In this document: piece by piece, positions 1-64,000 of the stretch
Numbering within the stretch: the first letter of the stretch is position 1
How the letters are laid out: each line of letters begins with the position of its first letter
DNA from: Oribacterium parvum ACB1
GTDB lineage: Bacteria > Bacillota > Clostridia > Lachnospirales > Lachnospiraceae
Length of the DNA stretch: 64,000 nucleotides
Assembly: GCF_000238055.2 (NCBI RefSeq)
Contig: NZ_KE148312.1
Location: 1,980,501 to 2,044,500, forward strand
Direction of reading: 5' to 3'
Notes under the pieces: model-generated
The model's input: the letters and a program-made list of their open reading frames with translations, nothing else
Told to the model about the DNA's origin: nothing
Database searches by the model: none
Program-made: the position numbers and the translations under genes

Positions 1-26
1 GCCGCTCTCGTTTAAAGCTTCACTGC

Positions 27-98
27 AACAGCCATTAAGAAAAAGGCTGTTATTACTTCATTACGCAAAACTCCGGAAAAACAGACTGTTTTTTCATA
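27..98 (-). terminator. Hairpins downstream of the NlpC/P60 gene, possible weak terminator
   Basis: Two inverted repeats follow the stop codon of the exported NlpC/P60 gene. AACAGCC (27-33) pairs with GGCTGTT (45-51), and GAAAAACAG (76-84) pairs with CTGTTTTTT (86-94). The second one, close to the stop codon, could act as a weak terminator on the minus strand; neither has a classic long U-tract. No gene is visible in bases 1-103. Confidence 0.35.
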
Positions 99-103
99 AA
101 AAT

Positions 104-1012
104 CTATCTCTTATATCTTCCGAAACCAAAGGGCTTTGCATAATGATAGTCATGTTCTCTTACATAGTCTCCGCTCTTCGTTGCATGAATAATCGTTCCG
201 TTTCCGGAATAAATTCCTACATGATAAATTGTACTCGGGCTGGAACCGTAAAACACCAAATCACCGGCCTGCAGTTCTTCTTCGGATATCTTCTGAGAAG
301 CAGCATACTGAGAACGCGAATCTCTCGGAATAGATATACCGAATTTTTTATAGATTTCTTGTGTAAATCCCGAACAATCTGCACCGGTACTAAGAGAGCT
401 TCCTGCAGTCTTATAAGGGAGAACAGCAATAAAGGAACGGGCATATCCTATTAAGTCGGACATATCTCCATTTGCAGCTACAACTGCAGGATTAGAAGAA
501 AAGTCGGAAGTTCCCTCTCCCGGACCTCCGAAACGACCGGACACTTCAAGAACAGATCCTGTCTTATCCTGTACGGCAACACTTGCTTTATCTTCCGCAG
601 AAACCGCAGCTTTATCAGCGGTCCCTAATTCCAAGTCACTCTCCATATCTATTGTGCCATTACTGACTTCATTTTTCCCGTTCGTAAATACACCGGACTC
701 GCTAACTGACTTTACTTGTACAGCTCCATTCTCAAGCCAAGCACCGGTAGAATCCACTTTATATCCTTCCACCGTCTTATTTACAACCAACCATCCCTGT
801 TGATCGAAATAATAGCACTCCGCAAGACCGTCCCCATTCCCGTCAATCCACGCCCATGAAGACTTAGGATATGTACCATCTAAATGATTGTACCACCACT
901 TAGCGCTATTCTTTCCATTTCCCTTCTGCCACTGTCCGGCGTACACCGGAAGGGCAAGAAGAGCTGACATAACAACAATAGAACAAAAACCTATCCGCTT
1001 TTTATTTTTCAT
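104..1012 (-). CDS. Exported NlpC/P60 peptidoglycan hydrolase with N-terminal cell-wall-binding repeats
   Basis: This 302-residue protein is probably secreted and cuts peptide stems of peptidoglycan. A signal peptide (MKNKKR, then a hydrophobic stretch ending at VYA-G) is followed by about 70 residues of Trp/Tyr/Gly-rich repeats of the choline-binding/cell-wall-binding kind (AKWWYNHLDG, AECYYFDQQGW, GYKVDSTGAW). A low-complexity linker of about 90 residues leads to a C-terminal NlpC/P60 domain. The catalytic Cys lies in GADCSGF, a His in YHVGIYSG and a second His in IIHATKSG. The usual PYVWGG-type motif is altered to PYKTAG. The ATG is preceded by AAGGAGAAGAGG and by a good sigma-A promoter, so the gene looks monocistronic. 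The substrate bond is not determined by the sequence. Confidence 0.9.
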   Translation of the reverse strand: MKNKKRIGFCSIVVMSALLALPVYAGQWQKGNGKNSAKWWYNHLDGTYPKSSWAWIDGNGDGLAECYYFDQQGWLVVNKTVEGYKVDSTGAWLENGAVQVKSVSESGVFTNGKNEVSNGTIDMESDLELGTADKAAVSAEDKASVAVQDKTGSVLEVSGRFGGPGEGTSDFSSNPAVVAANGDMSDLIGYARSFIAVLPYKTAGSSLSTGADCSGFTQEIYKKFGISIPRDSRSQYAASQKISEEELQAGDLVFYGSSPSTIYHVGIYSGNGTIIHATKSGDYVREHDYHYAKPFGFGRYKR

Positions 1013-1040
1013 ACAAAACCTCTTCTCCTTACCTTTCTTT

Positions 1041-1069
1041 ATATTACGACACGAAAAAATTTAATACAA
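1041..1069 (-). promoter_or_regulatory. Sigma-A-type promoter of the NlpC/P60 gene
   Basis: On the minus strand a -35 box TTGTAT (1064-1069) and a -10 box TAATAT (1041-1046) are separated by exactly 17 bases. They lie about 30 bases upstream of the start codon of the exported NlpC/P60 gene, with the ribosome binding site AAGGAG between them. This is a close match to the housekeeping consensus. Confidence 0.7.
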
Positions 1070-1128
1070 CGGTACTTGATTAAATTGTAAGGTTTGCAAC
1101 GCAAAGTTTAGTAATTTGTAAGTTATTA

Positions 1129-1176
1129 AAAAAAACGAAACGACCAATAGTGCAAATACATTTTACTATCGGTCGT
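1129..1176 (-). terminator. Intrinsic terminator after the DUF3343 gene
   Basis: A stem formed by ACGACCAATAGT (1140-1151) and ACTATCGGTCGT (1165-1176) is followed on the minus strand by TTTCG and an eight-base T-run (1129-1136). It sits about 75 bases past the stop codon of the DUF3343 gene and separates that transcript from the NlpC/P60 promoter. Confidence 0.8.
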
Positions 1177-1249
1177 TATAGTATAAAAAATAATAAAATT
1201 TCTACATTTTGCTCACGTATTATTTTGCAGGTTCCGATTATTTGTAAAA

Positions 1250-1504
1250 TTAAAGGTAGGAATCCCGTTTTGCATTGAAAGACTCATTAATCTTCTTCAG
1301 CTCACGATACGTTGACGCATTATTCTTTAAATATCGCTCCAGAGCAGGATACTCCTGTTCGTCTATCCTAAGACACACTCCGCAACATAGACTTGCTTCA
1401 CGAGGCGTAGGTGCAATTACAGAGCCGATTCCCGCATTTTGCAAATCCCGTCGCAATTTAATAGCCTGTTCATGATTATCAAAAAGGATATAGTATTTTG
1501 TCAT
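1250..1504 (-). CDS. DUF3343 small protein (putative sulfur/selenium carrier-like)
   Basis: This 84-residue protein matches the DUF3343 family in size and pattern: an opening YYILFDNHEQAIKLRRDL, then a CCGVC cysteine cluster near residue 42 and a YPALERYL segment. Family members are often described as putative Se/S carrier-like proteins because they co-occur with SelD/YedF-type selenium genes, and they also sit beside double-cubane reductases. Here it lies downstream of a double-cubane gene on the same strand, about 100 bases away. The carrier role is inference; no SelD or SelA gene is visible in this window. Confidence 0.75.
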   Translation of the reverse strand: MTKYYILFDNHEQAIKLRRDLQNAGIGSVIAPTPREASLCCGVCLRIDEQEYPALERYLKNNASTYRELKKINESFNAKRDSYL

Positions 1505-1600
1505 GTCTCCCGGCTTCTTCTTTCTAAGATAAATAACAATTTTGCCAGATTTCCTATTCCCTATTTCCCTAAAGAAATATTCCCTAGGACTTAACTTTGC

Positions 1601-2884
1601 TTACTTATTTGCTTCAATCATTTCGAGGAAAGCACTGACACGGGTTCTCAACTGCTCCGCATCACTGTCTTCGTAGTCTGTTTCCAGACTTAATACCTTA
1701 TAGCCTTCTTCCTTTAAGCGTCTTTCCACAAAATAGTTTTCCGTAGCATAGAGATTACAGAACTTTAAGTTTACATTGAGAATACCGTCTACCTGATATT
1801 CCTTCGCAAGTCTTAGGATATCGTCGATTCTTTCCGGGTTCGGAGTAAAGCAAGCACAATGAATATTGTTAAAATAACGTTCCGTAAGTGCGGAAGCAGC
1901 TTCTTCCATGGTCTTGTTGTTTTCTTTTACAGTATTGGTAAAATAGCGAGTTCCCGTACAATTTTCTTCGCATACCACGATTCCGCCACTGGTTTCCACG
2001 ATATTATGCATCTTCCAGTTCGGGACAGCCATAGGAGTTCCGGTAATTAAGATTCTCGGTGCATTCTTCGGAGCAATGGAAACATCCTCTTTTATTCTTT
2101 TTTCCAGTTCTTCGCAAAGGCTGTTCACTTGTGCCGTTAAACGCTCCGGATCATCAAAGAAAGCAATCTGCATAATGAGAAGAACGTCTCTTCCGCTAAT
2201 CGGTACACAACTGTTTTTTCTACAATTATAGAGTCTTTGCAGAGCCTTTCTCTTTTCATTCACAATGTGAATTGCCTGATTTAACTTATCAATATCGATT
2301 TTATTTCCGCTAAAGTCTTCCATTACCTTTACAAAATCAAGGATTTCCTTGTCCCATGCGGCAATGTCCTGCGGTCTTTTTCCATGAGGAAGGTGCATAA
2401 TGTGCATTTTTACATCTTCGGAAAGAATCTCATAGGCTTTCTTCTTCCCGTCACAAGTGGTCTCTCCGACAAACATATCGGCAATACGGAAATAGGGGCA
2501 GGTTCTCCCCAGTCTCGCGCCGACAGAGGCCTTGATTAAAGGACAGGTATTGGCGGGAAGCACCTTCTCTCCTTCCGGTACCCAGAACTGAGAACCGCCG
2601 CAAAGACCGGTAACGATTCCGTTTGCCGCAATAATTACCTCATCCGGAACGAAGACACAGAAGGTACCGATGACTTTTCTACCTTCTTTTTGCGCTTGAA
2701 TCAGTTCGGCAGGACGAATCCCGTGAATATCCGCAGCGACCATATTGAAATAGTCCATTCCCTGCGGACGGTTCTCCTGTGTTAAAAATACATCGCCATA
2801 TGCTCCCGGAAGGGCAGCACAAAGTAAGTCGTGTTTGTCCAGATCCATGCCAAGATCGGACCACATCTGATGGTTCTTGTCCAT
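1601..2884 (-). CDS. Double-cubane-cluster anaerobic reductase (2-hydroxyacyl-CoA dehydratase-like, YjiM type)
   Basis: The 427-residue protein belongs to the HgdB/BcrC/YjiM superfamily, which binds an unusual double-cubane [8Fe-9S] cluster or a [4Fe-4S] cluster and performs low-potential reductions after ATP-driven activation. Visible marks are EVIIAANGIVTGLCGGSQFW, NTCPLIKASVGARLGRTCPYF, VETSGGIVVCEENCTGTRYF and a C-terminal NVNLKFCNLYATENYFVERR, giving several conserved Cys residues. Its length and the absence of a CoA dehydratase partner subunit favour the single-subunit reductase group rather than a true dehydratase. The activator ATPase is not in the window. AGGAGG lies nine bases before the ATG. 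The gene has its own promoter and a leader with a terminator (separate entries). The physiological substrate is unknown. Confidence 0.85.
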   Translation of the reverse strand: MDKNHQMWSDLGMDLDKHDLLCAALPGAYGDVFLTQENRPQGMDYFNMVAADIHGIRPAELIQAQKEGRKVIGTFCVFVPDEVIIAANGIVTGLCGGSQFWVPEGEKVLPANTCPLIKASVGARLGRTCPYFRIADMFVGETTCDGKKKAYEILSEDVKMHIMHLPHGKRPQDIAAWDKEILDFVKVMEDFSGNKIDIDKLNQAIHIVNEKRKALQRLYNCRKNSCVPISGRDVLLIMQIAFFDDPERLTAQVNSLCEELEKRIKEDVSIAPKNAPRILITGTPMAVPNWKMHNIVETSGGIVVCEENCTGTRYFTNTVKENNKTMEEAASALTERYFNNIHCACFTPNPERIDDILRLAKEYQVDGILNVNLKFCNLYATENYFVERRLKEEGYKVLSLETDYEDSDAEQLRTRVSAFLEMIEANK

Positions 2885-2984
2885 AATTTAACCTCCTGAA
2901 TGATTTATTGCAATGTAAGCTGCAATAATCTCCGATAAACAGATATAGGTCTCTCCTGAAGAAAACTACTATCTGTAATGAAAA

Positions 2985-3007
2985 GACACCGGAAATATTC
3001 CGGTGTC
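2985..3007 (-). terminator. Terminator hairpin inside the leader of the double-cubane gene
   Basis: GACACCGGA (2985-2993) pairs perfectly with TCCGGTGTC (2999-3007) around a five-base loop, and the minus strand continues with TTTTC. Because the likely promoter lies upstream at 3065-3070, this hairpin is in the 5' leader of the double-cubane gene and is best read as an attenuator rather than as the end of the preceding B3/B4 gene. It may also end transcripts from that gene. Confidence 0.65.
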
Positions 3008-3027
3008 TACGAGGAACTCACGCTCAT
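3007..3027 (-). CDS. Six-codon serine-rich leader reading frame (MSVSSS)
   Basis: A tiny frame reads ATG AGC GTG AGT TCC TCG TAG, giving MSVSSS. It has a good ribosome binding site AAGGAG (3032-3037) four bases upstream. The last base of the stop codon (3007) is the first base of the terminator hairpin. The ribosome binding site lies in the arm, and the start codon in the loop, of an 11-bp hairpin (TACGA.GGAGCT with AGTTCCTCGTA, about 3008-3043). A ribosome at codons 4-6 or at the stop would cover the terminator 5' arm, so this looks like translation-controlled antitermination. Function is inferred from layout alone. Confidence 0.45.
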   Translation of the reverse strand: MSVSSS

Positions 3028-3064
3028 TAAGCTCCTTCGTACACACGTTTACAGTGATGTATCC

Positions 3065-3070
3065 ATTATA
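3065..3070 (-). promoter_or_regulatory. Perfect -10 box (TATAAT) for the double-cubane leader transcript
   Basis: TATAAT on the minus strand at 3065-3070 would start transcription near 3058, just before the leader frame. The -35 region 17 bases upstream (TTCTCA) is a poor match, so activator help or an extended element may be needed. Between this box and the B3/B4 stop codon is about 110 bases of AT-rich sequence with no other feature I can support. Confidence 0.5.
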
Positions 3071-3181
3071 CGAAAGGAAGAAAAACTTGAGAAATTGTGA
3101 GTTAATATAGGCAAGCTCTTTTATTTGTAAAACTTATAAATTAATAAGTTTATTGATTCCATCAGATTATTTTATATGGAT

Positions 3182-3877
3182 TTATATCTCCGTATTCTCA
3201 TCACCATAGGTAATGACATGGGTAGAGAACTCCATATCCGGCATACATTCCGCCATGTCCTTACGAATCCGCTCCAGGGCATCCAGACGCATCTCTACGG
3301 AAGTATTGGCATTTCCCTGAATGATAAAAATAGCATTCTTCGTATTCTCATCAAACTTGTAGTTTTCGCCGTCACGAACATCAATCCAAGCCATGATGCC
3401 CTTCTTATCCTTGTAAACATAATCCGTTTCCGCCACATACTTCTCCGGGGCAAGAATCGGATAAAAAACATCTTCCTTTTTGCTGACCGTAAAGCAGATC
3501 TCATCCTCAATCTTATCGAAATCATGTCCGCCGATAGCAAGGAAAGAATGCAGAGACTCTACATTGTAGATATCTACAATGCTGTTAATGTTTGGCATAG
3601 AGCCGCGGCGCTTGATATTTTGAATGAGGGCTACAGCCGTAGGCGGATTCTTTTTAGTACTGCGCCCTACAGCCGTAATGGAGTCAATATAGCCTTGATT
3701 TACAGGATGCTTTGCCGCTTCCTCCGCATCACAGTTCAGTGCCCATTCTTCCATCTTCTTCTGCTTTTCAAGAAATGCATCCGAGAGCTTTGCGGCGGGA
3801 TTTACATTTTTGGCAATGGCAATCACAATACTTTTTTTCCCTAAATCGGCAATACTTTTGTCCACAATAATCTTCAT
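3182..3877 (-). CDS. B3/B4 tRNA-binding domain protein (putative tRNA-editing domain)
   Basis: The 231-residue protein resembles free-standing B3/B4 domain proteins, related to the editing domain of the phenylalanyl-tRNA synthetase beta chain. Typical stretches are SLHSFLAIGGHDFDKI, ILAPEKYVAETDYVYKDKKG, IMAWIDVRDGENYKF and NAIFIIQGNANTS. Family members are thought to bind or hydrolyse misacylated tRNA, but most are uncharacterised. The start MKIIVDKSI is preceded by AAAGGAGATT. The gene begins 24 bases after the cysteine desulfurase-like gene stops, so the two are probably co-transcribed. The substrate cannot be named from sequence. Confidence 0.8.
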   Translation of the reverse strand: MKIIVDKSIADLGKKSIVIAIAKNVNPAAKLSDAFLEKQKKMEEWALNCDAEEAAKHPVNQGYIDSITAVGRSTKKNPPTAVALIQNIKRRGSMPNINSIVDIYNVESLHSFLAIGGHDFDKIEDEICFTVSKKEDVFYPILAPEKYVAETDYVYKDKKGIMAWIDVRDGENYKFDENTKNAIFIIQGNANTSVEMRLDALERIRKDMAECMPDMEFSTHVITYGDENTEI

Positions 3878-3901
3878 AGAAAAATCTCCTTTACTAATAA
3901 T

Positions 3902-5248
3902 TTACTTTTCTTCCTCCAGTAATTCCCTTAGAGCATCAATAGCCAGCTTTACTTCTTTATCCGTATTTGCAAAGCCAAAGGAAAAACGAATCGTTCCCGT
4001 CGGATAAGTCCCCATGGTTTTATGGGCGGACGGGGCGCAGTGCAGGCCGACTCTTGTCATAATACCATAGCGTGTATCGAGCTGAAAAGCCGTATCGGAT
4101 AGTTCTCTGGTTAGCGTCTGGATGGAAACCACTCCGGTTCGCATCTCCGTATCTTTTTTTCCGATGATTTTCAATTTTCCTTCTTTCTCTAGGGGCTCCA
4201 GAAGTGTAAGAAATTCTTCGGTAAGGTGCAGTTCATGCTCACTGATTTTTTCTAAGGCTGCCGAAAAGCAGTGCTCCGTAGTGAAAAGTTCTGCATTATC
4301 CGCACCCCTTGTAAAGATGTTTTCAATTCTGTCTATGTTTTCTTCCGAGGAACTTAGAAAATGAAAATTTTCTTTATCTTCAAAAACCACATTTTCTGTT
4401 CGTCTTTTTTCCTCTAATAAGCTCAATTCTCCGAGCTTGCGAAGCCAATTTAATGCAGCATGCAAGCCGAAAATTCCCGGTAAATTCGGTGTTCCCGCTT
4501 CAAAACGATCCGGCATAAACTCCGGAACTGTCTCTACATTACTAAGGCTTCCGGTTCCTCCTGAAATCAAAGGTTCAATTTTCAGAACAAGTTCATCTCG
4601 AAGAATAAAACCGCCTATACCCTGTGGCCCTAAAAGTCCCTTATGCCCCGTAAAGCAGAGAATATCGATATGCATTTTCTCCATATCGATCGGAAAAACA
4701 CCGGCTGTTTGCGCCGAGTCCAGAATGAAAACCAATCCGTTTTCTTTGCAGAAGTTCCCCACTTCTTCAATAGGAAGCATGGTGCCGAAGACATTACTGG
4801 CGTGGGTCATTACTACCGCCTTTGTATCCGGACGAAGACAGCTCGAGAGCTTTTCCGGTTTTAAGCTACCGTCCGACTCACACTGCACTCTTGTAAAGCT
4901 GACTCCCTTTTTTTCCAGCTGCCTGATAGGCCGCATTACCGCATTGTGCTCCATGGAAGAAACAATAACATGGTCTCCGCTATGCAAAAGTCCCTTTAAT
5001 ACTACATTCATGCTCTCCGTAATATTTCTTGTAAATACAACATTTTTATAGTCCGGCGCATGAAATAAGGCTCCAATCAGCTCTCTACATTCAAAGACAA
5101 CGGATTCCGTATCATAGGCAGTTGCATAGCCTCCCCGGTTTACATTCGTACCGAGTTTTGTCATGTAGTCATAGACTGCCATTGGAACTTCTTCCGGCTT
5201 CGGAAAAGAGGTTGCGGCATTATCCAGATATATTTTTTCCTGTTCCAT
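3902..5248 (-). CDS. Cysteine desulfurase-like aminotransferase class V (EF2568-type) with an insertion
   Basis: This PLP enzyme would take sulfur (or selenium) from cysteine. Clear marks are [12 protein letters not shown] at the N-terminus, [27 protein letters not shown], the PLP lysine in [15 protein letters not shown], and a loop cysteine in [18 protein letters not shown]. The family is usually about 380 residues; this one has 448 because about 55 extra, charged residues lie between [11 protein letters not shown] (about 270) and [12 protein letters not shown] (about 330). EF2568-type desulfurases often accompany selenium-dependent hydroxylase and DUF3343 genes, which fits the neighbour at 1250. 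It starts nine bases after the radical SAM gene ends, so they form an operon. The true sulfur acceptor is unknown. Confidence 0.88.
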
Positions 5249-5257
5249 CCAGCTCTC

Positions 5258-6184
5258 CTATACAATATTTTCCAAATCAAACATCGTCTGGGCAGGACAG
5301 TTCTTGTAGGAAAAATCCGTGGCATAGATCGATTCCTTCTTCTCAAATTCTTCTATCCATTTGTCCAGCTGTTTCAGCATTTTTTCTCTATCTTTCGCTA
5401 AGGTACCCCAAACTCGCTTTCGAATACAATCGTGAAAGGAATCGTAAAATAGTTCCGTTCCGTCCGTAGCCAAAAGTTCCACCACTCTTCTATCTTCTTT
5501 TAGGTTTTCCAGTTCCGTTGCCGGCTGAAAACTTCCCTTTACAATATCCTGATACAATGGCGTATCGGAGGAGATAAACATGGAAAAGTTTACGACAAAT
5601 TCCGGTTTTGTCCGATTTAGAAAAGCGGCCAGGGCTTCCGCATTTTCTATCCCTCTCTCTTTTCCTGCGACACCGCTCATGATATGCGCATCATAAATCA
5701 TACCGGCATTTTTAATTCTTGCAATTTCCCGCTCCGCTTCCACTACATCATGCTCCTTATGCATAAAGGATAGGACATCCTGCAGTCCGCTTTCTATTCC
5801 GATATAGAGATGCTTGTAGCCGTTCTCCGAAAGAGCCCTAAGCTCCTCGTCCGTTTTCATCCGAATGCTTGTGACGGTTGCGTCAGAATTAATTATGTCG
5901 CATTCCGGAAAGTACTGATGAATTAAATTCAGTATTTTTAAAAGCTGTTCGGTTTTTAAACTGAAGGCACAGCCGTCTCCTAAAAAGATCTTCTTAGGCT
6001 TTCCTCCTGCGTTCTGAACACGCCTTAGCTCTTCTTCTATCTGTGAAAATGGAAGCTCTCTGTAGTGCAGGTCACGAAAGAGATTGCAAAAATGACAGCC
6101 GTTATACGGGCAGCCGACAGTCACGGGCAACATATAAGAACTCTTCTCCATAGGAGAACGACAAATCCTTCCCTCGTAATCCAT
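5258..6184 (-). CDS. Radical SAM protein with CX4CX2C cluster motif (COG1032-like)
   Basis: A 308-residue radical SAM protein. The cluster motif is GCPYNGCHFC, so the cysteines are spaced CX4CX2C, seen in a COG1032-type subgroup of anaerobic Firmicutes. IFLGDGCAFSL, GYKHLYIGIESGLQDVL and DAHIMSGVAGKERG continue the partial TIM barrel. The start was set at MDYEGRICRSPMEK because AAGGAGG lies six bases before that ATG; the longer frame adds seven residues without such a site. It precedes and probably shares a transcript with the cysteine desulfurase-like gene. The reaction catalysed is not known. Confidence 0.85.
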   Translation of the reverse strand: MDYEGRICRSPMEKSSYMLPVTVGCPYNGCHFCNLFRDLHYRELPFSQIEEELRRVQNAGGKPKKIFLGDGCAFSLKTEQLLKILNLIHQYFPECDIINSDATVTSIRMKTDEELRALSENGYKHLYIGIESGLQDVLSFMHKEHDVVEAEREIARIKNAGMIYDAHIMSGVAGKERGIENAEALAAFLNRTKPEFVVNFSMFISSDTPLYQDIVKGSFQPATELENLKEDRRVVELLATDGTELFYDSFHDCIRKRVWGTLAKDREKMLKQLDKWIEEFEKKESIYATDFSYKNCPAQTMFDLENIV

Positions 6185-6290
6185 ATAAGCCTCCTTACAG
6201 TTCACTCTACGTCAGCAAAAACAATATCCTTTGTTTTCTTAGAACTGATTCCTTTGTTCTGTTAGAACTTTCTGTCTCAACGAATAGAAT

Positions 6291-6710
6291 TCAATTTACA
6301 ATCTGTAAAATCAGACCGTGCGGAAGGCAAACAATCGGTAAATCCGCATTTTCTTTACTGATGGCAGGAGTGTGCACACAGATTTGATTGTTACAGTTGG
6401 ATTCCGTGCAAAGCACCTTCCCGTCTTTCACTTCAATAAAATTTACTTCATGCATTGCCGGATTTCGCTCGTCATCTGACAAACTGCTTAAACTTTCTTC
6501 AAAAGGAACTTCTTTGGCTTCCTGATCCAGAATCATAAACTTGGCATCTTTTACGAGCTCATGTTCCAGAAGGATTTCTCCATTTTTTAAAACACGAAGT
6601 TTTTGAGAAGGCTTAGCCAGAAGTTTCGGAATAAGATAAGATAGGCCTGCTATAAAAAGCACGACTAAAACGATTCCGATAATGACTTTTAACTCTTTTT
6701 TATTCTTCAT
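6291..6710 (-). CDS. Membrane-anchored NusG domain II protein
   Basis: 139 residues: one N-terminal membrane segment (VIIGIVLVVLFIAGLSYLIP, about residues 9-28) followed by an extracytoplasmic NusG domain II (Lin0431-like fold) with LRVLKNGEILLEHEL, GKVLCTESNCNNQICVHT and IVCLPHGLILQIVN. Four cysteines cluster in the second half. Such proteins are common in Firmicutes, often near ApbE, FMN-binding or Rnf genes, but their role is unknown. The radical SAM gene starts about 106 bases downstream. Upstream is a purine-rich (minus strand) repeat region rather than a clear promoter. Confidence 0.8.
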   Translation of the reverse strand: MKNKKELKVIIGIVLVVLFIAGLSYLIPKLLAKPSQKLRVLKNGEILLEHELVKDAKFMILDQEAKEVPFEESLSSLSDDERNPAMHEVNFIEVKDGKVLCTESNCNNQICVHTPAISKENADLPIVCLPHGLILQIVN

Positions 6711-6770
6711 AGATTACTTCCCTATTCCCTAACTTTTCTTCACTTTCTTACTTCTTTACCTTCTTCCTTC

Positions 6771-6834
6771 TCTATTTTGTTATTTCTTTACTTCCCCGGT
6801 TCTCTATTTTTTTATTTCTTTACTTCCTCAGTTC
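6771..6834. repeat. Two-copy 32-bp tandem repeat, pyrimidine-rich on the plus strand
   Basis: Bases 6771-6802 and 6803-6834 are two nearly identical 32-bp units (TCTATTTTNTTATTTCTTTA followed by CTTCC and a CAGTTC/CGGTTC end). The surrounding 6715-6850 is made of related CTTT/CTTC blocks. It lies between the NusG-II gene and the tRNA-Thr gene. I see no coding frame in it. Confidence 0.75.
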
Positions 6835-6930
6835 TTTCTACTCCTATTTTTTCTGTACCCTAGCTTTAGCCCCGTTTACGCAGGCAGCTTATTTCATCAC
6901 TATTTTCCCATTATAGCAGAGAAAAACAGA

Positions 6931-6955
6931 AAAAAACAGGGAAGCCAAGCTTCCC
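6931..6955 (-). terminator. Terminator of the tRNA-Thr transcript
   Basis: GGGAAGC (6939-6945) and GCTTCCC (6949-6955) form a tight hairpin; the minus strand continues with G and six T residues (6931-6936). It ends 14 bases past the tRNA 3' end. Confidence 0.85.
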
Positions 6956-6968
6956 CGTTTCCGTATTC

Positions 6969-7041
6969 GGCCACAAACCGGACTTGAACCGGTGACCTTC
7001 TGATTACGAATCAGATGCACTACCAACTGTGCTATTGTGGC
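6969..7041 (-). tRNA. tRNA-Thr (anticodon CGT)
   Basis: The minus strand folds into a complete cloverleaf: acceptor GCCACAA with TTGTGGC, D stem GCAC/GTGC, anticodon stem TCTGA/TCAGA around the loop TTCGTAA, and T stem ACCGG/CCGGT around TTCAAGT. The anticodon CGT reads ACG (Thr). The total is 73 bases with an apparent C at the discriminator position; CCA is not encoded. A terminator follows immediately, so it is transcribed alone. Confidence 0.95.
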
Positions 7042-7157
7042 AACCACTGCAGTATAGCACAGGTTTTCAGCATTGTGCAAGCAAGAAATTTTGCTGCAAT
7101 TCACTTCGCTTTTACAAATTGGCATCAAAAAATCCATTTCTCTGCAAGAAACTATTC

Positions 7158-9062
7158 TTATTCCAGCTCAAAAGCTCCGGTATAAAGCTGGTAGTATTTT
7201 CCTTTCTCGGAAATCAATTTCTCATGGCTTCCTCTCTCGATGATTTCACCTTGTTCCAGCACCATGATGACATCGGAGTTTTGTACGGTGGAAAGTCTGT
7301 GGGCAATAACAAATACGGTTCTACCGGCCATCAGTGCATCCATGCCCTTCTGTACAATCGCCTCCGTTCTTGTATCAATGGAAGAGGTTGCCTCATCCAT
7401 GATAAGAACAGGCGGGTCGGCTACCGCGGCGCGCGCAATGGAAAGAAGCTGTCTCTGTCCCTGAGAAAGATTTCCTCCGTTACCACTAAGCTCGGTATCG
7501 TATCCGTTCGGAAGTCTTGTGATGAAATCGTCTGCGCCTGCAAGGCGAGCCGCCGCAATACACTCTTCGTCGCTGGCATCGAGCTTCCCGTAACGAATAT
7601 TTTCCATTACGGTACCGGTAAACAGTACGGTATCCTGCAGGATAATCCCGAGAGAGCGTCGAAGATCTCCTAAGCAAATATCATAGACATCGAAACCGTC
7701 ATAAATAATCTCTCCTTTTTGAATGCTGTAAAAACGATTCAAAAGGTTGGTAATCGTGGTTTTTCCCGCACCGGTTGCGCCCACAAAGGCCACCTTCTCA
7801 CCGGGATGCGCAAAAACATTGATTCCCTTTAAAATCATGCGCTTTCCGTCATAGGAGAAATCGACGTCCCGAAGCTCCACATCTCCCAAAAGACGCTTCA
7901 GAACGATTGTTCCGTCCTCCTTTACATCCTTCCATGCCCACATTTCCGTGCGATCTGCTGTTTCCAAAAGCTCTCCGTCCTGATCCTTAACGCTTACTAG
8001 ACGAATATGACCGCTATCCTCTTCCTTCATCTCATCCATTAAGGCAAAGACTCTCTTTGCTCCGGCAATGCCCATCACTACTGCATTCACTTCCGACGAA
8101 ATCTGCCCCACCATACCGGCAAACTGTCTCGTCATATTGAGGAAGGGAATGACAATGGAAATGCTTAATGCCAAACCGGATATAGAAAGATTCGGTACCT
8201 TATAGGTTAAAAGAACACCGCCAAGAATAGCCACCAAGACATAAAGAATATTGCCGATATTTCCTAAAATCGGCATAATGACACTGGAATAGCGGTTTGC
8301 CGAATTGGATACGGAGAAAAGCTCTTCATTATAGCGATCAAAATCAGCTATGGCTTCCGATTCGTGATTAAAAACCTTCACGACCTTTTGTCCGTTCATC
8401 ATTTCCTGTATGAAGCCCTCGGACTTCGCAAGTTCTTCCTGCTGACGCACAAAGAAATGTCCTGACTTTCCGCCGATATCCTTTACAACTCGAATCATCA
8501 GGATAGAGCCCAAAATAACGAGGAGGCTTAGCCAAAGAGAGTAATATAACATCAGAAAAACAACCGTCACCATAGTAATAAAGGAAGACAGTGCTTGCGG
8601 AATACAAATCGAAATAAACTGCCGCATGGAGTCAATATCGTTTGTGTAATGACTCATGATATCTCCGGTCTTATTTCTATCAAAAAACGAAATCGGAAGA
8701 TCCTGCATGCCGTCAAACATCTTTTGTCTGTATTTTTTTAAGGAGCCTTGTGTGATTGTTGCCAGATTCCAGTTATAGATAAAAGCAGCCAGTAAAGAAA
8801 TACCGTATAAAATTGCGAGGATAGTAATTTGATTAAAAATCGGCTCGGAAACGGACTTCCATTCCCCGCTTTTATAAGCCCTTTCTACGAGGCTGATGAT
8901 TTTCTGCTGAAACAGGGAGGGAATCGCCGAAACTACGGCATTGACTACAATCAAAACTAGTGTAAGAGGCAAAAAGACCGGATAAAAGCTAAAAAGTGTT
9001 TTTAGAATTCGTTTCAAAGTCGGAAAAAAGTCTTTATCGATTCCTTTCTTTTTATTCTCCAT
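7158..9062 (-). CDS. ABC exporter half-transporter, catalytically competent partner (pair A)
   Basis: A 634-residue membrane-plus-ATPase half-transporter. The N-terminal half has about six membrane segments. The ATPase has Walker A GATGAGKTT, a deviant signature LSQGQ, Walker B VLIMDEATSSID with the catalytic Glu, and the H-loop VIAHRLSTV. An insertion of about 30 residues precedes the ATPase domain (EDSGHIRLVSVKDQDGELLE). The start at MENKKKGID is chosen because AGGAGG lies six bases ahead; the longer frame would overlap the upstream gene by 41 bases. The actual overlap is 11 bases. With the upstream gene it forms a heterodimer of the TM287/288, BmrCD or LmrCD kind. Substrates (drugs, peptides or lipids) are unknown. 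Confidence 0.92.
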   Translation of the reverse strand: MENKKKGIDKDFFPTLKRILKTLFSFYPVFLPLTLVLIVVNAVVSAIPSLFQQKIISLVERAYKSGEWKSVSEPIFNQITILAILYGISLLAAFIYNWNLATITQGSLKKYRQKMFDGMQDLPISFFDRNKTGDIMSHYTNDIDSMRQFISICIPQALSSFITMVTVVFLMLYYSLWLSLLVILGSILMIRVVKDIGGKSGHFFVRQQEELAKSEGFIQEMMNGQKVVKVFNHESEAIADFDRYNEELFSVSNSANRYSSVIMPILGNIGNILYVLVAILGGVLLTYKVPNLSISGLALSISIVIPFLNMTRQFAGMVGQISSEVNAVVMGIAGAKRVFALMDEMKEEDSGHIRLVSVKDQDGELLETADRTEMWAWKDVKEDGTIVLKRLLGDVELRDVDFSYDGKRMILKGINVFAHPGEKVAFVGATGAGKTTITNLLNRFYSIQKGEIIYDGFDVYDICLGDLRRSLGIILQDTVLFTGTVMENIRYGKLDASDEECIAAARLAGADDFITRLPNGYDTELSGNGGNLSQGQRQLLSIARAAVADPPVLIMDEATSSIDTRTEAIVQKGMDALMAGRTVFVIAHRLSTVQNSDVIMVLEQGEIIERGSHEKLISEKGKYYQLYTGAFELE

Positions 9063-10803
9063 CTTTTTCCTCCTTTCTGTTCTGTGACTCATAGGTTTCC
9101 CTATACTCTTTCGAGCTTTCCATTAGCTTCTCGTGATTTCCCTGCGCAATAACGCGCCCCTTGTCCATGACCAAAATGAGATCCGAATCCTGCACGGAAG
9201 CAATTCGCTGCGCAATAATAATTTTTGTGGTATCGGGAATGAATTCCTTAAAGCCTTTTCGAATCAGGGCGTCGGTCTTTGTGTCCACCGCGGAAGTCGA
9301 ATCGTCTAAAATCAGGACCTTCGGTTTTTTCAAGAGTGCTCTTGCAATACAAAGTCTCTGCTTCTGTCCGCCGGAAAAATTGCTTCCTCCCTGCTCCACA
9401 TGACTTTCATAGCGGTCCTTCATATTGTCTATAAACTCGGCAGCCTGAGCAAGCTTGCATGCATGCTCAATTTCTTCCTGCGTGGCATTTTTATTTCCCC
9501 AGCGCAGATTCTCCGCTATCGTTCCGGAAAAGAGGATATTCTTCTGCAAAACCACGGCTACCTGATCACGAAGTACGGTCAAATCATAGTTCCGTACATC
9601 CACTCCGCCAACCAGAACCTCCCCTTCCGTTACATCATAAAGACGGGAAATAAGCTGGGTTAGAGAAGACTTCGCAGAACCGGTTCCGCCAATGATTCCC
9701 ACCGTCGCACCTGACGGAATGTGCACTTCCACATCGGAAAGCACATTTTTCTTGGCATCTTTCAAATATTTAAAGGAAACATGATGAAAATCAATGGATC
9801 CGTTCGGGACTTCCATGACCGGATTTTCCGGATTTTTTAAGTCGCTTTCTTCCGTAAGAACCTCTACGATTCTTCGAGTGGACTCAATGGAAATGGAAAC
9901 CATAACGAAAACCATGGCCACCAGCATCAGGCTCGATAAAATCAGGAAGCTATAGGTCAGTAAGGCGGAAAGCTGTCCGACATCCAGACTTAAGCCCTGT
10001 GTAATTACAACGAGGTAAGAACCGAAGCTCAAGATGAAAACAACCCCAATATAAAGGCAGAACTGCATTAAAGGATTCGTAATTGAAACAAGCTTCTCTG
10101 CCCGAATAAACTCATTCGCAAGCTTTTCCGCCCTATCGTTAAACTTCTTTTTCTCGTACTCTTCTCTTACAAAGGCCTTTACCACTCGCATCCCCTGTAC
10201 ATTTTCCTCGATGGAATCGTTTAAGGCGTCATAGTTTTTAAAGACCTTATCGAACATCGGCATCGCCTTCGCAATCAGAATCGCAAGAGAGGCTCCCAAA
10301 AACGGAATCATGAGGCAGAAAATGATGGCCATTTTTCCGCCAAGAAGAAAGGCGGCCGTAAAGGCGAAAATCATCATTAACGGCGCACGAAAAGCCAGAC
10401 GCACAAGCATCATATAGGCCATCTGCACGTTACTGACATCCGTAGTCAGTCTGGTAACCAAAGAGGAAGTTTCAAAGCGGTCAATATTACTGAAAGAAAA
10501 GCCCTGAATCTTTTGAAACATATCTCTTCTTAAATTTCTGGCAAAACCGGTCGAGGCGGAAGAGGCATAATTTCCGGCCTTGATTCCGCAAACTAAAGAA
10601 AGCATGGCCATAATCACGAGGACTATGCCGTAGCGAAAGATCATAGGAAGGGAAGCATCCACCTTCATCTGGTTAATCAGTCTTGCCGTAAAGAACGGAA
10701 TCATGCACTCTAAAACCACTTCCGCACTGACAAAGGCGGGAGAAAGCATCGAGTCTTTCTTAAATTCTCTCACGGATTTAGACAAGGTTTTAATGATTGT
10801 CAT
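9052..10803 (-). CDS. ABC exporter half-transporter with degenerate catalytic site (pair A)
   Basis: 583 residues, with six membrane segments and then an ATPase domain. Walker A is GGTGSAKSS (Ala in place of the usual Gly), the signature is FSGGQ and Walker B ends VLILDDSTSAVD, so the catalytic Glu is replaced by Asp. This is the known asymmetry of heterodimeric exporters: this subunit supplies the canonical signature, and its partner at 7158 supplies the catalytic Glu but has an LSQGQ signature. The start is well supported by AGGAGGAG seven bases before ATG. A promoter and a structured leader with a possible small reading frame precede it. It may be regulated like the bmrBCD operon, but that is inference. 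Confidence 0.92.
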   Translation of the reverse strand: MTIIKTLSKSVREFKKDSMLSPAFVSAEVVLECMIPFFTARLINQMKVDASLPMIFRYGIVLVIMAMLSLVCGIKAGNYASSASTGFARNLRRDMFQKIQGFSFSNIDRFETSSLVTRLTTDVSNVQMAYMMLVRLAFRAPLMMIFAFTAAFLLGGKMAIIFCLMIPFLGASLAILIAKAMPMFDKVFKNYDALNDSIEENVQGMRVVKAFVREEYEKKKFNDRAEKLANEFIRAEKLVSITNPLMQFCLYIGVVFILSFGSYLVVITQGLSLDVGQLSALLTYSFLILSSLMLVAMVFVMVSISIESTRRIVEVLTEESDLKNPENPVMEVPNGSIDFHHVSFKYLKDAKKNVLSDVEVHIPSGATVGIIGGTGSAKSSLTQLISRLYDVTEGEVLVGGVDVRNYDLTVLRDQVAVVLQKNILFSGTIAENLRWGNKNATQEEIEHACKLAQAAEFIDNMKDRYESHVEQGGSNFSGGQKQRLCIARALLKKPKVLILDDSTSAVDTKTDALIRKGFKEFIPDTTKIIIAQRIASVQDSDLILVMDKGRVIAQGNHEKLMESSKEYRETYESQNRKEEKDGE

Positions 10804-10846
10804 ATTCTCCTCCTAAAACTGACAAAATACACGGTAAACGGACTTC

Positions 10847-10966
10847 CTATTTCTGTACAGGACAAAAAATAATGCGATAGAGGAACAAAGTTCCATTTCC
10901 ATAACGTAGGAAAGGACAAAGTCCGCCACATAATAATGAGTATCCTGCAAAAGCACGAATACTCAT
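10847..10966 (-). CDS. Possible 39-codon leader peptide upstream of ABC exporter pair A
   Basis: A frame starting MSIRAFAGYSLLCGGLCPF and ending CPVQK stop lies wholly in the leader of the exporter operon, beginning only about 6 bases after the predicted transcription start, so it would be leaderless. It overlaps three hairpins: the ATGAGTAT/ATACTCAT pair near 10937-10966, GGAC-TTT-GTCC and GGAAC-TTT-GTTCC. In Bacillus subtilis the BmrB leader peptide controls bmrCD by ribosome-mediated attenuation, so a similar set-up is conceivable. No ribosome binding site and no clear terminator is seen; it may be a chance frame. Confidence 0.25.
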   Translation of the reverse strand: MSIRAFAGYSLLCGGLCPFLRYGNGTLFLYRIIFCPVQK

Positions 10967-10978
10967 TAAATACGTGAC

Positions 10979-11008
10979 ATTATAAAACAAAATACGGCAA
11001 AAAGTAAA
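10979..11008 (-). promoter_or_regulatory. Promoter of ABC exporter pair A operon
   Basis: On the minus strand TTTACT (11003-11008) and TATAAT (10979-10984) are 18 bases apart. They lie about 175 bases before the first exporter gene, implying a long structured leader. The gap 10804-11096 (293 bases) contains this promoter, the leader hairpins and nothing else I can support. Confidence 0.6.
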
Positions 11009-11096
11009 ATGGATTTTTTGTGAACATCGGTTCGTAAATTTTCCCCAAATTTTTTAAAGCACGTAGCGGAACTTTTTTTCGCACTGCTCCGTGTTT

Positions 11097-12851
11097 CTAG
11101 CTTGCTTGAAACTGGCTTTCATAGAGCTCCTTATAGAAGCCGTTTTCCTGAAGAAGCGCATTGTGACTGCCCTTCTCGATGATATTTCCGTCCTTCATCA
11201 CAAGAATGCAATCCGCATTTTGTATGGTGGAAAGTCTATGCGCTACAATAAAAGCGGTTCTGCCTTTCAGCATTTCCTGAAAAGCGCTCTGTACTTTCTG
11301 TTCCGTTCGAGTATCGATGGAGCTTGTTGCCTCATCCAGAATCAAGATAGCCGGATCCATCAGCATGACTCTTGCAATGCAAAGCAGCTGCTTTTGTCCT
11401 TGAGAAAGATTTCCGCCGTCTTCGGAAAGAACCATATCATAGCCCTTCGGAAGCTGCATGATAAAATGGTGGCAGTGCGCCCTCTTGCAGGCCTCTCTTA
11501 CCTCTTCCAAGCTGGCGTCTTCTTTTCCATAACGAATGTTTTCGAAAACGGTATCGGATTTTAACCAAGTTTCCTGCAGTACCATGCCGTAGGCTCTTCG
11601 AAGAGAAGCTTCTTCAATCTTCTCATAAGGAAAGCCGTCCAGATAAATCTCTCCCTGATTGGGAGGATAAAAACGCATTAAAAGATTAATTAAAGTCGTC
11701 TTTCCGCAGCCGGTAGGACCGACAATCGCGATTGTCTGCCCGGGCTCTACCTCCAAATTAAAGTCCGTTATCAGCTTCTGTTCCTTTTGATAGGAGAAAT
11801 CCACATGGGAGAGAGCCACTTTTCCGCTGATTTCCGTTCTGAGTTCCTGCGTTTCTTTCGTTCTGTCCATGGGTTTTTCATCCAAAAAAGAAAATACACG
11901 AGAGGCGGAAGCCAGAGAATTTTGCAACTCCGTAACCACGGAAGTAATGTCATTAAAAGGCTTTGCGTATTGCGTGGCATAGGCCAGGAGGGAGCTTAAA
12001 CTCCCTACGGAAAGCATTCCGAGAATGGCGAGATATCCGCCGATTCCGGCAACAAGCGCATAACCCAGTGCATTTAAAAAACGAGTTAGAGGATTGACCA
12101 GAGAACTGTAGAAATTTGCCTGCATACTGGATCTGGACATCTTCTCATTATTCTCCCGGTAGAGCTTCTCCATATCCTCTTCCTTTTGGAAAGCCTGAAT
12201 CAACTTGATATTCCCTACTACTTCCGTTGTAAAGCTCGAGGTCTCTCCTCTTTCCTTGGACTGCCTCTGAAAGTAAATATAGGCACGCTTTGCGATAAAT
12301 TTTGCAATAAAATAGGAAAGCGGGGTAATAAGAAGCAGAATAACGGCTATTTTCCACTCCAAAATAAAGAGAAATACTGCCGTTTCTATGACCGTCAGTA
12401 CAGCCTGCAGAAATTGATTTAAGCCCATAAGAATCCCTTGGGAAAATTGCTCTATATCCGTTGTTAATCTGCTGAGTAAGTCTCCGGGCTTTTCCTTATC
12501 ATAATAGGCAATCGGAAGTTTCTGCATATGATGGATGCAATTCCGTCGGAGGTCTTCCACAAGCTTATAGCTTAAATAGGTATTCACCTGATTCATGCAC
12601 CATTGGAAAAAAACTGTAAGTACTAAAATCAGAAGCATAATGAGGAGAATCCGGAACAGGCCTGAAAAATCCGCCTTTCCTTTTCCCGGCAAATGGTCGA
12701 TTCCCTTTCCCATCAGAATAGGAAGGGTCAGGGATAAAACTACGGTCAAAAACGAAAGAAAAAAAGATAAAAATATCCAAAGCTTATAGACCTTGGCATA
12801 TTGCAAAATTCTTCGAAAGACCTTCCCTTGCGTATATATCTTCTCCTCCAT
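11097..12851 (-). CDS. ABC exporter half-transporter, catalytically competent partner (pair B)
   Basis: 584 residues: six membrane segments, then an ATPase with Walker A GPTGCGKTT, signature LSQGQ, Walker B AILILDEATSSID (catalytic Glu present) and H-loop IVAHRLSTI. It starts directly after the stop codon of the upstream half-transporter (TAA then ATG, no gap), and AGAGGAG at the end of that gene serves as the ribosome binding site. Together they form a second heterodimeric exporter of the same architecture as pair A. The signature and Walker B pattern in both pairs is the same, suggesting duplication of a two-gene unit. Substrate unknown. Confidence 0.92.
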   Translation of the reverse strand: MEEKIYTQGKVFRRILQYAKVYKLWIFLSFFLSFLTVVLSLTLPILMGKGIDHLPGKGKADFSGLFRILLIMLLILVLTVFFQWCMNQVNTYLSYKLVEDLRRNCIHHMQKLPIAYYDKEKPGDLLSRLTTDIEQFSQGILMGLNQFLQAVLTVIETAVFLFILEWKIAVILLLITPLSYFIAKFIAKRAYIYFQRQSKERGETSSFTTEVVGNIKLIQAFQKEEDMEKLYRENNEKMSRSSMQANFYSSLVNPLTRFLNALGYALVAGIGGYLAILGMLSVGSLSSLLAYATQYAKPFNDITSVVTELQNSLASASRVFSFLDEKPMDRTKETQELRTEISGKVALSHVDFSYQKEQKLITDFNLEVEPGQTIAIVGPTGCGKTTLINLLMRFYPPNQGEIYLDGFPYEKIEEASLRRAYGMVLQETWLKSDTVFENIRYGKEDASLEEVREACKRAHCHHFIMQLPKGYDMVLSEDGGNLSQGQKQLLCIARVMLMDPAILILDEATSSIDTRTEQKVQSAFQEMLKGRTAFIVAHRLSTIQNADCILVMKDGNIIEKGSHNALLQENGFYKELYESQFQAS

Positions 12852-14606
12852 TTACAACTCCTCTTTTTTAAGCTGGGAAAGACAGATTTCCTTATATATC
12901 GGAGAACTCTCCAAAAGCTCCTTATGCCTTCCCATACCGACTATTTTCCCCTGATCCATGACGATGATCTTATCCAGGTCTCGGATACTGGCCACTCTTT
13001 GCGAAATAATGATTTTATTCTCTACCCTTTTATAGGTGGAAAGTGTGTGTCGAAGTTTTCTTTCCGTGGCAAAATCGAGTGCAGAAGAAGAATCGTCCAA
13101 AATAAGGAATTTTGCCTCCCCCACTAAAGCTCTTGCAATACAAAGCCTCTGCCTCTGCCCTCCGGAAAAATTCTTTCCCTCCTCTGTAACAGGAAGTTCC
13201 AGTCCCTTTCCCTTTTCCTCTATAAATTCCTTCGCACAGGCCATATCGAGCGCTTCCCAGAGCTCTTTATCCTGAGCATTTTTTTCTCTCCAAAGTAGAT
13301 TATCTCGAAGCGTTCCGGAAAACAGCACTGCTTTTTGCGGAACCAGCGCTATAGAGCTGTAGAGCTCCTCCTTTGTATAGTTCCGCCGGTTTTTCCCGAA
13401 GAGTCGGACTTCTCCGCTGTAGCCGGGGTAAAAGCCGGCAAGAAGGGAGATTAAAGTGGTCTTTCCGGAACCCGTTCCTCCGATGATTCCTAAACTTTCT
13501 CCTTTCTTTACGGAGAAATTCAAGTCGGAAACAGCATATTCTCCGTTATTCCCATAAGAAAAAGAGACATTTTGAAAATGAATCGCCACTTCCTTATCAT
13601 TAGGTGCATTATCTATACTTCCGGATTGTCTTGATAAATCCGAAGAGGCCTCTTCTGCCTGTTCATTTTCTATTGCAAAAACCTCTTCCACTCTGTCTAA
13701 ACTGGCGAGTCCTTTTAAAATGAGGATAATCAAGTTGGCAAGCTTAAGGAGCTCCGCAAGAATCTGACTCATATAATTCGTAAGAGCAACTACATTTCCC
13801 TGAAAAAGCCTGCCGTCGTTCACTAGCCTGGAACTAAAATACAAAATTCCCATAAGACCGAGCTGAATAATCAGCATACTTAGAGGATTCAGTAAGGAGG
13901 AAATCTTTCCCACTTTTACCTGCATGGCCGTATAGGCTTCATTACTTTTCTGAAAGCCCTCCTCTTCCTTTTTTTCTCTATAAAATGCACGAATCACACG
14001 GACACCGAGAATATTCTCCCGAACCTGCTTTGTGATTTTCTCCAAAACCACTTGAATCTTCTTATACAGAGGCATGGTAATCAGCATAATCCCGAAAATA
14101 AGAACGGAAAGAAGAACGAGTACCAGAATAAAGAGCAGTGAGATAGAGGGAGAAATCCGAAAGGCCATAATCACTGCGCCGAATACAATAAAGGGAGAAC
14201 GGAGAAACAGGCGTAAAACCATATTTACCGTGGATTCAATCTGAAAAATATCGGGCCCCAATCTTGTCAGTAAAGAGGCGCTACCGACCTCATCTACATT
14301 TCTGTAGGAAAGATTCAGGACCTTATGAAATAAGGCATTGCGATAGGACTGTCCCACATGCATCGCCACTTCCGCCGCAAAATACTGTGCTACTATTGCG
14401 CAAGATAGACCTATTAAGGCAAGGAATAATAAGAGAAAGAGACTTCTCCAGATTATTACCGTATTTCCCTTTTGAATTCCACTGTCAATCATATAGGAAA
14501 TAACCATAGGGACAAAAAGCTCAAAGAGGCTTTCCAAACATTTGAAAAGCGGTGCAATGATACTCTTCCCTTTTAACTCAGAAATATACGATAATAGCCT
14601 TTTCAT
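12852..14606 (-). CDS. ABC exporter half-transporter with degenerate catalytic site (pair B)
   Basis: 584 residues from the chosen start MKRLLSYISELKG, which has AAAGGA six bases upstream; an in-frame ATG eight codons earlier is less well placed. Six membrane segments precede an ATPase domain with Walker A GGTGSGKTT, signature FSGGQ and Walker B FLILDDSSSALD, where Asp replaces the catalytic Glu. An acidic insertion (about residues 325-345, EQAEEASSDLSRQSG) separates the membrane and ATPase halves. Partner of the gene at 11097. It resembles LmrC/BmrC-type subunits. No leader structure is obvious in the 90 bases before it. Confidence 0.92.
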   Translation of the reverse strand: MKRLLSYISELKGKSIIAPLFKCLESLFELFVPMVISYMIDSGIQKGNTVIIWRSLFLLLFLALIGLSCAIVAQYFAAEVAMHVGQSYRNALFHKVLNLSYRNVDEVGSASLLTRLGPDIFQIESTVNMVLRLFLRSPFIVFGAVIMAFRISPSISLLFILVLVLLSVLIFGIMLITMPLYKKIQVVLEKITKQVRENILGVRVIRAFYREKKEEEGFQKSNEAYTAMQVKVGKISSLLNPLSMLIIQLGLMGILYFSSRLVNDGRLFQGNVVALTNYMSQILAELLKLANLIILILKGLASLDRVEEVFAIENEQAEEASSDLSRQSGSIDNAPNDKEVAIHFQNVSFSYGNNGEYAVSDLNFSVKKGESLGIIGGTGSGKTTLISLLAGFYPGYSGEVRLFGKNRRNYTKEELYSSIALVPQKAVLFSGTLRDNLLWREKNAQDKELWEALDMACAKEFIEEKGKGLELPVTEEGKNFSGGQRQRLCIARALVGEAKFLILDDSSSALDFATERKLRHTLSTYKRVENKIIISQRVASIRDLDKIIVMDQGKIVGMGRHKELLESSPIYKEICLSQLKKEEL

Positions 14607-14694
14607 ACATCTTCCTTTGTTCTCTAACATTTATTCCGTACACTTTAGGAATAGCCGTTCAATGATAGATAGATCATAAAAATTCTCACTCTAC

Positions 14695-16260
14695 TTACTT
14701 TAAATACAAATCAAAAAGCTCTCTTGCCAAGGGAGCTGCCGTTCTTCCGCCCGTCTCTCCGTCTTCCACAAGGACGCAGACCGCAAGCTTCGGATCATCC
14801 ATAGGAGCAAAGCCGACAAACCAAGCATTGGTCTTCAGCTTTCCGCCTTCCTTCACTTGTGCCGATCCCGTCTTTCCGCAAACCTGATATGCCTTGGTTT
14901 TTAAAGCGGAAGCCGTTCCCTCCGTAACAACTGAACGCATAAATTGTTTCAAAGCATCGCTCTCGGAAGAAGACATCAGTGTGATTTCTTCTCCCTTCGG
15001 AAAATGATGCACCGCCGTTCCTTCTTTTGATTTTACTTCGGAAAGAATGGTCGGATAACGAAGTGTTCCGTGGTTTGCTATGGCTGAAACCATGCAAAGG
15101 TTTTGCAGAGGAGTGCAGAGTGTTTCGCCCTGTCCAATTCCGCTTTGCATCTTAAGCCAGGTCGGAGAATCCGCTGTCAAGCTAAACTGCCCTGCCTTGG
15201 AAGGAAGCCCAATAGACAAGTCCTTGTTGTAATAAAAATCTTCCGCTAAGCTTTGAAGGCGATTTACATCTATTTCCGATCCGATAAAAGCAAAGGCCGA
15301 GTTACAGGACTGCGCAATAGCAGACTCGAGATTCACCGTCCCGTGCACCTCTCCGTTATAACAGTGAACCACATTTGCGGGATTGGAAGGGTCCACGTAT
15401 TCTCCCTTACATTTAAAGCTGAAATCCTGCCAGTCAGTCGGATGCTCCCGAATATATTCCAGTGCCATAAGGAGCTTGAAAGTCGATCCCGGCGGATAGA
15501 GTCCCTGTGTTGCGCGATTTACAAGATTCCCGTCCGTATTACCTTCGGATATTAAACTGTCCCAATTTTCCTGTAATTGATTCGGGTCAAAGGAAGGCGC
15601 GGATGCCATGGCAAGGATTCTTCCGCTGGAGGGTTCCATACAAACTATGCTTCCCTTTCTTCCGTCCAGTAAAGAATAGGCAAGCTTTTGTAAATCCGCA
15701 TCTAAAGACGTGACCAAGGTATCTCCCGGATTTTTTCTGTTTTCGATTTCATTCATAAACTTCTGTAAGGGATTGATGCCGGAATTTGTGAGGTAATAAT
15801 TTCCAAGAGATTCTATGCCGGTCTTTCCCTTTACGCTGTAGCCCACAGGATGGGCGAAAGCAGCACCTCCCGGATATTCTCTACTTTCCGTTCCGTCTTC
15901 TTTCGTCACGGTTTTTGCAATGACCATGCCGTCAGCCGTTTGAATTTCCCCCCTTACCGTCTTTTGCGCAAGATAATCAATTCTTGCATTATAAGGGCTT
16001 GCCATCTTATCTTCTGCCTGAAACAGGATGAAATAACAAAAATAGACAATCATAGCAAAGAATATGAGGGCAAAGAGATAGACGATCCCGAGCATTTCTC
16101 GATTTTGCTTTCTTCTTATCATGGCAAGTTTCGTTTCGGAAAGAACTTCCTCCCGTCTACTCTCCGCCTGTCTCTCTCTTTGCTTATTTATCTTCTTCTC
16201 TGTATTCTTTTCGTTTCCTTTTCTGCTTCTTTTTCTCTCTTCGCTATCCACTCTACGCAT
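14695..16260 (-). CDS. Class B penicillin-binding protein (PbpA/FtsI type transpeptidase)
   Basis: The 521-residue protein cross-links peptidoglycan. A long basic cytoplasmic tail (about 55 residues, rich in Arg/Lys/Glu) precedes one membrane segment (residues 57-81). The transpeptidase motifs are S259-TFK, S318-CN and K463-TG. The N-terminal domain is short compared with FtsI/PBP2, as in actinobacterial PbpA and some clostridial PBPs. It overlaps the preceding FtsW/RodA gene by eight bases, so the two are translationally coupled and very likely work as a glycosyltransferase-transpeptidase pair. Whether they serve division, elongation or sporulation is not clear. Confidence 0.93.
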   Translation of the reverse strand: MRRVDSEERKRSRKGNEKNTEKKINKQRERQAESRREEVLSETKLAMIRRKQNREMLGIVYLFALIFFAMIVYFCYFILFQAEDKMASPYNARIDYLAQKTVRGEIQTADGMVIAKTVTKEDGTESREYPGGAAFAHPVGYSVKGKTGIESLGNYYLTNSGINPLQKFMNEIENRKNPGDTLVTSLDADLQKLAYSLLDGRKGSIVCMEPSSGRILAMASAPSFDPNQLQENWDSLISEGNTDGNLVNRATQGLYPPGSTFKLLMALEYIREHPTDWQDFSFKCKGEYVDPSNPANVVHCYNGEVHGTVNLESAIAQSCNSAFAFIGSEIDVNRLQSLAEDFYYNKDLSIGLPSKAGQFSLTADSPTWLKMQSGIGQGETLCTPLQNLCMVSAIANHGTLRYPTILSEVKSKEGTAVHHFPKGEEITLMSSSESDALKQFMRSVVTEGTASALKTKAYQVCGKTGSAQVKEGGKLKTNAWFVGFAPMDDPKLAVCVLVEDGETGGRTAAPLARELFDLYLK

Positions 16261-17626
16261 CTTCTCCCTCCGACTCCATTTCCTGTTCTTCTGCGCTTTC
16301 CGCGTCTTCCTCCATTTCTACCTCGTCTTCCTGTCCTTGTATAATAAAGAGGGACTGGAAAAGGGCGAATACGATAAAACTGGAGATCAAACTGGATCCG
16401 CCATAGCTCATAAAGGGGAGTGTTACGCCGGTGGAAGGTACAAACTTAATTGCGCCTCCAATCGTGAGAATCACTTGAATGACATAGATTACGCTTAAGC
16501 CCAGAACCACAAGTTTATAGAAGGAGCTTTCCATATCTCTTCCCATCATCATCATTTGCATAAAGCAGGAAAGACAGATGAGAATCAGGCAAATGGCAAC
16601 AATACCTCCCATTTCTTCAGAAAGAGCGGAAAAAATAAAGTCATTTTCCACAATAGGAATCTTATTGGGAAGTCCCTGAAAAAGGCCGAGCCCCAAAAAT
16701 CCGCCGGTACCGATTGCAAAGAGAGATTGGGTAATCTGATAGCCCTTCCCCGCCATATCTCTCCAAGGATCGATAAAGGCATAAACTCTGGTTCGCACAT
16801 GAGAAAATAAACCGTATGATACAATCCCCGCCAAGGCGGAAACAAGCCCTCCCCCTAAGAGATAGAGAATCTGGTTCCTTGCGACATAGAGCATAAAAAC
16901 ATAGGAAATAAAAAGGAGCAGGGCGGAACCCAGGTCTTTACAAAGCACCAAAATGATGCCGTGCAATGCCGCAACACAAGCAGAATGGATGACGCCTTCC
17001 CGGCTGTGCTCTTCCGAGAGAATTCCCGCTATGGAAAAGACAAAGGAGAGCTTCACAAATTCCGATGCCTGAAAACGAAAGCCAAAAAGACTCACACTCA
17101 TTTTCGCACCGAAGCTAACCGAGCCCAGTACAAGTACGAGAAGCAAGGAAAGAATCCCTATCCCCGCAAAAATATAGCGAAATTTCTGAAAATCCCAAAT
17201 TTTATCCACGATATAGGGAATCACTAAAACAAGGAGACTTGCCGCCATAGCAACTGCAAACTGCTTAATTGCCTTAGCTTCCTGCAGTCTTGCAAGAAGA
17301 ATCCAGCCAAGAGCGAGAAAAAGGCACTGATTATTCAGTAATACCTCGTTATAGAAGGGATAGAGCTTCTTCCAAATAAGAGGATAAAGCAAAAAATAAA
17401 GAAGCTGCGGCAGATAAAAATAGATATAAAACAGATTTCCCGTCTGAAAATACAGCACCGCATAGGAAATAAAGTGAAGAAGAAGCAATATCTTATATAA
17501 AAGACCGGATAGCTTCTTTTTTCCCTCTCTGTAATCTATCGATAAATTTCGAAACAGCCCGTAGCTGTATAAAAGCATTAAAAGAATGCTGACAATCTTG
17601 GCAAAACTGCTGAAGAGATTTCCCAT
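16253..17626 (-). CDS. FtsW/RodA/SpoVE family peptidoglycan polymerase
   Basis: 457 residues with about ten or more membrane segments. The family hallmark FVPSTGVTLPFMSYGGSSLISSF lies near residue 400, and GKGYQITQSLFAIGTGGFLGLGL is the other conserved loop. These SEDS proteins polymerise lipid II into glycan strands. The C-terminal tail is very acidic (EDEVEMEEDAESAEEQEMES), complementing the very basic N-terminal tail of the overlapping PBP; an electrostatic contact is a tempting inference. An extra hydrophobic N-terminal region of about 120 residues precedes the core, as in FtsW proteins partnered with PbpA. Confidence 0.92.
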   Translation of the reverse strand: MGNLFSSFAKIVSILLMLLYSYGLFRNLSIDYREGKKKLSGLLYKILLLLHFISYAVLYFQTGNLFYIYFYLPQLLYFLLYPLIWKKLYPFYNEVLLNNQCLFLALGWILLARLQEAKAIKQFAVAMAASLLVLVIPYIVDKIWDFQKFRYIFAGIGILSLLLVLVLGSVSFGAKMSVSLFGFRFQASEFVKLSFVFSIAGILSEEHSREGVIHSACVAALHGIILVLCKDLGSALLLFISYVFMLYVARNQILYLLGGGLVSALAGIVSYGLFSHVRTRVYAFIDPWRDMAGKGYQITQSLFAIGTGGFLGLGLFQGLPNKIPIVENDFIFSALSEEMGGIVAICLILICLSCFMQMMMMGRDMESSFYKLVVLGLSVIYVIQVILTIGGAIKFVPSTGVTLPFMSYGGSSLISSFIVFALFQSLFIIQGQEDEVEMEEDAESAEEQEMESEGEDA

Positions 17627-17716
17627 ACTTATCCCCCCTACTAAAACGCTTACTCATGAAAGCTGCAATTCGGAAGCTATATTTCCAAACTGTTTCTTTC
17701 CTGAATTTCTCTACCT

Positions 17717-18547
17717 CTACTCAATTCCTTTATGAAAATGCCCTCTGGTAAAACTCTTATTCATCTTTCCTTGAAGAACCTCTTCCACTTCACTTTTACT
17801 CTCCACCGTAAACTCCAAGCGAAGATAGTCGGGCTTAAGGGCCGCGACTTCTTTTTCCAAACCGAATAAAGAAAAAACATCGGCATTGAAGATTTGATTA
17901 TAGCAGAATTTACAATACAAACGAACAGACAATTCTTTATTTTGTCTGTCTTTTAATCCTAAAATATGGTTCTTTTTCGTGCATCCGTTTCTTGTTTTTT
18001 CGATGCAGTTGGCACTCACCATCATGGGAAGATGCCCGTAAATAAGAAGCTCTGTCGAAAGCTCGGATTTATTTGCCCAAGAAGAAAAATCCTTATCCTC
18101 CCGGAAATTCAGCTCTATCGGGAAAGTCACGGTCTCTGCACTAAAATCCTTCCAAACCTCTAAAGCAGAGGCATTGTAACTGTAAAGCGTATAATCAAAA
18201 ACGGAGTGAAAGTTTTTTCTTTCCACTCTCTGTAAGACCGAAACCTGATCTAAGCTCCGAAACAAAAAGGCGGAAAAAAGAGAAGTTTCTTCATTTTCCG
18301 TAAGCCAGGAAAGGCAGGACTTTCCCGGGTCTTCCCGTCTTTCAATTCTTCGAAATCGAAGCGCGACTTCTATCCCTCTTTCTTTTATTTTCTTCGCAAA
18401 GCGCCGGATTTCCTCCTCCGAAAAAGAAGCTTCATCCAAATAAATACGCTGAATATTCTTTGCCTTAAGACATGCTTCCAGCTGCTCTTCTCTTTCAACG
18501 GATACCGTTACACTTCCGATTTCTCGGATTTCGTCTAAATTTGGCAA
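17717..18547 (-). CDS. C-terminal part of a U32/DUF3656 enzyme (separate frame, TTG start)
   Basis: The 276-residue frame looks like the C-terminal third of U32 family proteins with DUF3656 (E. coli RlhA/YdcP-like), which are normally one chain of about 650-750 residues. It contains ELLIYGHLPMMVSANC, a KKNHILGLKDR loop and LPDY-type LRLEFTVES segments. Here it is in the +1 frame relative to the upstream part and overlaps it by 53 bases. A possible independent start is TTG at 18547 with GGGAGG seven bases upstream. Either the gene is truly split and coupled, or a single-base frameshift (natural or a sequence error) separates the halves. Confidence 0.7.
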   Translation of the reverse strand: MPNLDEIREIGSVTVSVEREEQLEACLKAKNIQRIYLDEASFSEEEIRRFAKKIKERGIEVALRFRRIERREDPGKSCLSWLTENEETSLFSAFLFRSLDQVSVLQRVERKNFHSVFDYTLYSYNASALEVWKDFSAETVTFPIELNFREDKDFSSWANKSELSTELLIYGHLPMMVSANCIEKTRNGCTKKNHILGLKDRQNKELSVRLYCKFCYNQIFNADVFSLFGLEKEVAALKPDYLRLEFTVESKSEVEEVLQGKMNKSFTRGHFHKGIE

Positions 18548-19817
18548 GAATAGCCTCCCTTACTCTTTCACATCCCTCTCTCCTTAAGGCATTTAAGGTG
18601 GAAAGGGGAATAAATACCTCTTCTTCTCCTTTAATACGCAAAGCTTTCGGATAAAAGCAGCTATTTCCAAGCTTTAAGAGCTGCTTTTCCATTTCTTCCC
18701 GAGCTGTAGCTCTCTGCTTCGCCTTTTCCACGGGCTGCTCTCCAAAAACGCTGATTCGGATATCTTCCTGTTCCAAGGACAGCTCTAAAACCGCACCGCT
18801 TTCCACCTTAAGCTCCATAGATAGGGGAAGCTTTCTTTCCCGCTCTTCCATGGATTTTCTTATAAAGGCAGTAAGCTCTTCCTCTTCTTTACGAAAAGGA
18901 CGGTCGGCGAGAGCAATCATGTCCTTTGCATTGTGCTGATATAAATAAGAAGTCTCTCCCCCCCTGTCATACACCGCCTTTAAAAGCTGTTTGTCCTGTT
19001 CGGATACCGTATAGCTTTCCCCCCTTAATGCCAAATCAAGGTATTTTCGATAAACGGAAACCACGGTCGCCGTATACAGTTCCGACTTCATCCTTCCCTC
19101 AATTTTCAAAGAATAGGCACCGGCTTTTAAAATATCCTCCAGAGAATCCAGTGTATTCATATCCTTCATACTCAGGAAATTCCCCTTTTTCCCGCCTGTA
19201 GTATAAGGCAGGCGACAGGTTCCCGCGCATCTTCCTCTGTTTCCGGATCTCCCCCCGAGAAGAGAGGACATAAAGCAGGCTCCGGAATAACTGTAGCACA
19301 TCGCGCCGTGCACAAAAACTTCGAGTTCCGCGCCGGTAGACTCATAAATATCGGAAATATCCTTAAGAGACAGTTCTCTCGACAGTACAATTCTCTCCAT
19401 ACCAAAAGAAGAGAGGAGCGAAACCGCCTCTCTCGTATTGGCTGTCATCTGGGTACTGGCATGCAGAGGTAAATCGGAATAAGCTTCCTTCAGAACTTTG
19501 GCTACACCGAGGTCCTGCACAATGACGGCATCCACTCCCGCTTCCACATATGGATCCATGTACTCTAAAAGCTTTTCAAGCTCTCTCTCCTTAAACAGCG
19601 TATTCACCGTCATAAAAAGCTTCACCCCATAGAGATGGCAAAACTCGATTGCCAAGAGGAGTTCATCTTCTTCCGATACGGAGGACTTCGCAAAGGCTCT
19701 TGCCGAATATTTCTGTCCACCCATATAAACAGCATCGGCTCCGGCAAAAACCGCAGCCTTACAAACTGAAAGGGAACCGGCAGGTGCTAAAAGTTCCGCC
19801 CTGTACATCTCCCCCAT
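18495..19817 (-). CDS. U32 family peptidase/hydroxylase N-terminal part with DUF3656 (RlhA-like)
   Basis: 440 residues. The opening ELLAPAGSLSVCKAAVFAGAD and the cysteine set HGAMCYSYSGACFMSS then GRCAGTC (four Cys, likely an iron-sulfur site) define the U32 fold. Residues from about 330 (PLSMELKVESGAVLEL) form DUF3656. E. coli RlhA with this architecture hydroxylates C2501 of 23S rRNA, and other members act in tRNA hydroxylation (TrhP) or ubiquinone synthesis (UbiUV); peptidase activity is doubtful. The start overlaps the zapA stop (TAATG) with AAGGAG upstream. The rest of the family's usual C-terminus is in the overlapping frame downstream. Confidence 0.85.
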   Translation of the reverse strand: MGEMYRAELLAPAGSLSVCKAAVFAGADAVYMGGQKYSARAFAKSSVSEEDELLLAIEFCHLYGVKLFMTVNTLFKERELEKLLEYMDPYVEAGVDAVIVQDLGVAKVLKEAYSDLPLHASTQMTANTREAVSLLSSFGMERIVLSRELSLKDISDIYESTGAELEVFVHGAMCYSYSGACFMSSLLGGRSGNRGRCAGTCRLPYTTGGKKGNFLSMKDMNTLDSLEDILKAGAYSLKIEGRMKSELYTATVVSVYRKYLDLALRGESYTVSEQDKQLLKAVYDRGGETSYLYQHNAKDMIALADRPFRKEEEELTAFIRKSMEERERKLPLSMELKVESGAVLELSLEQEDIRISVFGEQPVEKAKQRATAREEMEKQLLKLGNSCFYPKALRIKGEEEVFIPLSTLNALRREGCERVREAILAKFRRNPRNRKCNGIR

Positions 19818-20200
19818 TATTGCTCTCCTTTATTTCCTTCTGTCTCAAACAGTTTTTTCTGTGCTTTTTCTAGCTCCTGTAGAGCTCCGTCCAGCTTCAT
19901 CTGTGACTTCACGAGATCATGCTTTAAGGAATAGATCTCCTTCTCCAGCTCTTCCTTTTCCTGCTCCGCTTTCTCCGTCTTAGCCTGCTCCTGAAAAAGG
20001 TCATCACAAATGTTGAGTTGCAAGAGAATGGAGCGAAGGTCCTCATCCAATAATCTGTAGTTTTTAAATTCCTTTTTAAAAGAAGTAATCTTTGCATTTA
20101 AATAATTGGAAACACTGACAAGATAAGCCTCCGACTCTGTTCCGCTTACCCTGACTATCTTTCCGTCAATGATTACATCTACTGTATTTTTATCTCCCAT
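19817..20200 (-). CDS. zapA: Cell division protein ZapA
   Basis: 127 residues: an N-terminal ZapA globular part (VDVIIDGKIVRVSGTESEAYLVSVSNYLNAKI) and a long coiled coil rich in Glu/Lys from about residue 70. ZapA bundles FtsZ filaments at the division site. It sits between ruvB and the U32 gene, a common order in clostridia. It begins 20 bases after ruvB ends and overlaps the next gene by one base. Confidence 0.88.
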   Translation of the reverse strand: MGDKNTVDVIIDGKIVRVSGTESEAYLVSVSNYLNAKITSFKKEFKNYRLLDEDLRSILLQLNICDDLFQEQAKTEKAEQEKEELEKEIYSLKHDLVKSQMKLDGALQELEKAQKKLFETEGNKGEQ

Positions 20201-20220
20201 TGCTTCTCACCTTTTCTCGA

Positions 20221-21213
20221 TTATTGGACCAGACCTAAATGTCTGTATGCACTTTCTGTTGCGACTCTGCCTCTTTTTGTGCGATCAATGAGGCCTTGCA
20301 GTAAAAGATACGGCTCAATCATATCTTCTACCGTTCCGCTGTCTTCTCCGAGACTGACTGCCAAAGTTTCGAGGCCTACGGGGCCACCGGAATATTTATC
20401 TACAATGGCTGTAAGATAAGCCCTGTCGTTTTGGTCGAGCCCCAGCTTATCGACATTCAGTAAATCCAGACTTTCCTCCGCCACATCTTTGGTAATCACA
20501 CCTTCGTACTTTACATCCGCAAAATCCCGGATTCTGCGAAGCAGACGATTGGCAAGTCGCGGTGTTCCTCTGGAACGCATGGCAATACTTTTTGCCCCGT
20601 CCTCTTCAATCGGAACGGAAAGTACCTTGGCACTGCGAAGCACAATTTTCGTGAGTTCTTCCTTCTTGTAAAATTCCAGCTTACTGATGATTCCGAAACG
20701 ATCTCTTAAGGGTGCCGATAAAAGGCCGGCTCTTGTTGTTGCTCCGATTAAGGTAAAATGTGGCAGCTCCAAACGAAGGGAACGGGTACTGCTTTCCTTT
20801 CCAAGAAGGACATCGATTGCAAAATCCTCCATGGCAGGGTAAAGTACTTCCTCTACCTGACGATTCAATCTGTGAATCTCATCAACAAAGAGTACATCTC
20901 CTTCAGAAAGACTGTTTAAAATAGCCGCCATTTCTCCCGGTTTTTCAATCGCCGGTCCTGAAGTAATCTTACAATTTACGCCGAGCTCATTCGCAATAAT
21001 ATTGGAAATCGTCGTCTTTCCAAGTCCGGGAGGACCGTAAAAAAGGCAATGGTCCAAGCTTTGTTTTCTCTTTTTCGCCGCTTCGATATAAATCGAGAGC
21101 ATTTCCTTCAGCTTTTCCTGCCCTATATAGTCGGAAAGCATTTTGGGACGAATCTTCGGCTCATACACCAAATCTTCCCGGCTTTCCTCCGTCTGAATTA
21201 GTCTTCTTTCCAT
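20221..21213 (-). CDS. ruvB: Holliday junction branch migration helicase RuvB
   Basis: 330 residues from [11 protein letters not shown]. Walker [10 protein letters not shown], Walker [12 protein letters not shown], sensor 1 [21 protein letters not shown] and the C-terminal winged helix with [10 protein letters not shown] are all present. The ATG at 21213 has AAGGA six bases before it, preferred over a TTG two codons upstream. It follows ruvA by nine bases. RuvAB drives branch migration of Holliday junctions in recombination repair; ruvC is absent, as usual in Firmicutes that use RecU. Confidence 0.95.
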
Positions 21214-21222
21214 CCCCAATCC

Positions 21223-21831
21223 TTAAAAAGCGAGTTTCCGTAAAGCGGAGCGTAATATTTCCTCCGCATTCATCTCCTCTACATTCGGTAACTTAACGAT
21301 GGCCGTCCTTGCCTCTCCCTGCTTATAGCCAAGAGAAAGTAAGGCTTCCATGGCTTCCTGCATGGCCTCACTAAAGCCTCCGGAAATGAGCGGCTCTTCG
21401 TTTTCCACTGCCCCCGGCAGCGCATCTTCTACCTGTAATTTATCCTTTAATTCGAGTATCAAACGTTCTGCAGACTTCTTTCCGAGACCCGGTGCCTTTT
21501 GAATACGCTTAGTATCCGCTGAAAGAATCAATGCAATCAACTCTTCTCTTCTAAAACAGGAGAGAATCCCGAGAGCGGTCTTCGCACCGATTCCCGAAAC
21601 GGAAATAAGTTGCATGAAAAAATCTCTATCCTTCTCCGTAAAGAAACCGAACAAGTCCTGTCCGTCTTCCCGAACTGAAAAATAGGTATGTAAGAGAAGC
21701 TCTTCTCCAATGGGAGGGGCCTCGGAAAGCACGGAAATCGGCACTCTTACACCGTACCCCAAGCCCCCTGCCTCTATAATCAAACTATCCTCTTTTTTCT
21801 CTCTCAAAATCCCATGTACAAAACGAATCAT
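21223..21831 (-). CDS. ruvA: Holliday junction DNA helicase subunit RuvA
   Basis: 202 residues from MIRFVHGILREKK, matching the usual RuvA opening and length. Domain I (OB fold), the two helix-hairpin-helix motifs (LISVSGIGAKTALGILS and KAPGLGKKSAERLILEL) and a C-terminal UBA-like domain (EAMEALLSLGYKQGEA) are visible. A GTG six codons upstream overlaps the preceding gene; the ATG is chosen by homology, though its ribosome binding site is weak. Works with ruvB directly downstream. Confidence 0.93.
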   Translation of the reverse strand: MIRFVHGILREKKEDSLIIEAGGLGYGVRVPISVLSEAPPIGEELLLHTYFSVREDGQDLFGFFTEKDRDFFMQLISVSGIGAKTALGILSCFRREELIALILSADTKRIQKAPGLGKKSAERLILELKDKLQVEDALPGAVENEEPLISGGFSEAMQEAMEALLSLGYKQGEARTAIVKLPNVEEMNAEEILRSALRKLAF

Positions 21832-21839
21832 GTATTCTC

Positions 21840-22499
21840 TTAGGCCCACTCAAAGTTTTCTTTTCCGGCAGCCGCTTCAAAGTGATACTTCACAAGTCCG
21901 GTATCAATGCCCTGGAACTCTCCCGCCTTGTACTCAAAGTGCACGGTATTTCCTTTTCCCTTGATATAGAAGGACTGTCTATTGAAGGCGGTCGGTGCCA
22001 TAAGAGCGTACTCTACGCCGTCTTTAAACCACTGCGGTGCCTCTCCTTCGTAAGAGCAAACCTCGAAGTCATCCTTACTGTGATGCACGTTTCCCTGCTC
22101 TTCTCCATAGCCGATAGAAATCACACCGTATACCGTATGATTCGGGCACTCCTTCTTTACGGCATCTTTATTAAAGCTTGCGCCGACCCACCAGGTATTT
22201 AAACCGAGCTCCTGTGCATAGAGCATGATGTCTGCACTGCTGTAGCCGATTTTCTCTTCTACGCCTTCAGCGGGATCTGCAGCAAGAATAATGAAGTTCT
22301 TGGCATTCTTGGTGATCAGCTTATCGATTAATTCTGCAAAGGCGGTACCGTCTTCCACGCGAAGTACCAGATTTAAATGATGCTCTTTATTTAAAGCCTC
22401 AATTCTTTCATTCAGCTTTTTTACAATATCCTCCGGTAAAACAGTATCCTTATACTTTCTTACCATGTGTCTTTTCTCCATAGCCTCTCTGATTGTCAT
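21840..22499 (-). CDS. Nitroreductase family FMN protein
   Basis: 219 residues from MTIREAMEKRHMVRKY, with AAGGAGG seven bases ahead. RHMVRKYKD is the FMN-contacting N-terminal motif; SSADIMLYAQELGLNTWWVG is the conserved middle. The C-terminal part (PQWFKDGVEYALMAPTAFNRQ) marks the TM1586-like nitroreductase subgroup. It ends nine bases before the ruvA start and may be part of that operon. The substrate is unknown; such enzymes reduce nitro compounds or flavins with NAD(P)H. Confidence 0.87.
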   Translation of the reverse strand: MTIREAMEKRHMVRKYKDTVLPEDIVKKLNERIEALNKEHHLNLVLRVEDGTAFAELIDKLITKNAKNFIILAADPAEGVEEKIGYSSADIMLYAQELGLNTWWVGASFNKDAVKKECPNHTVYGVISIGYGEEQGNVHHSKDDFEVCSYEGEAPQWFKDGVEYALMAPTAFNRQSFYIKGKGNTVHFEYKAGEFQGIDTGLVKYHFEAAAGKENFEWA

Positions 22500-22590
22500 T
22501 GCTCTCCTCCTTAACATGTATGACTATATGTATTTTTTGAAAATAGATATCAACTTCATCAGTATAGCTTCTTTTTATCTTATTCGCTAC

Positions 22591-22713
22591 CTCTTATTCA
22601 TAGCTAAATGCATTATTCCTATCGAAGTTTCATTATGCACATTGAAATGGAATTCTTCTTAGCGAAGTACCATTATACACATAGTGAAGGAGAATTATTC
22701 ATATCGAAGTGCC
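22591..22713. repeat. Decayed ~42-bp tandem repeats copied from the 3' end of the MacB permease gene
   Basis: The last codons and stop of the permease gene (minus strand CTTCGATATGAATAA) are echoed downstream as CTTCGCTAAGAAGAA, CTTCGATAGGAATAA and a partial TAGCTATGAATAA, spaced 40-42 bases. On the plus strand the units are roughly 22611-22650, 22651-22692 and 22693-22713, with a half copy at 22591-22610. They carry no reading frame. Confidence 0.65.
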
Positions 22714-23921
22714 ACAATTGGATCTTCTTTTGCCGCCTTATTGGCAGGATAAATTCCGAAGAATACGCCGACAATGGCGGAAAAGACAACTGCTATAATT
22801 ACAATTCCGGGCTTTACCACTACGGTCAAATTAAAGGCCATAGCCCCAAGATGAACAAGCGTACTCGCAAGAATCACGCCGATAAGCCCTCCCAATGCGG
22901 AAAGCAATGCCGATTCCGTAAGGAACTGCACGAGAATATCCTCCCGGCTTGCACCGAGCGCCTTTCGGATACCGATTTCTCTCGTTCTTTCCGTAACCGT
23001 TACCAGCATGATATTCATAATCCCGATACCGCCGACCAGAAGGGAAATCGCCGCAATGCCGCCAATTGCCGCAGAGAGACCGCCCATGACACCATCCACC
23101 TGTTTCATTTCATCCTGAACGGAAGAAATATACCAGTCCTCGGGTTTACGATTTTTCACACGGGAAAAATAATTCTTGATATCTGTATTCAAGCTATTCA
23201 TTTCCTCTACTGTAAAATTCTTTTTCCCATAATAGCGAATCATAGAGAAAGTATCTGCGGGTCCCGTAAGTATCGTCCACGGCACAAAGGCCTCTCCGTT
23301 TTTGTCCTGCGAGCCCATAAGCAGTTTTTCTATAGGACTCAAATCCTTTCGATAGACTGCGATAACGGAAAAATCCTGTACCTCTCCATGAAAGTCCGCT
23401 CGAAAATGCTTTCCTGTGGCATTTTCGGTACCGAAAAGCTTCAGTGCCGTGTTCTCGGAAATCATGACGACAGGCTTCCTCTCACTCACGTCCTTCTCCG
23501 AAAATGCCCTTCCGTTTAAAATTTTTAAAGGCTGAAAATCGGTAAAATTGTACTCCACACCGGAAAGTCCCACCTTCAATCGATTTCTTCCCACTTTGAC
23601 ATCAATGCTTTCATAGGGGCTATTATCCGCATAGTCGAGTCGACTGCCGAAAATCCTTTTAAAATTATTAAAATCATCCATAGTGAATTCATCACTCTCT
23701 CGCAAATCATTCCAATCCATAGAGGGATTAATCATGATAGCGGCCTGTGTCACACCGTAATTTTTATAAAGGTCTGAGAACATCTTCCGAATGCTGTCTC
23801 CGATAGAAACGATGGAAATCACCGAACCGATTCCGATAATAATACCCAGCATCGTCAGGAATGAGCGCAGTTTATTGGCACGAAGAGACCCCAGTGCCAT
23901 CTTTACATTCTCAAGAAACAT
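22695..23921 (-). CDS. MacB-type ABC transporter permease
   Basis: 408 residues with the MacB layout: N-terminal membrane segment (LRSFLTMLGIIIGIGSVISIVSIG), a large extracytoplasmic MacB core domain (about residues 45-270) and three C-terminal FtsX membrane segments (SAAIGGIAAISLLVGGIGIM onwards). ERTREIGIRKALGASREDIL is the conserved cytoplasmic coupling loop. It overlaps the ATPase gene by 11 bases and completes a tripartite system with the HlyD-like adaptor. Such systems export peptides, antimicrobials or toxins in Firmicutes. Confidence 0.92.
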   Translation of the reverse strand: MFLENVKMALGSLRANKLRSFLTMLGIIIGIGSVISIVSIGDSIRKMFSDLYKNYGVTQAAIMINPSMDWNDLRESDEFTMDDFNNFKRIFGSRLDYADNSPYESIDVKVGRNRLKVGLSGVEYNFTDFQPLKILNGRAFSEKDVSERKPVVMISENTALKLFGTENATGKHFRADFHGEVQDFSVIAVYRKDLSPIEKLLMGSQDKNGEAFVPWTILTGPADTFSMIRYYGKKNFTVEEMNSLNTDIKNYFSRVKNRKPEDWYISSVQDEMKQVDGVMGGLSAAIGGIAAISLLVGGIGIMNIMLVTVTERTREIGIRKALGASREDILVQFLTESALLSALGGLIGVILASTLVHLGAMAFNLTVVVKPGIVIIAVVFSAIVGVFFGIYPANKAAKEDPIVALRYE

Positions 23922-24669
23922 GACTTTCTCCTTTATACATACCCTCGAAAATACTCAAATCCCTAACCGGTGTCGGATTCTCATTTTTCTTATCGGAAAT
24001 GAGCTTTCCGTCCGAAAAGCGAAGCATTCTGTCCGTATAGGCCGCAATATTTTCCTCATGCGTAACCACGACAACGGTTGCTCCCGCCTTATGAAGGGCG
24101 GAGAACATTTCCATGATTTCCACGGAGCTTGCCGTATCCAGATTTCCGGTTGGCTCATCGGCAAGAATCAGGGGCGGCTCATTGGTAAGAGCTCTTGCAA
24201 TGGCTACACGCTGCCTCTGTCCTCCGGACATTTCATTCGGCTGATGGTGGATTCTCCCGCTAAGCCCTACCTTCTCCAGAAGCATTGCCGCTCTTTCACG
24301 CCGCGCCGCCGGAGACTTCTTATGCGCATAAATCATGGGGATTTCCACATTCCTAAGGGCGCTCATGCGACTGATTAAGTTAAAACTTTGGAAGACAAAT
24401 CCGATTTTCTCATTTCTAACCTTATTTAAGGTGTTCGGATCCATGGCGGCAACATCTTCTCCGTCCAGAAAATAGTTTCCGAGAGTCGGCTTGTCGAGAC
24501 AGCCCAGTATATTCATGAGCGTTGATTTTCCGGATCCGGACTGTCCCATGATGGCCACAAACTCTCCTCTTTTGATTTGCAGGTTTATTTTATTGAGTCC
24601 CAAGACCTTTACGGCTCCGGTATCATATATTTTCACTAAATCTCTTAATTCAATGAGTACATCATTCAT
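23911..24669 (-). CDS. MacB/LolD-type ABC transporter ATP-binding protein
   Basis: 252 residues. Walker [10 protein letters not shown], signature [15 protein letters not shown], Walker [13 protein letters not shown] and the H-loop [14 protein letters not shown] are intact. The length includes a C-terminal extension of about 20 residues past the usual end. It begins nine bases after the adaptor gene and overlaps the permease gene, so the three form one operon. Confidence 0.93.
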
Positions 24670-24678
24670 TTTTTTATC

Positions 24679-26040
24679 CTAGTTTGATTTTACTACAACA
24701 CCGCTTTCACTTGCACTGACACTTTCTCTGACACTGTCCTTCGGCATCTCGCTAACCGCTAATCCTTCGGTAAGACTTGGATCCGGAGCACTTACGAAAT
24801 GGTCTCCCTCTTTAAAGGCAGCATCCTCCTTTAAAGGACTGACTTCAACGGAAACATCACTTTCCACACCTGTTTTTACAGGGACAATATGAATCTTCCC
24901 GTCTTCCACAAAGTAAATCTGACTGTTTCCGTCTTCTCCCGTTGTCACAGCGGAAAGCGGAACCACAAAGACATTCTTGGCCTCGGAAAGCACGATATCC
25001 GCCTTAGCGGTAATCCCGGACAGGAGTCCTTTCTTATCCCCGTCTATTTTAATCTTAATCGGAATGACTCTTTCAGCTGTATTCCCCCCCTTGGCCTCTC
25101 CTGTCGGAGAAATGGAAGAAACCTCTCCCTCGAGCTTATCCTCTCCTAAGATATCCGCACTGATGATAGCCTTCTGTCTAAGACTTAATTTCCCGATGGA
25201 ATACTCGGAAACGCTGATGGAAAGTTCCAGCTGATCCAGATTTTCCACCGTAAACATCGGTTTTCCGTCCAGTAAGTTATCCGCAAACTGCCCGGCTTCC
25301 ACGTTTACTCTGGTAATTGTTCCGGAAATGGGTGCTTTAATCTCAGCGGAATCCACGGCACTCTGTGCCTTCTTTAAACCTTCTTCCGCACTCTTAATCT
25401 GCAAATCATAACTCTCGGAAACCTGCACATTGCCTCCGCTTACCTTGAAGCTTCCGAGACTTGCCTTCGCATCCTTTAAGGCACTTTCCGCCTGCTCATA
25501 TTCGCTTTGGGAAATATCACCGCTCTCCAAAAGGCTGCTCTTCCTCTGGAAATCGAGAAGCGCATTGTTATAGGCAGTCTGCACTTTGGCATATTCTGCC
25601 TTGGTGTTTTTCTGTGCATCTTCTTTATTTGCCTTTGCCAAATCAACCTGCGTCTTAGCCGCTTCCAAAGCTTCCTCCACATCTTTGGTATCGAGCTTTG
25701 CAATGAGCTGTCCTTCCGTGACCTTGTCTCCTTCCTTTACGAGAATTTCCTTTACCTTGGCATGGAGTGCCGAAGTAACATGCTGAGACTGGGTACCGGA
25801 AACGGGACCGGAAACGCTGAGCTTTTCCTGAATATCCGCTTTGGAAAGGCTCTCCGTATTGACAAGCATCCCTGTAGCCTTACCCGGGAACAATAAATTT
25901 TTCAAAATAAAAAGAACAAAAAGAAGGAGAAGCCCGAGGAATATCCACTTCTTCTTTCCTTTTTTCTTCTTCGGCTTTTCGTTCAGAAGCTTCTCTACCT
26001 TTTCTGAGATGTCTCCTCCCTGCTTTTCTTCTTCCTTCAT
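24679..26040 (-). CDS. HlyD/MacA-like efflux adaptor (membrane fusion protein)
   Basis: 453 residues: a basic cytoplasmic N-terminus (KPKKKKGKKK), one membrane segment (IFLGLLLLFVLFILKNLLF), a biotinyl-lipoyl-like motif (ALHAKVKEILVKEGDKVTEGQLIAKLD), a coiled-coil hairpin (about residues 110-215, Ala/Lys/Glu-rich), a return lipoyl segment (EIKAPISGTITRVNVEAGQF) and beta-barrel domains. This is the MacA/HlyD plan. It is the first gene of the efflux operon. A divergent nuclease gene starts 135 bases away. Confidence 0.92.
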   Translation of the reverse strand: MKEEEKQGGDISEKVEKLLNEKPKKKKGKKKWIFLGLLLLFVLFILKNLLFPGKATGMLVNTESLSKADIQEKLSVSGPVSGTQSQHVTSALHAKVKEILVKEGDKVTEGQLIAKLDTKDVEEALEAAKTQVDLAKANKEDAQKNTKAEYAKVQTAYNNALLDFQRKSSLLESGDISQSEYEQAESALKDAKASLGSFKVSGGNVQVSESYDLQIKSAEEGLKKAQSAVDSAEIKAPISGTITRVNVEAGQFADNLLDGKPMFTVENLDQLELSISVSEYSIGKLSLRQKAIISADILGEDKLEGEVSSISPTGEAKGGNTAERVIPIKIKIDGDKKGLLSGITAKADIVLSEAKNVFVVPLSAVTTGEDGNSQIYFVEDGKIHIVPVKTGVESDVSVEVSPLKEDAAFKEGDHFVSAPDPSLTEGLAVSEMPKDSVRESVSASESGVVVKSN

Positions 26041-26174
26041 TTTTCTTCTCCTTAAACTTAAAATTCAAATATTCTTGTGTTAAACTATGCTTGCCTATTA
26101 TAAAACAAAAAAACAGGAAATAAATGTGAAAATATAAAAATTTTTTTTAATATCTTGCATTTTGGGGAGGACAG

Positions 26175-27389
26175 ATGGAAATCATTCGAAAAGATTTAGC
26201 TTATACGGAAGATAGGGCTGCGTTGGAAGTCGTCCTCTCCCCTGCTTTGGGGAATGTTTCCTTAGAAGACGCCCTGCTCTATGACATTGAAACGACAGGA
26301 CTTAATCCGAAGGCTTCTCAGCTTTATCTCCTTGGTGTACTGCTTTTTCATAAAGAAAATAGTGAATTCATCCAGTATTTTGCCGAAAGCGTCCGTGACG
26401 AAGAGGAAATTTTGGAACAGTTTTTTCAGCTTTGTCAAACAAGGAAAGTTCTCATCAGCTTTAATGGAGAAGGCTTTGATAACCGTTTTATTGAGGCCAT
26501 GGCCAAGTCCTATGGAAAGCTTCCTCTTCACCTCAATTTAAAACAGCTTGATTTATTTAAACTGATTCGTAAAAGAAAAAAATTTTACGGATTGGAAAGT
26601 TGTTCTCTTAAATCCTGTGAACGGTTTTTAGGCATTTATCGTGAAGACCGGTGTAGCGGAGGCGAGCTGATTTCCGTATACCGGGAATATTTACAGAATA
26701 AAGACAGCAAAAAAAAGAATTCGTTGCTCCTTCATAATCGGGAGGATATTCAAAACCTTCCCGATCTCTTCTCCTTTTTAGCTTATGAAAATATCTTTCA
26801 GGGGAATATCAAATTCCAAACGGCAGAGTTCTTGGAAAGCGAGGAAATAAAAAATATAAAATACCATCATCAAACGAAAAACCCTTTAGAAACCGCGCAC
26901 TTAGAATTGGAAAGCAGTTTACAAATCAAGAAATTAGAATTGGAAGAAGAGCAAAAAAGTCGTACTGCTAAAAAACTTTGCCTGCAGTATTATCTTCCCT
27001 CTCCTGTTCCCGTCCCTCTTACTCTTGCTCCGAAAAACTATCTTTTAGAAATAAAAGACAAGTTTCTTTTTCTTACTGTTCCTCTCTATCAGGGAGAACT
27101 TTGCTATTTTTTTAAAGACTATAAAGACTACGAATTTATCCCCTCTGAAGACCATGTAGTACACAAGTCCTTAGCCTCCATGTACCCGAAGGAAATGCGG
27201 GAGAAGGCCAAGGCTTCAACCGCCTATCAAAAAATGAAGGCCTCTTTTCTTCCGGTATTTCAGGAAGGAGAGAAAGTCTTCAAAAAAACGTATCAGGATA
27301 AAAACTGCTTTATTCCTTTTAAGGAAAATACTTTTGAGAGCATAAATCCGGTGGAATACCTGCTTAGCTTTCTTAAAATACATTTTTAA
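26175..27389 (+). CDS. RNase H-like exonuclease of the YprB type
   Basis: 404 residues. The DEDD-type nuclease core is visible: DIETTGLNP (Asp, Glu), LISFNGEGFDNRF (Asp) and a late HNREDIQNLPDLF (His-x4-Asp). This corresponds to the RNase_H_2/YprB superfamily of putative 3'-5' exonucleases. About 170 C-terminal residues have no recognised domain. The start follows GGGGAGG eight bases upstream. It runs opposite to its neighbours and converges on leuD. Confidence 0.8.
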   Translation: MEIIRKDLAYTEDRAALEVVLSPALGNVSLEDALLYDIETTGLNPKASQLYLLGVLLFHKENSEFIQYFAESVRDEEEILEQFFQLCQTRKVLISFNGEGFDNRFIEAMAKSYGKLPLHLNLKQLDLFKLIRKRKKFYGLESCSLKSCERFLGIYREDRCSGGELISVYREYLQNKDSKKKNSLLLHNREDIQNLPDLFSFLAYENIFQGNIKFQTAEFLESEEIKNIKYHHQTKNPLETAHLELESSLQIKKLELEEEQKSRTAKKLCLQYYLPSPVPVPLTLAPKNYLLEIKDKFLFLTVPLYQGELCYFFKDYKDYEFIPSEDHVVHKSLASMYPKEMREKAKASTAYQKMKASFLPVFQEGEKVFKKTYQDKNCFIPFKENTFESINPVEYLLSFLKIHF

Positions 27390-27442
27390 TTTATAAGAAT
27401 ATGGCTATGTTTTCGCTACTTTATATCCCTTTTCTATTTTCG

Positions 27443-27943
27443 CTACTTTTTCTCCAGCCTTTCATTCACAAAAGCAATGAGACCTCCCTTATCGATCATA
27501 TCCTGTAAAAAGGGCGGAAAGACTGCCATATCGTAGCTTTTACCGCTACTGATATCCCGAATTCTCCCGGCGGAAAAATCCACTTCCACTTCGTCTCCCT
27601 CTTTGATTTCCTTTGCCGCATCGGGGGATTCTACAATGGCAAGACCGATGTTTATGGCATTTCGGAAAAAAATTCTCGCAAAGCTCTCTGCAATAATACA
27701 GGAAACACCGGAGTCCTTTAATACCTGCGGAGCATGCTCCCTGGAGGAACCGCAGCCGAAGTTCTTTCCGGCAATCAGTATATCGCCCTTTTTCATCTTT
27801 TTATGGAAGTCCTTATCGATATCCTCCATCGCATGTGTCGCCAGAAGGCTTCGGTCCTGAATCGCCAGGTAACGTGCCGGAATAATCACATCCGTATCGA
27901 CATTGTCCCCATATTTTATACAATTGCCCCTTGCATTTTCCAT
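27443..27943 (-). CDS. leuD: 3-isopropylmalate dehydratase small subunit
   Basis: 166 residues, the normal length. GDNVDTDVIIPARYL at the N-terminus and the swivel-domain motif GKNFGCGSSREHAPQ are diagnostic. With LeuC it isomerises 2-isopropylmalate to 3-isopropylmalate in leucine synthesis. It lies about 210 bases after leuC in the same direction, separated by repeats. AGGAG is present about ten bases before the ATG. Confidence 0.94.
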   Translation of the reverse strand: MENARGNCIKYGDNVDTDVIIPARYLAIQDRSLLATHAMEDIDKDFHKKMKKGDILIAGKNFGCGSSREHAPQVLKDSGVSCIIAESFARIFFRNAINIGLAIVESPDAAKEIKEGDEVEVDFSAGRIRDISSGKSYDMAVFPPFLQDMIDKGGLIAFVNERLEKK

Positions 27944-27971
27944 ACCGTTCCTCTCCTATTTCCCTTGCTAA

Positions 27972-28123
27972 TTTTCTTCGCTATCCATTTTCATTCTTAA
28001 AACAAGATGTCTCAGGCTTCGCCTTAGCCACTTGTTAAGAATAAAAACAGTTTTTCTCCACTACTGATTTTCATTTCTCAAAATTCGTTTTTCTTCGCTG
28101 CAGATTTTCATTTCTTAACATTC
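27972..28123. repeat. 36-37-bp degenerate tandem repeats in the leuC-leuD spacer
   Basis: On the plus strand TTTTTCTCCACTACTGATTT (28051 on) and TTTTTCTTCGCTGCAGATTT (28088 on) open two adjacent 36-37-bp copies, each continuing TCATTTCTYAAMATTC. A further partial copy lies at 27972-28000 (TTTTCTTCGCTATCCATTTT). A palindromic element (28001-28042) interrupts between the partial and full copies. No coding frame is seen. Confidence 0.65.
28001..28042. repeat. Palindromic 42-bp element, copy 1
   Basis: This 42-bp sequence (starting AACAAGATGTCTCAGGCTTC and ending CACTTGTTAAGAAT) is identical to 32747-32788. Its ends ACAAG/CTTGT and centre AGGC-TTC-GCCT pair to form an imperfect hairpin. It is nested within degenerate repeats between leuC and leuD. 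On the minus strand it is followed by TTTT, so it might act as a weak terminator here. Confidence 0.85.
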
Positions 28124-28156
28124 TTTATTGGTTTTTGTTAGAAAGATTATCTCTTC

Positions 28157-29422
28157 TTATAGCCCCAAGTCTTTTGGTCCTGCGATATAGCCTAAAACTG
28201 CCGATGCCGCAGCAACCTCCGGAGAAGCCAGATAGATTTCCGAGCTTGCATCTCCCATTCTTCCAACGAAATTACGATTGGTGGTGGAAACGCATCTTTC
28301 ATGCGGTGCCAAAATTCCCATATAGCCGCCAAGACAAGGCCCGCAGGTCGGGGTACTGACTACTGCACCGGCCTCGATTAAGTCCTTGATATAGCCCTTT
28401 TCCATCGCTTCCAGATAAATCTTCTGCGTTGCCGGAATGACAATACAACGAAGATTTTCTGCAACATGACGACCTCTTAAAAGCTCTGCGGAGACGGCAA
28501 TATCCGATAAACGACCGTTTGTGCAAGAGCCGATAACAACCTGATCAATTGGAATTTTATCAAAAGTCCCGATTTCATGCGTATTTTCCGGTAGATGCGG
28601 AAAAGCCACTGTAGACTGAAGTGTAGAGAGGTCAATCTCTATCACTCTCTCATACTTGGCATCCGAATCCGCTTCGTAAACGGTATAGGGCTTATTTCCA
28701 TGCGCTTTCATGTACTCTATCGTTTTCTCGTCAACCGGGAAAATGCCGTTCTTTCCGCCCGCTTCAATCGCCATATTACAAATGGCAAAGCGGTCGTCCA
28801 TGGAAAGGGAAGAAACGCCCTCTCCGCTAAATTCTATAGACTCGTAAAGTGCGCCGTCCACTCCGATTTTTCCAATCAGGTGTAAAATCACATCCTTACC
28901 GCTGACATACTTTTGCAGCTTCCCTTTTAAGATGACCTGAATTGCGTTCGGCACCTTAAACCAAAGCTCCCCTGTAGCCATAGCGGCAGCCATATCCGTA
29001 GAGCCCACACCGGTAGAAAAGGCTCCCAGTGCCCCGTAAGTACAGGTATGAGAATCCGCACCGACAGAAAGCTCTCCTGCCGTAATCAGTCCCTGCTCCG
29101 GAATAAGAGCATGCTCAATTCCCATATTTCCCACATCATAATAATGCTTTAAACCGTTTTCCTTTGCATAATTTCGACAAATCTGGGTGCACTTTGCAGA
29201 AGTAATATCCTTGTTCGGCACAAAGTGGTCCATGACAAAAACCACCTTATCTTTATCAAAGACACCTATCCCTTGAATCTTCTCCCGCTCTCGAATCGCA
29301 ACCGGAGTCGTGATGTCATTTCCATGAACCAAATCCACCTTTGCAAGAATCAGTTGACCGCTTTCCACCTTCTCCAGTCCTGCGTGCTTTGCCAAAATCT
29401 TTTGGCTCATCGTCATTCCCAT
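28157..29422 (-). CDS. leuC: 3-isopropylmalate dehydratase large subunit
   Basis: 421 residues from [15 protein letters not shown], the clostridial/archaeal-type length. [4Fe-4S] ligands appear in [12 protein letters not shown] and [32 protein letters not shown] is the other conserved stretch. The ATG has AAAGGAG seven bases before it; an eight-codon longer frame lacks this. Pairs with leuD. A LysR-type regulator is divergent, 420 bases away, and is a plausible controller. Confidence 0.94.
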
Positions 29423-29598
29423 CGTACTCTCCTTTATCTTCAGCATTTTTCAGAAAATACAGCTCACAACTACTCCGAAAAAATGTTTTCTCTTCTTCCC
29501 TTTTCTTCTTTGAACAAGATATACTGCGTAACGTCCATAATATATTCATTTCAAACGAGATATCGCACGCTTTGCGCACGATACTCGCTATGAATTTT

Positions 29599-29621
29599 AG
29601 AAAGCATTTAGATTGCTTTCT
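29599..29621. promoter_or_regulatory. Candidate operator palindrome in the leuC-lysR divergent region
   Basis: AGAAAGCA (29599-29606) and TGCTTTCT (29614-29621) form a perfect 8-bp inverted repeat with a 7-base AT-rich centre. Its right end touches the -35 box of the LysR-type gene. This position and symmetry suit a LysR-type regulator site acting on its own promoter and perhaps on leuC. The rest of the spacer (29423-29845) holds the promoter below and AT-rich sequence without a supported gene. Confidence 0.45.
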
Positions 29622-29650
29622 TTACATACTAGCAAAAGTCTTGCTATAAT
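29621..29650 (+). promoter_or_regulatory. Promoter of the LysR-type regulator gene
   Basis: TTTACA (29621-29626) and TATAAT (29645-29650) are 18 bases apart on the plus strand. Transcription would start near 29657, leaving a leader of about 190 bases before the chosen start codon. Confidence 0.6.
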
Positions 29651-29845
29651 TAAAATACATTTTTTAGATGTTTATTATTCCCTAAAGTTATTTCTATGAA
29701 TAAGATATCTGAAATTTTCACGTATTGCGAGAAAATACATGAGAAAAACCGTAGAAGATTCTATCTATAACTTTACAAAAGAGGGAATGCAAATATGTAT
29801 CTGAAATCCATTTTCAAAAGGATCATTTCTAAACAAAGGAGTTAT

Positions 29846-30742
29846 ATGGAGCAAAATTTATCAACCTATCGTATTTTTTTTGAAGTCGCAAAGCAAGGGA
29901 ACATCTCAAAGGCTGCAGAATCCCTCTATATATCTCAACCTGCTATCTCCAAAACCATCGTGCGTCTGGAAGATAATCTGAATGTAAAACTCTTCAAGAG
30001 AAATTCCAGAGGTGTAAGTCTCACCGAAGAAGGAGAGGTTTTATTTCATCACGTTCAGGAAGCCATTCATCATATTGAAGAAGCGGAAAATGCTCTGCAA
30101 AAAATGAAAGACTATCATATCGGACATCTTGACATCGGTGCCAGTACAACACTATGTCGTTATATCCTGCTTCCTTACTTGAAGAAGTTCATGGAAGAAT
30201 TTCCGAATATTCAAATCAATTTAAAAAATCAAGACAGTGCAAAAAATATCCAGGTTTTGGAGGCGCAAGACATTGACATTGCACTGGTTGCCATCCCGAA
30301 GCACCTAAGTCCCAATCAAAAGGTTATTTTAGAGCAGGAGGTGGAGGATATTTTTGTTGCATCCCCTAAGTATATCGAGAATCTAAAAGCCCTTCACGGA
30401 AATAACTTTTCTCTTTTTCAAAATGCCACGGTAATGCTTATGGACGATAAAAATGTTTCCAGACACTACATCGATATGTATATCCGTGAAAATCAATTGG
30501 ATTTTAAGCAGGTAATTGCCTTAAACACCATGGATTTACTGATAGATTTCGCGAAGATTGATATGGGGATTTCCTGTGTTATCCGTTCCTTTGTGGAAAA
30601 AGATTTGGAAAATGGAAGTCTCGTGCAGATAGATATTGCTCCACCTATCCCTAGGAGAAAAATCGGCTTTATGTACCATGCCAATAACTGCTCAAAGTCT
30701 TTAGAGAGCTTTCTTTCCTTCTTGGAAAAAGAAAAAGATTAA
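29846..30742 (+). CDS. LysR-type transcriptional regulator
   Basis: 298 residues from MEQNLSTYRIFFEVAKQGNI, chosen because AAAGGAG lies four to five bases ahead; the longer frame adds 17 basic residues unlike the family. The helix-turn-helix is NISKAAESLYISQPAISKTI, and the rest is the two-lobed effector domain (HIGHLDIGASTTLCRYILLPYL). Divergent orientation to leuC suggests control of leucine genes, an inference from position. Effector unknown. Confidence 0.9.
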   Translation: MEQNLSTYRIFFEVAKQGNISKAAESLYISQPAISKTIVRLEDNLNVKLFKRNSRGVSLTEEGEVLFHHVQEAIHHIEEAENALQKMKDYHIGHLDIGASTTLCRYILLPYLKKFMEEFPNIQINLKNQDSAKNIQVLEAQDIDIALVAIPKHLSPNQKVILEQEVEDIFVASPKYIENLKALHGNNFSLFQNATVMLMDDKNVSRHYIDMYIRENQLDFKQVIALNTMDLLIDFAKIDMGISCVIRSFVEKDLENGSLVQIDIAPPIPRRKIGFMYHANNCSKSLESFLSFLEKEKD

Positions 30743-30862
30743 GGATAATAAAGAGTAGTTTCATATAGAATCAAAATTACTATCGAGAAATATTCAAGTT
30801 AATGCTGCATTTTTACAATTCAAAACAATATAATTTTAATTTCAAAACAGCAAAAACTTGGA

Positions 30863-30891
30863 TTGAACTCTCTCTATAAACTCGCTAGAAT
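30863..30891 (+). promoter_or_regulatory. Promoter of the Mrp/ApbC gene
   Basis: TTGAAC (30863-30868) and TAGAAT (30886-30891) lie 17 bases apart on the plus strand, about 120 bases before the start codon of the Mrp family gene. The rest of 30743-31014 is AT-rich with no reading frame I can support. Confidence 0.55.
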
Positions 30892-31014
30892 AGTAAGGTC
30901 TTTTTCTTAGCAATTCGTATCAAATATGTAAATAGCTTAAGAAATAGATCTAAAACTCGAAAAAAGGCACTTATCTTTTTTAAAAATTTATGGATAGAAA
31001 GAAAGGATAAATAT

Positions 31015-31878
31015 ATGGCAGAACAAAATAACAGCTCCTGTTCCTCTCACTGCGGCTCCTGCTCCGCAAATTGCTCAAGTAGAACTAGAACTGCGGGAAT
31101 CGAAAAGCTTCCTTTAGCGGAAGGCTCTTCCGTAAAGAAGGTCATCGGCATCGTATCCGGCAAGGGCGGCGTAGGTAAGTCTACCGTCTGCTCTCTTCTT
31201 GCTTCCGCAATGAACAAGGAGGGTTTCCATGTCGGTATTTTGGATGCGGATATTACCGGTCCTTCCATTCCGAAGGCATTCGGTCTCCTGCATGACGGTG
31301 TAGCCTTAAGTGAGGACGGAAAGTCCATGGTACCGGAAACCAGTAATGGCGGTGTGGAAATCATTTCCACCAATCTTCTTTTGGAAAATGAAACCGATCC
31401 CGTAATATGGAGAGGTTCCATGATTGCCAATGCGGTAAAGCAGTTCTGGCAGGAGGTCGAGTGGAAGGAAATTGACTATCTCTTCGTAGATATGCCTCCC
31501 GGAACAGGTGATGTCCCTCTTACCGTATTCCAGTCCCTCCCGATTGACGGGGTTATTATTGTGACTTCCCCACAGGACTTGGTATCCATGATTGTGGAAA
31601 AGGCAGTTCGTATGGCAGAGAAAATGCATGTGCCAATTCTCGGTATTGTAGAAAATATGTCTTATCTCCTCTGTCCGCACTGTAATGAGAAAATCGATGT
31701 CTTCGGAGAAAGCCATATTGAGGAACTTTGTCAGAAGGAAGGCTTGGAGCTTCTTGCAAAGCTTCCCATCGATCCGCAAAACGCTTCTTTTATGGATGCC
31801 GGTGCTGTGGAAGCCATTGATACGAAGGAAAGCCTGAAGGATGCCGTAGCTTGCTTAAAAAGGCTTATTAAGGACTAA
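31015..31878 (+). CDS. Mrp/NBP35/ApbC family iron-sulfur carrier ATPase
   Basis: 287 residues. A short Cys-rich N-terminus (C9, C13, C16, C20) precedes a deviant Walker A GKGGVGKST, DADITGPSIPKAFG and VDMPPGTGDVPLT. The paired CPHC near residue 222 is the bridging cluster site of Mrp proteins. These ATPases hold and deliver [4Fe-4S] clusters to apo-enzymes; LeuCD and the radical SAM and double-cubane proteins in this window would be the kind of clients. AAAGGAT precedes the ATG. Confidence 0.92.
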   Translation: MAEQNNSSCSSHCGSCSANCSSRTRTAGIEKLPLAEGSSVKKVIGIVSGKGGVGKSTVCSLLASAMNKEGFHVGILDADITGPSIPKAFGLLHDGVALSEDGKSMVPETSNGGVEIISTNLLLENETDPVIWRGSMIANAVKQFWQEVEWKEIDYLFVDMPPGTGDVPLTVFQSLPIDGVIIVTSPQDLVSMIVEKAVRMAEKMHVPILGIVENMSYLLCPHCNEKIDVFGESHIEELCQKEGLELLAKLPIDPQNASFMDAGAVEAIDTKESLKDAVACLKRLIKD

Positions 31879-31890
31879 TCTTTCACTATG

Positions 31891-31920
31891 TCAGAGCAAA
31901 CGAGATGTCTCACACTTAAC
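31891..31920. repeat. Degraded copy of the 54-bp/42-bp repeat pair left of the insertion element
   Basis: TCAGAGC (31891-31897) matches the opening of the 54-bp repeat, and AACGAGATGTCTCACACTT (from 31899) matches the 42-bp palindromic element with its 14-base centre deleted. This suggests the IS200-type element landed in a pre-existing repeat cluster. Confidence 0.45.
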
Positions 31921-31948
31921 ATACCTTACTGACGATGATGAATCACTA

Positions 31949-32147
31949 CCACCCGTCAAACGGGTGGTTTGCTCGGGGCTATAAGCCCCTGCTACTGGCC
32001 AGCGTCTAAAGGCGCTGGCTTTCATTTTGGGCTATGGGAAGTTTGCTTTGCACCTTCCCACAGCTCCATTCAAGCCATATTGCGTTTGACTCGTCGCTAC
32101 CCCATAAAGGGGTATTGGTACTACTGCACTTTAACCCTTAAAAGGGT
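31949..32147 (-). ncRNA. Multi-hairpin segment at the right end of the IS200-type element (omega-RNA-like layout)
   Basis: Read on the tnpA strand this segment forms six consecutive hairpins: ACCCTT/AAGGGT (32134-32147, touching the tnpA stop), ACCCC/GGGGT (32099-32113), TGGGAAG/CTTCCCA (32035-32060), GCCAGCG/CGCTGGC (31998-32019, loop with CTTTAG), GGGGCT/AGCCCC (31975-31989) and the end hairpin CCACCCG/CGGGTGG (31949-31967). The order and position at the right end resemble HEARO/omega RNAs of IS605 elements, which guide TnpB. Here no TnpB is present. That it is a transcribed RNA is inference. Confidence 0.4.
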
Positions 32148-32586
32148 CTTCATATTCTTTAACACTTAGTTTATCCAAAGCTATATCGTGTTTTTCTTGA
32201 TCTTGGATATACTTTTTTATTGTGGCTTCATTTAAACCTACTGTACTGACATAATAGCCTTCGGCCCAAAAATGTCTGTTTCCAAATTTGTATTTAAGAT
32301 TTGCGTGTTTATCAAATATCATTAAGGCACTTTTTCCCTTTAAATAGCCCATAAAAGAAGAAACGCTAATCTTAGGTGGAATACTAACCAGAATGTGTAC
32401 ATGGTCCGGCATTAAATGCCCTTCTATAATCTCCACTCCTTTAAAGGCGCAGAGCTGCTTGATAATATCCCGAATATCTGACTTATATTGATAATATATT
32501 ATTTTTCGCCTATACTTCGGTGTGAAGACAATATGATATTTACACATCCATTTCGTATGTGCCAATGCATATTCTTTCTTCGCCAT
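32131..32586 (-). CDS. tnpA: IS200/IS605-family TnpA transposase (Y1 HUH)
   Basis: 151 residues, full length and apparently intact. The HUH motif is DHVHILVSIPP (His-Val-His), and the catalytic tyrosine sits in ATIKKYIQDQEKHD. CKYHIVFTPKYRRK near the start and FWAEGYYVSTVG near residue 110 are family signatures. The enzyme moves single-stranded copies by peel-and-paste at hairpin ends. GGAAGGTGA lies before the ATG. It is on the strand opposite to the Mrp gene and inserted between it and HPr. Confidence 0.95.
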   Translation of the reverse strand: MAKKEYALAHTKWMCKYHIVFTPKYRRKIIYYQYKSDIRDIIKQLCAFKGVEIIEGHLMPDHVHILVSIPPKISVSSFMGYLKGKSALMIFDKHANLKYKFGNRHFWAEGYYVSTVGLNEATIKKYIQDQEKHDIALDKLSVKEYEDPFKG

Positions 32587-32694
32587 AAAATCACCTTCCT
32601 TTTCTACAATATAGCTTGAACAACTTTATTGTATTAGGAAAGGTGATTTTTGTATAACAAGTGTTTCCCACCCGCATAGCGGGTGGTTTTTTGT

Positions 32695-32748
32695 ATCAGA
32701 GCTAACATTTTTCAAATGTCAGCTCCGATACTGGCTAAAGTCCATTAA
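32695..32748. repeat. 54-bp direct repeat, copy A
   Basis: ATCAGAGCTAACATTTTTCA through GTCCATTAA is repeated exactly at 32787-32840. It contains a hairpin (CTAACATTTTTCAAATGTCAG, with ACATTT/AAATGT arms). It begins directly at the left end of the IS200-type element and overlaps the palindromic element by two bases. Confidence 0.9.
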
Positions 32749-32788
32749 CAAGATGTCTCAGGCTTCGCCTTAGCCACTTGTTAAGAAT
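32747..32788. repeat. Palindromic 42-bp element, copy 2
   Basis: Identical to 28001-28042. With one flanking T on each side, TTAACAAG and CTTGTTAA form a perfect 8-bp inverted repeat here. It sits exactly between the two copies of the 54-bp repeat, giving a 92-base period. Confidence 0.9.
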
Positions 32789-32840
32789 CAGAGCTAACAT
32801 TTTTCAAATGTCAGCTCCGATACTGGCTAAAGTCCATTAA
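32787..32840. repeat. 54-bp direct repeat, copy B
   Basis: Exact second copy of 32695-32748, placed just before the terminator of the HPr gene. No reading frame crosses it. Confidence 0.9.
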
Positions 32841-32843
32841 TAT

Positions 32844-32876
32844 AAAAGCTGTAAGCGGATTTCGCCTACAGCTTTT
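32844..32876 (-). terminator. Terminator of the HPr gene
   Basis: AAAAGCTGTAAGCG and CGCCTACAGCTTTT pair around GATTT; the minus strand ends in TTTTATATT. It lies just past the HPr stop codon and is rich enough in A/T on both sides to act in both directions. Confidence 0.8.
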
Positions 32877-32886
32877 TTATAGCCTT

Positions 32887-33177
32887 TTAGAACAAAGATT
32901 CCGGAACGCTTGTTCCCTCTCCCAGACCTGTAGAAATTGCTTCTAACACAGCCTTTAAAGCATCTTCTTCATCAACACCGTTGCATTCCACTCTCACCGT
33001 ACTCCCCTTCTTTACACCGGCAGCCATGACATTTAAAACAGACTTTCCAATAATCTTTCTTTCTCCATAATAGAGTATGATTTCACTCTTAAAGCGAATA
33101 CAGGTCTGTGTTAAAACACCTGCGGGACGAAGATGCAGCCCGGACTCATTGATAATTTTCACTTCTGCACTTACCAT
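32887..33177 (-). CDS. ptsH: HPr family phosphocarrier protein
   Basis: 96 residues. The active histidine is exactly His15 (SGLHLRPAG) and the regulatory serine exactly Ser46 (IIGKSVLNVMAAG), so both PEP-dependent and HPr-kinase phosphorylation are possible. HPr passes phosphate from enzyme I to sugar permeases and, as HPr-Ser-P, takes part in catabolite repression. The active-site context LHLRP differs slightly from the usual IHARP. AAGGGGG precedes the ATG. No other PTS gene is adjacent. Confidence 0.9.
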   Translation of the reverse strand: MVSAEVKIINESGLHLRPAGVLTQTCIRFKSEIILYYGERKIIGKSVLNVMAAGVKKGSTVRVECNGVDEEDALKAVLEAISTGLGEGTSVPESLF

Positions 33178-33266
33178 ATTTCCCCCTTTTTTTCGTACTC
33201 TGAACTATTCTATACTCATTCCTATTCTCTTGATCCTACGTTTTTATACTTTCGTATTCCAAAAAT

Positions 33267-33929
33267 TTACTGAATACTCTCTTTTTCCCTGTTTCTGCGA
33301 AGACTCTCCGCCTTGGAGAATTCGCAACCGCAGTAGTCCTGTCTGTAAAGCTCATATTGCTTCGAAAGTTCAACCGAACGCAGGTAGCGTCCTTTCTTTT
33401 TAAAGTCGGATGGCAGGAAGGGAATACCGTAATTTTTCCCAATTTCCATTCCCAGCTTATTGAGCCTTTCTGCATCCTTTAAAGGAGAAATACTTAAGCT
33501 GGTACAGTAATAATCAAAGGGATTTTCCGGATTTTCCTTATTCCATCGCGAAGCGAAAGCTGCAGTCTCCTCCAAACGAAGCTGAAAACAGGCTGTACAT
33601 CTCTCGCCTCTCTCCGGTTCCTTTTCCAGTCCTTTGGCAATGTCTAAAAACTCCCCATGTATATAGCTGGTCACGATACAGTGAATGGGAAGTCCCATTT
33701 CCTTTACCAATCTTTTACACTCATCTGCTCGACGTAGAAATTCCGTCTCACTTTCAATGTTTGGATTGTAAAAAAACAAAGTAATATCAAAAAAATCCAC
33801 AAGGGACTCCAGCACAGCCGTAGAACAGGGAGCACAACAGGCATGAAGTAAGAGCTTCGGCTTAGAGCTTCCACTATTCTCCCTTATGACCGCTTCCATC
33901 AAGAGCTCATAATTCTTTTTACCACTCAT
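33267..33929 (-). CDS. queH: Epoxyqueuosine reductase QueH
   Basis: 220 residues from MSGKKNYELLMEA. The start is set here because it avoids a 90-base overlap with rpoD and gives the usual family length, though the ribosome binding site is weak. Cysteine motifs LLHACCAPCS, GERCTACFQLRL and YCGC bind the iron-sulfur and metal site of QueH (DUF208). The enzyme makes queuosine from epoxyqueuosine at the wobble base of tRNAs. It starts just eight bases after rpoD ends. Confidence 0.9.
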   Translation of the reverse strand: MSGKKNYELLMEAVIRENSGSSKPKLLLHACCAPCSTAVLESLVDFFDITLFFYNPNIESETEFLRRADECKRLVKEMGLPIHCIVTSYIHGEFLDIAKGLEKEPERGERCTACFQLRLEETAAFASRWNKENPENPFDYYCTSLSISPLKDAERLNKLGMEIGKNYGIPFLPSDFKKKGRYLRSVELSKQYELYRQDYCGCEFSKAESLRRNREKESIQ

Positions 33930-33936
33930 AAATATC

Positions 33937-35094
33937 TTACTGCAGGAAATCTCGTATACGCTTGGAACGAACCGGATTTCTAAGCTTTCTAAGGGCCTTT
34001 GCTTCAATCTGACGAATACGCTCACGCGTTACATTAAATTCTCTTCCCACTTCTTCGAGAGTTCTCGGATGTCCGTCCTCTAATCCGAAACGAAGAACAA
34101 TAACCTGTCTTTCTCTTTCCTTTAAATCGTCCAAAAGGCTGTCAATATGCTCTCTTAACATAACGGATTCCACATTTCCCTCCGGAGATAAAACATTGGC
34201 ATCCGCCACAAAATCTCCTAAGTTGGAATCATCTTCCTCTCCGATTGGGGTTTCCAAAGATGCCGGTTCTCTTGCAATCTGCATGATTTCCTGCACCTTT
34301 TCCTCTGTCATATCAAGATGCTCTGCAAGCTCCTTTACTGAAGGCTCGTAGCCAAGCTCCAGCGTTAACTTTCTCTGCATCTTGGACATCTTGTTGATGG
34401 TTTCTACCATATGTACCGGCACACGGATCGTTCTTGCCTGATCGGCTAAAGCACGTGTTACGGATTGACGAATCCACCAAGTTGCATAGGTGGAAAGCTT
34501 GAATCCCTTCTCCGGATCAAACTTTTCTACGCCTTTAATGAGACCCAAGTTTCCTTCCTGGACTAAATCCAAGAAGCTCATGCCTCGCCCTGTATAGCGT
34601 TTAGCAATGGAAACAACAAGACGGAGATTGGCTTCAATCAGTCTCTGCTTGGCATACTCGTCTCCTTCCTGCTTCTTCATAGCAAGAGAATATTCTTCTT
34701 CCGCTGTAAGAAGGGGGACAGTACCGATTTCCTTAAGATACATGCGAACAGGATCTTCCGTTCCGATTCCTTCCAGAAGATCAACCGCATCTAAATCAAT
34801 ATCCTCGCCATCCTCTTCCTTAGAAAAGTCTTCGTCTTCAAGGGCAAGAAGCTCATCCTCCGTATCTTCCTTCTCCACGCCTTTTTCCAGTTTCTTTAGG
34901 GCGTCCTCATCAACAGTAGGAATTACTTCGAGACCTTTATTTTCCAAAAGAAGTAGAAAACTCTCCATCTGTTCTTCCGTGAGAGACAGGTCTTTTACCA
35001 TGTCCTGAACCTCACCCATATCGATGGAGTTCTTGTTCCCCTTCGCTTTACTCATTAATGTTTCGATGATTTTCTCTAATTCTTCTCTATCCAA
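33937..35094 (-). CDS. rpoD: Principal sigma factor (sigma-70/SigA)
   Basis: 385 residues. Region 1.1-like acidic N-terminus, region 1.2 ([21 protein letters not shown]), region 2 ([56 protein letters not shown]), region 3 ([15 protein letters not shown]) and region 4 ([43 protein letters not shown]) are all present. It directs housekeeping transcription from TTGACA/TATAAT promoters such as those found here. dnaG, the usual neighbour, is absent. Confidence 0.96.
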
Positions 35095-35115
35095 GTTAAA
35101 TTCCTTTCTTTAGGA

Positions 35116-35394
35116 CTAAGTCCAAAGGCTGATGCCGGAAACAACACTGAGCACCAATAAAGCAAAACACAATGCCAGTTGAAAATATTTTTCTTTTCCT
35201 TCTTCCGCTCTTCTTTGCATAAAATTAACACTTCGTAAAACAAAGGCAAAGAAAAAGATAAAAGGAAAAAGCACCTTGTTTTCATCCGGATTACTAAGCG
35301 CCATCACAGCCATAATAAAAATCAGCAAAGCGATAACACCGTACAAAATATCTAAATTATGGCTGGGAATCTTCCCGCGAGACTTGCCATTCAT
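35116..35394 (-). CDS. Small three-helix membrane protein
   Basis: 92 residues from MNGKSRGKIPSHN; the ATG overlaps the stop of the upstream RNA methyltransferase by one base (TGATG), with GGGAGG eight bases before it. Three hydrophobic stretches are seen: LDILYGVIALLIFIMAVMAL, KVLFPFIFFFAFVLRSVNFM and FQLALCFALLVLSVVSGISL. I do not recognise a characterised family. The tight coupling to the methyltransferase gene indicates a real gene. Confidence 0.75.
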   Translation of the reverse strand: MNGKSRGKIPSHNLDILYGVIALLIFIMAVMALSNPDENKVLFPFIFFFAFVLRSVNFMQRRAEEGKEKYFQLALCFALLVLSVVSGISLWT

Positions 35395-36191
35395 CAACAA
35401 TTCCTCCCGGAAAATAGCTTCTCTATCCCCTTTGCTCTTTGTCTATACACTTCGTACATTACAATACTCCCTGCTGTAGCAACGTTTAAAGACTCAATAC
35501 TTCCCATCATCGGAATCCGAATTTTTTCATCCGCTAAACGGCTCAGTTCATCACTTAGACCGTTTCCCTCATTTCCTAACATAAAGGCGGAGGAAGAAGA
35601 AAAATCACTCTCGTAAAAGTATTCCCTTCCCGCAAGATGCATAGCATAAAATGTAACGCCTTTTTTCTTCAACTCTTCTACCGTGGATAAAAGATTCCCA
35701 ATACTAAATGGAACACGGAAAAGAGAACCCATGGTGGAGCGCAAAACCTTCGGACTGAAAAGATCTGTACAGTTCCTGCTCAGGAAAATATGAGAAACGC
35801 CCGCAGCCTCCGCTGTTCTAAATATGGTCCCAAGATTTCCGGGATCCTGTATATCCTCAAGTAGAAGAAAAAAATCTCCCTCCGCCTTCTTTTCCGTCGG
35901 GATCTTCAGCTTTGCCACAATCCCCTGCTGACTTTCCGTATTGGAAATACTTTCCATAGCTCGCTTACTCAGTAAAATGATCCGCTCATCCTCTTTGGAA
36001 AGTCCATGCGGAAGTTCTCCGCGATAATCTTCCCCTAAAAATATCTGTACAAGAGAAGAAAGAGGCAAATCCCTTAATAAGCGTTCTCCCTCTCCAACAA
36101 AATATCCTTCCTCTCTTCTTTTTTTGGCCTTCTTGCCAAGCTCTCGAATCTCTTTAAGCAATGCATTTGCAGGTGAATCAATTCTTCGCAT
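35394..36191 (-). CDS. TrmH/SpoU family RNA methyltransferase
   Basis: 265 residues. An N-terminal substrate-binding part (RRIDSPANALLKEIREL, FVGEGERLLRDL) precedes the knotted SpoU domain with LLEDIQDPGNLGTIFRTAEAAG, LGNEGNGLSDEL and IPMMGSIESLNVATAGSIVMYE, which bind S-adenosylmethionine. Such enzymes 2'-O-methylate rRNA or tRNA (RlmB/TsnR-like). The target base is not predictable from this sequence. Confidence 0.92.
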   Translation of the reverse strand: MRRIDSPANALLKEIRELGKKAKKRREEGYFVGEGERLLRDLPLSSLVQIFLGEDYRGELPHGLSKEDERIILLSKRAMESISNTESQQGIVAKLKIPTEKKAEGDFFLLLEDIQDPGNLGTIFRTAEAAGVSHIFLSRNCTDLFSPKVLRSTMGSLFRVPFSIGNLLSTVEELKKKGVTFYAMHLAGREYFYESDFSSSSAFMLGNEGNGLSDELSRLADEKIRIPMMGSIESLNVATAGSIVMYEVYRQRAKGIEKLFSGRNC

Positions 36192-36287
36192 CCCCTACCT
36201 GTCTTTCTGATAAGCCATAGGTGTATCGCAGACCCTACCCACAATACTACTTTGAATTAAGAGTATAACAAAGTTTCTTTTCTTCGT

Positions 36288-38414
36288 CTATAAGCTGGAT
36301 TCAATTTCTTCCAACTCTTTCAGCCATATTTGAGAAGATGCATCACTGGCCTGCCGTAAGTCTCCGCGGGGAGAAAGACCGATTCTTCCCACCTTTGGGC
36401 CATCCGGTGTACAGGAACGTTTAAACTGTTGTGCAAAAAATCTTTTATAGAATATTTTCAAGCAATTCAAAATCTGCACCGGAGTATATGCTATTTCCGC
36501 AGAATCCCTACTATAATACTTCAGGTTTTCCTTTGAAAATGCATGACAGGCAAGGAAAAAGACTTTTTTTGCCGAAAAGCCGTAGCGAAGATGCATATAG
36601 AGGAAGAAATCATGTAATGCATAGGGTCCCAATATTTCCTCCGTCTTTTGCTGAATTTCCCCTTTTTCATTAGGAGGAATAAGCTCCGGGCTAACCGGTA
36701 CATGAATAATCTTCTCCACTGTTTTCTTAAGCTCTTCTACCTGCTTCTTTTCCTTTTTATCCTTGGAGGCATCCTCCAAGTCCTTTACAAAGCTATGCAA
36801 TATAAGCGGTATAGCAGTTTTTGGTACATCACAGTTCACACTATACATAGACATGTGGTCTCCATTATAAGTGGAAAACCCTAAAGCAGACTCCGATAAA
36901 TCTCCTGTCCCGATTAAAAGTGCCCCCTCCTTATTTGCAAGATCCATCAGAATCTGTGTACGCTCCCTGGCTTGCGCATTCTCATAAACTACATCTCTTT
37001 TACTTTCATCATAAGAGATATCCTTAAAATGCTGTAAAACCGCATCATGAATAGGAATCTCCCGCATATCGGTACCGAGAATCCTTGCCGATTCCAAAGC
37101 ATTACTATGCGTAATTTCACTTGTTCCGAAAGACGGCATAGTTACAGCAATAATGTTCTTTAAATCATATCCCAAAAGCTGAAAACATTTTACAGCAACA
37201 AAAAGCGCCAAAGTGGAATCCAAACCTCCGCTAAGTCCCAAAATTACCTTTTTAGCTCCAATATGCTGAAGTCTTTTCTTTAGACCATGCGCCTGAATAC
37301 TGAGAATTTCCTCTCCACGTTCAAAGTCCTTGGAACTATCCACCGGAAGAAAAGGCATCGGATTGATAAATCGCTTTAAGATCAGTCTCTTTTCTTTCTT
37401 GCACGATTCCACTTCCTCAGCACCGGCCTTCTCGCCAGTTAAACCTCTCCTTGTTCCCGCTTTTCGTTCAACCTCGTCCAGTTGCTTTACGGAAATACCC
37501 TGTGCAAGATAATCTGCTTTAAACAAGGTAAAGGGAACCTGCACAGCATTTTCCTCCACGGTTTCAAAGGTGTTTTGCTTGATTCTCTCTCTCCATAAAA
37601 CGGATAAATCAATCTCCCCAAAAGTCATACCCTCATAAAAGCGTGGAGATTCCGCAAGAATTTTTCCATTCTCTGCAACCATGCTGTGAGCAGAAAAAAC
37701 CATATCCTGCGTAGATTCGGACGGTCCCGCACTGGTATAGACATAGGCATTATGCAAACAACCGCTGGAATGCTGCACAAGAGCTCTTCTGCTGTCATTT
37801 TTTTTAATAAGTGCATCGGAAGCCGTAGTATTGGCAATGACTGTTGCCCCCATCAGGCAATGCGTAACAGAGGGAGGATTCGGTACCCAAAGATCTTCGC
37901 AGATTTCCACCGCAAGGCGGAAGCGTTCGTCATGATCTGCAATAAAGTGTAGGTGCATTCCGAAAGGAATATCTCCATCCTTTTCTAAAAAATCCTGAAT
38001 CCACTCCACTTCCTCTCTTCCTTCTTGGAAATAACGCTCCTCATAAAACTCACTATGATTCGGAAGATGTCTTTTCGGCACAATTCCCAGAATCATACCT
38101 CCCTGCATAACTACTGCCGTATTAAACAGCTTTCCTTTATGAACCAGCGGATATCCGATGACAAAGAGCACAGGACTTTTCTTCGTTTTCACAGAAAATA
38201 TTTTTAAAGCCTTTTTACAGGCCTCTTGCAGACTTTCCTGCAGAAGCAAATCATTTGCAGTATAGCCGGAGACGGAAAGCTCCGGATACACCAAAAGAGA
38301 GACAGCTTCCTTTTCCGCCTCCTTAGCCCATTTCAGCATCTCCTCCACATTATAAAACGGATCTGCTACCTTTACATTCGGACTCACTGCCGCTACTCTT
38401 ACGAAATCCTTCAT
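36288..38414 (-). CDS. nadE: Glutamine-dependent NAD+ synthetase
   Basis: 708 residues in two domains. The N-terminal nitrilase-like glutaminase has the Glu in YPELSVSGY, Lys in PKRHLPNHSEFYEER and Cys in VEICEDLWVPNP. The C-terminal synthetase has the pyrophosphatase loop LGLSGGLDSTLAL and DLSESALGFSTYNGDHMSMY. It amidates nicotinic acid adenine dinucleotide to NAD+. Length fits the long glutamine-dependent form. GGAG precedes the ATG by seven bases. Confidence 0.95.
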   Translation of the reverse strand: MKDFVRVAAVSPNVKVADPFYNVEEMLKWAKEAEKEAVSLLVYPELSVSGYTANDLLLQESLQEACKKALKIFSVKTKKSPVLFVIGYPLVHKGKLFNTAVVMQGGMILGIVPKRHLPNHSEFYEERYFQEGREEVEWIQDFLEKDGDIPFGMHLHFIADHDERFRLAVEICEDLWVPNPPSVTHCLMGATVIANTTASDALIKKNDSRRALVQHSSGCLHNAYVYTSAGPSESTQDMVFSAHSMVAENGKILAESPRFYEGMTFGEIDLSVLWRERIKQNTFETVEENAVQVPFTLFKADYLAQGISVKQLDEVERKAGTRRGLTGEKAGAEEVESCKKEKRLILKRFINPMPFLPVDSSKDFERGEEILSIQAHGLKKRLQHIGAKKVILGLSGGLDSTLALFVAVKCFQLLGYDLKNIIAVTMPSFGTSEITHSNALESARILGTDMREIPIHDAVLQHFKDISYDESKRDVVYENAQARERTQILMDLANKEGALLIGTGDLSESALGFSTYNGDHMSMYSVNCDVPKTAIPLILHSFVKDLEDASKDKKEKKQVEELKKTVEKIIHVPVSPELIPPNEKGEIQQKTEEILGPYALHDFFLYMHLRYGFSAKKVFFLACHAFSKENLKYYSRDSAEIAYTPVQILNCLKIFYKRFFAQQFKRSCTPDGPKVGRIGLSPRGDLRQASDASSQIWLKELEEIESSL

Positions 38415-38487
38415 TCTTTGCTCCTACTCTTCTTATATTTGCATATTCTAATACTTATCTTTTATGCTTTTTCTTTTTGTATATTCA

Positions 38488-38976
38488 TTACCGGATCCAC
38501 TTTTCACGGGAATAAAGCCGCATTTCCTTTATCAACTTTTCAGGGCAATCCAAAAGAAGCGCAGTCCTCTTTCCTTCTTTTTGTACTAAGTAAAAATAAT
38601 GCGGATTTTCTCCGAAACCGGCAAGATCTAAAACAGCTGCTCCGCTCCTTTGGTACTGCTCTTTTGTCTCCTCACTAAAGGGTCGAATCTCCAGCACTTC
38701 TTCCTTACCGCATTGTATCAGTTTCTTCCTACTGCTCTTGTGGTAAACAACATCAACACTCAAGTCTCCCGCCATATAAAGGTACTCATATTCTTTATCG
38801 CTTCTTATCCGTATATAATACGATATAGGAAGTAAAAAAACAAAGAATATAATGGGAAGAGACAATAAAGAAAGAATAAACATGAAAAGAAAGGGGAGAG
38901 CTATTGCCACTCCCCTTTCCATGTATTCTTTCGTTCCTCTTTTTCCCTTGACCAGATGCTCAATATAGTTTTCCAT
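38488..38976 (-). CDS. Uncharacterised membrane protein between groL and nadE
   Basis: 162 residues from MENYIEHLVKGKRG, with AAGGAGAT eight bases upstream; a longer frame by 11 residues lacks a site. Two close hydrophobic segments (VAIALPFLFMFILSLLSLPIIFFVFLLPISYYI) form a hairpin in the membrane, followed by a soluble part (EYEYLYMAGDLSVDVVYHKSS, then GAAVLDLAGFGENPHYFYLV). Related unnamed proteins exist in Lachnospiraceae; I cannot assign a function. Confidence 0.7.
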   Translation of the reverse strand: MENYIEHLVKGKRGTKEYMERGVAIALPFLFMFILSLLSLPIIFFVFLLPISYYIRIRSDKEYEYLYMAGDLSVDVVYHKSSRKKLIQCGKEEVLEIRPFSEETKEQYQRSGAAVLDLAGFGENPHYFYLVQKEGKRTALLLDCPEKLIKEMRLYSREKWIR

Positions 38977-39015
38977 GGGAAAATCTCCTTCTACGTCTGC
39001 AAAAGTCAAAGGAAA

Positions 39016-40671
<1,656 letters not shown>

Positions 40672-40766
40672 CTAATCTTCTTGCTTTCGTTTTATACAAA
40701 TTTCTCTATTTATACAATTTCAAACATCAAAGTCCGTAAATCCATTCTTAAAATCAACCGCTATAG

Positions 40767-41054
40767 TTACTCTACAATAGCCAAAATATCACTTTGCTTA
40801 ACTACGGTATACTTCTTACCTTCAAGCTCTACCTCTGTACCTGCATAACGGGAGAACAAAACATGCTGCCCCTTCTTCACCTGCATTGTAATATCCTTAC
40901 CGTCTACTACGCCACCGGGTCCTACAGCAACCACAACAGCCTGTCCCGGCTTTTCCTTGTCATCCTGTCCGGGAAGGACAATACCGCTCTTCGTGGTTTC
41001 TTCCATCTTTTCCTTCTCTAAAACAACTTTATCAAATAATGGAACTAATTTCAT
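40767..41054 (-). CDS. groS: Co-chaperonin GroES
   Basis: 95 residues: LVPLFDKVVLEKEKMEETTKSGIVLP with the mobile loop, GPGGVVDGK, and the closing VLFSRYAGTEVELEGKKY. First gene of groSL, preceded by AGGAGG, a near-perfect promoter and a CIRCE-like operator. Confidence 0.97.
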   Translation of the reverse strand: MKLVPLFDKVVLEKEKMEETTKSGIVLPGQDDKEKPGQAVVVAVGPGGVVDGKDITMQVKKGQHVLFSRYAGTEVELEGKKYTVVKQSDILAIVE

Positions 41055-41116
41055 TGCTTACCTCCTTGCTAATTTGCATCCTCTGCAATCACGTATAAAT
41101 CTTAACAACACTAGAA

Positions 41117-41145
41117 ATTATAATGTCAGCTATTAGCAGTGTCAA
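41117..41145 (-). promoter_or_regulatory. Strong sigma-A promoter of groSL
   Basis: TTGACA (41140-41145) and TATAAT (41117-41122) on the minus strand, spaced 17 bases: a perfect consensus. The -35 box lies inside the centre of the CIRCE element, so HrcA binding would block it. Confidence 0.9.
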
Positions 41146-41159
41146 GTATTGAGTGCTAA
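41133..41159. promoter_or_regulatory. CIRCE-like operator (HrcA site), one arm degenerate
   Basis: The CIRCE consensus is TTAGCACTC-N9-GAGTGCTAA. Here the right arm GAGTGCTAA (41151-41159) is perfect, the spacer is nine bases, and the left arm reads TTAGCAGTG (41133-41141) with two changes. Position over the groSL promoter supports HrcA heat-shock repression. Confidence 0.85.
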
Positions 41160-41258
41160 ATTATCCTGTGAAGTTTTCGTGAACAATGAATTGAATAAGC
41201 CACGTTGTTTTTATTAAAAAATAATAAAATTTTGATAAAAAGCAAAATTATTTTTTTC

Positions 41259-41286
41259 TTGTAAATTTATTGTTTTTTTGTATAAT
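41259..41286 (+). promoter_or_regulatory. Promoter of the small exported cell-wall-binding protein gene
   Basis: TTGTAA (41259-41264) and TATAAT (41281-41286) are 16 bases apart on the plus strand, within very AT-rich DNA, about 70 bases before the start codon. Confidence 0.7.
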
Positions 41287-41358
41287 CATAAATGGAACTA
41301 GCAAGTTTCCTCGTAACATTTAGAAAAAAGTTGCAAAAATCATTTGGAGGTTCGTTTT

Positions 41359-41751
41359 ATGAAGAAGAAAATTCTTGTTGCCGGATTAATCGCTATGCTT
41401 TCCACAGCATCCGTAATGCCTGTTTTTGCTAGAGAGGGCGCTATAGCATGGGGCGGTTCCAGTACAAATGCAGCTGAAACTGATGGACATTGGGTAGCAA
41501 ACAGAGACGGTTCCTGGTCTTTTGTAAGTAACCAAAACGGTGCTCCTGTCAAAGGTTGGATCGTTAACCAGCACCAGTGGTATTTCATCGGTGATAATGG
41601 TCGTATGGTTACCGGTTGGCAGTTCCTGAACAAGTGTTGGTACTATTTCTCTACACAGAAAGTGGAGAACCAGCCTGTAGGATCTCTTTATGTTAACAAA
41701 GTTACTCCGGACGGATATCGTGTTGATTCCAACGGAATTTGGATTAGATAA
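41359..41751 (+). CDS. Small secreted cell-wall-binding repeat protein
   Basis: 130 residues from MKKKILVAGLIAMLS, with GGAGG eight bases upstream. A signal peptide ends near PVFAREG. The mature part of about 100 residues is made of Trp/Tyr/Gly repeats (GHWVANRDGSWSF, KGWIVNQHQWYFIGDNGRMV, TGWQFLNKCWYYF, GYRVDSNGIWI) of the choline-binding/cell-wall-binding type, with no catalytic domain. The last repeat mirrors the GYKVDSTGAW repeat of the NlpC/P60 protein at 104. It may be a stand-alone wall-binding factor; function unknown. A strong promoter and terminator make it monocistronic. Confidence 0.88.
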   Translation: MKKKILVAGLIAMLSTASVMPVFAREGAIAWGGSSTNAAETDGHWVANRDGSWSFVSNQNGAPVKGWIVNQHQWYFIGDNGRMVTGWQFLNKCWYYFSTQKVENQPVGSLYVNKVTPDGYRVDSNGIWIR

Positions 41752-41772
41752 TTAATCTATAGTAAAGATTAA

Positions 41773-41801
41773 AACCGAGCTGCATGTCAGCTCGGTTTTT
41801 T
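41773..41801 (+). terminator. Terminator between the small exported protein gene and dapL
   Basis: AACCGAGCTG (41773-41782) and CAGCTCGGTT (41788-41797) enclose CATGT and are followed by a T-run. The opposite strand has an A/T-rich flank too, so it can also end dapL transcripts. Confidence 0.9.
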
Positions 41802-41861
41802 GCATCTTTCAATACTTTATGATTATAAGTCCAAAAAATAAATATTTCTCTAATTTAGAAA

Positions 41862-43055
41862 CTATTTAGCAAGCAAAATCTTTAATCTCTCCATCGCTTC
41901 TTTTGTTTTTTCCTGCGTAGAGAAGGCTGTCAAGCGGAAATATCCCTCTCCCGCTTCACCAAATCCAGCTCCCGGAGTTCCTACTACATAGATTTCCTCC
42001 AGAAGCTTATCAAAGAAATCCCAAGAACGAAGACCATTCGGACACTTCATCCAAACATAGGGAGAATTCTTTCCTCCGGTATAGTAGATTCCCAACTCGT
42101 CGAGCGTTTTCATAATCATCTTGGCATTTTCTTTGTAATAGTTGATATTCTCTTCTATCTCTTTTGCCCCATGCTCCGTAAATACTGCAGCGGCAGCCTT
42201 TTGCACAATATAAGAAACACCGTTAAACTTTGTAGTCTGTCTCCTTAACCACATCTTTCTAAGAGACTGTCCTCCAAAAACAAGACTATCCGGTACAACG
42301 GTATATCCGCATCTTGTCCCGGTAAAGCCTGCCTTCTTGGAGAAGGAACAGAACTCAATAGCACAATTCTTAGCCCCGGGAATCTCATAGATAGAATGGG
42401 GTAAATCCCCTTCCACAAAGCATTCATAAGCTGCATCAAAAAGAATTACCGCATTTTTCTCCTTAGCATAGTTCACCCAAGCCGTAAGTCCTGTACGGTC
42501 ATATACGGCACCTGTCGGATTATTCGGAGAACAAAGGTAAATCAAATCCGCCTTTACGGAAGGATCCGGCATGGGTAAAAATCCATTTTCTTCTCCTGCA
42601 CGTGCATAAAGAAGTTTATTTCCCTGCATGATATTTGTGTCAACATATACAGGATAAACCGGATCGGTAACCAAAGCAGTAATTCCTCTGTCAAAAAGGT
42701 CCAATATATTCCCAAGGTCAGACTTCGCACCGTCAGAAATAAAAATCTCTTCTTTTGCCAAATCTACAGGAAAACTCTTGTAATATTCCTGAATCTTTTC
42801 TCTCAGAAAATCATAGCCCTGCTCCGGACCGTAGCCGTGGAAGCTTTCTGCAACGCCCATCTCATCCGAAGCTTCTTTCAGTGCCTTCACAACTTCCTTG
42901 GGTAGCGGCCTTGTAACATCTCCGATTCCCATACGAATCAGCTTATCCGCCTTTTCAGGATGACTCTCCTGCCAGATACGAATGCGCTTAGCTATTTCCG
43001 CAAAAAGATAACTCTCTTTTACTTCTTGGTAGTGTGTATTTATCTTGATTCCCAT
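41862..43055 (-). CDS. dapL: LL-diaminopimelate aminotransferase
   Basis: 397 residues from MGIKINTHYQEVKESYLF, with AAGGAG nine bases upstream; the longer frame adds 19 basic residues. Diagnostic parts are RMGIGDVTRPLP, YLCSPNNPTGAVYDR, the PLP lysine in EFCSFSKKAGFTGTRCGY, and the C-terminal PGAGFGEAGEGYFRLTAF. It converts tetrahydrodipicolinate directly to LL-diaminopimelate for lysine and peptidoglycan, bypassing the acylated routes. It starts 31 bases after luxS ends. Confidence 0.96.
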   Translation of the reverse strand: MGIKINTHYQEVKESYLFAEIAKRIRIWQESHPEKADKLIRMGIGDVTRPLPKEVVKALKEASDEMGVAESFHGYGPEQGYDFLREKIQEYYKSFPVDLAKEEIFISDGAKSDLGNILDLFDRGITALVTDPVYPVYVDTNIMQGNKLLYARAGEENGFLPMPDPSVKADLIYLCSPNNPTGAVYDRTGLTAWVNYAKEKNAVILFDAAYECFVEGDLPHSIYEIPGAKNCAIEFCSFSKKAGFTGTRCGYTVVPDSLVFGGQSLRKMWLRRQTTKFNGVSYIVQKAAAAVFTEHGAKEIEENINYYKENAKMIMKTLDELGIYYTGGKNSPYVWMKCPNGLRSWDFFDKLLEEIYVVGTPGAGFGEAGEGYFRLTAFSTQEKTKEAMERLKILLAK

Positions 43056-43086
43056 TCCCTTATACTCCTTATATCTAAGTTTTGAT

Positions 43087-43566
43087 TTACGCGGGATAAT
43101 GCGTATTTTCAAAGCTTAATTTTTCTAAAACTTCTTCCAGATACTTAATGCTCCACCACTTGGCAACAGGAAGATTCATATCACGGAAATTTCCGCAGTC
43201 ATGCGCAGTGGCACCGGGAATATCTCCTTCAAATCCTCCGATGAAGGAAAAACAGGAAATCAATAATTTCTGAATATCCTTACTTTCCAAATCCCCTTTA
43301 AGAAGAAGATAAAATCCGGTACGACAGCCCATTGGTCCAAAGTAGAGAACTCTCTCCTTCCATTTCTCATCATTTCTGAGATAAGTGGCCGCAAGATGCT
43401 CTATGGTATGCATTGCCGCATTTTCCATTGCAGGCTCTGTATTCGGCTTCGTAAAGCGTAAGTCAAAGGTCGTTACAGTCTCCGCTCCAACCTTATCTTT
43501 TCTCGATACATAAACTCCCGGGAAAAGACGAGTATGATCAATGGTAAAACTCGTTATCTTTTCCAT
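43087..43566 (-). CDS. luxS: S-ribosylhomocysteine lyase LuxS
   Basis: 159 residues. The metal site is H53-T-I-E56-H57 with a later Cys in TAHDCGNF; FDLRFTKPN and FGPMGCRTGFYLLLKG are conserved. It cleaves S-ribosylhomocysteine to homocysteine and DPD, the precursor of autoinducer-2. The partner Pfs/MtnN is not in the window. Confidence 0.96.
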   Translation of the reverse strand: MEKITSFTIDHTRLFPGVYVSRKDKVGAETVTTFDLRFTKPNTEPAMENAAMHTIEHLAATYLRNDEKWKERVLYFGPMGCRTGFYLLLKGDLESKDIQKLLISCFSFIGGFEGDIPGATAHDCGNFRDMNLPVAKWWSIKYLEEVLEKLSFENTHYPA

Positions 43567-43567
43567 C

Positions 43568-44092
43568 TTACACCTCTTCCGTAACTACAAGTCCGGACCC
43601 TTCTTCCTTCGAAGACTCCTCCGGCTTCTCCGTGTCAGCTTCTCCGACCGACTCGTCCCGATCTTCCTGATCCTCTTTTCTGTCCACTACATCATCATCG
43701 TAGTAAAACTCCACATCCACATCTTCGCTGTCGACGGATTCTTCATCATCCATGAACTCATTTTTCTTCTTATCAAAAGCTTCACGAACTGCCTTATAAG
43801 CATCCTTTCCGGCATCAACAGCAAGATTTTTGGTGTCAATAGCCAGATTCTTTGCCGCAAAACCGAGGTCCTTCGCTACTGCTTTAAAATCATCCTTTGT
43901 TCTGGAATCCTTTAAAATCGTATAAGAACGTTTTGCAGAATCCTTCACCTCCATAGCAGAATCCACGACATCCGTAAAATCCTGATCTACTTCTTCAGAA
44001 AACTTCTGATACTTATAAAGATAAGAAACTACACCAGCCGCGGCACCTGCCACTGCAGCCAAAAACACCAGAGAACCAAATTTTTTTGCCAT
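43568..44092 (-). CDS. YtxH-like protein with acidic C-terminal tail
   Basis: 174 residues. The N-terminus has an Ala/Gly-rich membrane segment (SLVFLAAVAGAAAGVVSYLYKY), then helices with DFKAVAKDLGFAAKNLAIDTKNLAVDAGKDAYKAV resembling YtxH/apolipoprotein-like amphipathic repeats, and finally about 60 residues dominated by Asp/Glu (EFYYDDDVVDRKEDQEDRDE). The gene ends two bases before luxS starts. Role unknown; YtxH proteins in Bacillus are general-stress associated. Confidence 0.7.
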   Translation of the reverse strand: MAKKFGSLVFLAAVAGAAAGVVSYLYKYQKFSEEVDQDFTDVVDSAMEVKDSAKRSYTILKDSRTKDDFKAVAKDLGFAAKNLAIDTKNLAVDAGKDAYKAVREAFDKKKNEFMDDEESVDSEDVDVEFYYDDDVVDRKEDQEDRDESVGEADTEKPEESSKEEGSGLVVTEEV

Positions 44093-44183
44093 GCTCTTCC
44101 TCCTTACATCCTTTATGAAAAGATGATTTAATTAACATTGATAAATATACTTCGGTTAATAAAATTTAATGAATACCTCTATG

Positions 44184-45875
44184 TTAATTTACTTTGAAAC
44201 TGGATTTCAAAGATACAATTCTGTTAAATATAGGATGTCCTTCTGTGGAATCCTTGCAATCTACACAGAAGTAACCGTTTCGAACAAATTGGAAGCTTTC
44301 CAAAGGCTCCGCAGATTCCAAAATCTTCTCAAGATAACAGTTCTTTACTGTAAGAGAATTCGGGTTAAAATTCAGACTTCCATCTGCATTCAGTTTTCCT
44401 TTTTCCTCATCAATCAACTGCTCATAAAGACGAACCTCTGCAGTAAAGGCTGTTTTTGCATCTACCCAATGAATCGTTCCCTTGGCTTTTCTCTCGCTAA
44501 ATCCTGAACCGGACTTTGTTGCGGGATCATAAGTGCAATGCACAACCGTAACATTTCCTTCTTCATCACATTCATAGGAAACAGCCTTCACAAAATAGGC
44601 TCCCATAAGACGAACTTCATTTTCCATGGTTAGTCTCTTGTACTTCTTGGGTGGATCCACCATAAAGTCATCTCTTTCGATATAAAGCTCTTTAGAAAAA
44701 TGGACTTCTCTCTCGCCTAAATCTTCATTTTCCAAGTTATTCGGAATGATAAGAATTTCTCCCTCGCCCTCATAGTTATCTATAATGAGCTTAATCGGAT
44801 CAAGAATCGCCATATAACGAGGTTTCTTTAATTTCAAATCCTCACGAATGCAGTACTCTAAAAGGGAATAGTCACTGGAAGACTGTGCCTTGGAAATACC
44901 GGAAAGCTTCACAAACTGTGCCAAGCTTTCCTTTGTATAGCCCCTTCTTCTTAAAGCGGCAATGGTTACCAGTCGGGGATCGTCCCAACCGTCTACTATC
45001 TTATCTTCTACGAGCTTTTTAATATAGCGCTTTCCCGTTACTACGTTCGTCAGGTAAAGCTTTGCAAACTCAATCTGTCTCGGCGGGAAGGGGAACTCAC
45101 ACTCTTGCACAACCCAGTCGTATAGCGGTCTGTGATCTTCAAATTCCAAGGTGCAAAGGGAATGGCTTATTCCCTCTACTGCATCTTCGATAGGGTGCGC
45201 AAAATCATACATGGGATAAATACACCACTCATCCCCTGTATTGTGATGGCTCATGTGAGATACGCGGTAGAGAATCGGATCACGCATATTGATATTGGGG
45301 CTGGCCATATCAATCTTTGCACGAAGAGTCTTCTCTCCGTCCTGATATTTTCCTTCCTTCATTTCGGTAAATAAACGAAGGTTTTCTTCTATTGAACGAT
45401 TGCGATAAGGACTTTCCTTACCGGGAGTATTATAATCTCCGCGATATTCCTTAATCTCCTCAGCAGTTAAATCATCTACAAAGGCCTTTCCTTTTTGAAT
45501 CAAAAAAACTGCCTTTTCATACATAATGGGGAAATAATCCGATGCAAAAAACATCCTATTTTCAAAATCCGCCCCGAGCCATTCCACATCCTTACGAATA
45601 CTATCGACAAACTCGGTCTTTTCTTTTACAGGATTCGTATCATCAAAACGCAAATTAAAGGTACCGTTGTATTCCTGCGCGATACCGTAGTTTAGTAAAA
45701 TAGACTTTGCGTGTCCAATATGTAAATAACCGTTCGGTTCCGGGGGAAAACGAGTTTTGATTTCCTTTACTTTTCCCTCTTTTAAATCCTCATCAATAAA
45801 ATTCTCAATAAAATTCTTGGACTCCGGCTCTAAATTCGTACTCTCATCCGTAAAAGAACGATTCTCCTCTGCCAT
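44184..45875 (-). CDS. glnS: Glutaminyl-tRNA synthetase
   Basis: 563 residues from [12 protein letters not shown], with AGGAGGAG upstream; the longer frame adds 33 residues. [17 protein letters not shown] is the HIGH motif; [10 protein letters not shown] and [14 protein letters not shown] follow. The KMSKS-type loop reads [12 protein letters not shown], where most relatives have VMSKR. The anticodon-binding beta-barrels fill the C-terminal half. Most Firmicutes lack GlnRS and use GatCAB, but some clostridia have both; no gat genes are visible here. Confidence 0.94.
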
Positions 45876-46011
45876 CTTCTCCTCCTGCTTTCTAATACAA
45901 GACTTCCTTCGAGTCTCCCCCGACAAAGCACTTATATACCTAATATCGCTTTTAATCAAGGTATTATACCACAAAGAGAATTAAATTATCTATGTATTTC
46001 TTTTATGGAAA

Positions 46012-46047
46012 ATGCCGACACGAATCTTTTTGCATTCGTGCCGGCAT
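46012..46047 (-). terminator. Terminator after the flavin reductase gene
   Basis: ATGCCGACACGAAT and ATTCGTGCCGGCAT form a long stem around CTTTTTGC. The minus strand continues with TTTTCC. It ends the M14 peptidase-flavin reductase operon before glnS. Confidence 0.85.
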
Positions 46048-46091
46048 AGATTTATTTATCATAATTATTACTTGTAAAGCACGGAACTAAA

Positions 46092-46658
46092 CTATTTCCT
46101 CTTTCTCACGGAAAAGCCGAAGCTTCCGATACATTTCCCCAAAGAAAAGTATTGTCCGTGAGAATAGCTTAGGAGTTTTGCTTTTTCCAGCTGCAGACGT
46201 CCTTTTGTATCCAGCAAACTGCTCTCCACATGAACCGCCATAACTTTTCCTAAAAACATATCGTGGCTTCCCAGCTCTAAAACCTGCTCTACCTTACATT
46301 CAATATTCACGGGACATTCGGAAATTAAAGGCACGGATACAGTGCTTGCCTTTTCGGGATGCAAATGGAGAAGCTCCCACTTATTGACATTTTTCCCGGA
46401 AAGAACTCCCGCCTTATCCAGCTCCTTCACCATTCCTTCGGTAGGGAGATTTACAACAAATTCCCCTGTTTCCATAAGCATTGAATGAGATGCTCTATTT
46501 TTTCGTACAGATATGGAAAGCATGGGAGGGTCTGAGCATACCGTACCCGTCCATGCAATGGTTATCATATTGCTCTCTCCCGCTTTATTTTGGCAGCTCA
46601 CCAAGACCGCCGGAACAGGGTAGAGCATATTCCCCGCTCTCCATAATTCTTTTGCCAT
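46092..46658 (-). CDS. Flavin reductase family FMN-binding protein
   Basis: 188 residues from MAKELWRAGNMLYPVPAVLV, with AAAGGAAA upstream; the longer frame adds 31 unlikely residues. PVPAVLVSCQ, NMITIAWTGTVCSDPPMLSISVRK, GEFVVNLP and HDMFLGKVMAVHVE are typical of the FMN-binding split barrel of the flavin-reductase-like family. It follows the M14 gene by 28 bases. Substrate unknown. Confidence 0.88.
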   Translation of the reverse strand: MAKELWRAGNMLYPVPAVLVSCQNKAGESNMITIAWTGTVCSDPPMLSISVRKNRASHSMLMETGEFVVNLPTEGMVKELDKAGVLSGKNVNKWELLHLHPEKASTVSVPLISECPVNIECKVEQVLELGSHDMFLGKVMAVHVESSLLDTKGRLQLEKAKLLSYSHGQYFSLGKCIGSFGFSVRKRK

Positions 46659-46686
46659 ACTATTTCCTTTCTTGAAGCAGAAAAAC

Positions 46687-47850
46687 TTATTTTGAATAGT
46701 CAAACAAAAGATCCGGTAAAATGCCCTTTTGTTCCTTCCAAATCTTATCAATCTGCTGTTCCGGAACAGGACTTGTTCCTTTTCCGCACTCTATTGTTAC
46801 CGAAGGAACATTCAGTTTTCTTTCCGTAAAATCCTTAAATCCGCCCGCATGATTCTCGTTATAATAATCTATTATGGCATAGTTGGAGTTCTTATGTACA
46901 ATTTCCGCTAATCTTCTGGCGTCATTGACATAGGATCCCTCCCCAAAATACCAGTAAATTACTTCACCTTGAGTATGATAGCTTAAGGTACATTTAAAAT
47001 TCTCCTTGCGTTGCAAATCAGCCAGTGCCTTGGATTCCATTTCAGACTCTGCGGCACTTCCCTTATACTCATCCTTAGACGGATAGCCTTTACGGTCTAC
47101 TGTTTGTTCCCAATTGGCATCGAAATTCTTATTGAGGTTTACACCTCTTGCATTATTTTTCCAGAGACGAAAATAACTTGCATAATCCGTTACATTTTCC
47201 CTCTTAGCCATATCCATAATGGAAGCACGCAATGCTTCCGATCCTATACCGCCTATCCCGTACTGCACAAGAGAAATCCCGTCCGGATTTACCATGGGAA
47301 CGAAATGAATACAGGTATTTTCAAGCATCTGCGCTATAGACTTACCTCCATATGTTTTCCCTGTCTTTTGCATCTCCAAAAGACTTGCTATTTGTCGCAT
47401 AGCCACTTTACAAACTATGTATTCTCGTGCATGAATCCCTGCATGAACCAAGATTTTCTTAGGAGCATTCGGATTCCCAACAATTACCCGGTACAGTTCT
47501 CTGCCATCCACCGTTTTTCCGAGAGAATCCAACTGCATAGTCGGATAAGTCTCTTTTAATTTCATCAAGTCGGAGGACAGCTCATTATAGCCGTAAAATT
47601 CATAAGAAGAAAAAGCATAGTCGGAAGGCAAAGGAATCTCTTCCCCTGATAAGACGCCGGAGTAAACTTGGAAAGCCGACTCCGGTACATTTACGGAAGA
47701 CTGTTCTTGTTCTCCCTTCCCAAGGTTCATTCCCGGTCCGGAAAGCACCGCCTGCTTGTCGTCCAAATCGGGACCGTCTGCAAAGCCCTTAAAAACAAAA
47801 ATAGCTGAAAACAAAAGCAGGATAAAACCAATTCGTATATTCTTTTTCAT
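46687..47850 (-). CDS. Secreted M14 zinc carboxypeptidase
   Basis: 387 residues with a signal peptide (MKKNIRIGFILLLFSAIFVF). Zinc ligands are in HAGIHAREY (His, Glu) and LSYHTQGEVIYW (His); the general base Glu lies in VTIECGKG. MVNPDGISLVQYG and RGVNLNKNFDANW are typical for gamma-D-glutamyl-diamino acid endopeptidases (ENP1-like) that trim peptidoglycan stem peptides. A pro-region of about 60 residues precedes the catalytic domain. Probably acts in wall turnover or spore wall processing; exact bond inferred. Confidence 0.9.
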   Translation of the reverse strand: MKKNIRIGFILLLFSAIFVFKGFADGPDLDDKQAVLSGPGMNLGKGEQEQSSVNVPESAFQVYSGVLSGEEIPLPSDYAFSSYEFYGYNELSSDLMKLKETYPTMQLDSLGKTVDGRELYRVIVGNPNAPKKILVHAGIHAREYIVCKVAMRQIASLLEMQKTGKTYGGKSIAQMLENTCIHFVPMVNPDGISLVQYGIGGIGSEALRASIMDMAKRENVTDYASYFRLWKNNARGVNLNKNFDANWEQTVDRKGYPSKDEYKGSAAESEMESKALADLQRKENFKCTLSYHTQGEVIYWYFGEGSYVNDARRLAEIVHKNSNYAIIDYYNENHAGGFKDFTERKLNVPSVTIECGKGTSPVPEQQIDKIWKEQKGILPDLLFDYSK

Positions 47851-48011
47851 TCTTCTCCCCCAAAGTTTGTAGTAATTCAGTTCTTTTTATTTTAACAAAC
47901 CACATAAAAAGAACTTCTCTTTTTTCTTACAAAAATGGATATCTTCGCTTAACTACAATTTTTACTTTACTGTAGTTTCCGCCTAACTATAACACTTCTC
48001 TCTGTCCGCTT

Positions 48012-48707
48012 TTAGAAAAATACTGCTGTTATAATAGGTACAAAGATAACCGTAAATATTCCCGCTAAGACAATTGCAAGAGAAGACATAGCGCCTTCCA
48101 CCTCTCCATATTCCAAAGCCTTTGCCGTGCCGATAGCATGGGATCCGGTTCCCAGCGCAAGACCTTTTGCAATAGGATGACGAATCGGAAGAATTCGAAA
48201 AATCAAATCAGAAAGTATGCTTCCCAAAATACCGGTAATCACGATGGCAGCAACGGTGAGATTTACATAGCCACCGCTTGCCTCGGAAACCCCTATTCCG
48301 ATTGCTGTCGTAATAGACTTCGGAAGTAAAGTAAAAATATGTTCCGATTTAAGTCGAAACAAAAGTCCCAAAAACAGAATGCTTCCCAAAGAAGTAAGTG
48401 TTCCAAGTAAAACGCTAAAAAAAACAGCTTTAAAATTGTTTTTTAAAAGAGATATCTGCTTATAAAGCGGAATGGCTAGGCAGACTGTTGCCGGTGTCAA
48501 AAAATAACTTAACAGATCTGCTCCTTTCTGATACTCCTTATAAGGAATTCGAAATAAAACCAATATTGCCACGATAATGATTGTGGAAAGAAGTAGAGGA
48601 TTTAAAAGCTCCGATTTAAACTTCACTTTAATCTGTATTGAAAGAAGAAAAATAAAGATACTCAGTACGAAGCCGAAATGCTCCGAGCTAAAAATCAATT
48701 CTTTCAT
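48012..48707 (-). CDS. lrgB: LrgB/CidB/YohK family membrane protein
   Basis: 231 residues with about seven membrane segments. LLPKSITTAIGIGVSEASGG and LALGTGSHAIGTAKALEYGEVEGAMSSLA are the strongly conserved LrgB stretches. With LrgA it modulates murein hydrolase activity and has been linked with pyruvate or glycolate transport in other bacteria. It begins three bases after lrgA ends. Confidence 0.92.
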   Translation of the reverse strand: MKELIFSSEHFGFVLSIFIFLLSIQIKVKFKSELLNPLLLSTIIIVAILVLFRIPYKEYQKGADLLSYFLTPATVCLAIPLYKQISLLKNNFKAVFFSVLLGTLTSLGSILFLGLLFRLKSEHIFTLLPKSITTAIGIGVSEASGGYVNLTVAAIVITGILGSILSDLIFRILPIRHPIAKGLALGTGSHAIGTAKALEYGEVEGAMSSLAIVLAGIFTVIFVPIITAVFF

Positions 48708-48710
48708 TTC

Positions 48711-49193
48711 TTACCCCTCCAAATCCTGTAAACCGCTTTTTGCATCTTCAAGAAGCAAAGATACCAGCTCCTCTTTCTGCTTTTCTTTCTTGTCCATAGC
48801 TACTTCTACGGATAGCTTTTCCTTCAACTTATCTTCCTTTGATTCCGTTCTGCGAAGAATAAACTCTGCGGAGAGACCCGTGACGGAAATTACAAGAAAC
48901 GTGGAAAAGAAAATAATAACCGTATAAGGTAAGAGAACCGGGAGCAAAAGCTTGGTTACAGTCATAATTCCCACTGCAGCGGGTAAAAACATGATGCTCA
49001 TTGTTTCCAGAAGAAAACTCCCCGCAACCTCCACTTCATCCAGACGAATAAGACCTCTCATTAAAAAAATAAGCATTAAAATCAAACCGTAAACCCCTGC
49101 AGGAACAGGGAGAGGTAAAAGTTTATTCAAAATCTCACCTATGAAAGTGAAAAAAATAATCCATAGAGTTTGCCGAATTAATTTCATACACAT
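48711..49193 (-). CDS. lrgA: LrgA/CidA family holin-like protein
   Basis: 160 residues. Four membrane segments with LPVPAGVYGLILMLIFL, VAGSFLLETMSIMFLPAAVGIM and LLPYTVIIFFSTFLVI mark the family. The C-terminal 45 residues form a charged cytoplasmic tail (KEDKLKEKLSVEVAMDKKEK), longer than in standard CidA/LrgA. Partner of lrgB. Confidence 0.9.
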   Translation of the reverse strand: MCMKLIRQTLWIIFFTFIGEILNKLLPLPVPAGVYGLILMLIFLMRGLIRLDEVEVAGSFLLETMSIMFLPAAVGIMTVTKLLLPVLLPYTVIIFFSTFLVISVTGLSAEFILRRTESKEDKLKEKLSVEVAMDKKEKQKEELVSLLLEDAKSGLQDLEG

Positions 49194-49270
49194 CCCTCCT
49201 AATTAAAACTTGTTTAGTTTATTCCTGATATAACAGTTTTACAAGTACTGAAAAAGCAGGAATAGTATTT

Positions 49271-49301
49271 TTTACAGTGCAAAAAAACACTTACCTATAA
49301 T
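49271..49301 (+). promoter_or_regulatory. Probable promoter of folT-folC
   Basis: TTTACA (49271-49276) and TATAAT (49296-49301) with a slightly long 19-base spacer. The leader then contains a hairpin AAGATAC/GTATCTT (about 49338-49360) followed by CAATTTTTA, a terminator-like form. I do not see the conserved core of a THF riboswitch. Confidence 0.5.
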
Positions 49302-49387
49302 CTGTAGAGATTTATCCTTTACAAACGCGGTCGTCTAAGATACTATGCAGTCGTATCTTCAATTTTTATTGAAAAAGGGGACGAATT

Positions 49388-49906
49388 ATGGATTTACAAA
49401 ACTCAACAACAAAAAAAATGATTACACTTTCCATGCTTATCGCTTTACAAGTAGTTCTTACCAGAATATTTTCCATTAATGCATGGAATATCCGAATCGG
49501 TTTCGGTTTCATCCCGATGCTTTTTGCCGCATTGTATTTCGGTACATGGGAGTCAGTGACAGTGGCTGCTCTTGCCGATATTATCGGTAGTCTTGCTTTA
49601 TCCAGCTACCCCTATTTCCCGGGATATACCTTCTCCATTGCCCTCTCCGCCTTTATTTTTGCTACAATTTTAAAACGAAACAAGAGCAGTCTTTCTATCT
49701 TTCTTGCGGTTCTTCTAACCCAGCTTGTTTGCAGTCTTCTCTTAAACAGCTTATGGATTTCCATCAACTCCGGCTCACCTCTTCTTCCCATCATGCTGAC
49801 CAGATTGATTCAGGTGGGAATTAACGGCGCTATGCAATTCTTTACCATTCAGTTTATGGTTTACTTCTTAGAGAAAAGGTTTCGTGTGACGGAGTTGAAT
49901 TCATGA
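49388..49906 (+). CDS. folT: Folate ECF transporter S component
   Basis: 172 residues, mostly membrane segments (about six). ITLSMLIALQVVLTRIFSINAWNIRIGFGFIPMLFAALYFG is typical of the FolT subgroup of ECF substrate-binding subunits. Overlap by four bases with folC supports folate as the ligand. The shared EcfAAT energising module is not in this window. Confidence 0.88.
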   Translation: MDLQNSTTKKMITLSMLIALQVVLTRIFSINAWNIRIGFGFIPMLFAALYFGTWESVTVAALADIIGSLALSSYPYFPGYTFSIALSAFIFATILKRNKSSLSIFLAVLLTQLVCSLLLNSLWISINSGSPLLPIMLTRLIQVGINGAMQFFTIQFMVYFLEKRFRVTELNS

Positions 49907-51228
49907 CCTGGGAAGAGTGTATGGAAGCTCTCGGGACATCCGACATAGAGGAAAGTACCAAGCATAAACCGGATTCTCCCTCTTATATGGAACGTGATTT
50001 TTCCCCCTTAAAAGAGCTCTTAAGAAGATTAGGGAATCCGGAACGCTCTCTTCGATGTATTCATGTGGCCGGAAGTAATGGAAAGGGTTCCATTTGCATA
50101 AGCTTGCAAAATATACTCAGTCTCGCATCTTATAAGACAGGTCTATATATTTCTCCTCATCTTGAAAGAGTGAATGAGCGCTTTACAATAGACGGAAAAG
50201 AAATCGAAGATGAGAAGCTGCTTACGTATGCAAAACGCATCCACGAAGAGCTTCATTTCATGGAGAATAAGCCCAATGATTTTGACCTTCTGACCGCTCT
50301 TGCATTCTTATATTTCAACGAGGAGAAGGTTGATTTCCTGATTTTAGAAGTAGGACTTGGTGGACGTCTGGATTCTACCAATGTGATTGAGGATAAGCTT
50401 CTTGCCATTATTGCCCATATCGGACTGGAACATACTGCCCTCCTTGGCAAAAGCTTGGAAAAGATTGCCGGAGAAAAAGCGGGTATTATTGCTAAAAACC
50501 GTCCCGTTGTCGTTTTACGACAGGAGAAATCTGTCCTAGAGGTCATCCGGAAGGTTGCAAAAGAAAAAGAAGCAAAACTAATTCTTACTGACAGTCGTCA
50601 TCTGCATTCTTCTCCTTTTTTTCTGGAAAACGGATATCAATATTTCAGCTATCGCGAGCGTAATGACTATGCACTTTCCCTTCTCGGTGATTTTCAGCTG
50701 GACAATGCCATGGTCATTTGTGATGCCGTAGATTGTTTAAAAGCACAGGGCTACAAGATTTCGGAAGAAGCTGTAAAACTTGGCTTATATTCGGTGGAAT
50801 GGAAGGGACGATTTGAAATCTTAAGTAAGAATCCTCTTATTGTTTTGGACGGTGCTCATAATCCTCAGGCCGTAACCGCTTTGGTTCGCTCAGTTGAAAT
50901 GCTTTTTCCGGGATACAAGAAAAGGGTTTTTTTCTCCGTTATGGCAGATAAAAATTATATGGAAATGCTCAGGATATTAAAGAACAACAGTCTAAGCTTT
51001 ACCTTCTTTCAGGTAGATGACAAGCGAGGTTTAAATGTAAGCACTCTAAAATCGCAATGGGAGAAAGAATATGATGGAGAAATCTTTATCCCGGAAAGTG
51101 CCGAAGCAGGCTTGGATTGGAATTTTGAAAGGTTAAAAAATGGAGATGGCAATACACTTCTCCTTTGTCTTGGATCCCTCTATCAGGTTTCCGGAATAAG
51201 AAATTTTTTTAAGAAAGTTTTAGCTTAA
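49903..51228 (+). CDS. folC: Folylpolyglutamate synthase (possibly with dihydrofolate synthase activity)
   Basis: 441 residues. P-loop HVAGSNGKGSICISLQNIL, FDLLTALAFLYFNEEKVDFLILEVGLGGRLDSTNV, HIGLEHTALLGKSLEKIAGEKAGII and LDGAHNPQAV define FolC of the Mur ligase superfamily. It adds glutamates to folates, trapping imported folate in the cell, which fits its coupling with folT. Confidence 0.94.
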   Translation: MTWEECMEALGTSDIEESTKHKPDSPSYMERDFSPLKELLRRLGNPERSLRCIHVAGSNGKGSICISLQNILSLASYKTGLYISPHLERVNERFTIDGKEIEDEKLLTYAKRIHEELHFMENKPNDFDLLTALAFLYFNEEKVDFLILEVGLGGRLDSTNVIEDKLLAIIAHIGLEHTALLGKSLEKIAGEKAGIIAKNRPVVVLRQEKSVLEVIRKVAKEKEAKLILTDSRHLHSSPFFLENGYQYFSYRERNDYALSLLGDFQLDNAMVICDAVDCLKAQGYKISEEAVKLGLYSVEWKGRFEILSKNPLIVLDGAHNPQAVTALVRSVEMLFPGYKKRVFFSVMADKNYMEMLRILKNNSLSFTFFQVDDKRGLNVSTLKSQWEKEYDGEIFIPESAEAGLDWNFERLKNGDGNTLLLCLGSLYQVSGIRNFFKKVLA

Positions 51229-51248
51229 AAAAGTATAAGCTTAAAAAT

Positions 51249-51273
51249 GGGAGGATTAATGATTAATCCTCCC
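51249..51273 (-). terminator. Terminator overlapping the stop codon of the gene at 51263
   Basis: GGGAGGATTAAT (51249-51260) and ATTAATCCTCCC (51262-51273) are perfect inverted arms; the minus strand continues with ATTTTTAA. The stop codon (51263-51265) and the last two or three codons form one arm of the stem. Confidence 0.85.
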
Positions 51274-51802
51274 ATTCCTCTTCTTCCTCAAGATAAATCG
51301 ATTCAAAGTATCCGGCCTTCGTATACTTCTCTTCTACCTCTGAAAGCTCTCTGATATGAGGAAATCCATCCGGACTTGTATCCGTTTCCTGCAGATTATG
51401 CACATAAAAAAGATAGAGTTCTCCATTCTTCACTTCCATGGAAGGTATTTTTCTCTGAAACATACTAAGAATCTCCCAGCAACTTAGAGGATTGTCATAC
51501 TCTATTTCGAGCGCAAGAAATGCATTTTCCCTCTTATAATATCCATAAACTTTTGCACCTACCGTATTTTCTCCGAAGCTTTCCATATAAGCTAAAAGAA
51601 TCTCCGACTCCTCAATCTCTGTTCCTTCCTCTAAATAGGAATCCGGATTCTCAACCAGGACTTTTACTGAATGAAAAGAATAATCTTTTAATTGAATAAA
51701 ATCCATCAGGTTATAAAATGCAGTCTCAAAAGCCACATTATTCTTCTTCGCAAATTCTTCCAAAACAGTATCATATCCTGCCGGTAGATGTAATTTTTCC
51801 AT
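51263..51802 (-). CDS. Uncharacterised acidic protein (DUF3877-like)
   Basis: 179 residues, acidic, no membrane segment or signal peptide. It begins MEKLHLPAGYDTVLEEFAKK and ends with the highly acidic YLEEEEEWED. It resembles DUF3877-type proteins of Lachnospiraceae in length and style, but I am not certain. It is transcribed alone, converging on folC, with its own terminator. Confidence 0.65.
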   Translation of the reverse strand: MEKLHLPAGYDTVLEEFAKKNNVAFETAFYNLMDFIQLKDYSFHSVKVLVENPDSYLEEGTEIEESEILLAYMESFGENTVGAKVYGYYKRENAFLALEIEYDNPLSCWEILSMFQRKIPSMEVKNGELYLFYVHNLQETDTSPDGFPHIRELSEVEEKYTKAGYFESIYLEEEEEWED

Positions 51803-52003
51803 AAAAATTCTTTGCTCCCTTTCTTCTATCTTGATTTAAATACCCAAAAACATACGATAAGTCTATTTTATAATAATTTATAATAGATTCTTTTTACTCT
51901 TTCTTTTTTCCTTATTTTGCATTAGGATATAGGCAAACTTGCTTAAGTTTTACTATACTTGCAGATTGTACACAAGTGCTTTTTTGAAAGGATGGAGAGT
52001 CAA

Positions 52004-52582
52004 ATGAGGTTGTTGGAAGAGCGAATTAAAGAAGATGGTCAAGTTAGACCGGGAAACATTTTAAAGGTGGACAGCTTTTTGAATCACCAATTGGATGTAA
52101 GCTTGCTGGAACAATTGGGTAAGGAATTCTTTGAAAGATTTAAGGATAAAGGCATTACAAGGATTCTTACGATAGAGGCTTCGGGCATTGCACTTGCCTG
52201 TCTGGCTGCACAGTATTTTAAAGTCCCGGTTGTATTTGCAAAAAAGGCAAAAAGTAAAAATCTTGACGGGGAGCTCTACACCTCTACAGTTCATTCTTTC
52301 ACCTACGGTAAAGACTTTACCGTAACTCTTTCCAAGAAATTTTTGACTAAAGACGATACTGTTCTTCTTATTGATGATTTCTTAGCCGTAGGTAAAGCAA
52401 TGCGCGGGCTCATTGATATCTGCGGACAGGCAGAGGCAAATATTGCCGGCATCGGTATTGCAATTGAGAAGGGATTCCAGTCCGGAGGAAAAGAACTCCG
52501 CGAGATGGGCTTTGATGTCTATAGCCTGGCAATCATCGATGAAATGGACGATGAAGGTAATATTTCTTTCAAGGAGCAATAA
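52004..52582 (+). CDS. xpt: Xanthine phosphoribosyltransferase
   Basis: 192 residues from [14 protein letters not shown], matching the usual start and length; GGAGAG lies about six bases ahead. [22 protein letters not shown] and the PRPP loop [14 protein letters not shown] are diagnostic. It salvages xanthine to XMP. In bacilli xpt follows a guanine riboswitch; I found no purine riboswitch core in 51803-52003. Confidence 0.93.
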
Positions 52583-52656
52583 AATTTTTAGTTTTACTTA
52601 TATATTACTTTAACAATGGAGAATAGAATAGATACCAGCCAGCTGTATAGCTTGAA

Positions 52657-52683
52657 AAATCCCGGACGAGAGTGTCCGGGATT
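52657..52683. terminator. Bidirectional terminator between xpt and the small membrane protein gene
   Basis: AAATCCCGGAC and GTCCGGGATTT pair around GAGAGT, with A-rich sequence on the left and TTTTCTTTT on the right. It can terminate xpt on the plus strand and the zinc-ribbon operon on the minus strand. Confidence 0.9.
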
Positions 52684-52691
52684 TTCTTTTA

Positions 52692-52859
52692 TTATATATC
52701 TTCCTTTTCCTTGCTCTCTTGAATTTTCTCCTGCTCCTTGTTCTTTTTAATAATTGCGTTCAAGCGCATCCACATAATGCGATAAAGAATCACAGTCAGA
52801 ATAACAATAAAGAGAAAGGAAAGGAGCAGAAAGGGAATAATCCATTGCTTTAAATCCAT
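52692..52859 (-). CDS. 55-residue single-span membrane protein
   Basis: The frame MDLKQWIIPFLLLSFLFIV continues through one membrane segment to a basic tail (MRLNAIIKKNKEQEK) and ends KEKEDI. Its ATG overlaps the stop of the large zinc-ribbon gene by one base (TAATG), and GGAGAGAGG lies about ten bases upstream. Coupled position, good ribosome binding site and a sensible membrane-protein layout indicate a real gene. No family recognised; possibly an accessory to the upstream protein. Confidence 0.7.
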   Translation of the reverse strand: MDLKQWIIPFLLLSFLFIVILTVILYRIMWMRLNAIIKKNKEQEKIQESKEKEDI

Positions 52860-55288
52860 TATCCACGCCTCTCTCCAAGAACAAATCCAAATCTTGTGAT
52901 GACTCCATCCTTGTCCTGCACAATTTCTTGTAAGTATAAATTCGGAAGGAAGGAAACAGCGTCCTTTGCTGTAATGTTCTCCAGATTTTCATCCAGATAG
53001 TGCATCATTGCATTCTCTGCCATCACAATCTCCGTTTCGTAGGCAGGATCACCGCTCGGACGTCCATTCTTTTTCTGATAATATACCTTAGCCTTAAAGA
53101 TGTACTTATTTCCATCCTTCTTTCTGTCTTTGCTTACAATGGCCAAAATGCTGTCCGGGTGTTCTTCATATAAAGCCTTTGCATCAAAAGAGCGATTTCC
53201 GTTTTGATCAAAATAGATTCCGTCACTATTGCTTTGATTCTTAAGCATTTCTCCATTTTCATCAACATAGTACCGATTCTCAATCCATGCATCTCGTACC
53301 ATATGTCCCTGCTCATCAAAATAATAGCTCTTTCCATCCAAATCCAAACGGCCGGTATGCATTTTTCCATCACTGTCCAGATAGTATTTTTCTCCGTCCA
53401 ACTCCAGGAAACCGGTCTGCATAATTCCATTTTCATTGAAATAGTAATATGCATTATCTATGAGAGTCCAACCGATAGCCTGATCACCATTTTCATCTAT
53501 ATACCCTTTTCCGCCATCCAAGTCCACAAAAGAGGAAAGATGATATTTCTCTTTATCCAAGTCCACCGTAAAGCTTTTAGTATAAAGTTCGCCTCTTGCT
53601 CCATCAGAAGCCAATCCATAAGCCATCAAAGTATAGTTTCCGTTTCTCTTTATCGAAATCGGTCCTGTATACTCCGCTTGGGAAATATCTTCTTTTCCTC
53701 CTGATAGGCTATAGATAATTTTCCCGCCGGAACTGCTTTCCAACTTGATTTCAAAGGAATCATGATACAATTCTTCACGAATATCACTGCTAAGCTTTGG
53801 ATCTAAGAGGTTTAAAGCATCCTTCAGCTCCTGATTATCGGAAAAATGCTTTTGTCCCTCCAAAATACTGGCAATGGCATCCTCGTGCTTTCCGGCATTT
53901 TTCTGCGCTTCCGAAAGCAACAGATAGTACCTTGCATCGAGCTGAAAACTGCTTTTATCCTTTTCCAAGCTCTCTACAGCCTCGCTATATTTTTCTCCTT
54001 TTATAAACTGCTCTCCCTTTTTCAAGAAAGAATCATAACGAACCTTCGGTGAATTCAGATAGTTAATACCGGCAAAGCCAAGTATTGCAACAGCTGCGGT
54101 GCACGCAATAATCTTTTTACTGGGAAGACCTGATTTCAGCTCCTTCATCGATGTAGGCGGAATAGATGATCTATCTCTAAAATCATCCGGGTCATCCGGA
54201 ATTTCTCCGAAAAAATCTTCCTCATCCTTTTTCTCCTGAATGGAGAAAATCTTAGCATCGGGAGAAAACGACTCTTCCGCTAAATCTTCCTCCGTACTTT
54301 TTATTTCACTTTTTTCTTCCTCTTCCTTTTTCAGAGAATTTATATCATTCAATTTTTCAAAAGATTTATCCGTTACTATTTTGTCATCGGACATATCTTG
54401 AAGAACTTCTTCCCGCCTCGAAAGAACAGAGAAGTCTTTAACAAAGTCTTTTTCCGAATCCTCTTCTACTTCATCGTCAAAGATTTCATCAGAGCCATCA
54501 GAAAAGACCTCATCAAAAGTATCGTCAGAAAGCTCCGACTCCTCATCTAAAAGTGCCGAATATGAAGCATCATCATAACCGTTTACAAACTCTGGTTCCG
54601 AAGCTTCTATATTGTCTACCTGCTTTGCCTCTTCTGCTTTATCCGCCTCTACGTCCTCTTCCGCCAGCTTAGATTCTTCTGTCTCTTCCGAATCATTTCC
54701 CAGTTCTGAATTCTCATCAACATTTGACTCTTCTGTCAGTTCCACTTCCTCTTTTATTTCAGACTCTTCTGTCCGCTTTGCTTTTTCTTCTACTTCAGAC
54801 TCTTCTGTCCGCTTTGCTTTTTCTTCTACTTCAGACTCTTCTGTCCGCTTTGCTTCCTCTTCTACTTCTGATTCTTTTGTCCGCTTTGCTTCCTCTTCTA
54901 ATTCTGACTCTTCTATTGCTTCTGCTTCTTCTGACACTGCCTGATCGTCAAGCTTTTCTGCTCTCTCAGTCGCTTCTGCTTCTTCTGTTACTTCCGCTTC
55001 TTCTGACACTGCCTGATCGTCAAACTTTTCTGTTTCTTCAACCTCTTCTTCCGTTACTTCCGCTTCTTCTACAACTTGTGAATCTACTGTTACTTCCGCT
55101 TCTTCTATATCCAGACTTTCCTGATATTCCCTCTTCTGACGAAGGAATTCCGGTTCTTCTCTCTTTTCCTGAGGCTTCTCAATATCCTTTACAGAATAAG
55201 GTGTAAAGCTTAAGTCCAGAAGCAGACCGCAATTAGGACAAAATCTTTGTTTGTCGTCCACTTCTGTCCCGCAAAAACTACATTTCAT
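52859..55288 (-). CDS. Large zinc-ribbon, TPR and cell-wall-binding-repeat membrane protein
   Basis: 809 residues. Order: zinc ribbon (C3, C6, C17, C20); an acidic low-complexity region to about residue 390 with tandem 12-residue repeats (ESEVEEKAKRTE); one membrane segment (IIACTAAVAILGFAGINYL); TPR-like helices (GEQFIKGEKYSEAVESLEKD, DARYYLLLSEAQKNAGKHEDA); an Ig-like or chitobiase-type beta domain (GPISIKRNGNYTLMAYG); then cell-wall-binding repeats (GWTLIDNAYYYFNENG, QTGFLELDGEKYYLDSDG, TGRLDLDGKSYYFDEQG); and a C-terminal domain of about 110 residues. The ribbon should be cytoplasmic and the rest outside, an unusual mix. AGGAGG precedes the ATG. Function unknown, perhaps wall sensing or attachment. 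Confidence 0.85.
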   Translation of the reverse strand: MKCSFCGTEVDDKQRFCPNCGLLLDLSFTPYSVKDIEKPQEKREEPEFLRQKREYQESLDIEEAEVTVDSQVVEEAEVTEEEVEETEKFDDQAVSEEAEVTEEAEATERAEKLDDQAVSEEAEAIEESELEEEAKRTKESEVEEEAKRTEESEVEEKAKRTEESEVEEKAKRTEESEIKEEVELTEESNVDENSELGNDSEETEESKLAEEDVEADKAEEAKQVDNIEASEPEFVNGYDDASYSALLDEESELSDDTFDEVFSDGSDEIFDDEVEEDSEKDFVKDFSVLSRREEVLQDMSDDKIVTDKSFEKLNDINSLKKEEEEKSEIKSTEEDLAEESFSPDAKIFSIQEKKDEEDFFGEIPDDPDDFRDRSSIPPTSMKELKSGLPSKKIIACTAAVAILGFAGINYLNSPKVRYDSFLKKGEQFIKGEKYSEAVESLEKDKSSFQLDARYYLLLSEAQKNAGKHEDAIASILEGQKHFSDNQELKDALNLLDPKLSSDIREELYHDSFEIKLESSSGGKIIYSLSGGKEDISQAEYTGPISIKRNGNYTLMAYGLASDGARGELYTKSFTVDLDKEKYHLSSFVDLDGGKGYIDENGDQAIGWTLIDNAYYYFNENGIMQTGFLELDGEKYYLDSDGKMHTGRLDLDGKSYYFDEQGHMVRDAWIENRYYVDENGEMLKNQSNSDGIYFDQNGNRSFDAKALYEEHPDSILAIVSKDRKKDGNKYIFKAKVYYQKKNGRPSGDPAYETEIVMAENAMMHYLDENLENITAKDAVSFLPNLYLQEIVQDKDGVITRFGFVLGERRG
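54729..54908. repeat. Five tandem 36-bp units inside the zinc-ribbon protein gene
   Basis: Units starting at 54729, 54765, 54801, 54837 and 54873 encode a 12-residue Glu/Lys-rich motif (variants of ESEVEEKAKRTE). Copies two and three are nearly identical at the DNA level, which implies recent slippage or unequal exchange and likely length variation between strains. Confidence 0.85.
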
Positions 55289-55302
55289 ACTGTCCCTCCT
55301 GA

Positions 55303-55935
55303 CTAGTATTTCACCAAATTCAAATTGCCGTTTTCATATTCGGCAAGGAAAACATCCGAAATATTTTCCACATCCTGTTCCTTCAGTTTTTCCATAAGCC
55401 ATTCTTCCGTTTTATCGATACTGTCCAATGCCTGTAATTGGATGGTTCCGTCTGTAATTAAAGGAAAACGAGGGTTCTCTTCTCCGGCCTTCACAATAAT
55501 CAACTGTCCATTTTGTTCCAACACTGCCTGTTTTACTGTTTTTATACTATAAATTCCGTTACTTCTTAACTTAAACATCACTTCATGTGCAGTAAGACCT
55601 GCAGTTCTGCAGGCCTCCGTATCGAGCTTTCCTCTGGAAATCAGCACAACCGGTTTACCGTCAATCGCTACCTTAAAGAAAGAGCTATTGGTCTTTAACC
55701 ATCTCATGCTCAATACCAGGCAAATCCAGATCATCAAAATAACAAGATATTGCAGAATACTGATATTGTTATTGTAAATTACGCCACCGATAATTCCACC
55801 CAAAACATAGTTCTGCACCGCATCAATAGCGGAGGATGGTGCAAGATTTCCTTTTCCGGTAATGTTAATGACGATGATTAAACTGATTAAGCCCAACGCA
55901 AGCTTTATAGCAATATTGGTATAGGATAAAATCAT
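55303..55935 (-). CDS. DUF421 (YetF-like) membrane protein
   Basis: 210 residues: three N-terminal membrane segments, then the YetF domain with GKPVVLISRGKLDTEACRTAGLTAHEVMFKLRSNGI and IKTVKQAVLEQNGQL. It overlaps the DUF3290 gene by four bases, a common pairing in Firmicutes. YetF/DUF421 proteins are tied to spore or envelope functions in Bacillus, but the mechanism is unclear. The zinc-ribbon gene follows by 14 bases, so they may share a transcript. Confidence 0.88.
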   Translation of the reverse strand: MILSYTNIAIKLALGLISLIIVINITGKGNLAPSSAIDAVQNYVLGGIIGGVIYNNNISILQYLVILMIWICLVLSMRWLKTNSSFFKVAIDGKPVVLISRGKLDTEACRTAGLTAHEVMFKLRSNGIYSIKTVKQAVLEQNGQLIIVKAGEENPRFPLITDGTIQLQALDSIDKTEEWLMEKLKEQDVENISDVFLAEYENGNLNLVKY

Positions 55936-56387
55936 GAATTTGACTCCGAATCTATAATTTCAATTTGGGGATGATAAAGCTCCATCTTCTCCAAAAGTAT
56001 ATTCCCATCCGCGTAAATCACTCTGTAATACTTCTCTTCCGGAACTCGAATAATTGCGCCATCCCGAGCAGCCTGTGTATTGATAACGATGTCTTCCTTG
56101 GGGGTATCCATGGTTTCTGACAATTCCTCTATCAGTTTCAGAGCTGTTCCATAACCATTATCAATCGCTTTATGGATCTGGATATCATTAATCCGAATTC
56201 CTATTATTATTAATACCAAAAACAAAGCAATCAGGGAAAGCTCCCTGTACTTGCTTTGTTTTTTTTCTTTGTAGTATTTAAAAACACCAAAAAACAAGAC
56301 CGAGGTGGCCAAAACAATGAAAAAAATCTGCACCCAATTGGTCACCTCTATTCTGCTTAAAAGATAATTATAAGTATAAAATTTCAT
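55932..56387 (-). CDS. DUF3290 membrane protein
   Basis: 151 residues with two or three membrane segments (VQIFFIVLATSVLFFGVFKYY, LSLIALFLVLIIIGIRI) and a soluble C-terminal part (IVINTQAARDGAIIRVPEEKYYRVIYADG). This is the DUF3290 pattern, regularly found next to DUF421. It starts directly after ridA ends. Confidence 0.85.
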   Translation of the reverse strand: MKFYTYNYLLSRIEVTNWVQIFFIVLATSVLFFGVFKYYKEKKQSKYRELSLIALFLVLIIIGIRINDIQIHKAIDNGYGTALKLIEELSETMDTPKEDIVINTQAARDGAIIRVPEEKYYRVIYADGNILLEKMELYHPQIEIIDSESNS

Positions 56388-56756
56388 TTACAGTTCTGCT
56401 ATAGCCTCAATCTCACAAAGTACGTTCTTCGGAAGAGTCTTTACCGCTACACAAGAACGAGCCGGCTTAGAGGTAAAATACTTCTCATACACACTGTTAA
56501 AAGTAGCAAAATCAGCCATATCAGCCAAGAAACAAGTGGTCTTAACAACTTTGGAAATATCACTTCCACCTGCTTCAATAACTGCCTTTACATTCTTACA
56601 ACTCTGTTCAGCCTGTGCGGAAATATCAGCCGGAATTTCTCCATTTTCAGGGTTAACGGGAATCTGACCGGAAGAAATCACTAAATTTCCTACTACAAAG
56701 CCCTGGGAATAAGGACCGATAGCTGCAGGTGCATTGCTTGTTGATATAACTTTCAT
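56388..56756 (-). CDS. ridA: RidA family enamine/imine deaminase
   Basis: 122 residues from MKVISTSNAPAAIGPYSQG, with AAAGGAG seven bases upstream; the longer frame adds nine residues. SQGFVVGNLVISSGQIPVNPENGEI and RSCVAVKTLPKNVLCEIEAIAEL contain the conserved Arg and Glu of the active site. RidA hydrolyses the reactive enamines released by PLP enzymes such as threonine dehydratase; ilvA is nearby in the same cluster, which makes the pairing sensible. A separate promoter (TTGTTT, 17 bases, CATAAT) may lie just upstream. Confidence 0.93.
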   Translation of the reverse strand: MKVISTSNAPAAIGPYSQGFVVGNLVISSGQIPVNPENGEIPADISAQAEQSCKNVKAVIEAGGSDISKVVKTTCFLADMADFATFNSVYEKYFTSKPARSCVAVKTLPKNVLCEIEAIAEL

Positions 56757-56838
56757 ATTACTCTCCTTTACTAAAGAAAACAATTCTCGCTATATTATGC
56801 CAAAATCAGGATTGTAAAACAAGTATTTCGACTTTTTT

Positions 56839-57330
56839 TTACTTATTTTCACTCTCGGAAATCTTGAGCATTGCGAGCGTTCCGGTACGCGCACATTCCA
56901 AAATACTGACCGACTTTAAAGTATCTAAAAACATATTAATTCTTTCCGGGGTATCACACATTTCAATAATCATCTGTGAATGACCAAGCTCTGCAATTTT
57001 CGCCCCTAAAATCTGGCAATTTTCCATAATATCCTTCCGGTTATCTCTTTTATAGCGAAGCTTAACCATAAGAAGTTCCCTGCAAAGTCCCTGATTTTCA
57101 TTAAAGGTTCGCACTTTAATGATGTCGAGCTTTTTGTTCAGTTGTTTTTCCACCTGCTCTAAGGTTCGCTCTTCCCCGCTGGAAACAATCACCATATTGG
57201 AGATCGCGCTGTCCTCCGTCTCTCCTACAGTCAAGGAATCAATATTAAAGCAACGTCTCCAAAACAGTCCTGCAACCTTTGCCAAAACACCGGAGCGGTT
57301 TTCTACCAAAACAGAATAAATTCTCTTCAT
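56839..57330 (-). CDS. ilvN: Acetolactate synthase regulatory subunit, long form
   Basis: 163 residues, the usual IlvH/IlvN length. The N-terminal ACT domain (YSVLVENRSGVLAKVAGLFWRRCFNIDSLTVGETED) and the C-terminal ALS_ss_C part (ELLMVKLRY, ILGAKIAELGHSQMIIEMC) are both present. It confers valine feedback on the catalytic subunit. Its ATG overlaps the stop of the catalytic gene by one base. This is the second regulatory subunit in the cluster; the first (61572) is a short form. Confidence 0.93.
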   Translation of the reverse strand: MKRIYSVLVENRSGVLAKVAGLFWRRCFNIDSLTVGETEDSAISNMVIVSSGEERTLEQVEKQLNKKLDIIKVRTFNENQGLCRELLMVKLRYKRDNRKDIMENCQILGAKIAELGHSQMIIEMCDTPERINMFLDTLKSVSILECARTGTLAMLKISESENK

Positions 57331-58991
57331 CAGGCCGTCTCCTCCATATCTACAAAGACTTCCAAGATTCCATTTTCCTCTTTATCCAAAAAGGCTCGAA
57401 TACTCTCTTTTACCTCTTTATTCTCTTTTACGGAAAAATAAGAAAGACCGTACGCCTTGGAAAGCATGGATAAATCCGGATTCCCGCTTAAGTCAATCAT
57501 GGAATAATGCTCCTTATATGCCGTCTTTTGATACTGTCTTACCAAACCGAGAACGCCATTATGAAAAACAATGATTTTTACACCTGCGCTATATTGTCGA
57601 AGAGTCGCAAGCTCCATAAGACTCATCTGAAAGGCACCGTCTCCCATGACGGCAATAATTTCCTTTTTATTCTTTCTATCTTCTAAGCAAGCAATCTCCT
57701 TTTCCGCAAAATAAGCGCCAATTGCCGCAGGAAGAGAATAGCCCATGGTTCCCATACCGCCCGAGGTCAAGAAACGTCCTTCCTTCATTTTATAATGTTT
57801 GCAGGACCATAGCTGATTCTGTCCCACATCCGCTACATAGATAGCATCATCTTGTAATGCCAGATTCAGTTCCCTTAGGAAATAATACGGATTGACAAGA
57901 GTAGCGTTCAACTCCTCTTTTTTCTTCTTTTCTATAAGAAGCTCCGTCTCTTCTTTGATACCGTTTAATTCTTCCATCCAATCGGGATAGGAAAGCTCCG
58001 CTTCCACATGAAGAAGGCTATCCAGTACACTGGAAAGATCTCCTACCAAAGGAATCTCCGGACCGGCATTTTTCCCGATTTCCGCGGGATCCACATCAAT
58101 ATGCACCAAGGTTTTATTTTCCGTAATCAAATCGGGCTGACTGATAGAACGATCCGCAACTCTCGCGCCCATCATGATAATGAGTTCCGCTCTATTCATG
58201 GCCTTATTTCCGTAAGACCTTCCGTTGTTTCCCACCATACCGAAGTACAGCGGATCAATGTCCTGCATCGTGCCGAGTCCCATCATGGTGCTCACTACCG
58301 GAATATTGAATTTGTGAGAAAATTCCCTTACCTTTTCAGAAACCCCCGCTAAATGAACACCGCCTCCCACGCAAAGAATCGGTTTTTTTACATTTTCAAG
58401 ACGCTGAAACAAACGCTTAATCTGCACAGGATTTCCTTGCACGGTAGGTTTATAAGTACGCATTTTCAAGTCATCGGGATATTGGAATTTCCTAAGACTT
58501 GCCTTCTGCACATCAATGGGAATATCAATCAAAACCGGACCTTTTCGCCCTGTCATCGCGATATGAAAAGCCTCCTTAAAGACCTTCGGAATTTCTTCCG
58601 CATTGCGAAGAGTATAGCTGTATTTTACAAAGGATTCCGAGGCACCGCAGATATCCGCCTCCTGAAAGACATCCGAGCCGAGCAGACGACTCTCTACCTG
58701 TCCCGTAATCACAATAAGAGGAATGCTGTCCGCAAAGGCAGTCGCAATCCCGGTAATTACATTGGTCGCTCCGGGACCGGAGGTCACGGCACAAACTCCG
58801 GGTTTTCCGCTGATTCTGGCATAGCCGTTTGCTTCATGTGCCGCATTTTGCTCCGTTCGAACCAAGATACTTTCTATATCTGTACTTTCCAAGCTGTCAA
58901 AAAAAGGACAAATCGCTACACCGGGATAACCGAAAACATAGCTTACTTTTTCCAGCTCCAAACACCTGACAATCGCATCTGCTCCAGTCAT
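57330..58991 (-). CDS. ilvB: Acetolactate synthase catalytic subunit (second copy)
   Basis: 553 residues of the ThDP-dependent family. The catalytic Glu is in VRTEQNAAHEANGYAR; TSGPGATNVITGIATAFADSIPLI, GRKGPVLIDIPIDVQ and the ThDP motif GDGAFQMSLMELATLRQY are in place. It differs considerably from the copy at 61833. It follows ilvA by 26 bases. It makes acetolactate or acetohydroxybutyrate from pyruvate; a specialised catabolic role cannot be excluded, but the adjacent long regulatory subunit supports biosynthesis. Confidence 0.93.
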   Translation of the reverse strand: MTGADAIVRCLELEKVSYVFGYPGVAICPFFDSLESTDIESILVRTEQNAAHEANGYARISGKPGVCAVTSGPGATNVITGIATAFADSIPLIVITGQVESRLLGSDVFQEADICGASESFVKYSYTLRNAEEIPKVFKEAFHIAMTGRKGPVLIDIPIDVQKASLRKFQYPDDLKMRTYKPTVQGNPVQIKRLFQRLENVKKPILCVGGGVHLAGVSEKVREFSHKFNIPVVSTMMGLGTMQDIDPLYFGMVGNNGRSYGNKAMNRAELIIMMGARVADRSISQPDLITENKTLVHIDVDPAEIGKNAGPEIPLVGDLSSVLDSLLHVEAELSYPDWMEELNGIKEETELLIEKKKKEELNATLVNPYYFLRELNLALQDDAIYVADVGQNQLWSCKHYKMKEGRFLTSGGMGTMGYSLPAAIGAYFAEKEIACLEDRKNKKEIIAVMGDGAFQMSLMELATLRQYSAGVKIIVFHNGVLGLVRQYQKTAYKEHYSMIDLSGNPDLSMLSKAYGLSYFSVKENKEVKESIRAFLDKEENGILEVFVDMEETA

Positions 58992-59017
58992 CTTACCTCC
59001 ATTTACAATACTTCGTC

Positions 59018-60214
59018 TTACACCAACGAAAACCCTTCCTCACGAAAGCGTTTCTTAATTTCTTCTATATGCTTAAAATCTCGTGTTTCAATCCTTAATG
59101 TCAAATAGCAGCCGTTGATGTCCGAATCCTCCACATTCATGTTGTGATCGACCTTCGTTACATTGGCTCCCAGCTCCGCAATAATACGGGAAACTTCTTC
59201 CAATTGCCCCGGTTTATCCAAAAGAGAAAGTGTCAGAGATGCTTTCCTGCCGGTCTTTAAAAGACCGCGGCTAATGACACGGGAAAGAATATTGACATCA
59301 ATATTTCCACCGGAAATAATGCAGACCACCTTTTTCCCTTTAAGCGGAAGCTTATTAAAGAGAACAGCCGCAACAGAAACCGCACCGGCTCCCTCCGAGA
59401 CAATCTTCTGCTTCTCCATAAGCGTTAAGATTGCCGCGGCAATCTCATCATCACTGACGGTAACCAGTTCATCCACATACTCCCTTACCATTTCGTAACT
59501 TAAGTTTCCGGGAGATTTTACGGCAATACCGTCTGCAAAGGTATGCACCTCTTCTAAGCTTTCCAGCTTCCTATCCGCTACCGCCTGTACCATGGAAGCC
59601 GCGCCCTGTGCTTGCACACCGTAGACTTTACATTTCGGGTTTAATTTTTTGATTACGAAAGATACACCGGAAATGAGCCCTCCTCCACCGACCGGAACTA
59701 CAACGGCATCCGCGTCCTCCAGCTGTTCCATGATTTCCATTCCGATAGTGCCTTGTCCTGCCATGACATCAATATCATTAAAGGGATGAATAAAAACCGC
59801 ACCGCTTTCCTTCTGGTATTCTACTGCAGCGTTATAGGCATCATCGTATACACCGTCAATCATGCGCACTTCCGCTCCATAATTTCTGGTTGCTTCCACC
59901 TTGGAAATTGGAGCAATAGCAGGGAGGAAAATGGTAGACTTGGTACCGGCCTTGGTCGCCGCAAGTGCCACGCCCTGTGCATGGTTTCCGGCAGAGCAAG
60001 CCACTACACCTTTCTTCTTGTCCTCCTCGGAAAGGGTGGATATCTTAAAATAGGCACCTCGAATCTTGAAAGAACCGGTATTTTGTAGATTCTCCGTCTT
60101 TAAATACAGGTCACAATCTGCCTCTATTCTTGTCGCATGCACAAGATCCGTCTTATTGATTACCGGCTTCAGTACATGAGCCGCCTGATAAACTCTGTCC
60201 AGCGTAAGTTCCAT
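59018..60214 (-). CDS. ilvA: Threonine ammonia-lyase with C-terminal ACT domain
   Basis: 398 residues. PLP lysine in TGSFKIRGAYF, VPVGGGGLISGVSF phosphate loop, SEGAGAVSVAA, and a single ACT-like domain (LTLSLLDKPGQLEEVSRIIAELGANV) near the C-terminus. It makes 2-oxobutanoate for isoleucine. The about 400-residue one-ACT form resembles TdcB-type enzymes of Gram-positives, which can be biosynthetic. AGGAAGAAGGGGAA precedes the ATG. Confidence 0.94.
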   Translation of the reverse strand: MELTLDRVYQAAHVLKPVINKTDLVHATRIEADCDLYLKTENLQNTGSFKIRGAYFKISTLSEEDKKKGVVACSAGNHAQGVALAATKAGTKSTIFLPAIAPISKVEATRNYGAEVRMIDGVYDDAYNAAVEYQKESGAVFIHPFNDIDVMAGQGTIGMEIMEQLEDADAVVVPVGGGGLISGVSFVIKKLNPKCKVYGVQAQGAASMVQAVADRKLESLEEVHTFADGIAVKSPGNLSYEMVREYVDELVTVSDDEIAAAILTLMEKQKIVSEGAGAVSVAAVLFNKLPLKGKKVVCIISGGNIDVNILSRVISRGLLKTGRKASLTLSLLDKPGQLEEVSRIIAELGANVTKVDHNMNVEDSDINGCYLTLRIETRDFKHIEEIKKRFREEGFSLV

Positions 60215-60269
60215 TTTCCCCTTCTTCCTGCTAATCTTTTTTCAGATTTACAAACTTTTATCTTCTGAT

Positions 60270-60308
60270 TCTCTAAGATAGGCATCTTATCGAAGCTTAT
60301 CTTAGAGA
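60270..60308. repeat. Inverted repeat in the ilvC-ilvA spacer
   Basis: TCTCTAAGATA (60270-60280) and TATCTTAGAGA (60298-60308) are perfect 11-bp arms with a 17-base centre that can itself pair alternatively (AAGATA with TCTT/TATC). It has no T-run on the minus strand, so it is not a classical terminator. It could be an mRNA processing or stability hairpin or a protein site. Confidence 0.7.
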
Positions 60309-60345
60309 AATCAAAATTCCTTCTACCCCTTAAAGCAAAATATTC

Positions 60346-61571
<1,226 letters not shown>

Positions 61572-61823
61572 TTACTCTAAATCCGTTACGGACATCAACT
61601 CTACCTTCCTTACATCATAGAGCTTTTCCAGCTGGGAAATGACCTGCATCCGCATATACTCGTCTCCTGTGGAAACGATTTCAATCTTGGTACAACCCGG
61701 AATTTCAGTTGGTCCTGCCTGAATGGATTCAATATTATAGCCTCTCTTGCAATATAGACCGGTAATCCGGTTCAAAACACCGAAACGGTTATTAACAAAG
61801 AGGTCAATCGTAAACTTCTTCAT
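61572..61823 (-). CDS. ilvN: Short ACT-domain acetolactate synthase regulatory subunit
   Basis: 83 residues, a single ACT domain (TIDLFVNNRFGVLNRITGLYCKRGYNIESIQAGPTE) without the C-terminal domain of long forms. Similar in size to E. coli IlvM/IlvN. It starts nine bases after the catalytic gene. The different architecture from the 163-residue version suggests the two synthases differ in feedback control. Confidence 0.9.
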   Translation of the reverse strand: MKKFTIDLFVNNRFGVLNRITGLYCKRGYNIESIQAGPTEIPGCTKIEIVSTGDEYMRMQVISQLEKLYDVRKVELMSVTDLE

Positions 61824-61832
61824 GCTTTCTCC

Positions 61833-63479
61833 TTATAAGATAATTTCTTCCACTGATTTTCCGGGTGGAATCATCGGTAAAACCTTCTCATCCTTATCAA
61901 TATGACAGTCAAGAAGTACAGGGCCTGCAATATTCTTTCTTTCCTCTAAGGCCTTTTCCAGCTCCGAAATCTTATGAATGGAAAATCCCTTTCCGCCGTA
62001 AGCTTCGATAAGCTTTACAAAATCCGTTCCTCTGTCTAAGACCGTTGCAGAATAACGTTCTCCGAAAAAAGCGGTCTGCCATTGCCGAACCATACCGAGC
62101 ACCTGGTTATTTAAAAGCACAATCGTAATAGGAAGTCCCTCGTTTACTGCCGTACAAAGCTCATGACAATTCATGGAGAAGGATCCGTCCGAAGTAATCA
62201 AAAGGGTTTCCGCCTTATCTTTTGCAAGACAGGCCCCAATTGCCGCCCCCAAACCGTAGCCCATGGTTCCAAGCCCCCCGGAGGTAAGGAAGGTTCTTGG
62301 CTTCTCAAAGCGATAATACTGCGCTGTCCACATCTGGTGCTGTCCTACATCGGTAGCCACAACCGTTTCATCCTTCGTATACTTTCGTACCGTATCCAAA
62401 ATATTTTTCGGATGAAAAGCGTCCTTCTTAGGGTTCTTCACGACTTGGTAAGAATCTATTTCCTTCCACCACTCCGGATTCTTTCTTTCCTTAATCTTTG
62501 GAAGAATAGACTTCATCCATTTTTTAACATTGGCCTGCACGGAGCAATCGGGAGTCAGATTCTTTCCCAGTTCCGCCTTATCAATATCCACATGGATAAC
62601 CTTGCAATTTTTCGTGTATCGGGAAAGATTGCCGGTCGCTCTATCTGAGAAACGAACACCGACTGCAATCATCAAATCACATTCCGACTGCACCTTGGCA
62701 GCTTGGTAACTGCCATGCATCCCCACAAGACCAAGGCTCAAAGGATGCGAATCCGGAAATACCGTCCGTCCCATCATACTTACGGCAACAGGGGCATTTA
62801 ACTTTTCGGCCAATTCCCGAAGATAGTCCTCTCCTCCGGCAGAAACAATACCGCCGCCGGCATAGATAAAGGGCTTCTTTGCTTCATTAAGAAGCTTTAC
62901 GGCAACTTCTTCATCATAGGGAAGCTCCGCCTTCTCCGGCATCCTAGGAAGTACTGCCACTCCATACTCGCATTCATTTACCTGCACGTCCTTTGGAATA
63001 TCGATAAGCACCGGTCCCTTTCTTCCGGAATTCGCAATTAAAAAGGCTTCCTTTATGGTCTGCTCAAGCTCCGATACTTCCTTTACCATGAAGTTATGCT
63101 TTACAACCGGCTGGGTAATGGAAACGATGTCCACCTCCTGAAAGCTGTCTCGTCCTAAAGCTTCGGTCGCCACATTACCGGTAATGGCCACAAGAGGCAC
63201 AGAATCCAAGTAGGCATTCGCAATGCCGGTGACCAAATTCGTAGCACCCGGACCGGAAGTGGCAATCACGACACCGACCTTTCCGCTTGCTCTTGCAAAA
63301 CCGTCCGCGGCATGAGCCGCTCCCTGCTCATGCGCCGTTAGAACGTGGTGAATTCGGTCTCTGCATTGATACAGCTCGTCATAAATGTTTAAAACCGCAC
63401 CGCCGGGATAGCCGAATACGGTATCCACACCCTGTCGAATGAGTTCTTCAATTAAGATCCTTGCTCCTCTTAGTTTCAT
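61833..63479 (-). CDS. ilvB: Acetolactate synthase catalytic subunit (first gene of the ilv operon)
   Basis: 548 residues from MKLRGARILIEELIRQGVD; GGGGGAG lies eight bases upstream. An in-frame ATG seven codons earlier sits only two bases after the terminator T-run and is less likely. Catalytic Glu in LTAHEQGAAHAADGFARASG; TSGPGATNLVTGIANAYLDSVPLV; ThDP motif SDGSFSMNCHELCTAV (Ser-Asp-Gly-Ser variant of GDGS). It is the classical anabolic synthase, controlled by the attenuator just upstream. Confidence 0.95.
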   Translation of the reverse strand: MKLRGARILIEELIRQGVDTVFGYPGGAVLNIYDELYQCRDRIHHVLTAHEQGAAHAADGFARASGKVGVVIATSGPGATNLVTGIANAYLDSVPLVAITGNVATEALGRDSFQEVDIVSITQPVVKHNFMVKEVSELEQTIKEAFLIANSGRKGPVLIDIPKDVQVNECEYGVAVLPRMPEKAELPYDEEVAVKLLNEAKKPFIYAGGGIVSAGGEDYLRELAEKLNAPVAVSMMGRTVFPDSHPLSLGLVGMHGSYQAAKVQSECDLMIAVGVRFSDRATGNLSRYTKNCKVIHVDIDKAELGKNLTPDCSVQANVKKWMKSILPKIKERKNPEWWKEIDSYQVVKNPKKDAFHPKNILDTVRKYTKDETVVATDVGQHQMWTAQYYRFEKPRTFLTSGGLGTMGYGLGAAIGACLAKDKAETLLITSDGSFSMNCHELCTAVNEGLPITIVLLNNQVLGMVRQWQTAFFGERYSATVLDRGTDFVKLIEAYGGKGFSIHKISELEKALEERKNIAGPVLLDCHIDKDEKVLPMIPPGKSVEEIIL

Positions 63480-63502
63480 CCCAAAAATCTCCCCCTTCAT
63501 TG

Positions 63503-63533
63503 AAAAAGCCTTACAGCGTAACGCTGTAAGGCT
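63503..63533 (-). terminator. Attenuator terminator before ilvB
   Basis: AGCCTTACAGCG (minus strand from 63533) pairs with CGCTGTAAGGCT around TTA, a 12-bp GC-rich stem followed by TTTTT (63503-63507). It lies 20 bases after the leader peptide stop and just before ilvB, the place of a classical attenuator. Confidence 0.9.
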
Positions 63534-63553
63534 AAAGGCTCTCTAAACTGTCT

Positions 63554-63652
63554 TTATCTTCCTAATGAGGCGTTACACAAACAATCACTACTGTCTAAGA
63601 CAATAATGTTCACGAGAATAATAATGACTGTTAGTGCAACTAAAGCATTCAT
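63554..63652 (-). CDS. Branched-chain amino acid leader peptide (ilv attenuator)
   Basis: A 32-residue peptide beginning MNALVALTVIIILVNIIVL and ending SLGR. Of residues 4-19, thirteen are Leu, Val or Ile. AGGAGG stands nine bases before the ATG, and a consensus promoter lies upstream. The codon run is 63643-63596. The segment GTGTAACGC (63578-63570, codons 25-28) is complementary over nine bases to GCGTTACGC in the terminator (63524-63516). Stalling in the Leu/Val/Ile run would leave it free to act as antiterminator; completed translation would cover it. This is the textbook logic for ilv attenuation. Confidence 0.88.
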   Translation of the reverse strand: MNALVALTVIIILVNIIVLDSSDCLCNASLGR

Positions 63653-63682
63653 TCGCTTGCTCCTCCTAAAAAATATGTTTGG

Positions 63683-63711
63683 ATTATCCCATAGCCCTTT
63701 TTTTCTGTCAA
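63683..63711 (-). promoter_or_regulatory. Promoter of the ilv operon
   Basis: TTGACA (63706-63711) and GATAAT (63683-63688) on the minus strand, 17 bases apart. It sits about 30 bases before the leader peptide start codon. The stretch 63712-63801 is AT-rich and shows nothing else I can support. Confidence 0.9.
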
Positions 63712-63801
63712 GAATTTTCTGATTATGGGAGATATAACTTCAAAGTAAAAATAGAAAAATATATCGCTCTTTTAAACATATATTTTTATACCGAAGAAAT
63801 A

Positions 63802-64000
63802 TTATAACCGGATTCTGCCGTAATTTTTCCAAAGCAGAGGTTCTTCATGGCTGGCAAAAACCATGGCTCTTTTTCCTAAGTGCTCTAAAAGAAAACGCTC
63901 CATTTTTAGCTGATTTTCTTCATCTACTCCGGTAAAGGGTTCATCCAACAAAAGAATATCGAAATCCGGAAGCATTGCCCGTAAAAAGCTAAGGCGTCTT
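63802..64000 (-). CDS. ABC transporter ATP-binding protein, C-terminal part (cut by window end)
   Basis: The last 66 codons of a frame that enters from beyond the window. It reads RRLSFLRAMLPDFDILLLDE, continuing PFTGVDEENQLKMERFLLEH, and later VFASHEEPLLW. The segment after the signature motif, the Walker B aspartate and catalytic Glu (LLLDEP), the D-loop (TGVD) and the H-loop (SHEE) are all recognisable. The upstream half with Walker A lies outside. The protein ends at Arg-Leu, soon after the H-loop, so it is a short ATPase. Transported substrate unknown. Confidence 0.85.
   Translation of the reverse strand, partial: RRLSFLRAMLPDFDILLLDEPFTGVDEENQLKMERFLLEHLGKRAMVFASHEEPLLWKNYGRIRL

Follow-up and report, generated by a model that had tools for sequence, protein, structure and literature searches.

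A short region ahead of the acetolactate synthase gene ilvB of Oribacterium parvum ACB1 is very probably (roughly 0.9) a transcription attenuator through which a translating ribosome controls the ilvB operon, a mode of regulation that we deduce from sequence and RNA folding. The window, by which we mean the whole stretch of 64,000 nucleotides (64 kb) that was analysed, belongs to a genome of 2.47 Mb, and all parts of the feature lie on its minus strand where a preliminary description of this DNA had placed them (Table 1). That description had proposed ribosome-mediated attenuation, and the proposal is supported by leader frames and terminators that are kept in 19 of 19 homologous leaders and by an antiterminator whose strands covary.

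Table 1 Parts of the attenuator and genes of the same-strand run (positions in the window)
Feature	Position	Strand	Basis
Promoter, sigma-70 type, TTGACA-17-GATAAT with TG	63683..63711	(-)	11/12 consensus
Shine-Dalgarno sequence AGGAGG of the leader peptide	63662..63667	(-)	sequence
Leader peptide ORF, 32 aa, MNALVALTVIIILVNIIVLDSSDCLCNASLGR; ATG 63652, TAA 63556..63554	63554..63652	(-)	ORF list
Region 1 (protector), GTTGCAC, codons 5-7; pairs with region 2 in ribosome-free RNA	63634..63640	(-)	folding
Hairpin P1 (CATTATTGTC/GACAGTAGTG), kept in relatives with variation and some mismatches	63586..63608	(-)	folding, alignment
Region 2, antiterminator 5' strand GTGTAACGC (helix A)	63570..63578	(-)	pairing, covariation, folding
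Helix B 5' strand AGG; partner CCU 63531..63529 in the basal part of the terminator 5' arm	63561..63563	(-)	duplex search
Intrinsic terminator hairpin (63533..63507) and T-run	63503..63533	(-)	folding
Region 3, antiterminator 3' strand GCGTTACGC, terminator loop and upper arms	63516..63524	(-)	pairing, covariation, folding
ilvB, acetolactate synthase large subunit, first controlled gene	61833..63476	(-)	TIGR00118
ilvN-like small subunit, short, 83 aa	61572..61823	(-)	TIGR00119
ilvC, ketol-acid reductoisomerase	60346..61359	(-)	NF004017
ilvA, threonine ammonia-lyase	59018..60214	(-)	TIGR01127
Second acetolactate synthase large subunit	57330..58991	(-)	TIGR00118
Second acetolactate synthase small subunit, 163 aa	56839..57330	(-)	TIGR00119
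Rid-family protein, last of the run, start codon uncertain	56388..56783	(-)	TIGR00004

The consensus promoter claimed in the preliminary description is present (63711..63683), as is the AGGAGG (63667..63662), and transcription would start at about 63676. The leader ORF has its own ribosome binding site, and its translation is predicted. Its 32 codons place 13 Leu, Val or Ile (L/V/I) within residues 4-19, just as had been described; across both strands of the window, which hold 882 ORFs of 15-60 aa, this L/V/I count per 16 residues is the highest, and it was matched by one in 20,000 mononucleotide shuffles of the leader. The run (13/16) consists of codons for the amino acids made by the operon. 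Between the leader and the first gene stands an intrinsic terminator, in the window as in all 19 leaders. The description of this terminator as strong, with a T-run ahead of ilvB, is borne out by a folding energy of -18.7 kcal/mol (63533..63507, z -7.1), which none of 200 shuffles equalled. Likewise, the nine-base match of the antiterminator to the terminator apex is real: in helix A, GTGTAACGC forms eight Watson-Crick pairs and one G-U pair with GCGTTACGC. The geometry had been called less common, which is right for helix A, which is loop-proximal, but not for the base of the 5' arm, which is taken by a second helix of the helix B type in 18 of the 19 leaders (absent in L002). For ilvB, ATG 63476 is a likelier start than ATG 63500, because the alignment with the Oribacterium sinus protein begins there. 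The seven genes from ilvB to the Rid-family gene presumably form one transcript. Two large/small pairs of acetolactate synthase lie within this one same-strand run (window 56388-63476).

The 19 leaders compared come from 19 genomes, 12 of the genus and seven others; G079, whose leader is split over two contigs, was excluded. We looked among these relatives for leaders that had lost the frame or the pairing and found none. In every one an open leader frame is followed by a terminator and then by ilvB, whose FGYPGG motif lies 106-563 nt past the terminator apex. When the Leu/Val/Ile codons were compared, as the preliminary description had suggested, 18 of the 19 leaders held 11-13 L/V/I per 16 residues, and L046 held 7. 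The stop codon begins 3-31 nt past the start of region 2 in all 19 leaders; therefore, a ribosome of the assumed footprint that sits at the stop would hide all or part of region 2 or helix B.

The compensatory changes expected of an antiterminator are found as well. Over 13 distinct rows, 101 of 117 cells of helix A are paired and 16 are unpaired, while re-dealt partners gave a mean of 86.5 and a maximum of 99, so that 0 of 20,000 re-deals reached the observed value; with registers slid by 1-4 positions, 28-77 of 171 cells were paired versus 147 in the true register, both controls taking no account of the relatedness of the leaders. Pair 3 occurs as A-T, C-G and T-A across the rows (in RNA, A-U, C-G and U-A at one position), and pair 5 as A-T, T-A and T-G with two mismatches in addition. 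The helix is not perfect: at least one wobble or mismatch is found in 11 of the 13 distinct rows, L046 has two mismatches, L006 one and L161 three; of the seven leaders from beyond the genus, four have an A-C mismatch (L160, L162, L163, L168); and L165 can pair fully only if a bulge is allowed. Covariation is modest when the genus is taken by itself, the observed pairing being reached by 142 of 10,000 re-deals. An unbiased duplex search over the 110 nt upstream led to the same strand: the best partner of the terminator 5' arm and loop covers region 2 in 19/19 leaders, with 1-25 of 300 shuffles performing as well in the 15 leaders tested.

That the ORF instead encodes a small hydrophobic peptide with a function in the membrane, and that the terminator serves only to shield ilvB from transcripts begun further upstream, is very improbable. 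The peptide is hydrophobic with a conserved core, and a gene that by eye we take to encode an ABC-type ATPase ends at 63802 on the same strand, but a promoter lies between this gene and the ORF, and no Pfam family matches the peptide at E up to 1. Moreover, in L007, L008 and L011 an extra base shifts the frame so that the stop (GTG TAA) falls inside the antiterminator strand; the C-terminus and the stop move, whereas the region 2 strand is unchanged and helix A stays. Nor would such a peptide account for an ilvB after the ORF in 19/19 leaders and for the covarying antiterminator.

The core of the peptide deserves a closer look. The sequence VIIILVNIIV is identical or nearly so in ten of the twelve genus leaders, one of them having VIMILVNIIV. 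This exceeds what codon counting alone demands and would fit a leader that acts by nascent-chain arrest rather than by slow decoding of branched-chain amino acid (BCAA) codons. The residues, however, change to IIMILAVIIV in O. sinus, and they are also altered in G002 and in other genera (VVIRIIVSIIVV), while 18/19 leaders keep the L/V/I content; conservation at the nucleotide level can also be explained by hairpin P1 and region 1, which are formed by the same nucleotides. We regard an arrest peptide as a very improbable alternative, on a par with the membrane peptide.

The attenuator reading requires that the ribosome's position decides between the two structures, and this was examined by folding the leader RNA of the window, ending just past region 3, with a ribosome of assumed footprint placed codon by codon. 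With the A site at codons 4-19 the mean probability of helix A (seven inner pairs) was 0.79-0.98. At codons 20-22, which are not BCAA codons, it was 0.98, so that antitermination is predicted there too. The footprint covers region 2 partly from codon 23 and fully from codon 25. In the absence of a ribosome the helix A probability was 0, because region 2 pairs with the leader. The folding proposed in the preliminary description, with and without a ribosome, gave the antiterminator at codons 4-22 and the terminator with no ribosome or with a ribosome near the stop. Across the 19 leaders, with one parked position per leader, a stalled ribosome left 6.2-9.0 pairs between regions 2 and 3 in 19/19, and a ribosome parked at the stop allowed the terminator to form in 19/19; in the ribosome-free state the antiterminator was suppressed in 12 of 19 leaders and only partly in the other 7. 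By computation, antiterminator and terminator are thus mutually exclusive and gated by ribosome position. At equilibrium the completed terminator was favoured at every ribosome position (0.95-0.98), and therefore the switch must be kinetic, as it is in other attenuators.

A protector strand upstream of region 2 was considered as a universal part, a candidate that we rejected, since its pairing exceeds 95% of shuffles in only 9/19 leaders, the window not among them, and suppression is seen in 12/19. The best partner of region 2 within 61 nt upstream is the ribosome-binding or start region in 18/19 leaders, and an ACGCA motif is common to 16 leaders at the protector site in this region; in the window, codons 5-7 take its place, and as an isolated duplex they are no better than shuffles (156/500 as good). 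In L006 the antiterminator is suppressed without a ribosome, yet there are no measurable protector pairs. The protector is a secondary feature of the attenuator.

Several results weigh against the attenuator reading: the mismatches in helix A and the 7 L/V/I per 16 residues of L046, ribosome-free suppression in only 12/19 leaders, the antitermination predicted at the non-BCAA codons 20-22, a close ilvB relative that has no attenuator (G308), the equilibrium preference for the terminator at every ribosome position, the modest covariation within the genus alone, and a protector duplex that by itself is no better than shuffles in the window. What sequence comparison and folding document is that the parts exist, that they are conserved and covary, and that they exclude one another at the appropriate ribosome positions. 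We propose that RNA polymerase would start at about 63676 and that a ribosome would begin the Leu/Val/Ile-rich leader peptide. A shortage of charged Leu-, Val- or Ile-tRNA would slow the ribosome within codons 4-19, where it covers region 1. Region 2 (63578..63570) would then be free to pair with region 3, the loop and upper 5' arm of the terminator as it is being made, helped by the short helix at the base of this arm. Once the antiterminator is made, polymerase would continue into ilvB. With plentiful amino acids, the ribosome would advance to the stop codon, where it hides helix B together with all or part of region 2, and the terminator would form; with no ribosome, region 2 would be held by the leader itself and the outcome would again be termination. 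The transcription start, ribosome pausing and footprint, the response to amino acids and a single transcript for the seven genes are the elements of this scheme that we infer.

BCAA control in Firmicutes is usually put down to T-boxes and CodY. At gathering score no Rfam family was found in the window leader or in the 17 genus loci, and at E up to 10 the window leader matched only four low-scoring unrelated families. The earlier remark that no T-box core is visible holds at this locus, and a T-box riboswitch or other Rfam RNA at the leader was rejected for want of an RF00230 or other gathering-score match in the window leader and the 17 genus loci. The ilvB-II, ilvB-OMG and ilvB motifs gave no Rfam match at the leader either, their presence in the Rfam copy being uncertain. 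T-boxes as such occur in the genus, with matches at E <= 0.001 in 17/17 genomes, 16 of them with one over the cut-off; the source genome has two elsewhere, of 114.6 bits (over the cut-off) and 77.5 bits (below), before genes that by eye look like pheST and trpB. Among other ilvB loci, 18 labelled Lachnospiraceae together with L145 and L071 gave no Rfam match at threshold, and another 20 named loci gave two T-boxes, directly before ilvB in L074 and about 2 kb upstream in L097, and one tRNA. Control by CodY was rejected, as PF06018 was found in 0/17 genus genomes while the positive controls B. subtilis and L. lactis matched; a 15-mer at 63713-63727, next to the -35 box, resembles to our eye the consensus of a CodY box. 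The least probable alternative of all is that attenuation is real but sensed by a T-box, by a ppGpp riboswitch or by some other RNA that binds a ligand. Although ppGpp riboswitches are described on some ilvB genes (PMC10272879) and L074 is the one locus with a T-box directly before ilvB among the named ilvB loci scanned, no Rfam family reaches gathering score in the window leader and the 17 genus loci, and the leaders keep both the L/V/I-rich frame and the place of the stop codon.

Within the genus, the leader stands ahead of ilvB in 12 of 17 genomes. A DNA search found it in 11; G002 was missed by BLAST and was added by reading upstream of ilvB. In the other genomes, ilvB lies at a contig edge (G008), the IlvB is 51% identical with no L/V/I-rich ORF flagged upstream (G011), only a 37%-identical enzyme is present (G016), or no IlvB match was obtained at E <= 1e-100 (G014, G015). 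On contig C49 of G011, a sub-threshold T-box match (75978-76257, 88.8 bits) lies about 3 kb upstream of ilvB (71261-72913), both on the minus strand.

Oribacterium is a member of the Lachnospiraceae, and when one leader was searched as DNA against 397 genomes of this family, nothing convincing turned up outside the genus. A covariance model built from the 12 genus leaders (R1) and run on these 397 genomes matched 25 at E <= 0.1, our readings leaving out loci L176-L181; in seven genomes outside the genus (E 1.7e-6 to 5.5e-3), an L/V/I-rich ORF and a terminator lie directly before ilvB. A second model of 18 sequences (R2) refound these seven and added G079, recognised with R2, so that homologues outside the genus amount to eight genomes of seven other genera. 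Their leaders, e.g. MMTSLVLLAVVIRIIVSIIVVCENAYLRYAEPEVI, align with those of Oribacterium in DNA, and the residues after the BCAA run are also alike (AYLRYA vs AYLCKA). In the family sample, ilvB attenuators were found in 10/397 genomes and 8/334 genera. At E <= 0.01, R2 matched 20 family genomes: 10 with ilvB attenuators, 4 with Phe/Tyr leaders, 4 that showed no BCAA leader before an ilv gene (L193, L195 at the place of L167, L196 and L201) and 2 unread (L198, L199).

The search of the class matched 8 of 321 genomes, including G000. In G482, which belongs to another family, MSKQYSHNFIVVLINLISLVIIGEANKAYCGCAERA, a terminator and ilvB follow in order. Of the matches read, L233 is an ilvB leader, L232 an orphan and L237 a Phe leader, and L234, L235, L236 and L238 have no BCAA leader before an ilv gene. 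The orphan L232 (G569) is a strong R2 match (73 bits) with a leader, MNNIYFVIISIILISIIIIRDTAVLRCAKIKG, and a terminator; its next ORF is not an ilv gene and by eye presumably encodes a GerA-type spore germination protein. Outside the class, Oligosphaera ethanolica (L071) and a Lentisphaerae MAG (L073) match R2 weakly (E 3e-4 to 7e-3) in the right place. In L073, two successive units of L/V/I-rich leader ORF and terminator precede ilvB (L073:2000-2464).

When the stretches ahead of ilvB in 80 named loci (L069-L148) were scanned for L/V/I-rich ORFs, 18 loci were flagged, and control windows gave 79/400 and 76/400; such a scan was therefore rejected as evidence on its own. Further L/V/I-rich ORFs were seen upstream of ilvB in L082, L097 (Ruminococcus), L145 (Clostridia MAG) and L071 (Oligosphaera), accompanied by a terminator in L082, L145 and L071; for the best partner of the terminator arm, 3 (L071), 10 (L082) and 63 (L145) of 500 shuffles were as good. 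Separately, Phe/Tyr-rich leader ORFs with a terminator were noticed near locus position 1500-1660 in L192, L194, L197, L200 (MREFLFSAAYFFFYFFGFSFSGFNEKVICAVENRASV) and L237, that is, in four Lachnospiraceae genera and one other family, before a gene that by eye we take to be DAHP-synthase-like. A uORF candidate before aroF in Acholeplasma has been listed (PMC8632094).

The IlvB tree has 94 rows, made up of 16 from attenuator loci, 77 of the 79 named loci and the second enzyme of the window; it was midpoint-rooted and has one row under half filled. The attenuator rows, which were chosen for carrying the attenuator, form one group (100/96), whose neighbour is the Lentisphaerae MAG L073, and the 18 other Lachnospiraceae-labelled IlvB cluster elsewhere. 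O. sinus DSM 17245 (L069) has an IlvB 79% identical to that of the window. An IlvB scoring at least 750 bits against the window's enzyme occurs in nine of the 397 family genomes. The attenuator is present in eight of these, and no R2 match was obtained at the 20 IlvB loci ranked next (L211-L231, omitting L217, a contig fragment); therefore, the attenuator goes with one ilvB lineage. The ninth genome, G308 (L204), has an IlvB 68% identical to the window's, outside the tree, and a promoter-like stretch runs straight into ilvB, with no leader ORF and no R2 match upstream. Here the attenuator was either lost or never gained, and loss is likely. Transfer between phyla may be read from the IlvB tree.

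Ribosome-mediated attenuators of BCAA operons are already known as a kind and are a textbook principle. The enterobacterial ilvGMEDA, leu and trp attenuators work by 1:2, 2:3 and 3:4 pairing, and the present leader resembles them in this logic, the comparison being one of logic and Rfam scans. Published descriptions cover Listeria (PMC5864092) and Corynebacterium (PMC10272879, PMC11857589), and a BCAA attenuator of Staphylococcus aureus is proposed with genetic support (PMC5794164). Like Rli60, the ilv-leu attenuator of Listeria monocytogenes, the leader described here combines a BCAA leader with overlapping antiterminator and terminator and would be ribosome-mediated; for Rli60, loss of leader translation is described as super-attenuation (PMC5864092). 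Unlike here, where a longer leader precedes ilvB and CodY was found in 0/17 genomes, the Listeria leader is described as 13 aa long, before ilvD and under CodY (PMC5864092). The S. aureus ilvD leader is likewise Leu/Ile-rich, has a conserved terminator and belongs to a Firmicute, but its antiterminator is predicted to pair with the terminator poly-U, leaving the hairpin intact (PMC5794164), whereas region 2 takes the loop and 5' arm. The Corynebacterium ilvBNC leader, or ilvB-II motif, shares the BCAA-rich uORF and terminator before ilvB and the competing terminator, antiterminator and anti-antiterminator hairpins; it differs by a leader of usually 15-17 residues and by its phylum (PMC10272879, PMC11857589). 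The ilvB-OMG motif, with 41 representatives from various phyla, and the Leptospira ilvB motif are reinterpreted as BCAA-rich uORFs in section 14 of PMC10272879; compared by description only, they may overlap with this family or with L071 and L073, and an overlap of the clostridial family with ilvB-OMG would lower its novelty. Histidine leader peptides were reported in bacilli in PMC2965389, with a remark that leader peptides replace T-boxes in Firmicutes, and a study of histidine regulation mentions Oribacterium and leader peptides (PMC9413887). Among the matches listed from the open-licence literature, titles and abstract openings report no BCAA leader in Oribacterium, Lachnospiraceae or Clostridia, and a description elsewhere is possible. 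What appears to be new is a conserved clostridial attenuator family that has no Rfam match, is tied to one ilvB lineage and for which no description was found.

In conclusion, we advance tentatively, at slightly short of an even chance, a wider proposal: that these ribosome-mediated attenuators form an old and hitherto undescribed family in Clostridia, which travelled with one lineage of ilvB; among the sequences sampled, the closest to that lineage in the tree is an ilvB from Lentisphaerota that has two leader-peptide units of its own in tandem. One RNA strand would have successive partners, first the leader's ribosome-binding region or early codons, and then the ribosome or the terminator loop and 5' arm; together with the Phe/Tyr leader family before DAHP synthase, leader-peptide attenuation would be a regular alternative to T-boxes in Clostridia. 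The covariance models and the 19 aligned leaders make the family searchable and allow specific tests by compensatory mutation, and the ilvB tree offers a way to test whether a regulator has spread together with its gene. A Lachnospiraceae lineage and some relatives appear to control ilvB by a leader peptide, and the source genome also has T-box matches. With a leader peptide at ilvB and T-box matches before genes resembling pheST and trpB in one genome, the choice of sensor can therefore change gene by gene.
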